A stretch of DNA of 64,000 nt, from NCBI GenBank assembly GCA_018402295.1, contig JAGYJI010000007.1, positions 1 to 64,000 on the forward strand. The letters are read 5' to 3'. The DNA comes from Pontimonas sp. (GTDB lineage Bacteria > Actinomycetota > Actinomycetes > Actinomycetales > Microbacteriaceae). How positions within the stretch are numbered: position 1 is the first letter of the stretch; each line of letters opens with the position of its first letter. Position numbers and translations under genes: made by a program. Shown here in pieces: positions 1-64,000 of this stretch. Below the pieces are notes generated by a model, which saw only the letters and a program-made list of their open reading frames with translations, did not search any database and had not been told where the DNA came from.

Positions 1-559
1 CCTGAGACAGTAGTGATTGAGGCCCGCCCTGAGACCCGCGAGGTTGCGGTGGTCTCTGGCGAATGGAGCTTCAACGTTTCTTTGCCCGATGATGCGGGCG
101 AGGTTGAACAGGTGGATGCAGGTGCCACGATTACGTTGGTGCAGGCCAAGACCGCCAGCGTGTCCGGAGAGGGTTTCCAACCCGACACTCGGGTCGACAT
201 CTGGTTGTTCTCTGACCCCACATTGCTCGGCAGCGTCACGGTGTCGGCTGATGGCGCCTTCACCGGTGAAGTGTTCCTGGACGCCCGGTTATGCAGTGGT
301 GGGTGAACACACACTTCAGCTCCAAGGTGTCGCGAATGATGGGTTCATCAAGGCCGCGAACTTGGGGGTGGTCGTTCAGGAGCCTGTGCTGCTGACGGCC
401 GATGGCGCGAGAGACATGTTGGTGTGGATTGCTGGTCTTGCACTGGCGGCTGTCCTGGCGGCGGTGTTTGTCGCAATCGCACTGGGTCGCCGACGCCGAA
501 CCAACAGGGAGATAAGGCTGCCCCAGCCCGAACCCCAAGAGTTAACCTTCGTCCAATAG
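1..559 (+). CDS. C-terminal part of a membrane-anchored surface protein (5' end outside window, one frameshift)
   Basis: The 5' end lies upstream of the window. The first ~95 codons (frame 1) encode a beta-rich Ig-like segment with the phrase DTRVDIWLFSDPTLLGSVTV, a pattern I associate with repeat domains of actinobacterial surface proteins. Near 285-295 the frame shifts and the protein continues as YAVVGEHTLQLQGVANDG in frame 2. It ends with one hydrophobic helix (MLVWIAGLALAAVLAAVFVA) followed by Arg-rich residues, a classic stop-transfer, and a short acidic/Pro tail. I infer a cell-surface protein held by one C-terminal membrane anchor, with the bulk outside. No LPXTG motif is seen. The single shift is probably a sequencing indel. 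Ligand and function are unknown. Confidence 0.6.
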
Positions 560-642
560 TTGAAGGCGTGTCACTCACCTCTGTTCTTTCGTTGCTCCCG
601 TATTTTCTAGTCATCGGTTCTCAACTTGGCTAAGGAGCCTCC

Positions 643-1992
643 GTGGAAAAATCCGCTACCCCTACAACGTCAAAAGCAACAAGCAAGAAGAAGAAGACGG
701 GGGAGCGGACGTACGTCCTCGACACCTCGGTGTTGCTCTCAGATCCGAGTGCAATATTCCGCTTCGCGGAACACCAGGTTGTCCTTCCGGTGGTGGTGAT
801 CTCGGAGCTTGAGAAGAAACGCCACGACCCAGAGATTGGCTACTTCGCCAGACAAGCTCTGCGGAACCTCGATGAGCTTCGCGCCAAGCACGAGCGCTTG
901 GACTTCCCGATCGCTGTGGGGGAGGGTGGCTCGCTTCGAGTCGAACTGAACCACTCCAACCAGTCCGTGCTTCCCAGTGGCCTTCAGTTGGGAGATAACG
1001 ACTCCAGGATTCTCTCTGTTGCCCTGAACCTCGCCAACGAGGGTCTTGCGGTGACGGTGATCTCGAAAGACCTCCCCATGCGGGTGAAGGCAGCGTCTGT
1101 GGGTCTTGCCGCTGAGGAATACCGCGCCGAGCTTGCCCCAGAGTCCGGCTGGACCGGCATCGCAGAAATTGCGATGGGTGCGGATGAGATGGCGGAGCTC
1201 TATGACTCCGAGACCATGAAGTCCAACACCGTCAAAGACATGCCGGTCAACACCTCGCTGGTGATCTCCTCTGAGCGCGGTTCGGCTTTGGGTCGCGTCA
1301 CCTCACCGGGAGTCATCTCCGTGGTTCGAGGTGATCGCGACCTCTTTGGTCTGAACGGTCGCTCTGCGGAGCAAAGACTCGCCATCGACGTTCTTCTCGA
1401 CCCCAGTGTGGGCATTGTGTCCCTCGGTGGTCGTGCCGGGACCGGTAAGTCCGCGTTGGCTCTCTGCGCCGGCCTGGAGGCCGTGCTGGAGCGCCAATTG
1501 CACCGCAAGATCATGGTGTTCCGCCCGCTCTACGCTGTGGGCGGCCAGGACCTGGGTTATCTGCCCGGTGATGCCAACGAGAAGATGAACCCCTGGGCTG
1601 AAGCCACCTTCGACACTCTGAGCTCTGTGGTGTCCCACAACGTGGTGGAGGAGATTATGGACCGGGGCCTCCTCGAAGTTCTTCCCCTCACCCACATCCG
1701 AGGACGATCCCTCCACGATGCCTTCGTCATCGTGGACGAGGCTCAGTCCCTGGAGCGAAACGTGTTGCTCACCATGCTCTCTCGCATTGGACAGAACTCC
1801 CGTGTTGTCCTCACCCACGATGTTGCCCAGCGCGACAACCTCCGGGTGGGACGCCACGACGGTGTCGCCAGCGTTATCGAGGCTCTGAAAGGTCAGTCAC
1901 TGTTTGCCCACCTGACCCTGATGCGCTCTGAGAGCAGCGCTATCGCCGCGTTGGTGACGGAGTTGTTGGAAGAGGGTAACCAGGTCGCCTAA
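643..1992 (+). CDS. PIN domain-PhoH family ATPase/ribonuclease (PhoH2 type)
   Basis: Starts at GTG 643 with AAGGAG at 632-637. The 449-residue protein has a Lys-rich start, then a PIN nuclease domain (about residues 22-150) opening with YVLDTSVLL, where the Asp is a predicted metal ligand. A PhoH-like P-loop ATPase follows, with Walker A GRAGTGKS near residue 265 and Walker B VIVDEAQ near 362. Fused PIN-PhoH proteins (PhoH2) of actinobacteria are described as RNA-unwinding ribonucleases, which is family knowledge. The gene stands alone on its strand and its stop overlaps that of fumC (tail to tail, 4 nt). The length fits the family and both domains look intact. Confidence 0.93.
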
Positions 1993-3389
1993 AGACCTGG
2001 TGCTGTCATCTTCAGCACATCGAGTGCCTGATCGAGCTCTGCCTCGGTGATCTCACCGCGCTCCACAAAACCCAACTCGATGACTGATTCCCGGACGGTC
2101 TTCTTGTGTTCGACGGAGTATTTGGCCACTTTGGCAGCAGCTTCATAGCCGATCACGCGATTCAGTGGTGTCACGATCGAGGGGGAGGACTCGGCGAGCG
2201 CGCGAGCGCGCTCCTCGTTGGCCTCCAGGCCCACGACTGTCTTGTCGGCCAGCACGCGGGTGGAATTCGCCAGAAGACGAATGGATTCGAGCACCGAGGT
2301 TCCCATCACGGGGATGGCCACGTTGAGTTCAAAGTTTCCTGATGCACCCGCCCACGCCACGGTCTGGTCATTACCGATCACCCGTGCACACACCATCAAC
2401 ACGGCTTCGGGAACGACGGGGTTTACTTTGCCGGGCATAATCGAGCTTCCTGGCTGCAAGTCAGGGATGTGAAGTTCTCCGAGGCCTGCGTTGGGGCCGG
2501 AGCCCATCCAGCGGATGTCATTACAAATCTTGGTCAGGGACACCGCAATGATGCGAAGCGCTCCCGAGGCCTCCACGAGTCCATCTCTGGCACCTTGGGC
2601 TTCGAAGTGGTCTTTGGCTTCGGTAATCGGCAAAGAGGTCGCCTTCGCAAGCTCGGCGATGACTTTCTCAGAGAAGCCCAGCGGAGTGTTGATTCCGGTT
2701 CCTGTGGCTGTTCCGCCCAGGGGCACTTCGGCAACGCGGGGAATCGCGCTCTCGATGCGCTCAATTCCCAATCTCATCTGCCGGGCATAGCCGGCGAATT
2801 CTTGACCCAGTGTGACCGGGGTGGCATCCATCAGGTGGGTGCGACCGGCTTTCACCGTGGACTTCCACAGCTTTGCCTTGTCCTCCAGAGCTCTCGCCAA
2901 GTGGTCAAGCGCTGGGATGAGGGAGTTGAGCAGTGCTTCGGTGACCGCCACGTGCACAGACGTGGGGAACACGTCATTGGAGGACTGCGAGGCGTTCACG
3001 TGGTCATTCGGGTGAACCTCCACACCACCGTGGGTGGTGGCAAGGGTGGCCAACACCTCGTTCATGTTCATGTTCGAGGAGGTGCCTGACCCGGTTTGGT
3101 AGGTGTCGACCGGGAAGTGGTCGTGGTGAGCTCCACCAATAATCTGCTCCGCCGCTGCCACGATGGCATCGGCGATGGCGGCATCGACGATGCCGAGTTC
3201 CTTGTTGACGAGCGCTGCGGCACGCTTGATGTGGGCGAGGGCCACAATCTGGGCGGGCTCAAGCCCACGACCGGAGATGGGGAAGTTCTCCACGGCACGT
3301 TGGGTTTGCGCCCGGTAGAGGGCATCCACGGGGACTTTGACCTCACCCATGGTGTCGTGCTCGATACGGAACTTCGCGGAGTCACTCAT
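1989..3389 (-). CDS. fumC: Class II fumarate hydratase
   Basis: The 466-residue protein catalyses reversible hydration of fumarate to malate in the TCA cycle, as an iron-independent cytosolic tetramer. The family signature [11 protein letters not shown] is at residues 314-324. SSN motifs and the conserved [11 protein letters not shown] stretch (181-191), which carries the active-site His region, are present, and the length is normal. The open frame is unbroken, unlike many neighbours. The start is ATG at 3389. The gene is followed on the same strand by nothing and is convergent with phoH. The carbonic anhydrase gene lies just upstream (20 nt gap) on the same strand, so co-transcription is possible. 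Confidence 0.97.
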
Positions 3390-3409
3390 GGGCTCAGTCC
3401 TTGGTCTCT

Positions 3410-4054
3410 CTACTCGTCCAGTGCACCGATTACCACCGACGGGGTTACCCGACCTTCCGCAAGCGTGTAGTTGGCGCCAACAATGGCAAGCTTACCGACT
3501 GCGACCGCGTCACTGATGAGTTCACTGGAGGCAAGCAGCACGGAGACTGTGTCGCGAAGGTGTTCCATCCCCACAGCCTCGATGTCGGTGAGTTCCCCGG
3601 GCGCTAAGCCCTGGGCAAGTCTCACTCGGGTGACCGCGGGAGCGATGGCGCGGGTGATCTCCGCAATGTGCGAGGGCAACAAGGTTGCTTCCGGGTGGTC
3701 TTGTTCCAGTGCCGCAGCCACCGCGCCGCAATTGTCATGAGAGAGCACCACAATCAGGGGCACCCCCACGATCTCCACTGCGTATTCGAGGGATCCAATG
3801 ACGGAGGACGAAATCACCTGGCCTGCGTTACGAACAACAAACAAGTCACCCAAGCCTTTGTCGAAAATGATCTCCGCGGCAATCCGGGAATCAGCGCAAC
3901 CAAAAAGGGCAGCTTCGGGGGACTGGGACGCCGCCAGTTGACTCCGACGTTCCGCATCCTGGCGGGGGTGGCGTTGTTCCCCGGAGATAAACCTCTCGTT
4001 CCCGGATTGCATCCGGCGCCACGCCTTAGCGGGGGTCAGATCGGGCGACGTCAT
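3410..4054 (-). CDS. Beta-class carbonic anhydrase
   Basis: The 214-residue protein interconverts CO2 and bicarbonate. The zinc site of the beta class is visible: FGCADSR (Cys plus the Asp-Arg dyad) and SHDNCGA (His and Cys). An N-terminal helix begins [12 protein letters not shown]. The start is ATG 4054, chosen because it overlaps the stop of the DUF4245 gene in an ATGA arrangement. An open frame continues further upstream but lies inside the DUF4245 gene and has no family similarity. Order on this strand is xseA-xseB-DUF4245-beta-CA-fumC, almost without gaps, so this gene is probably translationally coupled. An unrelated gamma-class relative lies at 54620-55129. Confidence 0.92.
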
Positions 4055-4686
4055 TGGGGGTTGCTCTCCGCCAGTTGCCAGGACACTTCGTTGGCAACCT
4101 CGGTGACCCCGCGCGCGTTTGTTCCCCCCACCACGACAATGCTGCCCTCTTGCTCCAGCACGACCACGTAGGCGTTCAGTCCACCCGAGTCCACATCTTG
4201 TCTGTCGTATTCGGTCCACTGCACCTGGTTGGGGGCGTATCCGAGCAGGACATCTCCGGTGCTGCGGGACTGCTCAACACGCAGTGCCACCCAGGCGTCA
4301 TTTGCTCCAAAACCTTGATCCACAAACACATAGGAGTCTTCTGGTCCGAGTAACCCAATCGACCAGGTGATATCCGCACCGGGTTCTTTGGTCACTTCGG
4401 CTCTATTCGAGGTCCAGAGCTCTGAGAGCCTGGGAGACACAGGCTCCCCCGGGAGTTGGTCGGCGCTTTGCGCCGCAATCTCTTGCCAGTCAATCTCTTG
4501 CACCAGGTTGGTGTCGGGGCGCACCACCACAATCACCAACAGCGCCACAACTCCCAGGGACGCAAGGAGTGACCAGATGAGGTTGCGCATGTTTTGGCGG
4601 GCCTTGCGCTCAGCGCGGGCCTTGGCCACTCGCGCCGCTTTGGCCTCTGGGTCTTCAGGCCCTGAGGTGATGATGGTTTTCGCCAT
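4051..4686 (-). CDS. DUF4245 family single-pass membrane protein
   Basis: The 211-residue protein starts at ATG 4686, overlapping the xseB stop as TAATG. The N-terminus is highly charged (KAARVAKARAERKARQ) and is followed by a membrane helix (LIWSLLASLGVVALLVIVVV, about residues 35-55). The rest is an exported domain containing DITWSIGLL and Trp-rich strands and ending [10 protein letters not shown]. This matches the actinobacterial DUF4245 family, whose function is unknown. Its conserved position between xseB and fumC/carbonic anhydrase is familiar from Microbacteriaceae. I infer a cytoplasmic N-terminus and an outer domain, with no enzymatic motif seen. Confidence 0.85.
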   Translation of the reverse strand: MAKTIITSGPEDPEAKAARVAKARAERKARQNMRNLIWSLLASLGVVALLVIVVVRPDTNLVQEIDWQEIAAQSADQLPGEPVSPRLSELWTSNRAEVTKEPGADITWSIGLLGPEDSYVFVDQGFGANDAWVALRVEQSRSTGDVLLGYAPNQVQWTEYDRQDVDSGGLNAYVVVLEQEGSIVVVGGTNARGVTEVANEVSWQLAESNPQ

Positions 4687-4907
4687 TAGGACTCTTCGCG
4701 GGCTTTCTTGGCGGCCTCCAGGCGAGCTCTCGCCCCCACCAGCCACTCTTCACACCGGGTGGCGAGTGCTTCGCCTCGCTCCCATAGGCCAAGCGACTCC
4801 TCCAGGGTGATGCCACCCTGCTCGAGTTTCCCCACGACCGCAACAAGCTCATCACGGGCCTGCTCATAGGACATGGCCTGGATGTCCTTCGGGGTTTTCT
4901 CGCTCAT
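4686..4907 (-). CDS. xseB: Exodeoxyribonuclease VII small subunit
   Basis: This 73-residue helical protein contains [20 protein letters not shown] and [15 protein letters not shown], the hallmark of XseB. It joins several times onto one XseA to form exonuclease VII, which degrades single-stranded DNA from both ends. It lies 24 nt downstream of xseA and overlaps the DUF4245 start, so the three genes are one transcription unit. The start ATG at 4907 gives the usual family length. Confidence 0.95.
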
Positions 4908-4931
4908 GATGCCCAGTCTAATCGCCGGTCT

Positions 4932-6141
4932 TTAGTCAACATGGGTGTCAATCTCTCCCTCACTCACCCGAACACGAAGGGCATCTCCCGAGCTGACCTG
5001 GTCAGCGCGGGAGATGACGTGTCCGTCGGCGTCCCGCACGATCGCGTACCCGCGATCGAGCGTGTTCTGGGGGGACAGGCCCCGAAGGGATCCGGTGAGC
5101 TGAGCCAGCTGGGCTTGGAAGCGCTCGAGAACGAGTGAGGAGATATCGGCACCCCGGGCAACAATCTGGAGCAGTTCCTCGGACTTCCGGTCAATCAGGG
5201 TGTGGGGATCGGCGAGTGCTGGTCTGGTGCGAAAAGAATCCAGTCGCTCAATTTCGTACTGAATCAGGGCGGAGAGTTTCGTGTCGAGGCGGTGCCTGGC
5301 TTCTTCAATCGAGTTGCTTCTCTGCCTGAACATCGGGAACAACCCGTTTTGCCGCATCTGTGGGCGTGGAGGCACGGAGGTCGGCGACCTCATCGAGGAT
5401 GGGGCGGTCCGCTTCGTGGCCGATAGCGCTCACCAGAGGCGTGGTGAGCGTTGCCACTAAGCGGATGAGTCTCTCGTCACTGAAGGGCAACAGGTTCATG
5501 AAGTCCCCACCACCGCGCGCCACGATGATGACCTCAACGTCGGGGTTGTTCTCCAGCTTCTCCAGAGCTGCCATGACTTCCCCGACGGAGCGGTCCCCCT
5601 GAACGGCGGCGTGCTCGATGACGAACTCGACTTCGGGCCAGCGCAACTTAGCGTTGGTCAGGACGTCTTTCTCAGCGTCAGAGTCTTTGCCGGTGACAAG
5701 ACCAATCACTCCCGGGAGGAAAGGTAATGTCTTTTTCTTCTCCGGGTCGAAGAGCCCCTCGTCGGCGAGCTGCGCTCTGAGCTTCGCCAGTTTCTCCAGG
5801 ATTTCACCAATGCCGGTGTGACGCATGTCCAGCACATTCATGCTGAGCGTTCCACCCTTGACATACCAACTGGGCTTGATCTGGGCGATCACGCGATCGC
5901 CCTGGTTGAGACCTTCGGGGATTTTCTCCTGGGTGCGACGCCAAATCGTGATGGAGACTTGGGCGTCCGCTTCGGTGTCGGAGAGTTTTCCGTAGATGTT
6001 TCCTGCGGAGTGACCCCACTGGGTGATCTCTGCCTCCACCCAGACGGGGCCCAAACGGTCGATGTAGCCACCCATCAACTCGGAGAGCTTCTGGATAGAC
6101 CAGGGAGCTTCGGGGGAGGAATCATTCGGGGCAGACGACAT
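4932..6141 (-). CDS. xseA: Exodeoxyribonuclease VII large subunit (one frameshift)
   Basis: The N-terminal part (6141 down to about 5330) carries the OB-fold that binds ssDNA ([19 protein letters not shown]) and the catalytic domain with [19 protein letters not shown] and [20 protein letters not shown], all diagnostic of XseA. Near 5315-5335 the frame shifts and the protein continues as [20 protein letters not shown] through the coiled-coil C-terminal domain, ending in [17 protein letters not shown] and the terminal strand domain. The total of about 402 residues is normal, so one indel explains the break. A TAGCCT element (minus strand, 6150-6155) lies 8 nt before the ATG, suggesting a leaderless start opposite ispH. 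Confidence 0.93.
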
Positions 6142-6200
6142 CGCCTCCCAGGCTAAGACACTCAGGCGCCTTGGCGGTAGCGCCCTCTACACTTGTCCCC
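6142..6200. promoter_or_regulatory. Divergent candidate leaderless promoters of xseA and ispH
   Basis: Two -10-like hexamers face away from each other in this 59-nt gap. On the minus strand TAGCCT (6150-6155) is 8 nt from the xseA ATG. On the plus strand TACACT (6188-6193) is 7 nt from the ispH GTG at 6201. Such spacing puts the transcript start at or next to the start codon. No clear -35 element is seen for either. This is inferred from the sequence pattern. Confidence 0.5.
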
Positions 6201-7269
6201 GTGAGTATTAGCAACGGCGGTGTGGCAACACTGGAAGCCCCTCTCATCCCGGAGCGTCGGGACAAGCTTCAGCCCACCTCGGTGACCGGCAATAAGCGCA
6301 TCCTCTTGGCGGCCCCTCGCGGCTATTGCGCGGGAGTCGACCGCGCTGTGATTGCTGTGGAGAAAGCTCTGGAGCGCTATGGCGCTCCGGTCTATGTCCG
6401 CAAACAAATTGTTCACAACATTCACGTCGTTCGGGAACTCGAATCCAAGGGTGTCATCTTTGTCGATGAGGTCGCCGAGGTTCCCGAGGGCTCCAACATT
6501 GTCTTCTCCGCCCACGGAGTGTCACCCATGGTGGTTGCAGCAGGCGGAGGATCGCTCCCTGAACGCCATTGATGCCACCTGTCCTTTGGTGACCAAAGTC
6601 CACCGCGAAGCGGTGCGCTTCTCTGGTCAGGATTACCACATCCTCCTCATCGGCCACGAGGGCCATGAGGAGGTCGAGGGCACCATGGGTCACGCCCCCG
6701 AGAACACCACCCTGGTGAATGACCCCGACGAAGCGGACCGCATTCAGGTTCCCGCAACCGAGAACCTCATTTGGTTGTCCCAGACCACCTTGAGCGTTGA
6801 CGAGACCATGGAGACCGTCCGTCGCCTGCGCGCTCGCTTCCCGCACCTTCAGGATCCCCCCAGTGACGACATTTGTTACGCCACCCAGAACCGTCAGGTC
6901 GCCATCAAGAAGATTTCGCCCGAATGCGACCTGGTCATCGTGGTGGGGTCCCCCAACTCCTCCAACAGTGTTCGCCTGGTCGAGGTGGCGCTGGAATATG
7001 GCGCTAAAGCTTCCTACCGGGTCGACTACGCCAGTGAAATCAAGCAGGAATGGCTTGAGGGCGTGGACCACCATTGGGGTGACCTCCGGTGCCTCTGTGC
7101 CCGAGATTCTGGTCGATCAGACGCTGGCTGACCTGGCAGATGCCGGCTTCACCGATGTTGAAGAGATTCGCACCGCGGAAGAGGACCTGCAGTTCTCGCT
7201 GCCCAAGGAGCTCCGCAAGGATGCCGCTGGCAACGTGGATCGCACCTCGTTGGGTGGACGCACCCGCTC

Positions 7270-7273
<4 letters not shown>
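6201..7273 (+). CDS. ispH: 4-hydroxy-3-methylbut-2-enyl diphosphate reductase (two frameshifts)
   Basis: IspH catalyses the last step of the MEP isoprenoid pathway and carries an Fe-S cluster. The N-terminal part has [13 protein letters not shown] (cluster Cys) and [15 protein letters not shown], the middle has [18 protein letters not shown] (Cys) and the C-terminal part has [15 protein letters not shown]. The pieces lie in three frames. An extra base near 6537 (GTGGTTG before CAGCAG) and an extra G at 7065-7066 restore one continuous protein of about 357 residues, the expected length. Start GTG 6201 is supported by TACACT 7 nt upstream, although an open frame reaches 6171. The gene is convergent with fbaA, with a 4-nt overlap of stops. 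Confidence 0.95.
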
Positions 7274-8292
<1,019 letters not shown>

Positions 8293-8376
8293 GGGGTCTC
8301 CAAAGTGGGGGACAGGGCTGAGCTCCAGCCTATCTCGCTGGTGTGGTCTGCTCGAGGGCTAGGCTGGAGGCAGACA

Positions 8377-9400
8377 ATGACCGCTCCATCCTCTGGAGGA
8401 TTCGTAATGTCCGGTGCCGAAGCGGCAGAACTGTTCATTCACCCCGACCGGAACTTGGCCATGGAGTTGGTGCGGGCCACCGAGGCCGCCGCCATCCGCG
8501 CCACCCCGTTTATTGGGCGAGGCGACAAGAATGCCGCCGATCAGGCAGCCGTGGACGCCATGCGGAAATTCCTCTCCACCGTTAACTTTCAGGGGCTCGT
8601 GGTCATTGGCGAGGGTGAAAAGATGCGGCACCGATGCTCTATAACGGTGAAGAGGTCGGAACCGGGAATGGACCCAAGTGTGACATCGCGGTGGACCCCA
8701 TCGATGGGACCTCCCTCACCGCCGCCGGGCGCTCCCACGCTATTTCGATGATTGCGGTGGCGGATCGAGGCTCCATGCTGGACGCCTCGAGTGTGTTTTA
8801 TATGCAGAAGATTGTCACCTCGCATGAGGGCATTGGTGTTGTCGATATTCAGAAGCCCATTGGCGGAGAACATCCGCGCTTTGGCGAAAGCCAAGGGCAA
8901 GCCCGTCGAGGAGATGCGGATTGCTGTGCTTGGATCGTCCTCGCCACGAGGACCTGATTCGAGAGATTCGGGAGGCGGGGGCTGGAACCCGGTTGATTCT
9001 CGATGGCGATGTGGCGAGCGGCATCAACGCTGCCCGCCACGACACCCGCATCGATATGTGTGTGGGGATTGGCGGAAGCCCCGAGGGTGTTGCCACCGCG
9101 TGTGCGATTAAGGCACTCGGTGGCTTCATGCAGGGTGTGTTGCACCCGATGAGCGATGACGAAAAGCAGCAGGGCTTGGAGGCTGGCCTCAAGTTTGACC
9201 ACGTCTATGGTGTGGACGACCTGGTCTCTGGTGACAACACCTTCTTTGTGGCTACCGGTGTGACCGACGGTGAACTCGTCCGAGGTGTTCGACGCAACGG
9301 GCCGATGATCAGCACCGAAAGCATTGTCTTGCGCGCGCGGTCCGGAACTCTTCGTCGGGTGTCGGCGGATCATCAAGCCAGTAAGTGGCTGGATGACTAG
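8377..9400 (+). CDS. glpX: Class II fructose-1,6-bisphosphatase (three frameshifts)
   Basis: GlpX hydrolyses fructose 1,6-bisphosphate to fructose 6-phosphate in gluconeogenesis. Diagnostic pieces, in order, are [49 protein letters not shown] (metal site), [14 protein letters not shown] and [19 protein letters not shown]. Three one-base errors split them: a missing G near 8622, an extra G near 8865 and an extra G at 8932-8933. Corrected, the protein is about 340 residues. The start is uncertain. ATG 8377 follows TAGGCT (8360-8365), while ATG 8407 has a good GGAGG 7 nt upstream. The promoter faces that of fbaA, 27 nt apart. Confidence 0.94.
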
Positions 9401-9424
9401 GTCTGGACGACTAGGTCTGAACGA

Positions 9425-10597
9425 TTAGTTCTTTTTCTTGTCCTCGAGCTCCGCTTTCTCCGTGAGCTCGGGTGCACTGAGCTCACGAGGCATGGACTCG
9501 ATGCCCTCCAGCTCATCGGGGAAATCTGCCGCGTTCCCGAGCTCCGTGAGCTTGCGGGCACTGGGGAACACCCGGCTCTCGAGCGAGCCCACAAACGCGT
9601 TATAGCCCTTGACGGTGCTGGTGATCGAGCGACCCAGAGTCTCGATGTGTTTCGCCATGGCACCCAGGCGTCCGAGCAGCTCCTTGCCCACATCGAAAAG
9701 CTTGGCGGCGTCTTCGGTCAGCACATCCTGTTGCCAGGAGAACGCCACGGTCTTCAGCACTGACCAGAGTGTCACGGGCGAGGCCAGTGCCACCTTCTTG
9801 CTAAAGGCGTAGTCCATCAGGGAGGGGTCAGCCTCAATGGCGGTGGAGATGAGGGCTTCACTGGGGATAAAGCAGATGACGAGTTCGGGGGAGGCGGCAA
9901 GACCATCCCAGTAGGACTTTTTGCCCAGAGCATCGATGTGGGAGCGCACTGCCGTGACGTGCTGTTTCAGCAGTGATTCACGCCTGGCTCCTTCTTCGCC
10001 GGTGGCGGTGAAGGAGATTTTGCTGGCTTCCAGGTAAGCGGTGAAGGGCACCTTGGCATCCACGGCGATGTTCTTGCCTCCGGGCAGGTGAATCACCATG
10101 TCGGGTTTACCAATACCGGCATCCGAGGAGATCTGCGATTGCACATCAAAGTCGACCCGCTCAATCAGGCCGGCTGCTTCCACCACGCGGCGCAGTTGAA
10201 CCTCACCCCACACGCCTCGAACGCTGTTCGAGCGAAGGGCTGAGGCGAGCTGTTCTGCCGTGCCGCGGAGCAGCTCATCGCTGTCGAGTGCGGCGCGGAG
10301 TTGTTGGCTGATCTGGCCGTGTTGTTCGCTGCGCTGCTTCTCAAGCTCTGACACGGTGCGCTGCATCTCGGTCAGTCGTTCCGACACGGGAGCCAGGGCT
10401 TGGAGAATCTTGTTTTCGGCCTCTTGTTTGGTTCGCAGCTCCTCGTATTGGTGCTGAGCCATGTCCAACTGAGCCTGGAGGGCCCTCTGGTCTCCCCCTG
10501 CGGTGGGCTTGCGAGATTTGACGACCCACCCCGCGACAAAACCCAGGGCACCTGCCATGACGAGCGCTATTGCGACCAACCACACCGATTCATTCAT
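9425..10597 (-). CDS. rmuC: DNA recombination protein RmuC
   Basis: The 390-residue protein begins with a membrane helix ([20 protein letters not shown], residues 4-23). A long coiled coil rich in Gln and Glu follows (about 40-120), then the RmuC nuclease-like domain with [40 protein letters not shown] and [20 protein letters not shown]. RmuC proteins limit inversions at short inverted repeats; the biochemistry is poorly known. Start ATG 10597 is chosen because the helix begins there, and the upstream extension has no family match. The frame is intact. The gene is divergent from ychF. Confidence 0.92.
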
Positions 10598-10669
10598 GTC
10601 CACAGTCTGCCAGCCACCCCCGACGTTTCCCAGATTCCTCGGCACACGGCTGGGGTGACTGCTCTGCAG

Positions 10670-10683
10670 TAGGCTTCCTAGCC
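10670..10683 (+). promoter_or_regulatory. Candidate leaderless promoter of ychF
   Basis: TAGGCT at 10670-10675 lies 8 nt before the GTG at 10684. There is no Shine-Dalgarno sequence in the gap, so the transcript probably starts at the start codon. Confidence 0.5.
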
Positions 10684-11756
10684 GTGGCTCTCACTATCGG
10701 AATCGTCGGTTTACCCAATGTCGGTAAATCCACTCTCTTCAACGCATTGACCAAGAATGCTGTCTTGGCAGCGAACTATCCCTTCGCCACCATTGAGCCC
10801 AATGTCGGTGTGGTGAATCTCCCCGATGAGCGGCTCGACACCCTGGCTGAGATTTTCAGCAGCGAACGCATCCTCCCCGCCACCGTGTCGTTTGTGGATA
10901 TTGCCGGCATCGTCAAGGGCGCCAGTGAGGGTGAGGGCTTGGGAAACCAGTTCCTCTCCAACATTCGTGAAGCCGACGCTATTGCTCAGGTGGTGCGGGT
11001 GTTCTCGGACCCTGATGTGGTCCACGTTGATGGTCAGGTCGACCCGAAGGCCGACATGGAGACCATCAACACGGAGATGATTCTTGCGGACCTGCAAACT
11101 CTCGAGAAAGCCATCACCCGCTACGAAAAAGAAGTCAAAGGCAAAAACTGGAACCCAGCGTTCTGGCCGCCGCCGAGGAGGCCAAAGCTCTCCTCGACAC
11201 CGGGAAGACCCTGTTCCAGGCGCAGTTTGATGCCTCGGAGATTGCGGAGCTGGGGTTACTGACGGCCAAACCGTTCCTCTATGTCTTCAACGTCGATGAG
11301 GCAACCCTGGCGGACTCTGCCAAACAGGCAGAGCTTGCCGGTTTGGTGGCACCCGCGAAAGCAGTGTTCTTAGACGCCAAAGTGGAGAGCGAACTGATCG
11401 ACTTGGACAAGGCGGAGGCCACCGAGTTGTTGCAGTCCCTCGGTCAAGAGGAGAGCGGACTGGATCAGCTCGCTCACATTGGTTTTGACACTCTGGGGCT
11501 CCAGACCTATCTCACCGCGGGACCCAAAGAAGCGCGCGCCTGGACCATCCGGCGCGGCTGGAAGGCACCGCAGGCCGCTGGCGTTATCCACACCGACTTT
11601 GAAAAAGGTTTCATCAAGGCGGAAGTGACCTCCTTTGAAGACTTAGTGGCCGCGGGCTCCCTGCAGGAAGCCCGCGCTGCCGGCAAAGCCCGCATTGAGG
11701 GTAAGGACTACGTCATGAAAGATGGCGACGTGGTCGAGTTCCGCTTTAGTTCCTAG
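10684..11756 (+). CDS. ychF: Redox-regulated ATPase/GTPase YchF (one frameshift)
   Basis: YchF is a universally conserved Obg-related P-loop protein that binds ribosomes and hydrolyses ATP. It opens [20 protein letters not shown] (Walker A), with [20 protein letters not shown] (G3 and switch). The NxxE-type specificity motif YVFNVDE and the C-terminal TGS domain ([35 protein letters not shown]) are also present. After KGKNWNPA a missing G near 11160 shifts the frame, and restoring it gives [20 protein letters not shown]. The corrected length of 357 residues is exactly typical. Confidence 0.96.
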
Positions 11757-11818
11757 CGTTCCCTGGGAATATTCCGGCCGAATTTGGTCTGGGTGGGCAG
11801 AAGTGGTTCGCTCTAGGT

Positions 11819-12442
11819 ATGCCGGTAATCCCCATGTTCCCTCTCGGCTCTGTGCTGTTCCCGGCGATGCCTCTGGCTCTCCAAGTGTTCGAGGAGCGCT
11901 ATCTCAAAATGATGGGCGCGATTTTGGATGCCGAGGAGCCAGTCTTTGGTGTTGTCCTGATTGAGCGTGGATCGGAAGTCGGGGGAGGGGACCAAAGGTT
12001 TGATCTGGGAACCACCGCTCGGGTGCTCCAAATTGAAGCCCCCGAGGGACCCCTCCAGGTGGTCGCCAAGGGCGACCGTCGGTTTCGGGTGGTCTCCTGG
12101 TTGGATGAGGACCCCTATCCGCAGGCGGAGGTGGAATTCCTGGAAGAGTTCCCGATCGACGAGGTGGAAACCTCGGTGTTGGAATCAGCAGAGAAGGTTG
12201 TTCGGGACACCCTGTCCTACCTATTGGAACTCGATCTCTCGGTCCCGTGGCCGACGGATATCGAACTGGCTGATGATCCGGTGGCCAGAGCGTGGCAACT
12301 CGCGGGTATCGCGCCGCTGGGAACACTGGACCACCAAGATTTGCTCGAATCCGATGATGTGGCGGGGCTCCTGCGAGATGTCGAGCAGACCGTCACGGCA
12401 GCGCTTGAGGTCTTTAAGATGACCCGTGACTCTCGTGAGTGA
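11819..12442 (+). CDS. LON peptidase substrate-binding domain protein
   Basis: The 207-residue protein opens MPVIPMFPLGSVLFPAMPLA and continues LQVFEERYLKMM, the signature of the stand-alone Lon N-terminal (LON/PUA-like) domain. ERGSEVGGGDQRF and a helical C-terminal bundle follow. There is no ATPase or protease part, so it is not a Lon protease. Stand-alone LON proteins are common in actinobacteria and presumably bind unfolded or regulatory peptides; their function is unknown. The gene lies 62 nt after ychF and the frame is intact. Confidence 0.88.
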   Translation: MPVIPMFPLGSVLFPAMPLALQVFEERYLKMMGAILDAEEPVFGVVLIERGSEVGGGDQRFDLGTTARVLQIEAPEGPLQVVAKGDRRFRVVSWLDEDPYPQAEVEFLEEFPIDEVETSVLESAEKVVRDTLSYLLELDLSVPWPTDIELADDPVARAWQLAGIAPLGTLDHQDLLESDDVAGLLRDVEQTVTAALEVFKMTRDSRE

Positions 12443-12472
12443 CGATGTGCCTACTCACCCATGAAACAGGCT

Positions 12473-12549
12473 GAAACGGTTCCCATTTCGTTCCGTTACG
12501 CAAACGAAACTCTCCGAAGTGGAACCGGTTGGTGTTTTGTTGTTAGAGT
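12473..12549 (+). promoter_or_regulatory. Candidate operator/promoter region of the sugar ABC operon
   Basis: Two nested inverted repeats lie in the 175-nt gap before the binding-protein gene. The outer pair is AACGGTTCC (12475-12483) against GGAACCGGTT (12521-12530). The inner pair is TTTCGTT (12486-12492) against AACGAAA (12503-12509). A TAGAGT -10-like element is at 12544-12549. Central-CG half-sites of this sort resemble LacI-family operators of sugar operons, but no regulator gene is nearby, so the factor is unknown. Confidence 0.45.
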
Positions 12550-12617
12550 CATGGCAAGTTCACAGCGGTGTGACAATTTTGCTGTGGGCGCCAAATACCC
12601 ATAACTGAGGAGTTCAA

Positions 12618-13976
12618 ATGAGGCAGTTTCTGAGCCGTCGCTCCATGGTTGGAGTTGCCACGGCTTCCGTCGCGGCTCTTACCTTGGCAGGTTGTGCTGG
12701 CGGCACAAGCTACGATTACCTCTCTGAAGCGGACATTGCGACAGAGATCAACGACTGTGTTGCCACCTACGCTGGTGAAACAGTTGAGATTTACACGACC
12801 ATCATTGAGCCCGAGTCCACTCTGTTCCAGGAGTCCTTCCTAGAGTTCGAAGAGTGCACCGGAATCATCATTGAGTGGAACGGTGACCAAGCCTTCGAAG
12901 AGCAGATTGCTGTTCGCGTTGAGGGTGGAACCGCTCCTGACCTCGCTATCTTCCCGCAGCCAGGCCTCCTCGCAGCATTTGCTGACGACTTGGTCCCTGC
13001 TTCTCCCGCATTGGAGTCCTCTGTTGACACCAACTACACCGCGGACTGGAAGCTCTACGGCTCTGTTGAAGACTCCCTTTACGCAGCGCCTCTCGGTGCC
13101 AACGTGAAGTCCTTCGTCTGGTACTCACCGAAGACTTTCGCTGACAACGGCTGGGACATCCCTACAACCTGGGATGAGCTGCTTGCTCTCTCAGACGAAA
13201 TCGCCGGAGGCGACTTCGCTGGAAACGCCTGGTGTGCCGGTATCGAGTCTGGTGCCGCTACCGGATGGGCCGCTACTGACTGGATGGAAGACTTGATGCT
13301 TCGTTTCCAGACTGCTGAGACCTATGACGCATGGGTTGACAACAGCATGCCCTTCAACGACCCCAAGGTTCTTGAGGTCCTCGAAGCTGCTGGCAGCATC
13401 CTGAAGAACCCTGACTACGTGGGCAACGTCTCCGCTATCGCTACCACCAGCTTCTCCGAGGGTGGATTCGGCGTAGTAGATGGCAGCTGTGCCATGCACC
13501 GTCAGGCATCGTTCCTCGGTGGAATCCTCGTCGGTGATGCAGGAGCCACCATCGTGGGTCCTGACGAGACCGGTGTTGAAGGTGGAATTAGCACCTTCTA
13601 CTTCCCCGGTCGCAGTGCTGATGACTCCCCCGCCCTCGGTGGTGGAGAGTTCGTCGCATCCTTCACCGACAAGCCAGCAGCGCAGATTGTGCAGTACTAC
13701 TTGACCACTCCTGAGTGGAACAACAAGAAGGCTGCTCTGGGCGGTTGGTTCTCCCCGAACCTTGGACTGGACACCGCTAACGTGGCTGACCCCGTCAACA
13801 AGGTTGCTGTTGAGATCCTCCAGAACGCCACCACCTTCCGCTTCGACGCATCTGACTTGATGCCCGGAGAGGTCGGAGCTGGTTCCTTCTGGACCGAGAT
13901 GACCGCGTGGATCGCAGAGGACAAGGCTGACCAGGCCGTCCTCGACGCCATCCAGGCAACCTGGCCCGCAAGCTAG
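12618..13976 (+). CDS. Sugar ABC transporter substrate-binding lipoprotein (alpha-glucoside type)
   Basis: The 452-residue lipoprotein has a signal peptide with two Arg (SRRSMVGVATASVAA) and lipobox LAGC, giving lipid-modified Cys26. The twin Arg may allow Tat export. The mature part is a family-1 type binding protein: VEIYTTIIEPESTLFQESF, IEWNGDQAFEEQIAVRVEGG, APDLAIFPQPG and TTPEWNNKKAALGGWFSPN. The closest families I recognise are AglE-like alpha-glucoside binders. RBS is GAGGAG at 12606-12613 before ATG 12618. It is the first gene of an operon with two permeases. A strong hairpin just after its stop may raise its expression over them. The exact sugar cannot be read from the sequence. Confidence 0.9.
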   Translation: MRQFLSRRSMVGVATASVAALTLAGCAGGTSYDYLSEADIATEINDCVATYAGETVEIYTTIIEPESTLFQESFLEFEECTGIIIEWNGDQAFEEQIAVRVEGGTAPDLAIFPQPGLLAAFADDLVPASPALESSVDTNYTADWKLYGSVEDSLYAAPLGANVKSFVWYSPKTFADNGWDIPTTWDELLALSDEIAGGDFAGNAWCAGIESGAATGWAATDWMEDLMLRFQTAETYDAWVDNSMPFNDPKVLEVLEAAGSILKNPDYVGNVSAIATTSFSEGGFGVVDGSCAMHRQASFLGGILVGDAGATIVGPDETGVEGGISTFYFPGRSADDSPALGGGEFVASFTDKPAAQIVQYYLTTPEWNNKKAALGGWFSPNLGLDTANVADPVNKVAVEILQNATTFRFDASDLMPGEVGAGSFWTEMTAWIAEDKADQAVLDAIQATWPAS

Positions 13977-13999
13977 GTTCAGCCACATCGCGTAACATC

Positions 14000-14035
14000 G
14001 TGTGGGGGTTCACTCTCCGGAGTGGGCCCCCACAC
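14000..14035 (+). other. Strong intercistronic hairpin after the binding-protein gene
   Basis: GTGTGGGGG (14000-14008) pairs perfectly with CCCCCACAC (14027-14035). Inside it CACTC (14011-14015) pairs with GAGTG (14020-14024) around a TCCG tetraloop. There is no T-tract, so full termination is unlikely. Partial termination or mRNA 3'-end protection is the likely effect, keeping binding protein in excess over permeases. Confidence 0.7.
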
Positions 14036-14083
14036 AGTCTCAACAATGATGTTTAGACAGGGAGAGTGATTCGAAACTAATGC

Positions 14084-15067
14084 GTGGAACTGTATGGGAT
14101 GTCATCGGCCCTAACCTCACTACTGCTTGTCATCTCTCTGGTCGCTTTCGCCGCCGTTATCTACGCACTCTTCCTGATTGGCTCGAGGGCCTCTGTCCGC
14201 TGGCAAGGCTGGCTTCGCTACGGAGTTTTCTTAGGCCCAGCCCTCCTGCTTCTGCTGGTCGGATTGATCTATCCGGCACTGCGCACCATCTGGATGTCCT
14301 TCATGGACAAGCGCAGCCAAAATTTCATCGGTTTCGATAACTACATCTGGGCCTTCACCATTCCCGAGATTCAGATTGTGCTGCGCAACACCATCCTGTG
14401 GGTGGTCTTCGTCCCCATCGTCTCCACCCTCATCGGTCTTGCCATTGCCTACATGACCGACCGCATGAAGAGCGCTGCTGTGGTCAAGTCGCTGATCTTT
14501 ATGCCGATGGCCATCTCCTTTGTGGGAGCGAGCGTTATCTGGGGGTTCATCTATAACTTTGAGCCCAACGAGAACAGGGTCGAGATAGGGCTGCTCAACG
14601 CCATACTCCGAGGTATCGGGGTGGAGCCCCGAAACTTCCTCCTCGAGCCGCCCTGGAACACGTTCTTCTTGATTGCAGTTCTGGTCTGGATTCAAACCGG
14701 GTTCGCCATGGTGATTCTCTCGGCCGCGATGAAGAACGTCCCCGACGAGGTCGTCGAAGCAGCCATGCTCGATGGTGCCTCCAACTGGAGCCGCTTCATC
14801 AGAGTTACTCTCCCCATGATTAGGGGAACCGTGGTGGTGGTGCTGACCACCATCACCATTGGAACACTCAAGGTGTTCGACATTGTGCGCACCATGACGG
14901 GTGGAAACTTCCAAACCAACGTGATTGCGAATGAAATGTATGCCCAGTCGTTTAGGCAGCTCAACTACGGCCAAGGAAGCGCGCTCGCCGTGATCTTGTT
15001 TGTCGGTGTAATCCCCATCATTTGGTACAACGTGCGACAACTGCGACTCGAGAGGACGGAGCGATAA
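14084..15067 (+). CDS. Sugar ABC transporter permease (AglF-like)
   Basis: This membrane subunit of the importer has 327 residues from GTG 14084; the alternative in-frame ATG at 14099 gives 322. It has an N-terminal pair of helices (SALTSLLLVISLVAFAAVIY, then GVFLGPALLLLLVGLIYPAL) followed by the binding-protein-dependent transport core. The cytoplasmic EAA loop, which contacts the ATPase, is VVEAAMLDGASNWSRFIRVT. The extra N-terminal segment and the ending IWYNVRQLRLER fit the AglF class. The stop overlaps the next gene as TAATG. No ATPase gene is present, so a shared MsmK-type ATPase elsewhere is inferred. Confidence 0.9.
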   Translation: MELYGMSSALTSLLLVISLVAFAAVIYALFLIGSRASVRWQGWLRYGVFLGPALLLLLVGLIYPALRTIWMSFMDKRSQNFIGFDNYIWAFTIPEIQIVLRNTILWVVFVPIVSTLIGLAIAYMTDRMKSAAVVKSLIFMPMAISFVGASVIWGFIYNFEPNENRVEIGLLNAILRGIGVEPRNFLLEPPWNTFFLIAVLVWIQTGFAMVILSAAMKNVPDEVVEAAMLDGASNWSRFIRVTLPMIRGTVVVVLTTITIGTLKVFDIVRTMTGGNFQTNVIANEMYAQSFRQLNYGQGSALAVILFVGVIPIIWYNVRQLRLERTER

Positions 15068-16002
15068 TGGCCAACACTGCGAGTCTCCGCTTGAGCCCGC
15101 AACAGAAGAAGCGCGCAAAAGACATTTTCAGTTCCCCGATCGCCTCGGCGGCAGCCATTGTCATCGCCGTGTTGTGGACTATCCCCACTTTCAGCTTGCT
15201 GGTGACCTCAATCCGTCCCGAGCGGGATATCAACTCCTCGGGGTGGTGGACGTTCTTTGCCAACCCCAACATTTCGTTTGAGAATTACGAAAGGGTTCTG
15301 TTTGTGGGAACCGGGGTGAACCCACCCATGTTCCAATACTTCTTCAACAGCCTCGCGGTGACCATTCCCTCAGTAATCTTCCCCATCACCCTCGCGGTGT
15401 TCGCCGCCTACGCTCTGGCATGGTTTGACTTCAAAGGCAGGGATGTCATCTTCTTCAGCATCTTTGCCCTGCAGGTGGTCCCTCTCCAACTCACCCTGGT
15501 GCCTCTCTTGCAGCTCTTCGCCAGAGGTCTCGTCATTGGGGATGTCACCCTCATCCCTGATCTAGGGATCACCGGGACCTATATCCCCATCTGGATTGCC
15601 CACACCATCTTTGGGTTGCCGCTGGCCATCTTCCTCCTCCACAACTTCCTGCGACAGATTCCCCGGGAACTGATCGAGGCAGGTCGCGTGGATGGGGCCA
15701 ACTGGTTCACCATGTTCACCAAGATCGTGTTGCCTCTCAGCATCCCCGCCATCGCCTCGTTCCTGATCTTCCAGTTCCTCTGGGTGTGGAACGATCTGCT
15801 GGTCGGGTTGACCTTTGGTGCAGGCTCGAAGAGCGTGGCACCGATGACGGTCCGACTGGCGGAAATGGTCGGAACCAGAGGGTCGGGCTGGGAGGTCCTG
15901 ACCGCGGGAGCCTTCGTCTCGATCATCGTGCCGCTGATCGTGTTCTTTGCCCTGCAGCGCTACTTCGTTCGTGGCCTGCTGGCGGGCTCCGTCAAGGGCT
16001 AA
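15067..16002 (+). CDS. Sugar ABC transporter permease (AglG-like)
   Basis: The 311-residue second permease starts at ATG 15067, overlapping the previous stop. Helices begin at SSPIASAAAIVIAVLWTIPT, and a large outer loop (SIRPERDINSSGWWTFFANP) follows. The EAA loop is ELIEAGRVDGANWFTMFTKI, with the conserved continuation VLPLSIPAIASFLIFQFLWV. It ends YFVRGLLAGSVKG, a typical C-terminus of this subfamily. It forms the heterodimeric channel with the upstream permease. Its stop overlaps by 4 nt the stop of the convergent glycosidase gene. Confidence 0.92.
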   Translation: MANTASLRLSPQQKKRAKDIFSSPIASAAAIVIAVLWTIPTFSLLVTSIRPERDINSSGWWTFFANPNISFENYERVLFVGTGVNPPMFQYFFNSLAVTIPSVIFPITLAVFAAYALAWFDFKGRDVIFFSIFALQVVPLQLTLVPLLQLFARGLVIGDVTLIPDLGITGTYIPIWIAHTIFGLPLAIFLLHNFLRQIPRELIEAGRVDGANWFTMFTKIVLPLSIPAIASFLIFQFLWVWNDLLVGLTFGAGSKSVAPMTVRLAEMVGTRGSGWEVLTAGAFVSIIVPLIVFFALQRYFVRGLLAGSVKG

Positions 16003-17381
16003 GACACGCTGCGATAGACCTCGCGCAGGAACAGCGCGCTGTCTTTGGGTGTTCGCTTCTGAGTGTCGGCGTCGACGCGCACCACACCAAAACGCTTCGT
16101 CCACCCTTCCGCCCACTCCAGGTTGTCAAAGAGTGACCAGGCAAAGTAGCCGCGAAGATCCACTCCCTGGTCTTTGGCATCCAGTGCTGCGTGGAGGTGG
16201 GAGTCGTAGTAGTCCACTCGGTCACCATCGTGAATGCCGTCCTCGGTGACCACGTCCTCAAATGCGCCACCGTTCTCGGTGATGTAGAGCGGCACTCCCG
16301 GTAGACGCTCTGCGGTGGCGATCAGGGTGCTGGTGAGACTGGGGGCGTGAATCTCCCAGCCCATGGCTGTTCTAGGCTTCCGCGGCACAAAGCTCACATC
16401 CCTCACCCCCGGATACACACTGTCGCCCTGGCCGACAATCTTTCCCGCGTCTGAGCCACTGGAGGCAACCCTGGTGGGGGTGTAGTAGTTGACGCCAAGC
16501 CACGTAATCGGTTCGGCTGCAACCGAGAGGCCCTCCTGGTTCACAAACGACCAGTCGGTGATCGAGGACGTCATCGAGATGACGTCCTCGGGGAGCCCTC
16601 TGCCCGTGAGGAGGTCTAAGAAAATCCTGTTTTGAAGTCCATCAATCAGCTGAGCTTGCTCGGACACATCGTCGTCCTCGGCAATGATCGTGGTGAGGTT
16701 GAGAACGAGCCCCGGGTTCTTAATCCCTGCAGCTGTGAGGGCCTGGATGCCGTGGCCACTGGCCACCATCAGGCGATAGAACACCTCCAGGCTGGCTGCG
16801 GCGTTCTTCTCTCCCGGCGCATGAATGCCCGCGGCATATCCGAGGAATGCTGACACCCAGGGCTCATTGAGCGTGGCGAAGGTGTCGACTCGATCACCGA
16901 AGTGCTCCGCCACCAGGTGGGCATAATCAGCAAACCATTTGTGGCTATCGGGGTTTAGCCAACCACCCCTGTCCTGCAGCGCGGAGGGCAGGTCCCAGTG
17001 ATAGAGGGTGGCATACGGGGTGAGGCCACGCTCCAGAACCCCATCGACAATGCGGTCATAGGCATCCAGTCCGGAGGCTGACACGCTTCCGGTGCCCTCG
17101 GGAATCACTCTCGGCCACGAGAGGGAGAAGCGATAGGCGTTGGCTCCGAGATCACGAATGAGGTCAAGATCGTCGGGGATGTGATTGAGGTGGTCACAGG
17201 CCGGGTCGGCGGTGGCTCCATCGAGAACTTTGCCGGGAGTTTCGGAGAAGTCATCCCAGATGCTTCGACCCCGAGTGTCACTGGAGCCTTCGATTTGCCA
17301 CGAGGATGTGGCAAATCCGAGGACAAAGTCGGAGGGGATTCGAGACGACAGAGCCTGGGCTCTCTGGATATCTACAGCCAT
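15999..17381 (-). CDS. GH1 beta-glucosidase family enzyme
   Basis: The 460-residue glycoside hydrolase of family 1 has the acid/base motif FATLNEPWVS, the nucleophile motif YITENGG and the substrate-binding ends DFVLGFATSSWQIEG and YFAWSLFDNLEWAEGW. It has no signal peptide, so it acts in the cytosol on imported beta-glycosides. Start ATG 17381 (MAVDIQRAQ) is supported by the family N-terminus and by TAGTGT (minus strand, 17389-17394) 7 nt upstream. The long open frame further upstream overlaps the divergent SOUL gene and is spurious. It is tail-to-tail with the sugar permeases, suggesting a joint role, though that transporter class usually handles alpha-glucosides. Confidence 0.95.
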   Translation of the reverse strand: MAVDIQRAQALSSRIPSDFVLGFATSSWQIEGSSDTRGRSIWDDFSETPGKVLDGATADPACDHLNHIPDDLDLIRDLGANAYRFSLSWPRVIPEGTGSVSASGLDAYDRIVDGVLERGLTPYATLYHWDLPSALQDRGGWLNPDSHKWFADYAHLVAEHFGDRVDTFATLNEPWVSAFLGYAAGIHAPGEKNAAASLEVFYRLMVASGHGIQALTAAGIKNPGLVLNLTTIIAEDDDVSEQAQLIDGLQNRIFLDLLTGRGLPEDVISMTSSITDWSFVNQEGLSVAAEPITWLGVNYYTPTRVASSGSDAGKIVGQGDSVYPGVRDVSFVPRKPRTAMGWEIHAPSLTSTLIATAERLPGVPLYITENGGAFEDVVTEDGIHDGDRVDYYDSHLHAALDAKDQGVDLRGYFAWSLFDNLEWAEGWTKRFGVVRVDADTQKRTPKDSALFLREVYRSVS

Positions 17382-17394
17382 GGGCACCACACTA
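17382..17394 (-). promoter_or_regulatory. Candidate leaderless promoter of the GH1 gene
   Basis: On the minus strand TAGTGT occupies 17389-17394 and is followed after 7 nt by the ATG at 17381. No Shine-Dalgarno sequence lies between, which fits a leaderless transcript. Confidence 0.5.
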
Positions 17395-17408
17395 GCGGGG
17401 AGACAAAG

Positions 17409-17931
17409 GTGGTTTTCGTGGTCGCATCCCAGCCCTACACAATCTTGGAGGAGCTCCGAGGCGGTGTTGAACTGCGCCACTATCCCGCCCACACCCTGAT
17501 CTCGGTGGAGGTGGAAGCACCCTTCCAGAACGCCGGCACTGCGGGCTTTCGGCCTCTGGTGAGTTACATCTCCGGAGCCAACCAGGGAACGCCAAACAAT
17601 TGCCATGACGACCCCGGTCACCCACCTGCCGCACTCTGAGGCTCGCCACACCATCAGCTTTGTGTTGCCCGAGGGAATGTCTCCTGAGGATGCACCGGTT
17701 CCCGCGGACACGAGTGTCCGTGTGGTGGAGAAGCCCGATGCCACAGTGGCAGCGCTGCGCTGGCGCGGAGGGTTCGATGAGCGCTTGGCACACAAAGCCG
17801 AAGCCGCATTGCATGCGACCATTCAGGGCGCTGGACGACGCCCGATTGGTGCTGTGTTTTTCGCGCGGTATGACCCCCCGATGACTCCTGTGTTTTTGCG
17901 GCGCAACGAAGCTCTCCTGGAGATTGCCTGA
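17409..17931 (+). CDS. SOUL family heme-binding protein (one frameshift)
   Basis: The first part reads QPYTILEELRGGVELRHYPA, then ISVEVEAPFQNAGTAGFRPL and VSYISGANQG. After a shift near 17585-17600 it continues as IAMTTPVTHLP, HTISFVLPEGMSPEDAPVP and ARYDPPMTPVFLRRNEALLE. These are the successive landmarks of the SOUL family (p22HBP-like), whose members bind heme or tetrapyrroles in other organisms; its bacterial role is unclear. Corrected length is about 173 residues. The start is GTG 17409 or GTG 17418; the AAAGGTGG at 17405-17412 favours the latter. The gene is divergent from the GH1 gene with only 27 nt between. Confidence 0.82.
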
Positions 17932-18016
17932 GATTCAACCTGCACTGAAGGTGTGGCGTCGGGAGCGGTCAGGTGCCACTGCTATCGTTCCCCTATAACT
18001 GCATACAGGGCTATGT

Positions 18017-18189
18017 ACTATGCGGGAGAGACACCGGATGTTGCGGTGTCACCGAAGGAGCAAGCCTCCCCGCCAATCTCTCAGGTCATCAGTACCGCAT
18101 AGTGAAGCCACTCTGGAAAGCGGAATGCCACCATTCCCGCCGACGGTGAAAGAGCACCAGTGCTCGAAACTCTCAGGCCAATGACAGAG
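18017..18189 (+). ncRNA. Tandem glycine riboswitch
   Basis: Two glycine aptamers lie in the 304-nt gap before gcvT. Aptamer 1 is closed by a perfect 9-bp P1 stem, ACTATGCGG (18017-18025) with CCGCATAGT (18095-18103). It contains GGGAGAGAC and the conserved GCCAATCTCTCAGGTC segment. Aptamer 2 is closed by CTCTG/CAGAG (18111-18115 and 18185-18189) and contains GGTGAAAGAGCACC and AACTCTCAGGCCAATGACAG. Both share the AAxCTCTCAGG-type core typical of the class. The short linker between aptamers is the usual cooperative arrangement. By family knowledge, glycine binding turns on the downstream glycine cleavage genes. Confidence 0.95.
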
Positions 18190-18191
18190 GG

Positions 18192-18225
18192 GGAGTCAGG
18201 GAAACTATCGTGTCCCTTTGACTCC
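18192..18225 (+). promoter_or_regulatory. Riboswitch expression-platform hairpin before gcvT
   Basis: GGAGTC (18192-18197) pairs with GACTCC (18220-18225), extended by GGG/CCC (18199-18201 with 18214-18216). It ends directly before the GGGAG ribosome site (18226-18230) of gcvT. With no T-tract, control of translation start seems more likely than termination; this is inference. Confidence 0.55.
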
Positions 18226-18235
18226 GGGAGCCCGT

Positions 18236-19337
18236 ATGACACGCGAAACACCACTTCACGCGGTGCATGAGCGCCTGGGCGCAAGCTTTACCGATTTTGC
18301 CGGCTATCAAATGCCGGTGCGCTATTCCTCAGACTTAGCGGAGCACCACGCGGTGCGCCAAGGTGCTGGGCTCTTTGATCTCTCTCACATGGCAGAAATC
18401 GAGTGCGAAGGGCCTCAGGTTGAGCAGTTCCTCGACTACGCGCTCTCCAACACTCTCTCAGCACTGGTCGAGGGTCAAGCAAAGTACTCCCTGCTTCTTG
18501 CCGAGGACGGTGGCGTGATTGATGACCTCATCGTCTATCGACTGGGGGAACACGCATATCTGATTGTGGCCAACGCCGCCAACCGCGATGCCGCGGTGGA
18601 GGCGATGCAGCACTCGATCTGCTGGTTTTGATGTTCAGGTCTCAGACACCAGTGATGACTGGGCTCTGATTGCCCTGCAGGGCCCGCTGGCTGCCGGCAT
18701 TCTGGAGTCCTCTCCGGTCACACTCGAGAAGCCACTGTCGGAGCTTCGCTACTACCGCATCATGGGTGGCAGCTTTGGTTCTCATGAGGTTCTGATTGCT
18801 CGCACCGGATACACCGGGGAGGACGGCATGGAAATTTTCATCCACTCCGCCCAGGCCGAGTCGCTCTGGAGGGCACTGATGGAGGCTGGTGGTGACCAGC
18901 TCACACTCTGTGGTTTGGCCTGCAGAGACACTCTTCGTCTCGAGGCTGGCATGCCGCTCTATGGGCACGAGCTTTCTCGCACGGTGACCCCAGCCCAAGC
19001 GGGGCTCGCGGGCGTTGTGGTGAACGCCAAAGAGTCCTTCGTCGGCAAGGACACGGCTCTGGGGGAGAAGTCGTCTCGAGTTTTGGTCGGGTTGAGCGCT
19101 GAGGGCAAGCGCGCTCCGCGCGCGGAGTATCCGGTCCTCGATAGTCAGGGCGCTGTCATCGGTGAAATTACTTCCGGCGCTCTGTCCCCGACGCTCGGCT
19201 TCCCCATTGCAATGGCGTTTGTCGAGGCAGCCCACCGCGAGCCTGGCACCGTTCTCGCTGTTGATGTCAGAGGCGCTAGCCTCCCAGTAACGGTGACATC
19301 CCTGCCGTTTTACTCCAGAAAGAAGGTCACCTCGTGA
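18236..19337 (+). CDS. gcvT: Glycine cleavage system T protein, aminomethyltransferase (one frameshift)
   Basis: GcvT takes the aminomethyl group from lipoyl-GcvH and passes one carbon to tetrahydrofolate, releasing ammonia. N-terminal motifs are [34 protein letters not shown] and [21 protein letters not shown] one-base insertion near 18617 shifts the frame. The rest continues as [49 protein letters not shown] and [14 protein letters not shown]. Corrected length is about 366 residues. Start ATG 18236 has GGGAG 5 nt upstream. The stop overlaps the gcvH start as GTGA. The gene is controlled by the glycine riboswitch. Confidence 0.96.
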
Positions 19338-19708
19338 GCCACGTTCCTGATTCTCTGCACTACACCTCAGACCACGAATGGGTCCAGGTGGCAGGCGATG
19401 TCGCCACCATTGGTATCACCCAGTACGCCGCGGACGCGCTGGGCGACGTGGTGTTCGTTGCCCTGCCGAAAGTCGGGGACAGCGTCCAACAGGGTGCGAT
19501 TGTCGGCGAGGTGGAGTCCACCAAATCTGTCGGCGAGATCTTTGCTCCAGTAGCCGGCGAGGTTGTGGAGGCCAACAGTGCTGTTGTCGATGCACCCGAC
19601 ACCGTCAACTCTGACCCCTACGGCGACGGCTGGCTGATTAAGGTCCGCTTTGCTGAACTACCTGAGCTTTTGGACGCTACTGCCTACACCGCATTGATTG
19701 GAGAGTAA
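19334..19708 (+). CDS. gcvH: Glycine cleavage system H protein
   Basis: The 124-residue lipoyl carrier shuttles the aminomethyl intermediate between GcvP and GcvT. The lipoylated lysine is K64 in [15 protein letters not shown]. The N-terminal [20 protein letters not shown] and the late [10 protein letters not shown] segment are diagnostic. Its GTG start overlaps the gcvT stop, and gcvP follows after 4 nt. The frame is intact and of normal length. Confidence 0.98.
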
Positions 19709-19712
19709 GTCG

Positions 19713-22646
19713 ATGGCCACTGCTTTTTCTGCTCGTCACATTGGGACAGATTCAGACCAACAGGCTCTGATGCTCAACCGCATTGGGTATTCACACCTCG
19801 ATGACCTGATGAACGCTGCGGTGCCCGGGCACCTGCGGATGGCAGAAATAGCTCGCTCGGTCATCCCCGCGGCAGCCTCGGAAGCAGAAACCCTGGCCGA
19901 GCTGCGAGCGCTGGCCGACGCCAACACGGTGCGGACCTCCCTGCTGGGTCAGGGCTACTACGGCACCTACACGCCCTCGGTGATCAAGCGCACCATTTTG
20001 GAGAACCCGAGCTGGTACACCGCCTACACCCCCTACCAACCAGAAATCTCGCAGGGTCGCCTGGAGGCACTGCTGAACTTCCAGACCATGGTCGCGGACT
20101 TAACCGGTCTCCACACCGCCAACGCCTCGATGCTCGATGAGGGCACCGCGGTTGCTGAAGCCATGCTTCTCGCCAGGCGCGCCTCCCCTCAGGCCTCGAA
20201 CGTGTTCCTGGTGGACGCTGATGCATTCCGCCAAACCACAGCCGTCTTGGCGGGTCGCGCAGAACCCCTCGGTATTGAGATTGTGGCGACAGATTTCCAG
20301 GGGGATCTTCCGGAACACTTTGGAGCGTTCATTCAATACCCGGGTGCCTCTGGTCGCATCTGGGACCCCAGCTCCGTGATCGAGGCGACCAAAGCTCAGG
20401 GGGGACTCGCCATTGTGGCGGCGGACCTTCTGGCGATGACTCTGCTTCGCTCTCCCGGTGAGATGGGCGCCGACATCGCCGCGGGAACCACTCAGCGCTT
20501 TGGTATTCCTCTGGGCTTTGGTGGCCCTCACGCTGGTTACCTGGCCGTCAAGGAGGGCCTGGAGCGCCAGCTCCCGGGCCGCCTGATCGGTGTCTCCAAG
20601 GACGCTGAGGGAAATCCCGCCTACCGTTTGACCCTCCAAACTCGCGAACAACACATTCGTCGAGACAAGGCGACCAGCAACATTTGCACCGCCCAGGTTC
20701 TCCTGGCCGTGATGGCCGGAATGTTTGCGGTCTATCACGGCCCCGAGGGCCTGAAGAGCATCGCTCGTGACGTGGCGGAGAAGACCGCGGGGCTGAAAGA
20801 CGCCCTGGTGGCTGCCGGCCACGAGGTTCTGCACGAGAACTTCTTTGACACTCTCTCGATTCGAACCCCGGGCCGCGCTGCGGCACTCCAGGCGAAGGCC
20901 CAGGAGCTGGGTGTGCTCATCACCGTGGTCGATGCCGACACTGTGTCGCTCTCACTGGATGAAACCAGTGTGGGAGACCACACCGGCATTCTCAGTGGCT
21001 CCCTCGAGCAGACACTGGCAACACTGTTTGAGCTTCCCGACTACACCGGGCAGACCTCCGATGCGGCACTGCCCTCGGATCAGGTGCGCACCAGTGAGTT
21101 CCTCGCCCACCCCGTGTTCCACACGCACCGGTCAGAAACCTCCATGATGCGCTACATCAAGCGACTCTCGGACAAGGACTACGCCCTGGATCGCGGCATG
21201 ATTCCACTCGGCAGTTGCACCATGAAACTCAATGCCGCCACCGAGATGGAGGCGGTCAGTTGGCCAGAGTTCAACTCTTTGCACCCGTTTGCTCCCACCG
21301 AGGATACTCAGGGGTATTTGATCATGATGTCTCACCTGGAGACCTGGCTTTCTGAGTTGACCGGTTATGACTCGATTTCTTTGCAGCCCAACGCCGGCAG
21401 CCAGGGTGAATACGCCGGGCTGCTCGCTATTCGGGGATACCACCTCTCTCGGGGTGATGCTCACCGCACCATCTGTTTGATTCCCTCCAGCGCGCACGGC
21501 ACCAATGCCGCGAGCGCTGTGCTGGCGGGCATGCAGGTGGTGGTGGTGGCGTGTAAAGACAACGGCGATGTCGACATCGACGATGTGATGGCCAAAATTG
21601 CCGAGCACGGGGACAACCTGGCGGCCCTGATGGTCACCTATCCCTCCACCCACGGTGTGTATGAGCACGGCATCAAAGACGTGACCGATGCGGTCCACCA
21701 GGCCGGAGGCCAGGTCTACATCGATGGCGCCAACTTGAACGCGCTGGTCGGGTTTGCCCGCTATGGCGACATCGGGGGAGACGTCTCCCACCTGAATCTC
21801 CACAAAACCTTCTGTATTCCCCACGGTGGTGGGGGACCAGGTGTGGGTCCCGTGGGGGCGAAAGCCCACCTGGCACCCTTCTTGCCCGGCCACCCGCTGG
21901 CGCAAATGACGCAACACCCGCCGTTTGACCAGGAGACAGGCGAACCCGGGTCTGTTGTTCACGGCGGCGTTCCGGTCTCGGCTGCCCCCTATGGCAGCCC
22001 CAGCATCTTGCCGATTCCGTGGGCATACATCCGGATGATGGGCCCAGACGGCCTGGCGAAAGCCACCGCGTCCGCGGTTCTCGCTGCCAACTATGTGGCC
22101 GCCAGACTGCGGGATTACTACCCCGTGCTCTACACGGGCGAGAACGGTTTGGTTGCCCACGAGGCAGTGCTCGACATTCGACCCCTCACGCAGGCGACCG
22201 GAATCACCGTCGACGATGTGGCCAAGCGGCTCGTGGATTACGGTTTCCACGCCCCCACGATGTCGTTCCCGGTGGCGGGAACACTCATGATTGAGCCCAC
22301 CGAGAGCGAAGACCTCGGCGAAATCGATCGGTTCATCGACGCGATGATCAGTATCCGCCGGGAAGCTGACCAGGTCGCTGCTGGTGTGTGGCCCGCGGAG
22401 GACAACCCCCTGGTGAACGCTCCGCACACGGCAGCTCACGTCAGTGGAACCGACTGGTCACACCCCTATTCCCGCGAGATTGCCGCCTATCCGGCTCAGC
22501 ACCCGACCGCGGTGGACGCGGGAGTCTCGTTAGCGGCCTTCCCCGGTGTGGCCAGCAAGTTTTGGCCACCGGTGCGTCGCATTGACCAGGCGTTTGGGGA
22601 TCGAAACCTGGTGTGTGCGTGCCCACCGATTGAGGCGTTTGCCTAA
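19713..22646 (+). CDS. gcvP: Glycine dehydrogenase (decarboxylating), P protein
   Basis: The PLP enzyme decarboxylates glycine and loads the aminomethyl group onto GcvH. At 977 residues it is the fused single-chain form. The N-terminal half shows [19 protein letters not shown] and [12 protein letters not shown]. The C-terminal half shows [16 protein letters not shown] and the PLP-lysine site [20 protein letters not shown] near residue 698. Start ATG 19713 has GGAGAG at 19699-19704. The frame is intact over 2.9 kb. With gcvT and gcvH this completes the riboswitch-controlled operon; the fourth component (Lpd) is not in the window. Confidence 0.98.
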
Positions 22647-23116
22647 AGCTTCAGAAGTTCGCGCTTGAGGGTCGCGGCACTCTGGAAGGTCACACCGACC
22701 AGGGCGACGTGCTTCCAGGCGAGGCGACCATCGGTGTCGATGATGAAGATGCTGCGGCGAACGCCGAGACCCAAGAGACCAACGCCGTAGGCGTTCACGA
22801 CGTCACCCTTTTCATCCGAGAGCAAGGGAAAACCGAGACGCTTGGTCCGGGCAAACTTTTCGTGAGACCCGGTGGCTTGACGAGAGATGCCCCAGATGTC
22901 GGCGCCTAGGTTCCGGAACATGTCCATTTCGTCCTGGTAGCTGCACAGCTGCGCGGTGCAGCCAGGCGAGTTATCCGCCGGGTAGAAGGCCAGAACAACG
23001 GGGCGACCGCGTCGCTCCGAGAGCGTGAAATGTGACTTCACCGGCTCACCCTCGACCAGGGTAATACCGGGGAGGGTGAAGTCAGGAGCTAGCTGACCAA
23101 TCTCGGGAGTTGTCAC
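22643..23116 (-). CDS. Peroxiredoxin, AhpC/TSA family (BCP-like)
   Basis: The 157-residue thiol peroxidase opens [20 protein letters not shown]. The active-site segment is [18 protein letters not shown], with the peroxidatic Cys in PGC and a second Cys four residues later. [19 protein letters not shown] follows. It reduces hydroperoxides in the cytosol. The last gene of a three-gene minus-strand unit (DCC1-CPBP-Prx), it overlaps the gcvP stop by 4 nt. The partner reductant is not identified. Confidence 0.93.
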
Positions 23117-23127
23117 GAGAGGTCACG

Positions 23128-23886
23128 CTAGAGCACTATCCCGAGAATTTCTGGCATAAAGCTCACAGCTAGGGGATATCCGACGAAAGCGACGATATCG
23201 ATCACGGTGTGACCGATGATCAACGGCGCTAGACGCCCCGTTTTTGCATAGATCCAGCCGAAGATGAGTCCCATCACAAAGTTTCCTGCGAATGCGCCAA
23301 ACCCCTGATAGAGGTGATAGCTGGCGCGCAGGACAGACTGGATCAGAATGATCCCCCAGGTGGAGACACCCAGAGCTCGAAGCCTCGCAAAGAGATACCC
23401 CACCGCGATGACTTCCTCCAGGATTCCGGCGCGAAGCGCCAAGGCAATCAGCATCGGAATGGTCCACCAGTAGGTGGTGAGTGCGGTGGGCACCACGGTG
23501 ACGGTGATATCGAGCTCTCGGCCCAGCAGATAGAGGCCAAGGCCGGGAATTCCAATCAGGGCCGCCAGGCCCACTCCGGCTGCAAAATCGCGACCGAACC
23601 GGGTGCCCTCCAGACCCAGAGCCCCCAAGTGGGGTTTCTGACTGTTCCAGAGCAGGAACACGACCAGGGCAACCGGCACCAAGCTCGAGACAATACCCAG
23701 GGTTTGGTAAAGAAAATCAGCCCACTCAAGCTCGCTGGCGGAGCGATTCAGGGTCGCTGTTTGGGTCGAGAGGCCCTGCTCCCGGGAAAGCCTGACCGCA
23801 ATGTTCACCACCGAGTAGAGGGCACTCATCCCAATGCTGAGCCCCAAGACAATGATGATCTCGGTGACGAGCCTCGCTTTGGACAT
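23128..23886 (-). CDS. CPBP family intramembrane metalloprotease
   Basis: The 252-residue protein has about seven hydrophobic segments. The diagnostic glutamate pair lies in AGILEEVIAVGYLFARLRAL (EEx3GYLF-type motif 1). The second motif is FVMGLIFGWIYAKTG and the final one LIIGHTVIDIVAFVGYPL (His in the membrane). This is the CPBP/Abi family, relatives of Rce1 proteases. Bacterial members act in protein maturation, bacteriocin immunity or unknown roles. It is sandwiched between a DCC1-type oxidoreductase (2 nt gap) and a peroxiredoxin (11 nt gap), so it is clearly in one operon. Confidence 0.88.
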   Translation of the reverse strand: MSKARLVTEIIIVLGLSIGMSALYSVVNIAVRLSREQGLSTQTATLNRSASELEWADFLYQTLGIVSSLVPVALVVFLLWNSQKPHLGALGLEGTRFGRDFAAGVGLAALIGIPGLGLYLLGRELDITVTVVPTALTTYWWTIPMLIALALRAGILEEVIAVGYLFARLRALGVSTWGIILIQSVLRASYHLYQGFGAFAGNFVMGLIFGWIYAKTGRLAPLIIGHTVIDIVAFVGYPLAVSFMPEILGIVL

Positions 23887-23888
23887 GC

Positions 23889-24284
23889 TTAGCGGGTGGG
23901 CAGTGCCGGGTCACACGACGGTGTTCCGCCGGGAAGCACGTGCCGGAACCTGGAGACAAACGCATAAACACCGGCACCAGCCCAGGAAATCGGCCAGGTG
24001 GCAAGCAACCAGCCGAGAAACCGAAGACCAAATCGCGGCTGAGCGCGCAGCAGCGCACTCGCCGCCAAGTGTCCGGCGTAGTGGTGGGAGGGCGTGATGT
24101 ACCAGGCAAACTTCTCGACATCCTCCGAGGTGAGTGCATAGGTGTCCAGAGCGATGCTCTGCGAGGTCTTCGCCTCAGGAAACATCGGTAGCCACCGGCG
24201 CAACCGGTTCACCCAGAGCGTGCAAAACGCACAGTCACCGTCATAGACGAGGACGTGCGTATCGATGGCGCTGTGGCGAGGCAT
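23889..24284 (-). CDS. DCC1-like thiol-disulfide oxidoreductase family protein (DUF393)
   Basis: The 131-residue protein opens with the family signature VLVYDGDCAFCTLWVNRLRR, where the DxxCxxC cysteines are the putative redox pair. HHYAGHLAASALLRAQPRF and a hydrophobic C-terminal stretch (LGWLLATWPISWAGAGVYAF) follow. DUF393/DCC1-like proteins have a thioredoxin-like fold, with few characterised members. It is the first gene of a minus-strand unit with a CPBP protease and a peroxiredoxin, suggesting a redox context. It is divergent from typA. Confidence 0.87.
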   Translation of the reverse strand: MPRHSAIDTHVLVYDGDCAFCTLWVNRLRRWLPMFPEAKTSQSIALDTYALTSEDVEKFAWYITPSHHYAGHLAASALLRAQPRFGLRFLGWLLATWPISWAGAGVYAFVSRFRHVLPGGTPSCDPALPTR

Positions 24285-24318
24285 ACCCCCATGCTAAAGC
24301 CCCAGGCTTAGAGCCCGG

Positions 24319-24382
24319 TAAGATAGGGGAGCAGGGCTTTGGTTGATAGTTTCTGCGCCACCAAGCCCCTAAGGACTCTCTC
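24319..24382 (+). promoter_or_regulatory. typA promoter and leader hairpin
   Basis: A TAAGAT -10-like element is at 24319-24324. A hairpin follows in the leader: GGGCTT (24334-24339) pairs with AAGCCC (24363-24368), extended by GG/CC. A weak AAGG site lies at 24371-24374 before ATG 24383. Unlike many genes here, typA seems to have a structured leader of about 50 nt. Confidence 0.35.
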
Positions 24383-26290
24383 ATGGCTCATGCCACTCGT
24401 GATGATGTGCGAAATGTCGCCATCGTCGCCCACGTAGACCACGGTAAAACGACTCTGGTCGACGCCATGCTCACCCAGACGGGTGCTTTTTCCGCCCACG
24501 CCGCCGTAGCTGATCGCGCCATGGACTCCGGCGATCTGGAAAAAGAAAAAGGCATCACGATTCTGGCTAAGAACACTGCCGTGACCTATGCGGGCCCGCA
24601 CTCGAGCGGGAAAGAAATCACCATCAACGTGATCGACACCCCCGGTCACGCCGACTTCGGCGGCGAGGTGGAGCGCGGCCTCAGCATGGTCGATGGTGTG
24701 GTGCTTCTGGTGGACGCCTCCGAGGGCCCCCTGCCCCAAACCCGTTTTGTGTTGCGGAAGGCGCTTGCCGCCAAATTGCCGGTCATTTTGGTGGTCAACA
24801 AGACCGATCGTCCCGACTCCCGGATTGACGCGGTCGTGCACGAAACCCAGGACCTTCTCTTGGGGCTTGCCTCTGATCTCGCCGATGAGGTCCCCGACGT
24901 GGATGTCGACTCACTGCTGGATTTGCCGATCATTTATGCCTCGGGTCGTGAAGGCGCTGCCTCCACGAACCGCCCCTCAGATGGCTCACTGCCGGACAAC
25001 GGTGATTTGGAGCCGCTGTTTGGCGCCATCATGACCCACATCCCCGCACCCAGCTATGACGATGAGCACCCGCTCCAGGCCCACGTCACCAACCTGGATG
25101 CCTCACCCTTCCTGGGACGTATCGCCCTGCTTCGGGTGTTCCAGGGCTCCATCACGAAGGGCCAAACGGTGGCGTGGGTGAAGCACGATGGATCCATCCA
25201 AAACGTCCGCATCACCGAGCTTCTCAAAACCCGCGCGCTCGAGCGCTACCCCGCCGAGAGCGCCATGGCCGGCGACATTGTCGCCGTCGCCGGAATCGAC
25301 GACATCACCATCGGTGAGACCATCGCCGATGCCGATGATGTGAGGCCTCTGCCGGCCATCACCGTGGACGAACCCGCCATCTCGATGACCATTGGCACCA
25401 ACACGTCACCGCTTGCCGGCATTGTGAAAGGTCACAAGCTCACAGCTCGCATGGTGAAAGACCGTTTGGATCGCGAACTGATCGGAAATGTGTCCGTCAA
25501 CGTTGTCGACGTGGGACGCCCTGATGCGTGGGAGGTTCAGGGTCGAGGGGAACTCGCGCTGGCCATCCTGGTGGAGAACATGCGTCGTGAAGGATTTGAA
25601 CTCAACGTCGGCAAACCCCAGGTGGTCACCAAAAAGGTCGATGGTGCCACCCATGAACCCCTCGAAGCTCTGACCGTTGATGCCCCCGAAGAGTTTGTGG
25701 GAGCCATCACCCAGCTTCTGGCTGCCCGCAAAGGCCGCATGGACAACATGTCCAATCATGGAACCGGGTGGGTCCGGATGGAATTCACGGTCCCCTCGAG
25801 AGGACTGATTGGGTTTCGCACCGAGTTCCTGACCATGACCCGCGGTCAGGGAATCGCCAACGCCATTGCCGCAGGGTTTGGGCCTTGGGCCGGGGCAATC
25901 GTGACACAGAAACTCTGGCTCGATCGTGGCGGACCGCCAAGGTGTCGTCACCTCCAACGCCATGATGGCGCTGCAGGAGCGGATGAGCTTTTTGTGAAGC
26001 CCGGTGATGCTGTCTATGAGGGCATGGTGGTGGGAGAGAACTCCCGCGCCGATGACATGGATGTGAACATCACCAAGGAGAAGAAACTCAACAACATTCG
26101 CTCCTCCACCGCCGAAGAACTGGAGCGTCTCACCCCACCGCGTCAGCTGTCCCTCGAGGAGTGCCTCGAGTTTGCCCGGGAAGATGAGTGCGTGGAGGTC
26201 ACCCCGGAGATTGTGCGGATCCGCAAAGTGGAGCTCGATCAGACACTGCGCGCACGATCTGCCTCACGCCTCAAGCGTCAAAACGACTAG
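24383..26290 (+). CDS. typA: Ribosome-associated translational GTPase TypA/BipA (hidden double frameshift)
   Basis: The 635-residue translational GTPase has the G1 motif [46 protein letters not shown]-like domains III and V, and the BipA-specific end [20 protein letters not shown]. BipA aids 50S assembly and stress adaptation. Residues about 510-537 do not match the family. An extra A in 25910-25912 and a missing T in 25989-25993 shift the frame for about 83 nt and then restore it. Reading that stretch in the other frame gives [20 protein letters not shown], the true BipA sequence. The open frame is unbroken but the protein text is locally wrong. Confidence 0.95.
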
Positions 26291-26305
26291 GTACTCTTAG
26301 GAGTC

Positions 26306-27090
26306 ATGAAGGTCGCCAGATTTAGCCTGGAGGGCGGGGAACCGCTCTACGGCATTGTCGACGACGATGACCTCGTCGTTCTCTCCGGTGACCCGCTCTA
26401 TCACGGCATCAACCCGACCGACCAGCGCGTTCCACTGGCCAAAGCACACCTGTTGGCTCCCGTCATACCGCGCTCCAAAGTGGTGTGTGTGGGCATGAAC
26501 TATGCCGAGCACAAAGCTGAGATGGCCCACGAGGGCCCCGATAATCCCCTGATTTTCCTGAAACCCAACACCGCCGGTCATTGGGCCAGGAGACCCCATC
26601 ATCATTCCTCCCGTGGAGGGCCGCATCGTCCACGAAGGCGAACTCGCCATCGTCATCGGCGCAGTGGCCAAAAGGGTGAAGGCGGAAGACTGGAGAGACG
26701 TCGTCTTTGGTTTCACCATTGCCAATGACGTGTCTGCCCGGGATGTCATGTTCGCTGATGGGCAATGGGCGAGAGCCAAAGGCTATGACACGTTCTGTCC
26801 GCTGGGACCCTTCATCGACACGGAGATTGACCCGTCCAATCTGATGATTGAGACCTTCGTCGATGGTGAACTTCGTCGCAAAGGGCAGCACCAGTGACCT
26901 CATCTATGGGATTCCCGAGATCATCGAGTTTGCCTCGGATGTGTGGACGCTGCTTCCCGGTGACGTGATCTGCACCGGAACACCCTCCGGAATGGGTGGA
27001 TTTGTCGATGGACAAACCATCGACATCACCATCGAAGGCTTGGGAACGCTCTCCAACCCCGCAAAGAATCGTGATGACCGCGACTACTGA
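26306..27090 (+). CDS. Fumarylacetoacetate hydrolase family protein (two frameshifts)
   Basis: Family landmarks in order are VPRSK-like [95 protein letters not shown] and [16 protein letters not shown]. They lie in three frames. An extra G at 26575-26576 and an extra G in 26883-26885 account for this. Corrected length is about 260 residues. FAA-family enzymes act on acylpyruvates or oxaloacetate (metal-dependent), and the specific substrate cannot be read. TACTCT (26292-26297) lies 8 nt before ATG 26306. The 3' end overlaps the MFS gene by 17 nt. Confidence 0.9.
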
Positions 27091-28342
27091 GCACGACCTC
27101 GAATCACTGCAGCGCCGGGTTCGACGAGTCCTGATTCTGGGCCAGGTCATGTCGGGTATTGGCATGGGCGCGACACTGTCGATGGGGGCCATTCTTGCGA
27201 GCAGGCTTTCCGGTTCTGAAGCGTGGTCGGGGATGGCGGCGACCATGGCGACCCTCGGAGCTGCTCTCGCAGCAGTCCCTCTCGCGCGTCTTGCCGGTCG
27301 GTCAGGACGGCGCATCTCACTGTTCACCGGCGCACTCCTCGCATCCTCCGGTGCAGTCATCACCATCGTGTCCACGATGGTGGAGTTCTTTCCCTGCTAC
27401 TGGTGGGGCTTGCCTTCATCGGCGTGGGAACGGCGGTGAACCTGCAGTCCCGGTTTGCGGCCACCGATATCGCCAACGACACAACTCGCTCGAGAGACCT
27501 TTCCCTGGTGGTCTGGGCGACCACCGTGGGGGCCGTGTCGGGGCCCAACCTGGTGACCCCGGGTGAGCAACTCGGGGGATTCCTGGGGCTTCCAGAACTT
27601 TCTGGTCCCTTTGTTTTCACCCTGGCTGCCCAAGCTCTCGCGGCCATTGTCTATTTTGTCGGTCTTCGACCCGACCCTTTACTCCTCGCACAGCAACTGG
27701 CTCGGGACCCCAGTAGTGCTAGCGCCCAGAGCCTGGGTCCTCGAGTCGACAACGTGGTGGTGGCACGGACGGCCATCATCTCCATTGCTTTGAGCCACGC
27801 GACCATGGTCGCGGTGATGGCGATGACCCCGGTCCACCTGGTGAACCACGGGGCATCACTGGCTATCGTCGGGTTCACGATTTCTCTGCATATTGCGGGA
27901 TGTATGCGCTGGCTCCGGTCTTTGGAATCCTGTCCGATCGCATCGGTCGCATCCCCACCATCCTGGTGGGGCAGGTGATTTTGTTGGCCAGCCTGCTGGT
28001 CACGGGCTTTGGGTCGGAGAACGAGACGGCCGTGGTGATTGGTCTGGTGCTGCTGGGGCTGGGCTGGAGTGCTGCCACTGTCGCGGGCTCCACGTTGCTC
28101 TCGGAATCCACCATCATCGAGAAGCGAGCGGCCCGCCAGGGAGTCTCTGACCTTGTCATGAGCGGCTCGGGAGCCGCTGGGGAGCCCTCGCCGGAGTGGT
28201 GCTGGCCTTCCTGGGATATAGCGGGCTGTCCTTTGTGGCACTGGCGTTGGTGGCGGGAGTAGTGGTGCGTATTGTTCTCACCCGCCAGAGCAGCGTGGAG
28301 CGCACCGTCGGTGTGGCAGAGCCCATCACCTATGACATCTAG
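27074..28342 (+). CDS. MFS transporter (three frameshifts)
   Basis: The major facilitator protein of about 422 residues has roughly 12 hydrophobic helices. It opens RRVRRVLILGQVMSGIGMGA. The MFS loop motif is seen in both halves: ARLAGRSGRRISLFTG after helix 2-3, and GILSDRIGRIPTILVGQVIL in the second half. Three one-base losses split it: a C near 27392, a G near 27894 and a G in 28178-28180. The last frame ends with VRIVLTRQSSVERTVGVAEP. The start is ATG 27074, inside the end of the FAA gene. The substrate is unknown; drug or metabolite efflux is possible. Confidence 0.85.
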
Positions 28343-28364
28343 TGGTCGCCACTTCGGCTCCTAG

Positions 28365-29874
<1,510 letters not shown>

Positions 29875-29922
29875 GCGTGCGCTAGAGTATCGAGGGTCCG
29901 GGCGGAGGAAACTGCGCCGCGG

Positions 29923-29994
29923 TGGGGTGTGGTGTAATTGGCAACACGGCTGATTCTGGTTCAGTTGTTCTTGGTTCGAGTCCAGGCACCCCAG
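29923..29994 (+). tRNA. tRNA-Gln (anticodon CTG)
   Basis: A 72-nt cloverleaf. The acceptor is TGGGGTG/CACCCCA with discriminator G, and the D stem is GTG/CAC. The anticodon arm is GCTGA-TTCTGGT-TCAGT, placing CTG at 34-36. The T arm is CTTGG-TTCGAGT-CCAGG. The 3' CCA is not encoded. A TAGAGT -10-like element is at 29883-29888. Confidence 0.93.
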
Positions 29995-30056
29995 CAAAAC
30001 TGGCCTTTCGTCTCGTCCCCCCACACGATGTGATTGCCGGGTGGCAAATTTCGTAT

Positions 30057-30068
30057 TACAATATTGTC
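30057..30068 (+). promoter_or_regulatory. Candidate leaderless promoter with palindromic operator of a toxin-antitoxin pair
   Basis: TACAAT (30057-30062) lies 6 nt before ATG 30069. The 10-bp perfect palindrome ACAATATTGT (30058-30067) overlaps both the -10 and the expected start point. The stretch is unusually AT-rich for this genome. Ribbon-helix-helix antitoxins commonly repress their own promoter through such palindromes, so autoregulation is inferred. Confidence 0.55.
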
Positions 30069-30326
30069 ATGGCCAAGAAAAACACCATCCGAGGCGAAAA
30101 AGTAACTGAGCGCCAGATTGATGAATGGGTTGCAGAGGCCGAGGCGGGTTTTGATGTCGAGGCACTCAAGAAAAGAGGACGCCCGGGAAGATCGCCTGAG
30201 CCGTCTCAAGTTGTTGCCCTTCGCCTCACTGCCGAGGAGCTTGCCGCATTGGACATGCGTGCACAGCGCGAGGGAAAGTCGAGGTCCGAAGTTATTCGCG
30301 ATGCTCTCTCTGAATCGGCTGCGTGA
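30069..30326 (+). CDS. Ribbon-helix-helix (CopG-type) antitoxin
   Basis: The 85-residue protein starts at ATG 30069. The N-terminal half (VTERQIDEWVAEAEAGFDVE) is helical and probably binds the toxin. The middle is basic (KKRGRPGRSPEP). The C-terminal half, QVVALRLTAEELAALDMRAQ followed by EGKSRSEVIRDALSE, is a ribbon-helix-helix DNA-binding module. Its GTGA overlap with the next gene and the palindrome over its promoter are the classic layout of a type II antitoxin. The pair sits between tRNA-Gln and a lipid kinase gene, where related genomes have tRNA-Gln directly followed by tRNA-Glu, so it may be an insertion. Confidence 0.8.
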   Translation: MAKKNTIRGEKVTERQIDEWVAEAEAGFDVEALKKRGRPGRSPEPSQVVALRLTAEELAALDMRAQREGKSRSEVIRDALSESAA

Positions 30327-30568
30327 AGGTCCATCGGTCGGCCCTGAAACATGGGATCGAACCAGATGACAGCATTCAGGCAGCGACATACCCGCTCTGG
30401 GTTGCCGATTTAGATGACGTATCGCCTCAAAGGCAACTTCGGCTGGGTTTTGACATCGATGGACGACTTCTCGAAGTCGTCGTGCTCACCTTCGATGATG
30501 GAAACGAACTCGTCATCCATTCCATGAAAGCTCGAGCGCACCTCGTGGCTCTCATTCCTCCTGAGTGA
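30323..30568 (+). CDS. Putative type II toxin partner of the RHH antitoxin
   Basis: The 81-residue protein has its GTG start overlapping the antitoxin stop. It reads MKVHRSALKHGIEPDDSIQA, PLWVADLD, RLGFDIDGRLLEVVVLTFD and ELVIHSMKARAHLVAL. The KHG...DI.A..H.. opening, a short beta sheet and the closing IHSMKAR occur in small actinobacterial toxins of a BrnT-like (RelE-fold) type always found beside RHH antitoxins. I assign it by this pattern and by context, not by a proven catalytic motif. RNA cleavage is the likely activity, but this is not shown. Confidence 0.65.
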   Translation: MKVHRSALKHGIEPDDSIQAATYPLWVADLDDVSPQRQLRLGFDIDGRLLEVVVLTFDDGNELVIHSMKARAHLVALIPPE

Positions 30569-30606
30569 TCACCTCGAGCCCTCAGGTAGCCCCATAATGG
30601 GGTCTT

Positions 30607-31512
30607 ATGTCATCGACGACAGTTCGCCACATTGTGGTGGCCATGAACCCTCGGGCCTCATTCGGTAAGAATGAGCACGCCGGGGCGGAAGTAGCCAGGC
30701 TACTGGCCTCTGCGGGTCATGAGGTCATCGCACTCCGGGAGGATACCTACCCAGCTCTCGAGAACTCAGCCCGGGAGGCGCTGGGGTCGGAGTCCGTTCT
30801 CGTGGTGGTCGGCGGTGATGGCATGGTGCACCTCGGGGCGAATCTTGCGCGGGAAAAGGGCGTGGCATTGGGTGTTATCCCAGCTGGCACCGGAAATGAT
30901 CTCGCCCGGCACCTCGGCCTTCCCCTGGGGTCTATTCCCGCTGCCACAGCTCACCTGATTCAAGCCCTCGAGAGTGCCCCGCAACGTATTGACCTGGGGG
31001 TGGCAACATCGCCCCAGGGGGTGGAGCATCCTTTTGCCTGCGTGTTCTCCGCGGGTTTTGATGCTCTGGTGAATGAGCGGGCCAATACGCTCCGCTTGAT
31101 CCGGGGTCGACACCGCTACACGGTGGCTTTGCTGATCGAGTTGGCGAAGCTTCGCCCCATTACCTACACCCTCACGATCGACGGGGTGGAGGAGACCGGC
31201 TCCTACCTCTTGGTGGCAGTCGCGAACTCGCAGAGCTTTGGTGGCGGGATGAAGGTCACCCCGGATGCCTCTGTGGTGGATGGAAAGCTGGATGTCTTCA
31301 CACTCGACCCACTCGCGCGCCTGGCGTTCCTGCGGATTTATCCCCGAGTCTTCAAGGGCCTTCACGTCAGTGATCCCCGGGTTCATATTCGCCAGGCCCG
31401 CTCTGTTCAGGTGGCCAGCGAGGGGATTGTTGCCTACGCCGATGGGGAGCGACTGGAGGCGCTTCCCCTCACTGTCACGGTCGAACCATCCCGCCTTGCG
31501 GTCTATGCCTAA
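30607..31512 (+). CDS. Diacylglycerol kinase family lipid kinase (YegS/DagK-like)
   Basis: The 301-residue protein has the kinase nucleotide motif LVVVGGDGMVHLGANLARE and the following VIPAGTGNDLARHLGLP. It opens IVVAMNPRASFGKNEHAG, the family N-terminus. The C-terminal half is beta-rich, with DASVVDGKLDVFTLDPL. It phosphorylates diacylglycerol or a related lipid at the inner membrane face, recycling lipids into phosphatidic acid. A CATAAT element (30593-30598) lies 8 nt before ATG 30607. The frame is intact. Sphingosine-kinase-like substrates cannot be excluded. Confidence 0.92.
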   Translation: MSSTTVRHIVVAMNPRASFGKNEHAGAEVARLLASAGHEVIALREDTYPALENSAREALGSESVLVVVGGDGMVHLGANLAREKGVALGVIPAGTGNDLARHLGLPLGSIPAATAHLIQALESAPQRIDLGVATSPQGVEHPFACVFSAGFDALVNERANTLRLIRGRHRYTVALLIELAKLRPITYTLTIDGVEETGSYLLVAVANSQSFGGGMKVTPDASVVDGKLDVFTLDPLARLAFLRIYPRVFKGLHVSDPRVHIRQARSVQVASEGIVAYADGERLEALPLTVTVEPSRLAVYA

Positions 31513-31516
31513 TTGT

Positions 31517-31546
31517 TTGCCTGGTCACCGGGGAGCGTGTCATACT
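31517..31546 (+). promoter_or_regulatory. Promoter of tRNA-Glu
   Basis: TTGCCT (31517-31522) and CATACT (31541-31546) are separated by 18 bp. The expected start is at about 31553, ten bases before the tRNA. This is one of the few sites in the window with both boxes of a housekeeping promoter. Confidence 0.5.
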
Positions 31547-31562
31547 GTCTTGTTGCGTGAAC

Positions 31563-31635
31563 GGCCCCATCGTATAGCGGCCTAGTACGCCGCCCTCTCA
31601 CGGCGGTAACGCGGGTTCGAATCCCGCTGGGGTCA
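31563..31635 (+). tRNA. tRNA-Glu (anticodon CTC)
   Basis: A 73-nt cloverleaf. The acceptor is GGCCCCA/TGGGGTC with discriminator A. The anticodon arm is CCGCC-CTCTCAC-GGCGG, with CTC at 34-36. The T arm is GCGGG-TTCGAAT-CCCGC. No CCA is encoded. It is near gltX and tRNA-Gln, as in relatives. Confidence 0.97.
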
Positions 31636-31648
31636 CGACACAACCAAC

Positions 31649-31675
31649 GGCCATCATCTGTTCCAGATGGTGGCC
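31649..31675 (+). terminator. Hairpin after tRNA-Glu, possible terminator
   Basis: GGCCATCATCTG (31649-31660) pairs with CAGATGGTGGCC (31664-31675) over 12 bp with one G-U pair and a 3-nt loop. No T-tract follows. Hairpin-only terminators are reported in actinobacteria. It lies 13 nt after the tRNA and 47 nt before the TerC gene, so it could also act as a processing signal. Confidence 0.55.
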
Positions 31676-31722
31676 GGAGTAGTTTGGTGACACCGCCAAC
31701 CTGAAGGAGATGACCCGCGTCG

Positions 31723-32723
31723 ATGTCGCTTCCGCTCTGGTTTCAGGTGACGTCGCTGGTGGTGCTCTCCCTAGTCCTCATCGCGGACCTGCTGTTGATT
31801 ATCTGGCGCCCCCACGTCCCCTCCAGCAGAGAGTCAGGCTTGTGGGTGGCCTTCTACGTCACCTTGGCTCTCGTCTTCGGCGGAGTCATGTTTGTCGTGG
31901 GGGTGAACAGGCGGGCGCGGAGTTTTTGGCCGGCTGGGTCACCGAATACAGCCTCTCGATCGACAACCTGTTTGTCTTTGTCCTGATCATGGCTTCCTTC
32001 GCTGTTCCCCGGAAGTATCAGCAGGAGATTCTGATGATTGGAATCCTCCTGGCCATCCTGTTCCGCGGAATCTTCATCCTGCTGGGCGCTGCGTTGATTG
32101 CCAGCTTCAGCTGGATTTTCTATGTTTTTGGGGCATTCCTTCTGGTGATCGGTATCCAACAGTTCTTCTCCGGTCGAGAAGACGATATTGAACGCGAGAA
32201 CGCTGTGTTGCGCTTCCTTCAGAAGCGCCTGCACATGACGGATGAATTCCACGGGCTCAAGTTCCGCGTCACGGTGGAGGGTGTCCGGCTCTGGACCCCC
32301 CTGGTAGTTGTTCTGGTAGCTATTGGAACAGCGGACGTGGTCTTTGCAGTGGACTCGATCCCCGCGATCTATGGGATTACCGAGAGCCCGTTCATCGTGT
32401 TCACCGCAAACGTGTTCGCTCTGATGGGGCTTCGTCAGCTGTACTTCCTGCTGGGTCACCTGATTGACAAGCTCGCGTATTTGCACGTCGGGATTGCTTT
32501 CATCCTCAGCTTCATCGGCGTGAAGCTGGTGTTACACGCCCTCCACGAGAATGATCTGCCCTTCATCAACGGGGGAGAGCATGTGGCCTGGGCGCCGGAC
32601 ATTGGAACCTGGGAATCGCTCATCGTGATTGTGTTGGCCATGGCGGTCGCTGTGGGGGCAAGCCTGTGGAAGCTTCGGAGAGACAATCTGGTGAATACTG
32701 GCCCGGGCGCTGAGGGCCCCTGA
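31723..32723 (+). CDS. TerC family integral membrane protein (one frameshift)
   Basis: This protein of about 333 residues has eight or nine helices. The TerC core is EFLAGWVTEYSLSIDNLFVF, with conserved acidic residues within membrane helices, and later VVFAVDSIPAIYGITESPFI and VFALMGLRQLYFLLGHLIDK. Members of this family (Alx, TerC) export manganese or act with metal-dependent secreted proteins. The first 62 residues are in frame 1; a missing G in the G-run near 31899-31903 joins GGVMFVVG to GEQAGAEFLAGW. The start is ATG 31723, with AAGGAG at 31704-31709, a rather long spacing. Metal specificity is not readable. Confidence 0.9.
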
Positions 32724-32744
32724 GTGTTACTCTGGGAGGGTGTT

Positions 32745-32801
32745 TAGGCTCACGCTTCTTGGATGCCGCAGCGGTCGCTAATTAGGCCAGAACCGCTGCG
32801 G
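32745..32801 (+). promoter_or_regulatory. leuC promoter and leader hairpin
   Basis: A TAGGCT -10-like element is at 32745-32750. The leader then contains a perfect 10-bp stem, CCGCAGCGGT (32766-32775) with ACCGCTGCGG (32792-32801), and a 16-nt loop. leuC starts 54 nt later with its own AAGGAG. This could be an attenuation-type leader or the terminator of the TerC gene; there is no T-tract and no clear leucine-rich leader peptide. Confidence 0.45.
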
Positions 32802-32855
32802 AGTATCTCCTGTGGCCACCCACTACGACGGTTTTTCTCAAGGAGAGCACACCCC

Positions 32856-34286
32856 ATGACCACCTCACAGCCCCGCACCCTGGCGGAAAAAGTCTGGGCC
32901 GATCACCTCGTTGCAAAAGGCAAGGAGGGCGAGCCCGACCTGATTTACATTGACCTGCACCTGGTTCACGAGGTCACCAGCCCCCAAGCCTTTGATGGCC
33001 TCCGGGTTGCTGGTCGACCTGTTCGCAGACCCGACCTCACCATCGCCACCGAAGACCACAACACACCCACCATCGATATCGACAAGCCGATCGCGGAGCC
33101 CACCTCCCGGATTCAGATTCAAACGCTGCGCACCAACGCTGAAGAATTTGGCATTCGCCTGCACTCCCTGGGCGATATTGAGCAGGGCATCGTGCACGTG
33201 GTGGGACCGCAGCTGGGTCTCACGCTGCCCGGCATCACCGTGGTCTGCGGTGACTCCCACACCTCCACGCATGGCGCCTTTGGCGCCATCGCCTTCGGTA
33301 TTGGCACGAGCGAGGTCGAACACGTTCTCGCCACCCAAACCTTGCCGGTGAAGCCCTTCAAGACCATGGCGATCACGGTCGAGGGCGAACTGAAGCCCGG
33401 CGTGACGGCGAAGGACATCATTTTGGCGGTGATTGCGAAGATCGGCACCGGCGGCGGACAGGGCTACGTCCTGGAATACCGTGGCTCCGCGATTCGCTCG
33501 CTCTCCATGGATGGACGGATGACGATATGCAACATGTCCATTGAGGCGGGAGCAAGGGCTGGGATGGTGGCTCCTGATGAGACGACGTTTGAGTATGTGA
33601 AGGGTCGCCCCCACGCTCCGCAGGGAGCGGACTGGGATGCAGCAGTGGCTTACTGGTCGACGTTGCCCACCGATGAGGGGGCCGCGTTCGATGCCGAGGT
33701 CTTCCTCGATGCCAACGAACTGGAGCCTTTTGTGACCTGGGGAACCAACCCCGGTCAGGGTGTTCCGCTCAACGATGCGGTCCCCGACCCCGAGACCATT
33801 GCGGACCCGAATGAGAAAGCGGCAGCGCTTCGCGCTCTGGAATATATGGACCTAGAGCCTGGAACCCGGATGAAGGACATCAAGGTCGACACCGTGTTCA
33901 TGGGGTCGTGCACCAACTCGAGACTCGATGACCTCCGTGTTTTTGCCTCCATCATCAAAGGCCAGAAGAAAGCGGACCATGTCCGCTTGATGGTGGTGCC
34001 GGGCTCCGCCCGGGTCCGCCTCGAAGCCGAAGCGGAGGGCATTGACAAGATTGTCGAGGAGTTCGGTGGGGAGTGGCGCTTTGCGGGATGCTCCATGTGT
34101 TTGGGAATGAATCCCGACCAGCTCGCTCCCGGGGAGCGCGCTGCCTCCACGTCGAATCGAAACTTTGAGGGCCGCCAGGGTAAAGGGGCGAGAACCCACC
34201 TGGTCTCACCCGTGGTGGCGGCAGCGACCGCGATCCGGGGAACCCTCTCAAGCCCCGCTGATTTGATGCAGGAAGCGGGCGTCTAA
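32856..34286 (+). CDS. leuC: 3-isopropylmalate dehydratase large subunit
   Basis: The 476-residue aconitase-family subunit isomerises 2- to 3-isopropylmalate in leucine synthesis. The Fe-S cysteines are in FMGSCTNSR and [32 protein letters not shown] is the family signature. Start ATG 32856 has AAGGAG at 32840-32845. Its stop overlaps the leuD start (TAATG), so the two subunits are co-translated. The frame is intact. Confidence 0.97.
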
Positions 34287-34888
34287 TGGATAAAGTCGCC
34301 CTGATTACCGGGATGGGTGTTCCTCTTCGGCGCAGCAATGTCGACACCGACCAGATCATCCCCGCTAAGTTCCTCAAGCGCGTCACCAAGACCGGGTATG
34401 ACGATGCGCTGTTTTCTGCCTGGCGAGATGACCCCGAGTTCGTCCTGAACCAGGAGCCCTACACCCGTGGCCAGGTGCTGGTTGCGGGCCCCGACTTTGG
34501 CACCGGGTCCTCGCGGGAGCACGCGGTCTGGGCGCTCCGAGACTATGGTTTCCAGGCTGTAATCTCGTCGCGCTTTGGAGATATTTTCCGGTCCAACTCG
34601 GGTAAGCAGGGTCTCGTTACCGCGGTGGTTCCCGAGCCCGTGGTGGAGGCCATCTGGGCCGAAATTGAGGCACACCCGGGCCTGGACGTTACCGTTGACT
34701 TAGAAGCCCGTGAGGTACGGTGTGGAAGCGTACATTCCGCTTTTGACATCGACGATTACACACGCTGGCGCTTGATGGAGGGACTTGATGACATTGCTCT
34801 CACCCTCCAACACGCAGACGCCATCGACGCTTTTGAAGCATCGAGGGATTCCTGGCGGCCGGCAACACTGCCCCCGAGGAGTCAGTAG
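34286..34888 (+). CDS. leuD: 3-isopropylmalate dehydratase small subunit
   Basis: The 200-residue swivelling domain subunit pairs with LeuC. Landmarks are [20 protein letters not shown] and [20 protein letters not shown], followed by [11 protein letters not shown]. The start overlaps the leuC stop and the stop abuts the murA ATG with no gap. It likely shares the transcript with leuC and the downstream envelope genes. Confidence 0.97.
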
Positions 34889-36256
34889 ATGACCCCGGCG
34901 GGAACCAAGGCTGCGAAGTCTGCGGTGACCCAGCCGGAAGCAGCGGACACCGTCATCTTTGAAGGTGGAAAACCGCTGGTCGGTGAGGTGTCCGTTCGAG
35001 GCGCAAAAAACCTCGTCACCAAAGCCATGGTGGCTGCGTTACTGGCCGACACCCCGAGCACCCTCAAAGGTGTGCCAGCGATCAGGGACGTCGCTGTTGT
35101 TCGGGGCCTGCTCGAAGCCCACGCGGTCACCGTCTCAGAGGATGTCGATGGCGAACTGGTTTTGGACCCACGCGGGGTCAAGAGTGCCCACTTCGCAGAA
35201 ATTGATGCTCACGCCGGCTCCAGCCGCATCCCGATTTTGTTCTGTGGGCCACTCCTGCACCAGTTGGGGGAGGCTTTCATTCCGGACCTCGGCGGGTGTC
35301 GCATCGGGGATCGCCCCATCAACTTCCACCTCGATGCCCTGCGGGCCTTCGGGGCTGAGCTCGAAAAGAGCTACGAGGGTATTCGCCTGAAAGCCCCGCA
35401 GCGTTTGGTCGGGGCCAAAGTGGATCTCCCCTACCCGAGCGTGGGAGCAACCGAGCAGGTTCTCCTCACCGCGGTGCGTGCCAAGGGTGTGACCGAGCTC
35501 ACCAACGCCGCCATTGAGCCAGAAATTATCGACTTGATCGCCATCTTGCAGAAGATGGGCGCCATCATCGTCGTCGAGCCCAACCGCACCATCGTGATCG
35601 AAGGTGTTGAGTCACTCCAGGGTTATGACCACCGAGCGATTGCGGATCGCAATGAGGCCGCCAGTTGGGCGGCCGCAGCGCTGGCCACCCGCGGTGATAT
35701 CTACGTCAGGGGAGCCAAGCAACAGGACTTGATGACGTTCTTGAACGTCTATCGCAAAGTGGGAGGCCTCTTCGATATCGACGACGAGGGCATTCGCTTC
35801 CGCCACCCGGGTGGATCCATCAACCCGGTCGTCATCGAGACCGATGTGCACCCCGGATTCATGACCGACTGGCAACAACCCATGGTTGTTGCCCTCACCC
35901 AGGCGGAGGGTCGCTCGATCGTTCACGAAACGGTGTATGAGAACCGCTTCGGCTTTACCGATGCGCTGGTGCAAATGGGCGCCAACATTGAGGTGTACAA
36001 AGAGGGCATCGCGAGCATCACGCGCCGCGTGCCCAGGCGCCCACTGGAACAGGCCGCCGTGATTGCCGGACCCACTCCGCTTCGCGGAGCCAACATCCGC
36101 GTTCCTGACCTGCGCGGGGGTTTCAGCCACGTGATTGCGGCGGTGACCGCGCAGGGCACTTCCGAGGTGAGCAACATCGGCATCATCTCCAGGGGCTATG
36201 AGCACCTGTTGCAAAAGCTTGACGGTCTAGGTGTGAGCTTCGAGCTTGGGGCTTAG
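34889..36256 (+). CDS. murA: UDP-N-acetylglucosamine 1-carboxyvinyltransferase
   Basis: MurA makes the first committed peptidoglycan precursor by adding enolpyruvate to UDP-GlcNAc. The 455-residue protein has GGKPLVGEVSVRGAKNLVTK at the start (Lys of the active site). GGCRIGDRPINFHLDALRAF follows, keeping the catalytic Cys that fosfomycin attacks, so the enzyme has no Cys-to-Asp resistance change. TDVHPGFMTDWQQPMVVALT is diagnostic. The frame is intact. It lies directly after leuD and 5 nt before the acyltransferase gene. Confidence 0.97.
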   Translation: MTPAGTKAAKSAVTQPEAADTVIFEGGKPLVGEVSVRGAKNLVTKAMVAALLADTPSTLKGVPAIRDVAVVRGLLEAHAVTVSEDVDGELVLDPRGVKSAHFAEIDAHAGSSRIPILFCGPLLHQLGEAFIPDLGGCRIGDRPINFHLDALRAFGAELEKSYEGIRLKAPQRLVGAKVDLPYPSVGATEQVLLTAVRAKGVTELTNAAIEPEIIDLIAILQKMGAIIVVEPNRTIVIEGVESLQGYDHRAIADRNEAASWAAAALATRGDIYVRGAKQQDLMTFLNVYRKVGGLFDIDDEGIRFRHPGGSINPVVIETDVHPGFMTDWQQPMVVALTQAEGRSIVHETVYENRFGFTDALVQMGANIEVYKEGIASITRRVPRRPLEQAAVIAGPTPLRGANIRVPDLRGGFSHVIAAVTAQGTSEVSNIGIISRGYEHLLQKLDGLGVSFELGA

Positions 36257-36261
36257 CCACC

Positions 36262-36995
36262 GTGTCTGCGACCCCGGTGCTAAGGCGCTCCGCTGAGATT
36301 CGGTGGAGGATTATTGCGTCTCTGGTGTTGCCCATCTTTGGGGCGATGGTCAAGCTGCGTATTCGAGAAGGCTCGAAGCTTCCCGCCAGTGGACCCTTTA
36401 TCCTCTCGCCGAATCACTACAGCGAAATTGACCCCATCGTGATGGGTGTGGTGACCTGGAAACTTCGTCGGACCCCCGCTTTCTGGCCAAAGCATCGCTG
36501 TTTCGTGTTCCAGCACTGGGCTGGCTGATGCGCTTCACCGGGCAAATTCCGGTCGAGCGGGAAGCCTCGTCCCAGCTGGGGCAACCACTCCAGGCGGCCA
36601 AGCTCCTGATGGAGAGAAACCAGGGCGTCATTGTGTATCCCGAGGGCACCCTCACCAAAGACCCAGATCTGTGGCCCATGCAGGGAAAGTCTGGTGCTAT
36701 CCGGATGGCTCTGGAACAGAACATTCCCCTGTACCCGGCCGCGCACTGGGGCACCCAACACTGGATGGGTCGCTACGCCAAAACAATTCGCTTTTTTCCC
36801 AGAACCACCATTGACGCGGTGGTGGGGGAGCCCTTTGACCTCAGCTCCTACCGGGGCAAACCGCTCACCAAACAGTTGCTCCAGGACGCCACTGCGAAGC
36901 TGATGCACGAGATCGCTGCCCTCCTGGGTTCACTGCGGGGAGAAACTCCTCCCCCAGCCCTGCATGATGGCAGTGGACCGAGGGAGGCAAGATGA
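36262..36995 (+). CDS. 1-acyl-sn-glycerol-3-phosphate acyltransferase family protein (one frameshift)
   Basis: This PlsC-type acyltransferase of phospholipid synthesis acts at the membrane. The HX4D catalytic motif is in SPNHYSEIDPIVMGVVTW. After a missing T near 36487 the frame shifts. It continues as KASLFRVPALGWLMRFTGQI and VIVYPEGTLTKDPDLWPM, the glycerol-phosphate binding EGT motif. The N-terminal helix SLVLPIFGAMVKL precedes the core. Corrected length is about 244 residues from GTG 36262. The stop overlaps the gpsA start (ATGA), pairing acyl transfer with glycerol-3-phosphate supply. Confidence 0.92.
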
Positions 36996-37990
36996 CCCAC
37001 ATTGCCGTTCTCGGCGCAGGCTCCTGGGGGACCACGTTTGCGAAAGTTCTCGCCGACGGAGGCGCGGATGTTGTGGTGTGGGCGAGGCGCCACGAAATTG
37101 CGCGGGAAATTCAGAACACCCACCGCAACAGCGACTACCTGCCTGACATTGACCTACCCCCAAACCTCCGGGCAGACACCGACATGGCGGAAGTTCTCCG
37201 CGGCGCCCACCAGGTGTATCTCGCGGTGCCAAGCCAGCATCTGCGCCCCAACCTTCGGGAGGCAATCCCTCACATCGGGCCCGATGCCCTTGTGGTGAGC
37301 TTGATGAAGGGTGTGGAGGTGGGCACCGGACTTCGGATGAGCGAAGTGATAGCGCAGGAGGGCATTGAGTCCTCCCGCATCGCGGTGGTCAGTGGACCCA
37401 ACCTGGCTCTTGAGATTGCTCGCGAGCAACCCACCGCGGCCGTGGCGTCCTCAGAGAGTGAGGAGGTTGCTCGCACCATCGCGCACGCGGCCACCAACTC
37501 CTATTTCAAGACTTTTATCAACACCGATGTGGTGGGCACCGAGTTCGGTGGAGTGCTCAAAAACCTCATTGCGGTGGCGGTGGGCATTGCGGATGGTGTC
37601 GGCTATGGCGAGAACACCAAGGCGTCGATCATCACCAGGGGGCTTGCAGAAATTAGTGCCTTTGCCGCCGCGTTCGGGGCACAACCCCACACCATGTCGG
37701 GGCTGGCAGGGCTGGGGGACTTGATTGCGACCTGTGAGTCACCGCTGTCGAGAAACAACACGGCGGGTCGACTGCTCGGACAAGGACACAGTTTCACCGA
37801 CGTGGTGGCGAGCATGAACCAAACCGCGGAGGGTCTCTCCGCGGTGAAGCCGGTGCTCGAACTGGCTGCTAGCAAAGGCATTTCGATGCCCATCGTCACC
37901 CAGGTGGGTCAGGTTCTTGACGGCTCGAGAGATCCCCGCGAATTGGCTCCCCACTTCGCCACCGATTCGGACACTCCCGAGGGCGAGTAG
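36992..37990 (+). CDS. gpsA: Glycerol-3-phosphate dehydrogenase (NAD(P)+)
   Basis: The 332-residue cytosolic enzyme reduces dihydroxyacetone phosphate to glycerol 3-phosphate for lipid synthesis. The Rossmann motif IAVLGAGSWGTTFAKVLADG opens the protein. VSGPNLALEIAREQPTAAVA, the catalytic-Lys segment TEFGGVLKNLIAVAVGIADG and MSGLAGLGDLIATCESPLSR are diagnostic. The start overlaps the preceding acyltransferase. The frame is intact. Confidence 0.97.
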   Translation: MTHIAVLGAGSWGTTFAKVLADGGADVVVWARRHEIAREIQNTHRNSDYLPDIDLPPNLRADTDMAEVLRGAHQVYLAVPSQHLRPNLREAIPHIGPDALVVSLMKGVEVGTGLRMSEVIAQEGIESSRIAVVSGPNLALEIAREQPTAAVASSESEEVARTIAHAATNSYFKTFINTDVVGTEFGGVLKNLIAVAVGIADGVGYGENTKASIITRGLAEISAFAAAFGAQPHTMSGLAGLGDLIATCESPLSRNNTAGRLLGQGHSFTDVVASMNQTAEGLSAVKPVLELAASKGISMPIVTQVGQVLDGSRDPRELAPHFATDSDTPEGE

Positions 37991-37992
37991 CG

Positions 37993-38721
37993 ATGCTCAC
38001 CACAGTGGGAAATAGCTCCCTGGTCGCAGAGAAGTTTGGCACGGGGCCCACCGAGGTTGTGGCTCTGCACGGTTGGGGCAGAAGCGGTGCGGACTTTGCC
38101 ACAATTCTTGCTCCGCACAATGGCCTTGCTCTGCACCTGCCGGGGTTTGGTCCAGCCCCAGAGCCTCCTACAGCCTGGTCCAGTGCGGACTACGCTCGAG
38201 AAATTGCCCAGGCACTGGAGGGGATGGGACCGCTCGTGGTGGTGGGGCACTCCTTTGGTGGTCGTATTGCGGTTCGACTAGCTGCCGCCCACCCCCACCT
38301 CGTGTCCCATGTGGTGCTCACCGGTGTTCCCCTCACCCGGGTGAGTGGCCCCTCGACGCCGAAGCTGGGGTTCCGGATCGCCAAAGCCCTTCACCGAGTG
38401 AACATCCTTCCCGACCAGGCGATGGAGTCTGCTCGCCAGAAGTACGGGTCCCTCGACTACCGGAAGGCCTCCGGTGTGATGAGGGAGATCCTGGTTCGGG
38501 TCATCGCCGAGGATTATCTCGACGATGCCTCCCGGGTGTCCTGCCCGGTGACGATGGTCTGGGGGGAGGGCGATAAGCCCGCACCCCTGGCGGCGGCGAA
38601 GCGCGCACTCGAGTTTTTCCCTCAGGCAACCCTCCGCGTTGTGTCCGGGGCAGAGCACCTCCTGGAGGGTACCCTCGAGCAAGAGGTCGCATCGGCTGTG
38701 GCCGATGCTCTGCGCAACTAA
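37993..38721 (+). CDS. Alpha/beta-hydrolase fold protein
   Basis: The 242-residue protein has the oxyanion segment VVALHGWGRSGADF and the nucleophile elbow VVVGHSFGGRIAVR. The late acid and His are in PVTMVWGEGDKPAP and VVSGAEHLLEG. No signal peptide is seen. Substrate is unknown; esterase or C-C hydrolase activity is possible. It starts 3 nt after gpsA and ends 10 nt before the membrane Mur ligase, so it is embedded in an envelope-precursor operon where relatives usually have gpsA followed directly by ddl. Confidence 0.85.
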   Translation: MLTTVGNSSLVAEKFGTGPTEVVALHGWGRSGADFATILAPHNGLALHLPGFGPAPEPPTAWSSADYAREIAQALEGMGPLVVVGHSFGGRIAVRLAAAHPHLVSHVVLTGVPLTRVSGPSTPKLGFRIAKALHRVNILPDQAMESARQKYGSLDYRKASGVMREILVRVIAEDYLDDASRVSCPVTMVWGEGDKPAPLAAAKRALEFFPQATLRVVSGAEHLLEGTLEQEVASAVADALRN

Positions 38722-38731
38722 AAGGACTGTG

Positions 38732-40288
38732 ATGGCCACCGAGACCCTCATTCTTCTTGCCGCCATCACCTCAGGGCTTCTGACCGCGGCCCTGCAGAAC
38801 CTCAAATGGCTTCGTGTCGCTCAACGCGTGCACTATTTGCCCCGAGAAGTGGCCAGGGTGGAGCGCCTGTGGTTTGACCGCAGACCCGTGGGAGCCCTGT
38901 GGTGGGGTCTTGCCGCCATGTTCGCTCTGCTCTCAGTCCAGGGAGCTGCCTGGCTGGAAATGCCCGAGCTTGCCTGGGCGGCGGTGATTGCTCCGCTGTT
39001 CATCCTCCCCACCCCGTGGAAGCTTCCCTTTCGAGGGGTGACCAGTCCATTGGCCTGGACGCCTCGGGCAATCCGAGCCTATGCGGGAATTCTTCTGGCA
39101 CAGGTCCTCGTGGGTGTGCTCACCGTCTATCTGTTGGGGCCAGCCGGTGTGCTCATCCCCATTCTGTTTACGGCAAACCTGGCTGATCTGGCGCTGGGTT
39201 TCTCTGGTATCTCGAACGGAACCTGTCGATGACGTTTGTGCGTCAAGCCCAGCGGCGTCTGAAAAAAGTGAAGCCTACGGTGGTGGCCATTACGGGGTCC
39301 TATGGCAAAACCTCCACCAAAGGCTATGTTGCCCACATTGTCGGGGGAGCGATGAGCACCATGGCCTCCCCGGCAAGCTTCAACAACATGATGGGTCTCT
39401 CCCGCACCATCAATGAGCACCTGGTCGCTGGCACCAGCGTGTTTGTGGCGGAGATGGGGATGAACGCCGAGGGCCGCATTCGTGAGCTCACGAACTGGTT
39501 CCCCCCGGACATTGCCGCCATCACCGTGATCGGTGAAGCACACATGGAGCGTCTGGGCTCTCGGGAGGCAATCTTCCGGGCCAAATCTGAGATCACGGAG
39601 AAGGCCCCGATTGTCGTGTTGCCGGTGGACCAGAAAGAACTTCGAGCCCTCGCCGACAAGTGTGAGCGACAGGGCAAGCGCGTCGTGCGGGTGAGCGCCC
39701 AAGGCAAAAAAGCTGATGTGGTGGTGGACCCGGACCTCGGGACCATCACCTATGGACCAGGTGCCAGCCCTGTTCCCATGGATATGCCACCCTTTGGGCA
39801 CGCCGTGAACATTGCCGTGGCACTGGGTATTGCGTGGCAGCTGGAGGTCCCCGCCGACCAGGCGCTCGCCCGGCTGGCTCACCTCCCCGTCGCCGCCCAC
39901 CGCGCCGAGGTCGCCACCCACGAGGACGGTGTTGCCATCATCGATGACACCTATAACTCGAACCCCTTAGGGTGCGAAGCACGCGGTCGAATCCGCTGCC
40001 CGGCTCGCGAAAGAGAGAAAAGCACCTGTGGTGGTGGTCACACCGGGAATGGTGGAGCTCGGTCCTGTCCAATTTGAGCGCAACAGCCAGCTCGCCCAGT
40101 CCGTGATTAAAGCTGGGGGGACGTTGCTCATCGTCGGTCGGACTAACCGCAAAGCACTCCTGAAAGGCGCCGGGGGAAAAGCCGAGGTCTTCGACACGCG
40201 AGGCGACGCCGTCACCCACGCCCTCCGGGCTGCGGGAGACCAGGGCGTTATTCTCTATGAGAATGACCTACCCGATCATTACCCCTAA
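38732..40288 (+). CDS. Membrane-anchored MurF-like Mur ligase family protein (two frameshifts)
   Basis: The first ~165 residues form four or five hydrophobic segments (TLILLAAITSGLLTAAL, ALWWGLAAMFALLSVQGAAW, YAGILLAQVLVGVLTVYLLG). A missing G near 39195 shifts the frame to FLWYLERNLSMTFVRQAQRR. The Mur ligase ATPase core follows: TVVAITGSYGKTSTKGYVAH (P-loop), SFNNMMGLSRTINEHL, VFVAEMGMNAEGRI and IIDDTYNSNP. An extra G near 39969 leads to the C-terminal domain KHAVESAARLAK and VVVVTPGMVELG. The total is about 518 residues. Family members add D-Ala-D-Ala to muropeptide precursors or a related peptide, here presumably at the membrane. It is paired with ddl. Confidence 0.85.
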
Positions 40289-40319
40289 ACCGGGGACTGC
40301 CAGCAGGCGAGGATAGTGG

Positions 40320-41459
40320 ATGAGCCAGAGCACCTGGGCCGTAGTGTTTGGAGGCCCAAGCCCCGAGCACGAAATATCAATCCTCACCGGATTGCAGGCC
40401 GAGCGAGTCCTCTCCGATGGCGGCCACGATGTGTTGCCGATCTATCAGGCCGCCAACGGTGGGTGGTTTCAGGTTCCCGCCCACTCCGAAGCCAAAGATT
40501 TCTTGACCGGTGCACCCTCTGGCTCCAAAGAACTCGACATTGTGCTCTCCTCCACACCGGGGATTTATCCGAAGAAGGGCATGGGGAAAAAGCCACTGGA
40601 GATTGACGCAGCTCTGCTGTGTTTCCACGGAGGTTTAGGGGAGGGAGGCGGCGCTGCCGCCATCTTCAGCTTCCTTGAAATTCCTGCCACGGGGTCCAGC
40701 GTGTTTGCCGGAGCTGTGGGCATGGACAAACTCGCTTTTGGTGGGTTGATGGCCCAGTCGGGTATTTCCACGCTGCCTCGAGAAGCGGTTCTCACCACCC
40801 GGGAGCCCTCCTTCCCCGGCCCCTACATTGTGAAGCCCCGCTTTGGTGGCTCCTCCATTGGAATCGAAATCGTGGAGGACATCCACACCGCACGGACTCT
40901 CCTGAACACCTCGGCTCACCTGAAGGCAGGGGCGGTTCTGGAGCCCTATCGTCCCGAGCTGGTGGACTTGAACATGTCCTTTCGGACACACCCGGAGCTC
41001 GAGCTGACCGATCTGGAGCGCCCACTGCGCGCTGAGGGAGAAAAAACTGGTCTGTACTCGTATCAGGAGAAGTACCTCGCAGGTGGAGGTGCTGGTCTCA
41101 CCCACGCACCCCGCGAGTTCCCCGCCAATGCCCCAGAGCCCATCCACCAGAAAGCGCGGGAGCTTGCCACCGCGGTGGCGGAGGTCACCCGCTTGAGCGG
41201 AATTGTTCGGGTCGATTTGCTCTGGGATGAGGCCACCGGAGACGTTTTCGTCAACGAGGTGAACACGATTCCCGGTGCACTGTCACTGTATTTGTGGGCA
41301 CCGAAGCACCCGGCCCTTCGAGTTCTCGAGGATGCCCTCATCGAGGCCCGGGATCACCCGGTGGTTCTTCCCCACAGCGGCTTTGGCGGGGGTGTTGCCC
41401 TGCGGGCAGCCGGCGGTATCGCCGGCAAGCTGGTGGGCCTCGATGGGCCCAGGGGTTAG
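40320..41459 (+). CDS. ddl: D-alanine-D-alanine ligase family protein
   Basis: The 379-residue ATP-grasp enzyme opens WAVVFGGPSPEHEISILTGL (family HEVS/HEIS motif). It continues with ALLCFHGGLGEGGGAAAIFS, PYIVKPRFGGSSIGIEIVED and VFVNEVNTIPGALSLYLW, the ATP/metal site. It joins two D-alanines for peptidoglycan. In the hydrolase-facing loop GLGEGGG replaces the commoner HGxxGEDG, and the enzyme is slightly longer than typical, so D-Ala-D-Ala preference is likely but not certain. It follows the Mur ligase by 31 nt, suggesting sequential steps. Confidence 0.87.
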   Translation: MSQSTWAVVFGGPSPEHEISILTGLQAERVLSDGGHDVLPIYQAANGGWFQVPAHSEAKDFLTGAPSGSKELDIVLSSTPGIYPKKGMGKKPLEIDAALLCFHGGLGEGGGAAAIFSFLEIPATGSSVFAGAVGMDKLAFGGLMAQSGISTLPREAVLTTREPSFPGPYIVKPRFGGSSIGIEIVEDIHTARTLLNTSAHLKAGAVLEPYRPELVDLNMSFRTHPELELTDLERPLRAEGEKTGLYSYQEKYLAGGGAGLTHAPREFPANAPEPIHQKARELATAVAEVTRLSGIVRVDLLWDEATGDVFVNEVNTIPGALSLYLWAPKHPALRVLEDALIEARDHPVVLPHSGFGGGVALRAAGGIAGKLVGLDGPRG

Positions 41460-41467
41460 TCCGAGGC

Positions 41468-41941
41468 TTACTCGAGAACGCTCGCCGGGTCCAGACACTG
41501 CGCGATGGGTGTCGATTGGCTTCCCACCGCCCGGGCAATATCGCGCAAGACCTCGGTGCCGGAGACCACCTCGGAGTCCACAATGACCTCGGTTGCCGGG
41601 TCTAGTCCATAGGTGGTGAAGATAAAGCTCGGTGCATCGGAGTCATCGCGTAACCAGTCGATGCCCTGCACCGTCGCACACGGCAGTGTGCTGGGCGGTG
41701 GTGTCGGCAGGCCACAGCGCACAATGACGGCCACCGGTTCACCCCAGGCGGCGGTGGACTGGGCGTTCACGTTTCGTCTGGGCAGATCTGCCACCGTGTC
41801 GGGTAGTCGCACCATCATGTTGGCGCACTCCGGAGTGTTGGCGTTGAGGGCTGGTTGCAGGGCCACCGTCGGGGCGCACCCCGCGAGCACACTGGCGCCG
41901 ACCAGGAACAGCGCTGCCCTGGTTATCGATGACGCTCTCAC
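41468..41941 (-). CDS. DUF3515 family lipoprotein
   Basis: The 157-residue protein has a signal peptide ITRAALFLVGASVLAGC with lipobox LAGC, giving Cys22 as the lipidated residue. The mature part ANTPECANMMVRLPDTVADL and AAWGEPVAVIVRCGLPTPPP matches the actinobacterial DUF3515 family of unknown function. Cysteines in CANMM, RCG, LPCATV and AQCLD suggest disulfides outside the membrane. It is convergent with ddl (8 nt gap) and divergent from thiL, its usual neighbour. Confidence 0.85.
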   Translation of the reverse strand: MRASSITRAALFLVGASVLAGCAPTVALQPALNANTPECANMMVRLPDTVADLPRRNVNAQSTAAWGEPVAVIVRCGLPTPPPSTLPCATVQGIDWLRDDSDAPSFIFTTYGLDPATEVIVDSEVVSGTEVLRDIARAVGSQSTPIAQCLDPASVLE

Positions 41942-41964
41942 AGAGAAAGGCTAGCGTGGTGGGC

Positions 41965-42934
41965 ATGAGTGATTCCTCTGCTCCTCTGGATCGCACGCTC
42001 GGTGAGATCGGGGAAAACGCCGCCCTGGACTGGGTCTTGCCCCTGCTGCCCACCGGGGACTCTGTGGTGGTGGGGCCGGGGGATGATTCTGCTCTGGTGT
42101 CCCTGCCGGAATCCCAGGTGTTGATCTCGACCGACATGATGATGCAGGGGCCAGATTTTCGCTTCGACTGGTCCCAGCCAGCAGATGTCGGCTTCAAAGC
42201 CATCGCCAGTAACGCCGCTGACATCGCCGCCATGGGTGGTGTCGTGGTGGGGTATCAACTCGCGGTGGCGGCTCCCGCAAGCACGCCGCTGCGGCATGCT
42301 GGTGGGGCTTGCCGAGGGTTTCGCCGAGGGCATTGCTGCCCTCACACCGGGGGCTGGCGTTCTGGGGGGAGATTTGTCTCGCTCCGAGGTGTTCACGATT
42401 GCGGTAACCGTGCTGGGATCACTGCAGGGCCTGAAGCCCGTTCTCCGCTCGGGTGCGACGCCGGGGATGTTGTCTGTGTTGCTGGTGAGCTGGGGCTTTC
42501 CCACCGAGGACTGAGGTTGCTCCTGGCAGCCGGTGATGACGAGCTGGCGATTGCGGGGCTGGTGACGAAGCGACACGGCTGTTGCCCATCATCTGCGGCC
42601 CCGACCACCGATTGCGCTGGGACCAGTCGCTGCGAAAGCCGGCGCCACCGCGATGATGGACATCTCTGATGGTCTTGTGTTGGATGCTTCCCGCATGGCG
42701 AAGGCCAGTGGTGTTCGAGTCGAGTTGGCGGCAGACGCGGGGCTTGATGACGACGCTCTCTATGGCGGCGAGGACCACGGACTTCTGGCCACGTTCGAGC
42801 CCTCCGTGACGCCTCCTGAGGGTTTTCGCCCCGTGGGTGTCATCAGGGAGGGTGAACCGGGGGTGTTTCTCGGGGATCAGGAGCTCGATGCCGGGGCGGG
42901 CGGCTGGGATCCCTTTAGGAACCTCGCCCAGTAA
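41965..42934 (+). CDS. thiL: Thiamine-monophosphate kinase (three frameshifts)
   Basis: ThiL phosphorylates thiamine monophosphate to the active diphosphate. Pieces in order are LGEIGENAALDWVLPLLPTG, VVVGPGDDSALVSLPESQVL, DMMMQGPDFRFDWSQPADVG, FKAIASNAADIAAMGG, GVLGGDLSRSEVFTIAVTVL, TAMMDISDGLVLDASRMAKA and ALYGGEDHGLLATFEPS (nucleotide/Mg motifs), ending GGWDPF. Shifts lie near 42280, 42460 (missing G) and 42580. ATG 41965 is preceded 7 nt upstream by TAGCGT (41952-41957), a leaderless arrangement. The 3' end overlaps the convergent rsmD gene by 58 nt. Confidence 0.93.
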
Positions 42935-43476
42935 ACGGTGGTGTCCCCATAGGTTTTGGGCGAGAGCACCTCATACCCCTCGGGGAACTGTGGGGGTTCG
43001 CCCTTGGAGGATCTCTCCACCACGACGAGGGCATCCGGGGCAAGCCAGGGGTGAAGCGAGACTAGGTGGTCATTGAGGGCGCTGGGGGAATAGTCATAGG
43101 GCGGGTCAAGAAACACGAGGGACACCTCACTCAGTGCTGCTCCGGCCAGAAACTTTGCCACGCTCGAGGTGACACTGCGAAGCGTTGGTGCATGGGTGAG
43201 GGGTTTTGCCACCAGAGCGATATTGGCATCGAGTACGGCGGTTGCTCCTGCATGATTGTCGACCAACCACACGGCGCTGGCGCCCCTGGAGGCGGCTTCT
43301 AGGCCGAGGGCTCCCGTGCCGGCAAACAAATCCAGCACCGTGGCGCCCGGAATATCGCTCAGGGACGCAAGTCTCGAGAAGATGGCCTCTCGCACTCGGT
43401 CGGAGGTGGGCCTCGAGACCTTAGCCGGTGCCACCAGGCGCAAAGAGCCCGCGTCCCCAGCGATGATTCTGGTCAT
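42877..43476 (-). CDS. rsmD: 16S rRNA (guanine(966)-N2)-methyltransferase
   Basis: The 199-residue Rossmann methyltransferase opens MTRIIAGDAGSLRLVAPAKV. TSDRVREAIFSRLAS, the SAM motif VLDLFAGTGALGLEAASRGA and catalytic motif LVFLDPPYDYS follow. It modifies G966 of 16S rRNA in the small-subunit head. The frame is intact. It is divergent from recG (57 nt gap) and antisense to the last 19 codons of thiL. The C-terminal Pro/Ala/Ser tail is not conserved. Confidence 0.95.
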   Translation of the reverse strand: MTRIIAGDAGSLRLVAPAKVSRPTSDRVREAIFSRLASLSDIPGATVLDLFAGTGALGLEAASRGASAVWLVDNHAGATAVLDANIALVAKPLTHAPTLRSVTSSVAKFLAGAALSEVSLVFLDPPYDYSPSALNDHLVSLHPWLAPDALVVVERSSKGEPPQFPEGYEVLSPKTYGDTTVYWARFLKGSQPPAPASSS

Positions 43477-43532
43477 TCCACAACGCTAGCGGGCTTTCGG
43501 ACCGAGCACTTCCCAGGCGATAGCGTGGCAGT

Positions 43533-45699
43533 GTGAGCGTCGGACTAGAGACCACACTGCAGGGAATTCTGGGGGATCGCACCCAGAAGGCCCTCACCAC
43601 AGCGTTTGGCTATGCCACGGTGGGAGATCTTCTGCAGCACTATCCCCGGCGCTACGCCAGTCGGGGGGAGCTCACCTCGGTCGCCGGTGTCCCCTGGGTG
43701 AGCAGGTCACCCTGGTGGCCGAGGTGGTCTCCACCAAGGAGCGCCCGATGCGCCAGAAGCGCGGGTCCATCCTCGAAGTGGTGATTTCTGATGGCACCGG
43801 ACTGGTCACCCTCACCTTCTTCAATCAGGCGTGGCGTCAAAAAGACCTCACCCCTGGGGCCCGGGGAATGTTTGCCGGGAAAGTCGGCGCCTATCGGGGC
43901 GAGCGTCAATTGGCGCACCCCGACTATGAGCTTTTCAGCGATGAGGATGCACTGGCTCAGAACAGTGAGGAATGGGCGAAACGCCCCATTCCTCTCTACC
44001 CAGCCACCTCCCGACTGGCCAGCTGGCAGATCGCTAAATCCCTGGGTGTTGTCTTGGATGTGCTGGAGGAGCTGGTCGACCCCATCCCCGAGGACATTCG
44101 AGCCACCGAGGGACTCCTGGGGTTTCGTGATGCGCTGGAGAAGATTCACCGACCAGCGGAGGAGTCTGACTGGAAGGCAGCCAGGGACACCCTGCGCTTT
44201 CACGAAGCGCTCATCCTTCAAACCGCTCTGGTGCGCAGGCGTCGTCTCGCCCAGTCGGTGGCCAGCACGCCGCGTGTTCCCGGCGAGAAGACCAACACCT
44301 TCCTGAAGAGTTTGCCCTTCACGTTGACCGAGGATCAGCTCACCGTTGTGGAAGAGATTCACGATGACATGGCCAGTGGTCACCCGATGAATCGGCTGGT
44401 CCAGGGTGAAGTGGGGTCGGGAAAAACTGTGGTGGCCGCCACCGCGATGGTGACGGTGGCGGGAACCGGCGGCCAAACCGCCCTGCTCGCCCCCACCGAG
44501 GTGCTCGCCACCCAGCATTTTCGCTCGCTCATACACACGCTGGGTCCCGACATGGCGGCTTCCCTGAATCCCGTGCTCCTCACCGGAGCACTCGGTGCCC
44601 CACAGCGCAAGAAAGCCCTGTTGGCTGCCGCCTCAGGAGCGTCCCAGTTGGTGGTGGGAACCCATGCCCTGCTGGGGGACACCGTGCAATTTGCTGACCT
44701 GGGGCTGGTCGTGATTGATGAGCAGCACCGTTTTGGGGTGGACCAGCGCGATGCGCTTCGCCATAAGGGCTCCCACCCGCATGTTCTGGTCCTCACCGCC
44801 ACCCCGATTCCTCGGACGGTGGCGATGACGGTCTTTGGGGATCTCGATGTCTCCACGATTGCCGTGTTGCCCCAGGGGCGCTCCCCGATTGAGTCCCATG
44901 TGGTGGCGCTGGCGGATCACCCCACCTGGTATCCCCGGGTGTGGTCCCGGGTGGCGGAGGAGGTGGCTGCCGGGCGGCAAGCGTTTGTGGTGACCTCCGC
45001 CATTTCCCCCAGTGTTCAGGAGGAAGGCGAGCCAGAGCTCAGCGATGCTCGACGAGAGCGAGCTCGAGGGCACGCCCACGGTTCCTCGGGCCAGTGTGGA
45101 GGAAACCCTTCCCATGCTGCGGGGGCTCCCAGAATTTGCTGGCCTCCGGGTGGAGGCCATCCACGGTCGTATGCCCACCGCCGAGAAGGATGAGGTGATG
45201 CAGGCGTTTGGCGCAGGCGAGATCGATGTCCTCGTCGCCACCACCGTGATTGAGGTGGGAATCGATGTCCCGAACGCCTCCATCATGGTGATTCTGGACG
45301 CTGATCGCTTTGGGGTGAGCCAACTCCACCAGTTGCGTGGTCGAGTCGGTCGAGGGCAACACCCGGGTGCCTGCCTGTTGGTCACCCACGCCGAGGTGGA
45401 CACCACCGCGCGGGCTCGGGTGGAGGCGGTGGCTGGCACCCTGGACGGGTTTGAGTTGGCTGCCATGGATCTCGAGCTCCGCCGCGAGGGTGATGTGTCT
45501 GGGGGCGAGCCAATCTGGTCGACGCTCGGGCTTGAGACTGGTCCGAGTGACCAGTGATGGTGAGCTCATTGACCGGGCCAGGGAGCATGCCGAGGCGATT
45601 CTCGCCTCGGATCCTGACCTGTCGGGTCATCCTGAGCTGTTGGCAGCCCTCCAGGCACGCCTGGATGAGAGTTCCGAGGATTACCTGGAAAAGAATTAG
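43533..45699 (+). CDS. recG: ATP-dependent DNA helicase RecG (three frameshifts)
   Basis: RecG reverses stalled forks and branch-migrates Holliday junctions. The N-terminal wedge domain opens [20 protein letters not shown], and a shift near 43697 leads to [20 protein letters not shown]. Helicase motifs are [20 protein letters not shown] (Walker A), [59 protein letters not shown] and [18 protein letters not shown]. Further shifts lie near 45047 and 45508-45512 (extra G). Total is about 722 residues. GTG 43533 has TAGCGT (43521-43526) 6 nt upstream. Confidence 0.96.
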
Positions 45700-45740
45700 G
45701 TCGAGTGTTTCGTGTGATATCCTGGAAACATTCCTCTCGC

Positions 45741-46244
<504 letters not shown>

Positions 46245-46279
46245 TCTGTTCTCACGACTCGTGGAGTGAAGGAGATCTG

Positions 46280-47592
46280 GTGGCTGCATCGAAGGACACC
46301 GCCGAGCTCAAAAAGCTCGATAGGGCCCACAATTTCTACTCATGGTCGGTTCAGGGCACGCTCGCTCCGATGATGGTCTCGCATGCCACGGGTATGTATG
46401 TCTATGACACCGAGGGCACCGAGTATTTGGACTTCTCGAGCCAGTTGGTCAACACCAACATCGGTCACTCACACCCCGCCGTGGTGAAGGCGATCCAGGA
46501 GCAGGCCCAGACCCTCGCCACGCTCGGACCGGCGTACTCCTCGGAGCCTCGCGTGCAGGCTGCCACCCGGATTGTGGAACTCGCGGGCAAAGATTTCCAG
46601 AAAGTGTTCTTCACCAACGGTGGCGCTGACGGGGTGGAGAACGCGGTGCGGGCTGCCCGGTTGTTCACCAAGAAAAACAAGGTCCTCTCCACCTACCGCA
46701 GCTACCACGGCAACACCGGGGCCGCGATTGTGGCGACCGGGGACTGGCGCCGTCAGCCCAACGAATACGCCACCCACCACGCACACTTCTTTGGACCCTT
46801 TGCCTACCGCAGTGAGTTCTGGTCCACGTCGGAGGCGGAAGAGGGTCAGCGAGCACTCCACCACCTGGAGCGGGTCATCCAGTCCGAAGGACCCGACACG
46901 ATCGCTGCGGTGCTGCTCGAGAGTGTTCCGGGGACAGCCGGCATCATGGTCCCACCCCTGGCTATTTGAAGGGTGTCCGCGAACTCTGTGATCGCTACGG
47001 GATTGTCATGATTCTCGATGAGGTGATGGCGGGATTTGGTCGCACCGGCCACTGGTTTGCGTTCCACGCTCACGACGTGGTGCCGGACCTGATTTCCTTC
47101 GCCAAAGGGGTGAACTCCGGTTATGTGCCAGTGGGTGGGGTCATCTTCCACCGGCGCATCTCAGACTTCTTTGAGGACACCATGTTCCCCGGTGGTTTGA
47201 CCTACTCAGGTCACCCGCTGGCGATGGCGTCGATCAACGCAGCCCTCCAGGCCATGGAGGACGAGGGCATGGTCGAGAACGCGAAGACCATGGGTGAGGA
47301 CCACCTCCGCCCAGGACTTCTGGCCCTCCAGGCTGACCACCCCGTCGATCGGGGATGTTCGAGGTCTGGGATGTTTCTTTGCGCTGGATTTGGTGGCGGA
47401 CCCCGTCACCAAGGCGCCGCTTGATGCAGCCGCCATGGGGCGGATCAAGGGCGAGATTGTGGCGCAGGAAGCTGTTGCCCTTTGTGGTGGATAACCGCAT
47501 CCACGTGGTTCCCCCGCTGATTGTGACGCCAGAGCAGATTCAGACGCGCGCTCGGCATTTACGACGAAGCGCTCACTGCCGCAGGCTTCTAG
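46280..47592 (+). CDS. Class III aminotransferase family protein (four frameshifts)
   Basis: This PLP-dependent fold-type I enzyme has about 437 residues. The N-terminal NFYSWSVQGTLAPMMVSHAT and EYLDFSSQLVNTNIGHSHPA are followed by FFTNGGADGVENAVRAARLF and YRSYHGNTGAAIVATGDWRR. A missing C near 46958 shifts to GYLKGVRELCDRYGIVMILD, EVMAGFGRTGHWFAFHAHDV and the PLP-lysine segment LISFAKGVNSGYVPVGGVIF. Further shifts near 47344, 47475 and 47550 lead to the ending ALGIYDEALTAAGF. It resembles omega-amino acid:pyruvate or related transaminases; the substrate is unknown. GTG 46280 has AAGGAG at 46270-46275. Confidence 0.88.
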
Positions 47593-47601
47593 ACTGGGGT
47601 C
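47590..47601 (+). promoter_or_regulatory. Candidate leaderless promoter of the DUF177 gene, overlapping a stop codon
   Basis: The TAG stop of the aminotransferase gene is also the first half of TAGACT (47590-47595), a -10-like element located 6 nt before ATG 47602. Confidence 0.5.
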
Positions 47602-48134
47602 ATGGCGACCAGCAAAAATCCTCTCGTTGTCGGGGTGAAAGACCTTGTCCATCAGGCGGGCGAGATGCGCGAGCTCACGCTCGAGGTGGTGACTCCCGAA
47701 AAATATGGCGAGGCCATGGCCACTGTGGCGCAAGGGTCACCGATGACGCTGGCGCTTCGACTGGAGGGACTCCACGAGGGCGTTTTGGCCACCGGCGAGG
47801 TCTCGGTGCACGGCAACTGCCGAGTGCGTGCGGTGTTTGGATCCCGTCAGCTTCGACCTCGGGGTCGATTTCCAGGAGCTTTTCGCGTATTCTTCTAGCG
47901 ATTCCGATTCGTACACGGTGGTGGATGACTCCCTCAATCTTGAGGACATCATTCGGGATGCGGTGGTTCTTGAACTTCCCTTCCAACCTGTGTGCGCTGA
48001 GGACTGCTACGGATTAGACCCGGCAACTGGCGAGAAGCGCAGCGAACCACCGGGTGACGACCGTGGCAGAGGAGATTGACCCGAGATGGCAGGAACTCAG
48101 TAAGCTTCTCGAGTCTGACCCAGAGAAACCCTAA
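47602..48134 (+). CDS. DUF177 (YceD) family protein (two frameshifts)
   Basis: It opens [20 protein letters not shown] and [11 protein letters not shown]. After a shift near 47826 it continues [20 protein letters not shown], then [20 protein letters not shown] and YGLDPATGE. After a second shift near 48045 it ends [20 protein letters not shown]. The CxRCL and CxxxCxGLCPxCG-like cysteines of YceD are partly kept. YceD proteins always lie before rpmF and are linked to 23S rRNA/ribosome maturation and to stringent regulation in some bacteria. Corrected length is about 177 residues. rpmF follows after 23 nt. Confidence 0.9.
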
Positions 48135-48157
48135 GACCCCTACGAAAGCAGAAGACC

Positions 48158-48361
48158 ATGGCTGTACCCAAGCGGAAAATGTCGCGCTCGAACACTCGTC
48201 ACCGTCGTTCGGCGTGGAAGGCTGCGGTGCCCACCCTGGTCAAGACCGTCGAGAACGGCAAAACCGTGTACAGCCTCCCGCACCGCGCCCGCGTGGTCGA
48301 GGACTCTGCCGGCACCCCGCTGTTCATGGAATACAAGGGCCGCAAGGTCGCCGACGTCTAA
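48158..48361 (+). CDS. rpmF: 50S ribosomal protein L32
   Basis: The 67-residue protein opens [20 protein letters not shown], the L32 signature, and ends [11 protein letters not shown]. The zinc-binding cysteines of some L32 proteins are absent, so this is the Cys-minus form. It lies between DUF177 and rnc (2 nt gap), the standard order. The frame is intact. Confidence 0.98.
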
Positions 48362-48362
48362 C

Positions 48363-49100
48363 GTGCCAGAGGGTATTGACGAAGCCCCCGAGGCTTTGGA
48401 CCCCAGCACACTGCTCACCGCGGTGGGCGTTGAGCTTTCGCCTGAGATCCTCCAGCAATCGCTCACCCACTCCTCCTACGCCTATGAGCAGGGTGGATTA
48501 GACAACGAACGCCTCGAGTTTTTGGGTGACGCCGTGGTGGGTCAAGCCATCACCGCTGCCCTCTATCACCACTACCCCGACCTTCCCGAAGGGGAACTCG
48601 CCAAACGTCGCGCCAGCATCGTCTCCACCGGTGCCCTCGCCGAGATTGCCCGGGGCATCAACCTGGGCGGCTATCTGCGACTGGGCCGCGGTGAGGAACT
48701 CACCGGGGGCCGTGAGAAGCCCTCGCTGCTCGCGGACGCACTGGAGGCACTCGTCGGGGCGATCTTCTTGGACAAAGGACCACAGGCTGCCCACGATGCC
48801 GTGCACCACCTGATGGGGGACTTAGTCAAGCGAGCGGATGAGCTTCGCGAATCCAGTGACCCCAAGACCGCGTTGCAGGAGTGGGCCGCGGCCCACTCCC
48901 AGGGTGTTCCGAAATACAACATCACCGACTCGGGTCCGGATCACCAGAAAGTGTTCACCGCGGATGTGTTCCTCGATGGTCATGACCGCTCCAGCACGGG
49001 AGTCGGTCACGGCACCGGAAGCTCCAAAAAAGCTGCTGAGCTCGCTGCGGCTCAGGCGGCCCTGGATTTCCTCCGGGGATCCGACCCCCGCGATGCCTGA
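48363..49100 (+). CDS. rnc: Ribonuclease III
   Basis: The 245-residue dsRNA endonuclease processes rRNA precursors and structured mRNA. The catalytic signature NERLEFLGDAVVG is at residues 49-60. The second acidic site is in DALEALVGAIFLDKG. The C-terminal dsRNA-binding domain includes KTALQEWAAAHSQGVPKYNI and GTGSSKKAAELAAAQAALDF. The start is GTG 48363. The gene overlaps mutM by 8 nt. Confidence 0.97.
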   Translation: MPEGIDEAPEALDPSTLLTAVGVELSPEILQQSLTHSSYAYEQGGLDNERLEFLGDAVVGQAITAALYHHYPDLPEGELAKRRASIVSTGALAEIARGINLGGYLRLGRGEELTGGREKPSLLADALEALVGAIFLDKGPQAAHDAVHHLMGDLVKRADELRESSDPKTALQEWAAAHSQGVPKYNITDSGPDHQKVFTADVFLDGHDRSSTGVGHGTGSSKKAAELAAAQAALDFLRGSDPRDA

Positions 49101-49995
49101 GCTTCCCGAAGTTGAGGTGGTGAGGCGCGGCCTCGAGCCAGCTCTCACCGGCGCCACCCTGGATCGCATCGAGGTTCTGGAACCCCGGAGCCTCAAGCGC
49201 CATCCGGGCCCGCCGGAAGATTTTGTCCACCGGTTGGAGGGCCAGGTGGTGGACTGTGCAATCCGCCGGGGAAAGTTCCTCTGGTTTCCCCTACGGGGAA
49301 CACACGAAGCCCTGGTGGTTCACCTGGGCATGAGCGGTCAAGTTCTTCTCGGTGATGAGGACTCCGATTTTGGGTCACTGTTGCGCATTCGTCTGGAGGT
49401 GACCAGCTCCCAGGGCAACCCCCTGGTGGTCGGCTTTGTCGACCAGCGGATCTTTGGCTCGATGGCCCTTGATGAGCTCATCCCCACACCGCAGGGAACG
49501 CCCGCGGGGAAGGGTGCTGATGATGGCCGCATTCCTCGCAGCGTTTCCCACATCGCCCGGGACCCCCTCGACCCCCACTTTGATGACGCTGCTTTTTCGA
49601 GGGCGCTGCGAGCACGGAACACCGACATCAAGCGGGCACTCTTAGATCAGAACCTGATCAGTGGAATCGGCAATATTTATGCCGATGAGGCCCTCTGGGG
49701 GGCACGGCTGCACTATCTCACACCCACGAGTCGCCTCACCGCCGCCAAAGTTCGTGAGCTCCTGGCGGAAGTGAGGGCGGTGTTGCAGAAAGCGCTGCGG
49801 GAGGGCGGAACGAGTTTTGATAGCCAGTATGTGAACGTGAACGGTCAAGCCGGGTACTTTGCCCACTCCCTGCACGCCTACGGGCGGCAGGGAACACCGT
49901 GTGACCGGTGCGGGGGAATCCTGCGCCGCGAACCCTTCATGAACCGCTCCTCCCACCGGTGTCCCTCCTGCCAAAGAACCCCCAGAAACCGGTAG
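49093..49995 (+). CDS. mutM: Formamidopyrimidine-DNA glycosylase
   Basis: The 300-residue repair enzyme removes 8-oxoguanine and nicks abasic sites. The N-terminal MPELPEVEVVRRGLEPALTG has the catalytic Pro2 and Glu3. VVDCAIRRGKFLWFPL has the beta-elimination Lys. The H2TH region has ALLDQNLISGIGNIYADEAL. The C-terminal zinc finger is CDRCGGILRR and HRCPSCQ. Start ATG 49093 is fixed by Pro2 and overlaps the end of rnc. The frame is intact. Confidence 0.97.
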   Translation: MPELPEVEVVRRGLEPALTGATLDRIEVLEPRSLKRHPGPPEDFVHRLEGQVVDCAIRRGKFLWFPLRGTHEALVVHLGMSGQVLLGDEDSDFGSLLRIRLEVTSSQGNPLVVGFVDQRIFGSMALDELIPTPQGTPAGKGADDGRIPRSVSHIARDPLDPHFDDAAFSRALRARNTDIKRALLDQNLISGIGNIYADEALWGARLHYLTPTSRLTAAKVRELLAEVRAVLQKALREGGTSFDSQYVNVNGQAGYFAHSLHAYGRQGTPCDRCGGILRREPFMNRSSHRCPSCQRTPRNR

Positions 49996-50052
49996 GTTTG
50001 AGGGTGCGAAGAGCACATTTTTCTCGCGGAATTCTGGAAGGTTGGTCGGCAA

Positions 50053-53000
50053 GTGCATCTGAAATCCCTCACCCTTAAGGGATTTAAGTCCTTCGCCCAA
50101 CCCACCACCTTTGAGTTTGAACCCGGTGTCACCTGTGTGGTGGGACCGAATGGTTCCGGAAAATCCAACGTGGTCGATGCCCTCGCCTGGGTGATGGGTG
50201 AGCAGGGCGCCAAAACTCTGCGCGGTGGGTCGATGGAGGATGTCATCTTCGCGGGAACCGCAAACAAAGCCCCCCTGGGCCGCGCCGAAGTCATCCTCAC
50301 CATCGATAACTCCGATGGGGCACTGCCCATCGACTACACCGAAGTCACCATTTCTCGGACCCTGTTTCGTAACGGCGGCAGCGAATACGCCATCAACAAG
50401 GAACCCTGTCGACTGCTCGATGTTCAGGAGCTCCTCAGCGACAGCGGTCTGGGCCGGGAAATGCACGTCATTGTTGGGCAGGGGCAACTCGACCAGATTT
50501 TGCATGCCAGCCCCGAAGATCGTCGGCGCTTCATTGAAGAGGCTGCCGGAATCCTGAAGCACCGCCGTCGCAAAGAAAAGACGGTCCGCAAACTCGACTC
50601 CATGCAGGCTAACCTCACCCGGTTGAACGACCTGGCCGGAGAAATCCGACGCCAACTCACCCCGCTGGGACGTCAGGCGGAAGTGGCGAAGCAAGCCCAG
50701 ACCATTCAAGCCATCGTGCGAGACGCCAAAGCTCGCGTGTTGGCCGATGACCTGGTGTTGCTGACCCAGGCTCTGGAATCGTTTCACCAGAGTGAGCAGG
50801 AGCGGAGCACTGAGCGCGCCACCCTCCAGGAACAACTCGATGGCTATCGCCGTCGGATATCCCAACTGGAGTCCGGCATCAACGATGTTGAGCTCGACAC
50901 CGCGCGCGAGTATTGACTTCTCGCTCCGGCGAGTCCACGAGCGGCTCGCAGGCTCTGCACTCACTGGCCTCCGAGCGCTCCGGCGCTGTGGACGAGGGGG
51001 ACTCCGGCGAGGTCCTCTCCTCCGGTGTGACCCCGGAGATGATTGCTGCCAAAGAATCTGAGCGGGACCAGGCGATCACCGAGATGGCCACACAGGAAAG
51101 TGCTGTGGGTGAGGTCTCCGCTCGCCTCGCCACTGCCCGCGCCTCGCTGGCCGCCCTCGACCAGGAAGTTCTCTCCGCCACCCAGGCTGTGGAGGAGTGG
51201 GACCGAGGTCTACGCGCCGCACAATCGCTGGTGGAGGTTGCGAGCTCGCGGGTCGACACCGCCGCGGCAGATGTTGAGCGGCAAAAAACTGCGCTCCGAA
51301 ACGCCACAGACCGCGCCCGCGATGCTGAAGAGGCACTCCGGACAGTGCAGGAATCTTCAGGTCAGGCACCCGATGCGGTGGCCGACGCCTTGGAGAAAGC
51401 CCTCCAGGAAGCCGAAGAGGTCCTTGCCGCAGCGGAAGCGACAGAAACAGACACACGAAACGCCCTCCACGCCACCGAGCGCGAGCGAGAGGCGCTCGCC
51501 GCCACGGTGGCCGCACTGGAGTTGGCTCTGCGCACCGACTCTGAGGGTGGTGATCAGGCGACCCTTCCCGGTGTGACCGGCAGTGTTTCCGATGCGCTGC
51601 GTGTCGAGAAGGGCTACGAGACAGCCATTGCGAGGGCCCTAGGCTCGCTGGCTGATGCCCACCTGGTGGGCACCAAGAAGGAGGCCCTCTCCGTTGTCTC
51701 CTCGAGAGTGGGCAGTGAGGGCCGAATCGAACTGGTCATTGCCGATGGCTCATCCCACACCCCGGCAGATATTCCTGGGCTGACCACAGCACTCAGTGTC
51801 GTCACCGGTCCCGCCGGTGTTCTGGCACTTCTGGCAGACACCTATGTTGCTGAAAACTTTGCCGCAGTGGAAAAAGCCTGGCCCAGTGTTCCCCGCGGTG
51901 TGACCGTGGTCACCCGAGACGGCGATGTGTTTGGTGATCATGTGGTGCGCACCGGGTCTGGTGAAGCACAAAGCCGCTTGGAGTTGGCAGCACAGCGCGA
52001 TGCCACCAAGACCACGCTTGAATCGGTGTCGACCGAGCGCGAGCGACTGAGTTTTGACGCTGAGCAGGCTCAGGCCAAACGCATCGCTGCGGCCGAAGCT
52101 GTGAAAAACGCTCTGGCGCAGTTGCGCCAAGCAGATGCGTCACGGGCAGAGTTTGGTGAGCAGGTGTCCCGGGTTCGAGCCTCCCTGGATGCCGCGCAGC
52201 AGGAAATCACACGTCTGGGAGAAGCGCTCGCGGAGTCTGAGGCAGCTCTCGCCAACGCCACCGCACAGCACCAGGAGAGCATTGCGCAGTGGGAAGCCTT
52301 CCAGAAGACAACCAGGCCGGGAGTCGATGAGTCCCAGCGCCATGACGCGCGCGCCCAGGTGGATGTCATCGCCTCTGAAGAGGTGGAGGCCCGCATCGCC
52401 TTAGAAGCCTCCCGTCAGCGCGCGGGGGCACTCGGTGACCAGGTGGAAGCTCTGGTGGCGAGAGTTCGAGACGAGGAGCGCGCACAGGAACGTGAAAAAG
52501 CTCGGCACCGTGAGCGTGTCCGGAAGGCCCAGCGCGCGTCACAGGTCTTGGCTCTCTTGCCCGCCGCTCTGGCCAGTGCTGCCGCCAGTGTGGAGGAGTC
52601 GGGGACTGCCCTGGTCGCTGCAGAGGCAGCCAGGCAGGCTTCCCACCAGGAGTTGCTGGCACTTCGCCAGAGCGAAACCTCGGTGCGCGAGCGCTTGACC
52701 ACCATCACGGACTCGGTGCACTCCCTGGAGATGCAGGTGTATGAGAAAAAACTCCAGCGCACCACACTTCTGGAGCGAGCCCGGGAGGAGCTCGGTCTGG
52801 AGGAGGATGCCCTCCTCCAGGAGTACTCTCCCGAGCAGATGGTCCCTCCCGATGGCACCGAGGAGGGTAGCGAGGCGACGCCGTTTGTGCGAAGCGAACA
52901 GGAAACAAGGCTCAGAAAAGCTGAGCGAACCCTGGACCAGCTGGGTCGAGTGAACCCACTCGCGTTGGAAGAGTTTGAGGCTTTGGAGACCCGGCACACC

Positions 53001-53554
53001 TACTTGACTGAACAGCTGGCGGATCTCAAGACAACCCGATCTGACCTGGAAGCCATCATGGCGGAGCTCGACGAGACGATGCACACAATTTTTGCGGACG
53101 CTTTTGCTGACACCCAGAAAGCTTTCGATGAGGTGTTCCCCCTGTTGTTCCCCGGCGGCACCGGATCGCTGAAGCTCACCGAGCCTGCGGATATGTTGGC
53201 CACCGGCATCGATGTTGCGGTAAAGCCTGCGGGAAGAAAATCGAGCGCTTGTCCCTGCTCTCCGGCGGTGAGCGGTCGTTGGCCGCGGTGGCGCTCCTGA
53301 TCGCCATTTTCAAGGCGCGACCCAGCCCCTTCTACATCCTTGATGAGGTCGAAGCGGCGTTGGATGACTCCAACCTGGGTCGCCTCCTCTCCGTCATCCA
53401 CTCACTCCGCGATGACTCTCAGCTGATCATCATCACCCACCAAAAGCGCACCATGGAGATTGCCGATGCGCTCTATGGGGTGTCGATGCGCAAAGACGGT
53501 GTGAGCGCTGTGGTGGGTCAACGAGTGAAGGAATCGGAGGTACCCGCCGCGTAG
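50053..53554 (+). CDS. smc: Chromosome segregation protein SMC (three frameshifts)
   Basis: The condensin ATPase has about 1166 residues. The N-terminal head opens [20 protein letters not shown] and carries [20 protein letters not shown] (Walker A). Two long Ala/Glu-rich coiled-coil arms flank a hinge (about 51540-51960, [20 protein letters not shown] onward). The C-terminal head has the signature [15 protein letters not shown] and Walker [20 protein letters not shown]. Shifts lie near 50910 and 50958 ([13 protein letters not shown] joining [14 protein letters not shown]) and near 53236 (missing G). Start GTG 50053. A partner ScpA/B pair is not in the window. Confidence 0.96.
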
Positions 53555-53576
53555 GAGCGGCGAGTACCCTGTGCCT

Positions 53577-53738
53577 ATGAGAATCAACCAGCGCATCGGA
53601 TGGGCACTCATTGCCTGTGCTGGTGCGCTGAGTGCGGGGATTGTCTCCCTTGAGATCTACTCTCTGGCCAGCCAGCAGAGCCCTGAGTCCTCAGAAACCC
53701 TGCCCGCACTTGAGTTTGAGCCCGCAGGCGAGGACTAA
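53577..53738 (+). CDS. Small single-pass membrane protein, 53 residues
   Basis: The frame runs from ATG 53577 to TAA 53736-53738 in the gap between smc and ftsY. The N-terminus is MRINQRIGWALIACAGALSA, followed by GIVSLEIYSLASQQS, which together form one hydrophobic segment (about residues 8-27). An acidic tail, SSETLPALEFEPAGED, follows. TACCCT (53565-53570) lies 6 nt before the ATG, the same leaderless layout as many genes here. Positive N-terminus and acidic tail predict a cytoplasmic N-terminus. I recognise no family. It ends 3 nt before ftsY, so it is likely co-transcribed with the SRP receptor. Confidence 0.6.
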   Translation: MRINQRIGWALIACAGALSAGIVSLEIYSLASQQSPESSETLPALEFEPAGED

Positions 53739-53741
53739 GTC

Positions 53742-54623
53742 ATGGCGTGGGGGAGCGGCAAGTGGTCGCTCGGTAAAGCGCTCCGAAATCTGGTGTCTCA
53801 GCCAGAAATAACCGAGCAGACCTGGGACGACCTCGAGGACACTCTCCTGTCGGCAGATTTTGGTCCCGAGGTGACCGATGCCCTGATGGCCTCTGTTCGA
53901 GCCGAGGTGGACCGGATTGGAACCACCAAGCCCGATGATGTTCAGGCCATCCTGAAGGATTCACTGGAAGCGCAGTTGGCTGAGTATGACCCGACACTTC
54001 GCCTCACCGAGCGACCCGCCGTGGTCATGGTGGTGGGGGTTAATGGTGTGGGGAAAACCACCACCATTGGAAAGTTTGCCAAGTTCCTCACCAACGCTGG
54101 TCGAAGCGTCGTGATTGCGGCTGCGGACACGTTCCGTGCGGCAGCGGTCGAGCAGTTGACCACCTGGGCTGATCGCGCGGGTGTTCCCCTGGTGGGCCCC
54201 ACCACGGACGGCCAAGACCCCGCCTCCGTCGCCTTTCAGGCGGTGACAAAGGCGAAAGAGGAAGGTATCGACATTGTCATTATCGATACCGCTGGCCGCC
54301 TCCACACCAAATCAGGGCTCATGGATGAGCTCAACAAAATCCGTCGCGTGGTGGAGAAAGTGGCTCCCGTGTCTGAGGTGCTGCTGGTCTTGGATGCCAC
54401 CACCGGTCAAAACGGTGTGGTCCAGGCGCAAGCTTTCTTGGAGCACGCCGGGGTGACCGGTTTGGTGCTGACCAAAGTAGATGGCAGCGCCAAAGGCGGC
54501 TTTGTTCTGAGCGTTCAGGAGAAAACCGGGCTCCCCATCAAACTGCTCGGCCAGGGTGAAGGAATGGGGGATATGACAGGTTTCTCTCCGGCCTCCTTCG
54601 CCACATCGCTGGTGGAGGACTAA
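53742..54623 (+). CDS. ftsY: Signal recognition particle receptor FtsY
   Basis: The 293-residue SRP GTPase consists only of the NG domains, without the long acidic A domain of the E. coli protein. The N domain opens WSLGKALRNLVSQPEI. G motifs are VVGVNGVGKTTTIGKFAKFL near residues 96-112, AADTFRAAAVEQL, VIIDTAGRLHTKSGLMDELN and VLTKVDGSAKGGFVLS. It receives Ffh-ribosome complexes at the membrane. The gene lies between smc and ffh, with a convergent gamma-CA gene inserted. Confidence 0.97.
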   Translation: MAWGSGKWSLGKALRNLVSQPEITEQTWDDLEDTLLSADFGPEVTDALMASVRAEVDRIGTTKPDDVQAILKDSLEAQLAEYDPTLRLTERPAVVMVVGVNGVGKTTTIGKFAKFLTNAGRSVVIAAADTFRAAAVEQLTTWADRAGVPLVGPTTDGQDPASVAFQAVTKAKEEGIDIVIIDTAGRLHTKSGLMDELNKIRRVVEKVAPVSEVLLVLDATTGQNGVVQAQAFLEHAGVTGLVLTKVDGSAKGGFVLSVQEKTGLPIKLLGQGEGMGDMTGFSPASFATSLVED

Positions 54624-55129
54624 GCGCTCCGGTAGGTGCGGCCCAGCTCCTGGTAGGTCAGGGCATTGTGCCGGATGGCCTGTTTCTCCTCCTCGGTGAG
54701 TTCACGCCGAACTTTCCCGGGCACACCCGCCACCAAGGAGCCCGGCGGAATGATGGTGCCCTCCAAAATCACTGACCCGGCCGCGACGAGTGAGCCCCGC
54801 CCGATCACAGAGCCGTTGAGCACAGTGGCATTGATGCCAATCAAGCAGTCATCCTCGATGGTGGCGCCGTGCACGATGGCGGCGTGCCCGATGCTCACCC
54901 CCGCCCCGATGTGAGCGGGAAAACCGGGGTCACCGTGGACCACCGCGTTATCTTGCAGATTGCTGCCCTCGCCCAGGTGGATGGCATCTCGATCAGCCCT
55001 CAGCACCGCACCAAACATCACCACACTGTTCTCCCCGAGTGTGACCTGCCCCACCAGGGTGGCGTTGGCGGCAACAAACGAGGTGGCGGGAACCAGGGGC
55101 TCATGGGAACCAAAGGGGATCAGGGGCAT
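54620..55129 (-). CDS. Gamma carbonic anhydrase family protein (left-handed beta-helix)
   Basis: The 169-residue hexapeptide-repeat protein reads FVAANATLVGQVTLGENSVV, MFGAVLRADRDAIHLGEGSN, LQDNAVVHGDPGFP and IGHAAIVHGATIEDDCLIG. The three His that bind metal in gamma-CA/YrdA proteins are visible in these motifs. A C-terminal helix (LTEEEKQAIRHNALTYQELG) follows. Enzyme activity in this subgroup is often undetected. Start ATG 55129 matches the family N-terminus; the longer upstream frame is antisense to ffh. It is tail-to-tail with ftsY and divergent from ffh. Confidence 0.92.
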   Translation of the reverse strand: MPLIPFGSHEPLVPATSFVAANATLVGQVTLGENSVVMFGAVLRADRDAIHLGEGSNLQDNAVVHGDPGFPAHIGAGVSIGHAAIVHGATIEDDCLIGINATVLNGSVIGRGSLVAAGSVILEGTIIPPGSLVAGVPGKVRRELTEEEKQAIRHNALTYQELGRTYRSA

Positions 55130-55164
55130 GCCTCCAGGATAGGAGTCACGACAGTATTGTCGGC

Positions 55165-55178
55165 TAATCTTGGGGACC
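55165..55178 (+). promoter_or_regulatory. Candidate leaderless promoter of ffh
   Basis: TAATCT at 55165-55170 is followed by 8 nt and then the ATG at 55179. No Shine-Dalgarno sequence is present in the gap. Confidence 0.5.
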
Positions 55179-56672
55179 ATGGCTGCTTTTGGTTCACTCT
55201 CCGAGCGGTTAACAGCCACGTTCTCGTCCCTGCGGCAAAAAGGGAAACTCTCTCCCGCCGACGTCGATGGAACCGTGCGCGACATTCGTCGCGCACTCCT
55301 CGAATCCGATGTTGCCCTGGATGTGGTCAAGGATTTCACCGCGAAGGTGCGCGAGCGAGCACTATCGGATGATGTCAACACCGCGCTCAACCCTGCCCAG
55401 CAGGTGGTCACCATCGTGAACGAGGAACTGGTCAACATTCTCGGTGGCGAGACGAGGGGGCTCTCGTTCGCGAAAACCGGCCCCACCGTGATCATGTTGG
55501 CGGGTCTGCAGGGTTCGGGTAAGACGACACTGGCGGGCAAGCTCTCCAAATGGCTGGTCGACCAGGGACACACCCCCGTGCTCGTAGCCTGCGACCTCCA
55601 GCGCCCTGGAGCTGTCAAGCAATTGGGCATCGCTGCGGAGAATGCGGGGGCCGCGTTCTTTGCCCCCGAACCCGGTGATGGCGTGGGGGACCCGGTCACG
55701 GTCGCGAAAGCCGGCGTCAAATACGCGGTCGATAAAGCCCACGACGTCGTCATCATCGACACTGCGGGTCGTTTGGGTGTCGATACAGAGCTGATGGCTC
55801 AGGCGTCGAGTATTCGTAAGGTTACGAACCCCGACGAAGTCCTCTTCGTCATCGACTCGATGAGCGGTCAGGACGCAGTCGTGACCGCGAAAGCATTCCA
55901 GGAGGGTGTGGACTTCACCGGAGTGGTGCTCACCAAGCTCGATGGTGACGCCAAGGGTGGTGCTGCACTGAGTGTGACCGGAATCACGGGCCGCCCCATT
56001 CTGTTTGCCTCCACGGGCGAAAAAATTGACGAGTTTGAGGTCTTCCACCCCGATCGGATGGCGTCTCGCATCCTCGATTTGGGTGACATTCTCACCCTGA
56101 TTGAGCAGGCCCAGAAAGCTTTTGATGAGGAGGAAGCCCAAGAGCTGGAAGAGAAATTCCGCTCCGAGACTTTCACCCTGGAAGATTTCCTTTCCCAGCT
56201 TCAGCAACTGAAAAAAATGGGTTCCCTGGGCGGAATGCTCAGCATGTTGCCCGGCGCCAGGGGAATGCAGGACCAGATCGACAACATCGACGAGGGCGAA
56301 TTGGTGCGCACCGAGGCGATCATTCAGTCGATGACTCCCAAGGAGCGGCTCACCCCGAAACTCTTGAATGGTTCGAGGCGGATGAGAATTGCGAAAGGCT
56401 CCGGCACCACGGTGACCGAGGTAAACCAGCTGGTCACGCGCTTTGATCAGGCCGCAAAAATGATGAAGACAGTGGCCAAGGGTGGTGTTCCCCAGATTCC
56501 CGGGCTTGGCCCCATTGCCGCGGGAACTGGCCGAGGAAAGAAGAAAGCCACCAAAAAGAAGGCTTCCTCGCGCTCCGGAAACCCGGCCAAGCGTGCCCAG
56601 GAAGCACTGGGAAAGAGTGTCTCCGGCGGGTCCGGATCGAGCTTTGGCCTGCCCAGTTCCCCGGGTGAATAG
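55179..56672 (+). CDS. ffh: Signal recognition particle protein
   Basis: The 497-residue GTPase binds signal peptides with 4.5S RNA. The N domain opens FGSLSERLTATFSSLRQKGK. G motifs are MLAGLQGSGKTTLAGKLSKW, VACDLQRPGAVKQL, VVIIDTAGRLGVDTELM and VLTKLDGDAKGGAALSVTGI. The Met-rich M domain runs from about residue 330 (MGSLGGMLSMLPGARGMQDQ), with the RNA-binding SRRMRIAKGSG. A basic C-terminal tail (GKKKATKKKASSRSG) follows. The frame is intact. Confidence 0.97.
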   Translation: MAAFGSLSERLTATFSSLRQKGKLSPADVDGTVRDIRRALLESDVALDVVKDFTAKVRERALSDDVNTALNPAQQVVTIVNEELVNILGGETRGLSFAKTGPTVIMLAGLQGSGKTTLAGKLSKWLVDQGHTPVLVACDLQRPGAVKQLGIAAENAGAAFFAPEPGDGVGDPVTVAKAGVKYAVDKAHDVVIIDTAGRLGVDTELMAQASSIRKVTNPDEVLFVIDSMSGQDAVVTAKAFQEGVDFTGVVLTKLDGDAKGGAALSVTGITGRPILFASTGEKIDEFEVFHPDRMASRILDLGDILTLIEQAQKAFDEEEAQELEEKFRSETFTLEDFLSQLQQLKKMGSLGGMLSMLPGARGMQDQIDNIDEGELVRTEAIIQSMTPKERLTPKLLNGSRRMRIAKGSGTTVTEVNQLVTRFDQAAKMMKTVAKGGVPQIPGLGPIAAGTGRGKKKATKKKASSRSGNPAKRAQEALGKSVSGGSGSSFGLPSSPGE

Positions 56673-56840
56673 GCTCTAGACCCGATGTGGTCTTCCCCCG
56701 GGCAAAAAATCTGACAGAATAAGCACTCGAGCACTTCGCCCGACCCTCTATCTGGCGCTTGAGCTCCCCCTTAGACGTCCTGTCGATTGTGTCCCCACGT
56801 AATCGTCGGCTGTTATGACTACTCATCTACTTGGAGAAAC
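56673..56840 (+). promoter_or_regulatory. ffh-rpsP intergenic region
   Basis: This 168-nt gap holds the presumed promoter of the rpsP-khpA-rimM-trmD operon. No unambiguous -35/-10 pair, strong hairpin or known ribosomal-protein leader stands out. GGAG at 56833-56836 is the ribosome site of rpsP, 4 nt from GTG 56841. Confidence 0.3.
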
Positions 56841-57539
56841 GTGGCTGTAAAAATTCGTTTGAAGCGCATGGGAAAAATTCGTGCGCCGTACTACCGCATC
56901 GTTGTCGCTGACTCACGCACCAAGCGTGATGGTCGCGTCATTGAAGAAATTGGCAAGTATCACCCGACCGAGGACCCCTCGGTCATCGAGGTTAACTCTG
57001 AGCGCGCTCAGTACTGGCTCGGCGTGGGCGCTCAGCCCACCGAGCAGGTCACTGCACTGCTCAAGCTGACCGGCGACTGGGGCCAGTTCAAAGGCGAGAA
57101 GGGCGCAAAGAGCACCGTCAAGTTTGCTGAGCCCAAGCCCGCGTTCCAGGCTGACACCAAAAAGAAGCCCGTTCTTCGTCCCAAGGTTGTCAAGCCCGTC
57201 GAGGAAGCCCCCACAGCTGAGGCACCCGCCGACGCGCCTGCTGACGCTCCAGTAGCTGAGGCTGCTCCCGCTGAAGCTCCCGCTGAAGCTCCCGCCGCAG
57301 ACGTAGCTGCCGAGGCACCCGCAGACGCTGCTCCGGCAGAAGCTGCAGCTCCTGCCGAGGAAGCTCCTGCTGCTGAAGAAGCTCCTGCTGCTGAGGAAGC
57401 TCCTGCAGCTGAAGAAGCTCCTGCTGCGGAGGAAGCTCCTGCAGCTGAAGAGGCTCCTGCTGAAGAGGCTCCTGCTGAAGAGGCTCCTGCTGCTGAGGAA
57501 GCTCCTGCTGAGGAAGCTCCCGCTGAGGAGACTAAGTAG
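56841..57539 (+). CDS. rpsP: 30S ribosomal protein S16 with long Ala/Glu/Pro tail
   Basis: Residues 1-95 are a standard S16: [40 protein letters not shown] and [20 protein letters not shown]. The protein is 232 residues against roughly 80-150 in most bacteria. From about residue 118 it becomes a low-complexity tail of AP, AE and EEAP units, with ten EEAP repeats near the end, strongly acidic and without a fold signature. Start GTG 56841 is fixed by the family start AVKIRL and a GGAG site. It heads the operon with khpA (2 nt gap), rimM and trmD. The tail may come from slippage-prone repeats, but the frame is open throughout. Confidence 0.93.
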
Positions 57540-57541
57540 CA

Positions 57542-57778
57542 ATGTTGGATCGCGCGCTGAATCACCTTGTCCGGGAAATCGTTGATAACCCGGACGAGGT
57601 CAGCGTGAGCGTTGTGGATACACCCCGTGGTGATCTCATTGAGGTTCGGGTTCACCCAGAGGATTTGGGTCGCGTCATTGGCCGTCAAGGTCGCACGGCC
57701 AAGGCGCTGCGCACCATCATCAATGCGTTGGCCGGTGGCCGTAAGGTCCGGGTCGACGTCGTCGACACAGACTCCTAA
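57542..57778 (+). CDS. khpA: KH domain RNA-binding protein KhpA (YlqC)
   Basis: The 78-residue KH-domain protein opens LDRALNHLVREIVDNPDEVS. It has the KH signature LGRVIGRQGRTAKALRTIIN with the GxxG loop GRQG. KhpA works with KhpB in cell-size and RNA regulation in Gram-positive bacteria (family knowledge). Its position between rpsP and rimM is conserved. The stop overlaps the rimM ATG (TAATG). Confidence 0.93.
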   Translation: MLDRALNHLVREIVDNPDEVSVSVVDTPRGDLIEVRVHPEDLGRVIGRQGRTAKALRTIINALAGGRKVRVDVVDTDS

Positions 57779-58353
57779 TGTCTGAGACCTCCAAGCCCTC
57801 GGCACCCAAGCCGGAGCGGGTGGAGCTGAGGGTTGCCCGGTTGGTGAAGGCCCACGGTCTCAAAGGAGGGCTCAAGCTCGAGGTCTACACCGATGACCCG
57901 GAGCTTCGTTTTGCTCCGGGGAACCAGTTCACTCTGCAGGTTCCCGACGATTCGCCCTGGTTTGGCAAGAAAATTACCCTCTCCAGTATCCGTGAGGTGA
58001 ACGCATCACCGGTGGCGTTCTTTGATGGCGTGGAGGACCGTGATGCCGCGGAATCCCTGGTGAAAGCAATTTTGTGGGTCGAGCACGATCCCTCCACCAG
58101 GCCCACCGAAAGTGACGCCTGGTTCGATCACGAGCTGGTGGGTTTGCGAGTCGTCCGCGAAGGAACCACCGTGGGAAGTGTTGCCCGAGTGGAGCACTTT
58201 CCCGCCCAAGACCTCCTCGTGGTCACGACCGAGGATTCTGAAGTGTTGTTGCCGTTTGTGAAGGCCTTTGTGCCCTCGGTCAACATCGAGGCCGGTGTGG
58301 TGGAGATCACCCCACCGGGAGGTCTCTTCGAGAGCATTCCGGACGAGTCATGA
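57778..58353 (+). CDS. rimM: Ribosome maturation factor RimM
   Basis: The 191-residue protein has the N-terminal RimM fold [20 protein letters not shown] and the PRC-barrel C-terminal domain [20 protein letters not shown], with [20 protein letters not shown] near the end. It assists maturation of the 30S head around S19. It overlaps both neighbours (khpA and trmD) by a few nucleotides, so translation is coupled. Confidence 0.96.
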
Positions 58354-59030
58354 AAATAGACATTGTCAGCATTTTCCCCAGCTACTTTGACGTGGTGGAG
58401 CTCTCGCTGCTGGGTAAAGCGGCGAAAAGCAAACTTGTGGAGGTTACCGTTCACGACCTACGGGATGCCACTACTGATGTGCACAAGAGTGTTGATGACA
58501 CCCCCTATGGCGGGGGTGCGGGAATGGTGATGAGCCCGGAGCCCTGGGGGACAATGCTCGACGGGCTTCTGCAGGAGGATTCCTGGTTGATAGTGCCCAG
58601 TCCCGCTGGTCAGCTCTTTAGCCAGAGCCTCGCGGTCGAGTTTTCAGCAGCACCTCACCTGGTCTTTGCCTGCGGGCGATACGAGGGGATCGACCAGAGG
58701 GTGATGGATCACTACCGCACGACGCACCGGGTCCTGGAGGTGAGCGTCGGGGACTATGTTCTCAACGGCGGTGAGGTGGCAGTGCTCGCGATGATGGAAG
58801 CCACGGTGCGCTTGCTGCCTGGGTTCATGGGGAACCCGGAATCACTGGTGGAGGAAAGTCACGAGAAGGGCCTCCTGGAGTATCCCTCCTACACAAAACC
58901 CCGCACCTGGCGAGGATTAGACGTTCCTGAGGTGTTGCTCAGTGGCAACCATGATGCCATCCGGGTGTGGCGTGAGGAGCAATCCTTGGAGCGGACTCGG
59001 CAGGTTCGACCCGATTTGCTGGAGGACTAG
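58350..59030 (+). CDS. trmD: tRNA (guanine(37)-N1)-methyltransferase
   Basis: The 226-residue SPOUT methyltransferase methylates G37 of tRNAs reading CNN codons and prevents +1 frameshifting. It opens [38 protein letters not shown] and [17 protein letters not shown] follow, then [20 protein letters not shown], the trefoil-knot SAM site. The start overlaps rimM (ATGA). It is convergent with map (4 nt overlap). Confidence 0.97.
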
Positions 59031-59797
59031 GAACGCTGGGTAAGAACCAGGGGGCCATTCTTGGTGATGGCCACCGTGTGCTCGACATGAGCTGAGCGGG
59101 ATCCATCAGCACTCTTCAAGGTCCAGCCATCCTCTGCGGTATAAATCTCATCGGTGGTGTGCATCAGCCACGGTTCGATGGCAAAAACCATCCCGGGCTT
59201 CAGCACGGGACCGCTCCCCGGTCTCCCGTCGTTGGGAATCGAGGGGTCTTCGTGCATGGTGCGTCCCACGCCGTGGCCACCGAAGTCGGTGTTGACGCTG
59301 TATCCAGCAGCTCGGGAAACCGAGCCAATGGCCGCAGAGATGTCGCCCAGGCGATTGCCCGGCTGCGCCTGGGCAATACCGGCGACGAGAGCTTCTTCGC
59401 AGGTGTCGATCAGGCGCTGGTCTGACGCACTGCGCTGGTCTCCCACAATCATGCTCAGTGCTGAGTCGGCAACCCAGCCACCAAGGCTCACCGCAAAGTC
59501 GAGAGACAGCAGGTCGCCATCGGCGAGGAGGTAATCGTGGGGGAGGCCGTGAAGTGCTGCGTCATTGACGGAGGTGCAGATGACTTTGCCAAAGGGTGAC
59601 CCACCAAACGAGGGGTGGTAGTCGAGGTAGCAGGACGTTGCTCCAGCCTCACGAATGAGGTCGTGTGCGAGAGCGTCGAGCTCCAGAAGATTTGTCCCCG
59701 GTGTTGCCGCCTGGGACACCTGAGTGAGGACCGAGGCAACGAAAGCCCCGGCAGGTCGCATGTGGTCAAGCGTTCCCGGTGAGTGTCGGGGAATCAC
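59027..59797 (-). CDS. map: Type I methionine aminopeptidase
   Basis: The 256-residue dinuclear-metal enzyme removes N-terminal Met. Motifs are [60 protein letters not shown] (metal Asp pair), [20 protein letters not shown] (metal His) and VFAIEPWLM (metal Glu). I place the start at GTG 59797, giving [17 protein letters not shown], like the family MI.L.TP.EIEAMRPAG. The open frame runs further upstream into the TetR gene only because of an indel there. No Shine-Dalgarno sequence is evident; coupling to the TetR stop (GTGA) is likely. Confidence 0.94.
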
Positions 59798-60440
59798 GGA
59801 GCGGAGATGGGGAATGTAGGTGCGCAGGTAGTGTCCCAGGAACTCCCGGGCATGCTCAATGAATCGCGTGTCGCCTTTAGGGTCATGCGCGAACGCTCGG
59901 TGGATGATGGCCGTCCCCATCGTCACACCCACCTCCAGGTGGAACAGCATGTCTTGCGTGACGGGGATGCTGTGGGTTTCTGAGACCTGCTCCGCAAAAG
60001 CGCGGGCAATGACGCGTGTTGTTGGACACTTCCGGATCCAGGAAACGATCGGAGATGATGTCGCCAAAGCGCAGCCCCCGGAAGCCAGGCTCATGGCGGA
60101 ACATGTGCACATAGGAGTCGAGGGTGTTATCCCAGGAGGACCAGGGGACATCCGGGGTTCGATCGGAGCCCTCCGCCACCATGTCGAGGTAGCGCTGCAT
60201 ATTGCGCTGTGCAAGTGCTTTCAGGAGGGAATCAATATTGGGAAAGTAGCGGTAGAGCACACCCACGGAGGAGCGAGAGCGATACGCCACAGCGGTCGTG
60301 GTGACCCCATCGACACCTTCCTCATCGATGAGGACTGCGGCGGCGTCCAGCAGGGCGTTCATCCGGTCGGCGCTGCGGCGCTGCACCGGAATGGTGCGCA
60401 GTTCGACTATGTCGGGGAGGGACGTCGTGGGCTCGTTCAT
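59794..60440 (-). CDS. TetR family transcriptional regulator (frameshifts; falsely fused to map)
   Basis: Start ATG 60440 (MNEPTTSLPDIVELRTIPVQ). The HTH region is GVTTTAVAYRSRSSVGVLYR followed by YFPNIDSLLKALAQRN, classic TetR. The ligand domain runs SYVHMFRHEPGFRGLRFGDI, and an extra base near 60020 shifts to RVIARAFAEQVSETHSIPVT and EHAREFLGHYLRTYIP. No stop then separates it from map in the given sequence. Removing one C from the run near 59806-59809 gives a TGA overlapping the map GTG. Corrected length is about 215 residues. Target and ligand are unknown; map itself could be in the same unit. Confidence 0.8.
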
Positions 60441-60638
60441 CCGTAAATCCTGGTTCTGTCGTCGTCTGCACAATCCTAGGGTCTTTCGGTGGAGTGTGAG
60501 CGGTTTTTGTGGCAGACTTAGCGCTTGTGCCACAGTGCGCCTCTGCCACAGGGGAGTAGCGCACCACCATCCGGTGGACGGCACAGTTCCAGCCTTAGTG
60601 CGCGTGAGCCTGTGGTCAGCGCAGAGAGTGACACCATC
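60441..60638 (+). promoter_or_regulatory. rplS upstream region with possible structured leader
   Basis: In this 198-nt gap between the divergent TetR gene and rplS, a CCACC/GGTGG hairpin lies near 60565-60578. Repeated TGCCACAG units and a late CTGTGG could pair with each other. Ribosomal-protein genes often have autoregulatory leaders, but I do not recognise a known one here. No clear -35/-10 pair is seen. Confidence 0.3.
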
Positions 60639-60986
60639 ATGCAGAAGCTTGATTTCATTGACCAAGCCTCCCTCAAGTCCGATATCCCCGACTTTCGCCC
60701 CGGAGACACCCTCAAAGTTCACGTGAACATTGTGGAAGGTAACCGCTCGCGTATTCAGGTCTTTCAGGGAGTCGTGATTGCTCGCTCCGGCCACGGTGTG
60801 ACAGAAACCTTTATTGTGCGCAAGATTAGCTTCCAGGTTGGTGTGGAGCGTACGTTCCCGCTGCACTCCCCGGTGATCGACCACATTGAGGTCGTTTCCC
60901 GCGGTGACGTGCGTCGCGCGAAGCTTTACTACTTGCGTTCCCTGCGCGGCAAGAAGGCCAAGATTCGCGAGAAGCGCGAATCCTAA
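60639..60986 (+). CDS. rplS: 50S ribosomal protein L19
   Basis: The 115-residue protein opens [20 protein letters not shown]. It has [40 protein letters not shown] and [20 protein letters not shown], all L19 signatures. It sits at the 30S-50S interface. Start ATG 60639 is fixed by homology. In relatives it follows trmD directly; here map and a TetR gene on the other strand intervene. Confidence 0.98.
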
Positions 60987-61071
60987 GCACTTCTCCTAGG
61001 CCCTCCGCCTACACTGACAATCGTTGTCTGTGACGAGGGGTTGGTACTGAGGGTGCACCAGGTCAAAGCTC

Positions 61072-61800
61072 GTGGCTGATCAGAAGCGCTCTGTGGGGCG
61101 CATGCTCGGGGTGTTCCTTCGCGATGCAGCAATCATTGTGATTGCCGCCCTGGTGGTGTCCTTCCTGATTAAGACCTTCCTGATTCGCTCGTTCTTCATT
61201 CCGACGGACTCGATGGATCAGACCCTGATTCGGGATGACCGGATCATCGTGTCTCAACTCCACGGCGGACCTCTGGAGCTGAGCCGGGGAGACGTCATCG
61301 TCTTCGTTGATCCCGGCGGGTGGCTGTCCATCCAAAGCGGGGTGAGTGAGAACGACCCGCTGACCCGTCTCGTCGATGGTCTCTCTGTTTTTGTGGGCCT
61401 GTCCGGTCCCGATGACAATGAGCACCTGGTGAAAAGGTTGATGGGGCTTCCCGGTGACACCGTGGTGTGTTGTGATGAGCTGGGGGCGATGAGCATCAAC
61501 GGCGTTCCTCTGGCTGAGCCCTATGTGTCCCTGCCCGAGGGTGTGACCAAAGTGAGCTCCAACGATTTTGAGGTCGTGGTCCCCGAGGGTGCTGTGTGGG
61601 TGATGGGGGATAACCGCTACAACTCGGCGGATTCCAGGCGCAACATGGATAAGCCCGGTGGCGGTTTTGTTCCCCTGGAGAACGTGGTCGGGCGAGCAAT
61701 TGTGATTTCCTGGCCTCAGGATCGGTGGCGGTGGCTGGAGAACTATCCCGAGTCATTCGTTGGGGTGACACTGACAGAGGTATCGCCATCGCTCGAGTAG
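61072..61800 (+). CDS. lepB: Signal peptidase I
   Basis: The 242-residue membrane protease has one N-terminal helix (DAAIIVIAALVVSFLIKTFL). The catalytic Ser47 is in FFIPTDSMDQTL and the general base Lys121 in HLVKRLMGLPGDTV. The C-terminal box is VWVMGDNRYNSADSR. It removes signal peptides outside the membrane. TACACT (61010-61015) could drive a leader of about 50 nt that contains a GACAA/TTGTC hairpin. The start is GTG 61072. The rnhB frame overlaps its end. Confidence 0.95.
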   Translation: MADQKRSVGRMLGVFLRDAAIIVIAALVVSFLIKTFLIRSFFIPTDSMDQTLIRDDRIIVSQLHGGPLELSRGDVIVFVDPGGWLSIQSGVSENDPLTRLVDGLSVFVGLSGPDDNEHLVKRLMGLPGDTVVCCDELGAMSINGVPLAEPYVSLPEGVTKVSSNDFEVVVPEGAVWVMGDNRYNSADSRRNMDKPGGGFVPLENVVGRAIVISWPQDRWRWLENYPESFVGVTLTEVSPSLE

Positions 61801-62426
61801 AACCCACACTCGAGCTGGAGAACCAACTGGTGGCGCAGGGCTTCACCAGTGTTATTGGGTGTGACGAGGTGGGTCGTGGTCCCCTGGCGGGGCCAGTTGT
61901 GGCAGGCCTCGTCGCCTGGACACCGGATATTCAGAGCTGGCCCGAGGGACTGTATGACTCCAAAGCGGTCACCGAGAAGCGCCGCGGTCCAGTGGCGCAA
62001 GCATGTCGAGAGGTGTTCCCCCAGCACGCACTGGGTGAATCCCCTGCTGACGTTATTGATGAGCACGGCATCCAGAAAGCTCTCGCGCTGGCGGTGGTGC
62101 AGGGGCTACTGGCACTGGCGAACCAGGGAGTGGCGGTGGGAAGCGCCGTGTTGCTTCTCGATGGCTCCCATGACTTTGTGACACCACACCTTCCGCATCC
62201 GCTGCGGGTGGTGACCAGAGTGAAAGCGGACCGAGACTGCGTCTCGGTGGCTGCCGCGTCAGTCTTGGCCAAGGTTCATCGCGATACCGCGATGATTGTC
62301 CATCACGAGACCTACCCGCAGTATGGCTTTGCCAGCAACAAAGGCTATGGCTCGAGAGCCCACCTGGACGCCATTGCAGAGCACGGCATCACGCCGCTAC
62401 ACCGGGCGTCGTGGATAAAGAATTAA
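61725..62426 (+). CDS. rnhB: Ribonuclease HII
   Basis: RNase HII cleaves RNA in RNA-DNA hybrids. The catalytic motif VIGCDEVGRGPLAGPVVAGL carries the DEG-type acidic pair, and later acidic residues are in LLLDGSHDF and VKADRDCVSVAAASVLAKVH. The family N-terminus (PTLELENQLVAQGF) begins at about 61803, but no ATG, GTG or TTG lies in frame near it. The nearest in-frame starts are GTG 61725 and 61731, inside lepB. The recorded start is therefore tentative: an undetected indel or a non-standard start (ATC 61782) is possible. The core is about 205 residues. Confidence 0.92.
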   Translation: MAVAGELSRVIRWGDTDRGIAIARVEPTLELENQLVAQGFTSVIGCDEVGRGPLAGPVVAGLVAWTPDIQSWPEGLYDSKAVTEKRRGPVAQACREVFPQHALGESPADVIDEHGIQKALALAVVQGLLALANQGVAVGSAVLLLDGSHDFVTPHLPHPLRVVTRVKADRDCVSVAAASVLAKVHRDTAMIVHHETYPQYGFASNKGYGSRAHLDAIAEHGITPLHRASWIKN

Positions 62427-62445
62427 GGGGTTTGTCTTTCCCCTT

Positions 62446-62459
62446 TAGACTCGGGAGCA
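62446..62459 (+). promoter_or_regulatory. Candidate leaderless promoter of the DUF2469 gene
   Basis: TAGACT at 62446-62451 is followed by 8 nt and the ATG at 62460. A GGGAG at 62453-62457 is too close to the start (2 nt) to be a normal ribosome site. Confidence 0.5.
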
Positions 62460-62783
62460 ATGGAACCCGACGACTTTGACGACTACGACCGGGAAGCGGA
62501 GCTTGCCCTCTATCGGGAGTACCGCGACATTGTCTCCCAGTTCCGCTACGTCGTGGAAACTGAGCGAAGGTTTTATCTGGCGAACGAGGTCACTCGTGAG
62601 GTGCGCGAACGCGGCAACGATTTCTATTTCGAGCTGACCCTGAACGACGTGTGGGTGTGGGACATTTACCGCTCCGATCGTTTTGTGAGCTCGGTGACGG
62701 TGCTGACATTCAAAGACGTCAACGTGGAAGAGCTGGGCAACAAAGACCTCAAATTGCCCCAAGAGCTCGCCCTCGACGAGTAA
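62460..62783 (+). CDS. DUF2469 family protein
   Basis: The 107-residue acidic protein reads DDFDDYDREAELALYREYRD, IVSQFRYVVETERRFYLANE and VWVWDIYRSDRFVSSVTVLT, ending FKDVNVEELG. This family is almost confined to actinobacteria and sits between rnhB and yraN/comM. Its function is unknown, and no enzymatic motif or membrane segment is seen. The Tyr/Arg-rich first half could bind nucleic acid or protein, but I have no direct evidence. The frame is intact. Confidence 0.92.
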   Translation: MEPDDFDDYDREAELALYREYRDIVSQFRYVVETERRFYLANEVTREVRERGNDFYFELTLNDVWVWDIYRSDRFVSSVTVLTFKDVNVEELGNKDLKLPQELALDE

Positions 62784-62787
62784 CTGT

Positions 62788-62837
62788 CCACACGTCCTGA
62801 ATTCTGCGGGTTCCGACGAACCGGAGAGTACGTGTGG
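62788..62837 (+). terminator. Nested hairpin between DUF2469 and dprA
   Basis: CCACACGT (62788-62795) pairs perfectly with ACGTGTGG (62830-62837). Inside, GGTTC (62809-62813) pairs with GAACC (62818-62822) around CGAC. No T-tract follows. It starts 5 nt after the DUF2469 stop, so a hairpin-only terminator or an mRNA-stability element is likely. Confidence 0.5.
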
Positions 62838-62869
62838 TCGGTGCGCGCGTGGGGTGAGAGCCTGCGCCC

Positions 62870-63856
62870 ATGGATGCCAGAGAACTCAGAGCACGAACCG
62901 CGTGGGGGCTGATTGCGAAGCCCGCTGACCCACTGGCCTGGCATCTGCAGCAGACCATGGGCCCGGAGGACGCTCTTGCCCAGGTCATGGGGACACAAAA
63001 CCTTTCACGGGTTGCACTTCTGCTCGAGAAGCGTCTGAACGGTCTGCGCCCCCCACTGGACACCCTGGCGAGCTACCGCGGAGCGTATCGGTTGGAGCGC
63101 CTTGAGCTTGCTCTTGCGCTCCAGCGGGAGAAGAACACGGTGGCCATTAGTGCGGGGCACCCCTGGTGGCCCGAAAGAGTTGAAGACCTAGGAGTTCATG
63201 CCCCCTCCACCCTGTGGGTGACAGGGAGCCTGCATGAGAGCGCTCCGTCCCAGGGGGTGGCACTGGTGGGCAGCCACGCTCCCACCCGTGTCGGACGCCA
63301 GGCAACGTTGGCTCTGGCCGATGTTGCACTCCAGCATGGTGTGACGATCATCTCGGGCGGGAGCCGAGGGATTGCCGCTGATGCCCATCGCCGGGCAGTC
63401 AACAGCGGAGGAATCAGTATTGCGGTGCTTGCCGGTGGGCTTGACACCCTGTATCCCCCGGAGAATGCCTCTCTATTTCAGCGTCTGCCCCAGCGTGGAG
63501 CACTCATTTCGGAGAGCCCCCACACGGTGGAGCCGAGCACTCAGGGCTTTCTGGCGAGAAACCGCATCATTGCCGCACTGGCCGAGGGAACGGTTGTGGT
63601 GCAAGCCGAATACCGCTGCGGGGCCATCAGTGTGGGCTATCACGCGGCGGCCCTGGGACGCCATGTGGCGGTGGTTCCCGGATCCTGGCATGACACACGC
63701 TCGGCTGGGTGTTGGCGAATCTATCGAGAGTGTGGTGCGATGGTTCTTACTGAACCGGCAGAACTTTCGTTGGTCATTCCAGCAGTACCCTTTCCCCCAT
63801 CACACTACGAAGCCAGGACACACCATGACCGCGTTCAGTCAGCATCCGCCCGCTGA
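62870..63856 (+). CDS. dprA: DNA-processing protein DprA, divergent
   Basis: The 328-residue protein has an N-terminal helical extension, then the Rossmann fold GVALVGSHAPTRVGRQATLA, TIISGGSRGIAADAHRRAVN, SIAVLAGGLDTLYPPENASL and FLARNRIIAALAEGTVVVQA. DprA loads RecA on incoming single-stranded DNA during transformation. Several motifs deviate: VGSHAPT for VGSRxxT, EYRCGAISVGYHAAALGRHV for the usual RSGSLxTA, and a Trp where an Asn-Leu pair usually sits (AGCWRIYREC). ATG 62870 lacks a good ribosome site. The 3' end overlaps the next gene by 32 nt. yraN and comM, its usual upstream neighbours, are missing. Confidence 0.88.
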   Translation: MDARELRARTAWGLIAKPADPLAWHLQQTMGPEDALAQVMGTQNLSRVALLLEKRLNGLRPPLDTLASYRGAYRLERLELALALQREKNTVAISAGHPWWPERVEDLGVHAPSTLWVTGSLHESAPSQGVALVGSHAPTRVGRQATLALADVALQHGVTIISGGSRGIAADAHRRAVNSGGISIAVLAGGLDTLYPPENASLFQRLPQRGALISESPHTVEPSTQGFLARNRIIAALAEGTVVVQAEYRCGAISVGYHAAALGRHVAVVPGSWHDTRSAGCWRIYRECGAMVLTEPAELSLVIPAVPFPPSHYEARTHHDRVQSASAR

Positions 63857-64000
63857 CCACCTGTTGCTTCATCTGAGCGACACCCACTTTCTTGGGTCCG
63901 GTCGGCAGCTGTATGACCAGATTGATTCCGATACTCCTCTGCGAGAGCTGATGGAGCGGGTAGTGGCCAGTGAGCTACCGGTGGAAGCCCTGATCTTCAC
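63825..64000 (+). CDS. Metallophosphoesterase (3' end outside window)
   Basis: From ATG 63825 the frame stays open to the window end (58 codons). It reads MTAFSQHPPADHLLLHLSDT, then HFLGSGRQLYDQIDSDTPLR and ERVVASELPVEALIF. LLHLSDTHFLG is the first metal-binding motif (DxH) of calcineurin-like phosphoesterases, of the CpdA/Icc cyclic-nucleotide phosphodiesterase type. Only the start is visible, so the subfamily is uncertain. It overlaps dprA by 32 nt. Confidence 0.8.
   Translation, partial: MTAFSQHPPADHLLLHLSDTHFLGSGRQLYDQIDSDTPLRELMERVVASELPVEALIF

Follow-up and report, generated by a model that had tools for sequence, protein, structure and literature searches.

A conserved, probably leaderless gene for a predicted single-helix membrane microprotein between smc and ftsY in Pontimonas

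CydX, AcrZ and KdpF are single-helix accessory microproteins, and the eukaryotic SRP-receptor subunit SR-beta is a GTPase with a cytoplasmic domain. In actinobacteria, small open reading frames (ORFs) can lead operons as leaderless genes; according to passages of PMC4633059, leaderless small ORFs in front of annotated genes are common in mycobacteria, and in one coupled example the linkage is kept while the peptide sequence is not. As stated in excerpts of PMC6022935, the N-terminus of FtsY is hydrophobic in Streptomyces as in other actinobacteria, and NG-only FtsY receptors are described in part of PMC2572998 as working without an A domain.

The protein encoded between smc and ftsY in Pontimonas shares with CydX, AcrZ and KdpF its small size, a single predicted transmembrane helix and the lack of an enzymatic domain, and it differs from them in having a conserved outer tail; at the sequence level the comparison consists of family scans, which gave no match. 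Like the operon-leading ORFs in the excerpted text of PMC4633059, its gene is leaderless as judged from sequence, probably forms the first cistron, stops near the next start and, in part of the Pontimonas species, contains the ribosome site of the next gene; in contrast to those ORFs, it encodes a membrane protein whose amino-acid sequence is under strong selection. With the N-terminal hydrophobic or A segment of actinobacterial FtsY it has in common its location at the ftsY locus and the succession of one hydrophobic segment and an acidic stretch, but it is a separate gene with the opposite predicted topology, and the profile similarity is unconvincing.

The window, i.e. the whole stretch of 64,000 nucleotides that was analyzed, comes from a draft genome of 893,649 bases in 8 contigs that is ~60% complete. 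The first-pass annotation of this DNA had pointed to a 53-residue membrane-protein frame between smc and ftsY with a leaderless -10 hexamer 6 nt upstream, one hydrophobic segment, an acidic tail and an end 3 nt before ftsY, and this description holds in each respect. The ATG..TAA frame at 53577-53738, which starts downstream of the smc end at 53554, yields the product MRINQRIGWALIACAGALSAGIVSLEIYSLASQQSPESSETLPALEFEPAGED; the hexamer TACCCT is in place at 53565-53570, making a leaderless start probable, the most hydrophobic 19-residue stretch (residues 7-25) has a mean Kyte-Doolittle value of 1.94, the net charge from residue 31 onwards is -6 in the window copy, and 3 nt separate the stop codon from the ftsY ATG at 53742 (Table 1).

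Two observations concern the neighboring genes. The smc reading frame breaks near 50910-50950 and near 53230, and at the second break the window has one base fewer than two relatives; considering that the smc of a relative is one open frame of 1183 codons from stop to stop, the breaks are probably assembly or sequencing errors. Downstream, a frame at 57100-57539 reads by eye like ribosomal protein bS16 with a long Ala/Glu/Pro repeat tail, and this stretch gives a sub-threshold Rfam match to isrG on both strands.

Table 1. Coordinates of the features at the smc-ftsY junction, as positions in the window
Feature	Position	Strand	Evidence or remark
smc, in three frames in this assembly	50053..53554	+	smc of an intact relative matches as three pieces in three frames
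-10 hexamer TACCCT (TAnnnT)	53565..53570	+	predicted leaderless promoter; ends 6 nt before the ATG
Small-protein gene	53577..53738, stop codon included	+	53 residues, one predicted helix; 19/19 genus genomes, dN/dS, alignment, AlphaFold2 helix 3-33
Predicted transmembrane segment, ~residues 7-30	53595..53666	+	hydropathy in 18/18; AlphaFold2 helix; invariant G8, W9, L11, S19
Acidic tail, probably extracytoplasmic, with the partly conserved SETLP..xF.P motif	53667..53735	+	net charge, alignment
GAGG, likely ribosome site of ftsY	53730..53733	+	lies within the final small-gene codons; 8 nt upstream of the ftsY ATG
ftsY, SRP receptor, NG only without A domain	53742..54623	+	PF00448 (3.8e-72); PF02881 (2.6e-14) from residue 10

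The small gene was recovered in 19/19 genomes of the genus by a profile search, the profile having been built from 18 of those same sequences; the copy in G005 is truncated at the end of its contig. When 99 genomes were searched with a single sequence, strong matches (E < 1e-8) were confined to the genus, the best outside match being at 0.0096, and the one genus member noted as missed by this search, G002, carries the gene at the expected place (L047). The order smc, small gene, ftsY is found in 18/18 loci in which the junction is intact, and the length is 52 or 53 codons in all 18 complete loci. Among 97 within-length pairs, the 16 unsaturated ones (pS under 0.70 and pS+pN under 0.9) gave dN/dS values of 0.006-0.23. 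Random placement of the same substitutions never produced as few amino-acid changes in 5000 trials for six of the seven pairs tested; for L094/L125 (the same genes as L010/L013) 223 of 5000 placements did so, a weak selection signal when taken alone. Selection on the small protein is strongly purifying, the frame is kept in related genomes rather than broken by stops or shifts, and 53577-53738 is a genuine protein-coding gene, far beyond chance. A chance open frame, or a conserved RNA in place of a protein, would be in keeping with the small size alone; it is extremely improbable, being refuted by the codon pattern, in which substitutions favor the third position (24 of 26 in L127/L128), and Rfam, scanned over 52500-57800, yielded nothing in the small gene up to E = 0.1.

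The product had been called unrecognised in the initial reading of the sequence, and it matched no known family. Across the 18 members, the best values in the family scan were E = 0.039 in Pfam, 0.11 in NCBIfam and 0.068 in PHROGs, each for one member, and PDB sequences gave none up to E = 1. Several identities were considered and rejected: a lipoprotein, as there is no conserved lipobox cysteine (besides the window copy, just two of 17 relatives have Cys14); a protein with a cleaved signal peptide, as the alignment, inspected by eye, lacks a conserved small residue at the cleavage site; and a phage-derived gene, as no relative was confirmed in viral contigs (27 stretches matched a pattern) and nothing in PHROGs matched below E = 0.068. 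SecG was detected in 9 of the 11 Pontimonas genomes tried (it was not found in G000 and G009, which are 60% and 84% complete) and YajC in 11/11, indicating that the small protein replaces neither.

The best 19-residue mean hydropathy is between 1.76 and 2.32 in all 18 orthologues, against a background of 303 window frames of 40-80 codons, four of which reach 1.8. AlphaFold2 predicts a helix spanning residues 3-33, with a mean pLDDT of 80.4 that rises to 92-98 over the first 30 residues and is ~60 in the tail, so that one predicted helix and a length under ~60 residues place the protein among single-helix microproteins in size and topology. The first seven residues carry a charge of +1 to +3 in 17/18 sequences and 0 in one, and the tail carries a net charge of -3 to -7 in 18/18. 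Given the basic N-terminus and the acidic C-terminus, the positive-inside rule implies that the protein is probably N-in/C-out, with the acidic tail outside. Of the four matches at the order level outside the genus, two form the N-terminal anchors of proteins whose motifs read like those of HtrA-type proteases, and these fit the same orientation. The protein would thus be a bitopic microprotein that exposes some six residues, mostly polar and basic, to the cytoplasm, crosses the membrane once as a helix and ends in an acidic outer tail of ~23 residues. In the alignment of 18 sequences Q5, G8, W9, L11, S19, P43 and P49 are invariant and E40 is nearly so, and the tail motif has the form SETLP in 12/18. 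Conservation on one face of the helix and in the outer motif suggests that the protein binds another one in the membrane; by analogy with CydX, KdpF and AcrZ, the face formed by G8, W9, L11 and S19 and the outer SETLP..xF.P motif may pack against a larger membrane protein.

In 18/18 orthologues, the start of the small gene is preceded by a TAnnnT box whose end lies 6 nt away in 15 loci and 7 nt away in three; these orthologues are related sequences rather than 18 independent cases, and the background rate of TAnnnT in the window is 0.0017 per position. As this spacing would predict, the small gene is probably leaderless: its transcript would come from a leaderless promoter, and ribosomes would begin at the 5' end of the mRNA. 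In the other genera of the family, compared at one genome per genus, ftsY itself has TAnnnT 6-7 nt before its start in 34/41 (loci L031-L072) and looks leaderless across the family. Within Pontimonas, ftsY has its own box in 9/18 loci, four of them with a spacing of 5 nt that overlaps the stop codon of the small gene. The remaining nine are boxless: seven carry GAGG at 7-10 nt upstream of the ftsY start codon, placed in L047 after the small-gene stop, and two (L012, L019) have neither element. In the clade of the window (L001-L004), GAGG lies in the last codons of the small gene, the genes are 3 nt apart and ftsY is boxless, which suggests that FtsY is probably made from the transcript of the small gene, with ftsY as the second cistron in the species of the window and GAGG as its putative site of translation initiation.

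This arrangement could also mean that the small gene is a leaderless upstream cistron acting mainly in cis, through translational coupling to ftsY, with a peptide of little importance. The small-gene stop 3-29 nt before the ftsY start, the GAGG elements in 7/18 loci and the frequency of leaderless small ORFs before mycobacterial genes, as given in the passages cited above, speak for such coupling. However, the distance from stop to start is variable, and the amino acids are conserved far past the needs of coupling, as in L016 and L017, which differ by 26 bases, with ~25 synonymous differences, and encode identical proteins. The protein is also conserved where ftsY has its own box (dN/dS 0.063 for L011/L013 and 0.23 for L010/L013), indicating that the small gene is not merely a leader. 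We regard a predominantly cis-acting role as unlikely.

No similar gene was found directly upstream of ftsY in the 41 other genera of the family. In 19 of these 41 loci smc lies within 1.1 kb upstream of ftsY; 15 of the 19 have a gap shorter than 150 nt, and no small membrane frame occurs in these. In the other 22 smc was not detected nearby, and for these the test covers the DNA directly upstream of ftsY. A hydropathy filter over the 41 loci passed two frames (in G025 and G023), neither of which resembles the small protein. Profile searches outside the genus gave matches in 22/299 family genomes at E <= 0.05, the best at 1.9e-4, and in 4/297 genomes at the order level at E <= 0.001; wider homologues were rejected, the six outside loci inspected being parts of longer frames. 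In genus g78 (L098, L197), a frame of 142-150 codons begins with an N-terminal helix that resembles the one of the small protein at E ~7e-4 to 1e-3, possibly by chance. The small gene is limited to Pontimonas among the genomes searched. G028 and G031, which the FtsY tree places at 28% support outside Pontimonas and the remaining genera, are also without it, and G033, a long branch inside Pontimonas at 20% support, was treated as misplaced; the tree includes 14 of the 19 Pontimonas genomes and its deep support is weak. The simplest account would be a single gain at the root of Pontimonas. Among the papers searched, none came up for smc together with ftsY, and in a word search the text of the Pontimonas salivibrio genome paper contained neither ftsY nor smc.

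Alternatively, the product may be a real membrane microprotein with a role unrelated to FtsY or protein targeting, whose gene would have originated in the short gap between smc and ftsY and adopted an existing leaderless promoter. In support of this, the promoter form of the small gene is that of ftsY in most of the family, joint expression may not hold everywhere given the separate ftsY boxes in half of the Pontimonas loci, and the conserved residues lie mostly in the helix and outer tail and not in the cytoplasmic part that FtsY could reach. The neighborhood kept in 18/18 complete loci stands against it, though gene order is expected to be shared within one genus. An unrelated role is a real possibility, if a somewhat doubtful one, and the position next to ftsY may tell no more than the gene's place of origin.

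The first-pass annotation had further noted that FtsY here lacks its A domain, which is correct: ftsY was found in 99/99 genomes searched, and the window copy encodes 293 aa that begin at the N domain, with the SRP54_N match from residue 10. Its suggestion that a small acidic membrane partner would be meaningful here, taken as a split-off or substitute A domain that makes up for the missing one and anchors FtsY in the membrane, fared less well. The small gene adjoins ftsY and is probably co-expressed with it in the species of the window, and 17/17 genomes from the order's other families have, upstream of FtsY and in frame with it, at least 100 open codons, giving N-terminal extensions with a hydrophobic stretch as judged by eye; in this family such a segment has generally been lost. 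However, in 38 of the 41 other genera FtsY begins at the N domain, and neither an A domain nor the small gene is present (starts were taken as the nearest start codon, and in a few of the 41 the open frame extends farther upstream); of the remaining three, G028 and G031 carry an N-terminal extension, and G033 is ambiguous. Compared with the FtsY N-terminal segment of the 17 genomes, the small-protein profile aligned over 7 columns with an hhalign probability of 2.9% and a score of 16.3, just above the 7.4-16.0 obtained with 20 column-shuffled profiles. The predicted topology is reversed, so that FtsY could not reach a tail lying outside the cytoplasm, and short NG-only receptors function without an A domain, as already cited in part. 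On the grounds of distribution, near-chance similarity and topology, a split-off A domain was rejected, and an anchoring partner of this type is very improbable.

In L070 (G028) and L072 (G031), which represent two genera with small genomes, the FtsY extension is ~75 residues long and rich in acidic residues, with no clear transmembrane segment by eye.

A related reading sees the protein as a genus-specific membrane companion of the SRP receptor that would dock the A-less FtsY or its cargo at the translocon, as a counterpart of SR-beta in role and not by descent. In this role it would, like SR-beta, be a distinct membrane protein to which the receptor is anchored, but it has only about six cytoplasmic residues, and we consider this role quite improbable.

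Our tentative preference, held with a little less than even confidence, is a real leaderless-gene membrane microprotein that serves as an accessory subunit of a larger membrane protein. As it is probably made together with FtsY, the insertion machinery for membrane proteins or the translocon would be its likeliest setting, rather than FtsY itself. P. salivibrio is in culture as a type strain, according to an excerpt of PMC6106888, which makes the function and origin of the small gene testable. With this gene, the small membrane proteins gain a well-supported orphan family. It also looks like a new first cistron that took over the leaderless promoter of ftsY, a core gene, at the base of a single genus, and related genera that lack it are available for comparison.
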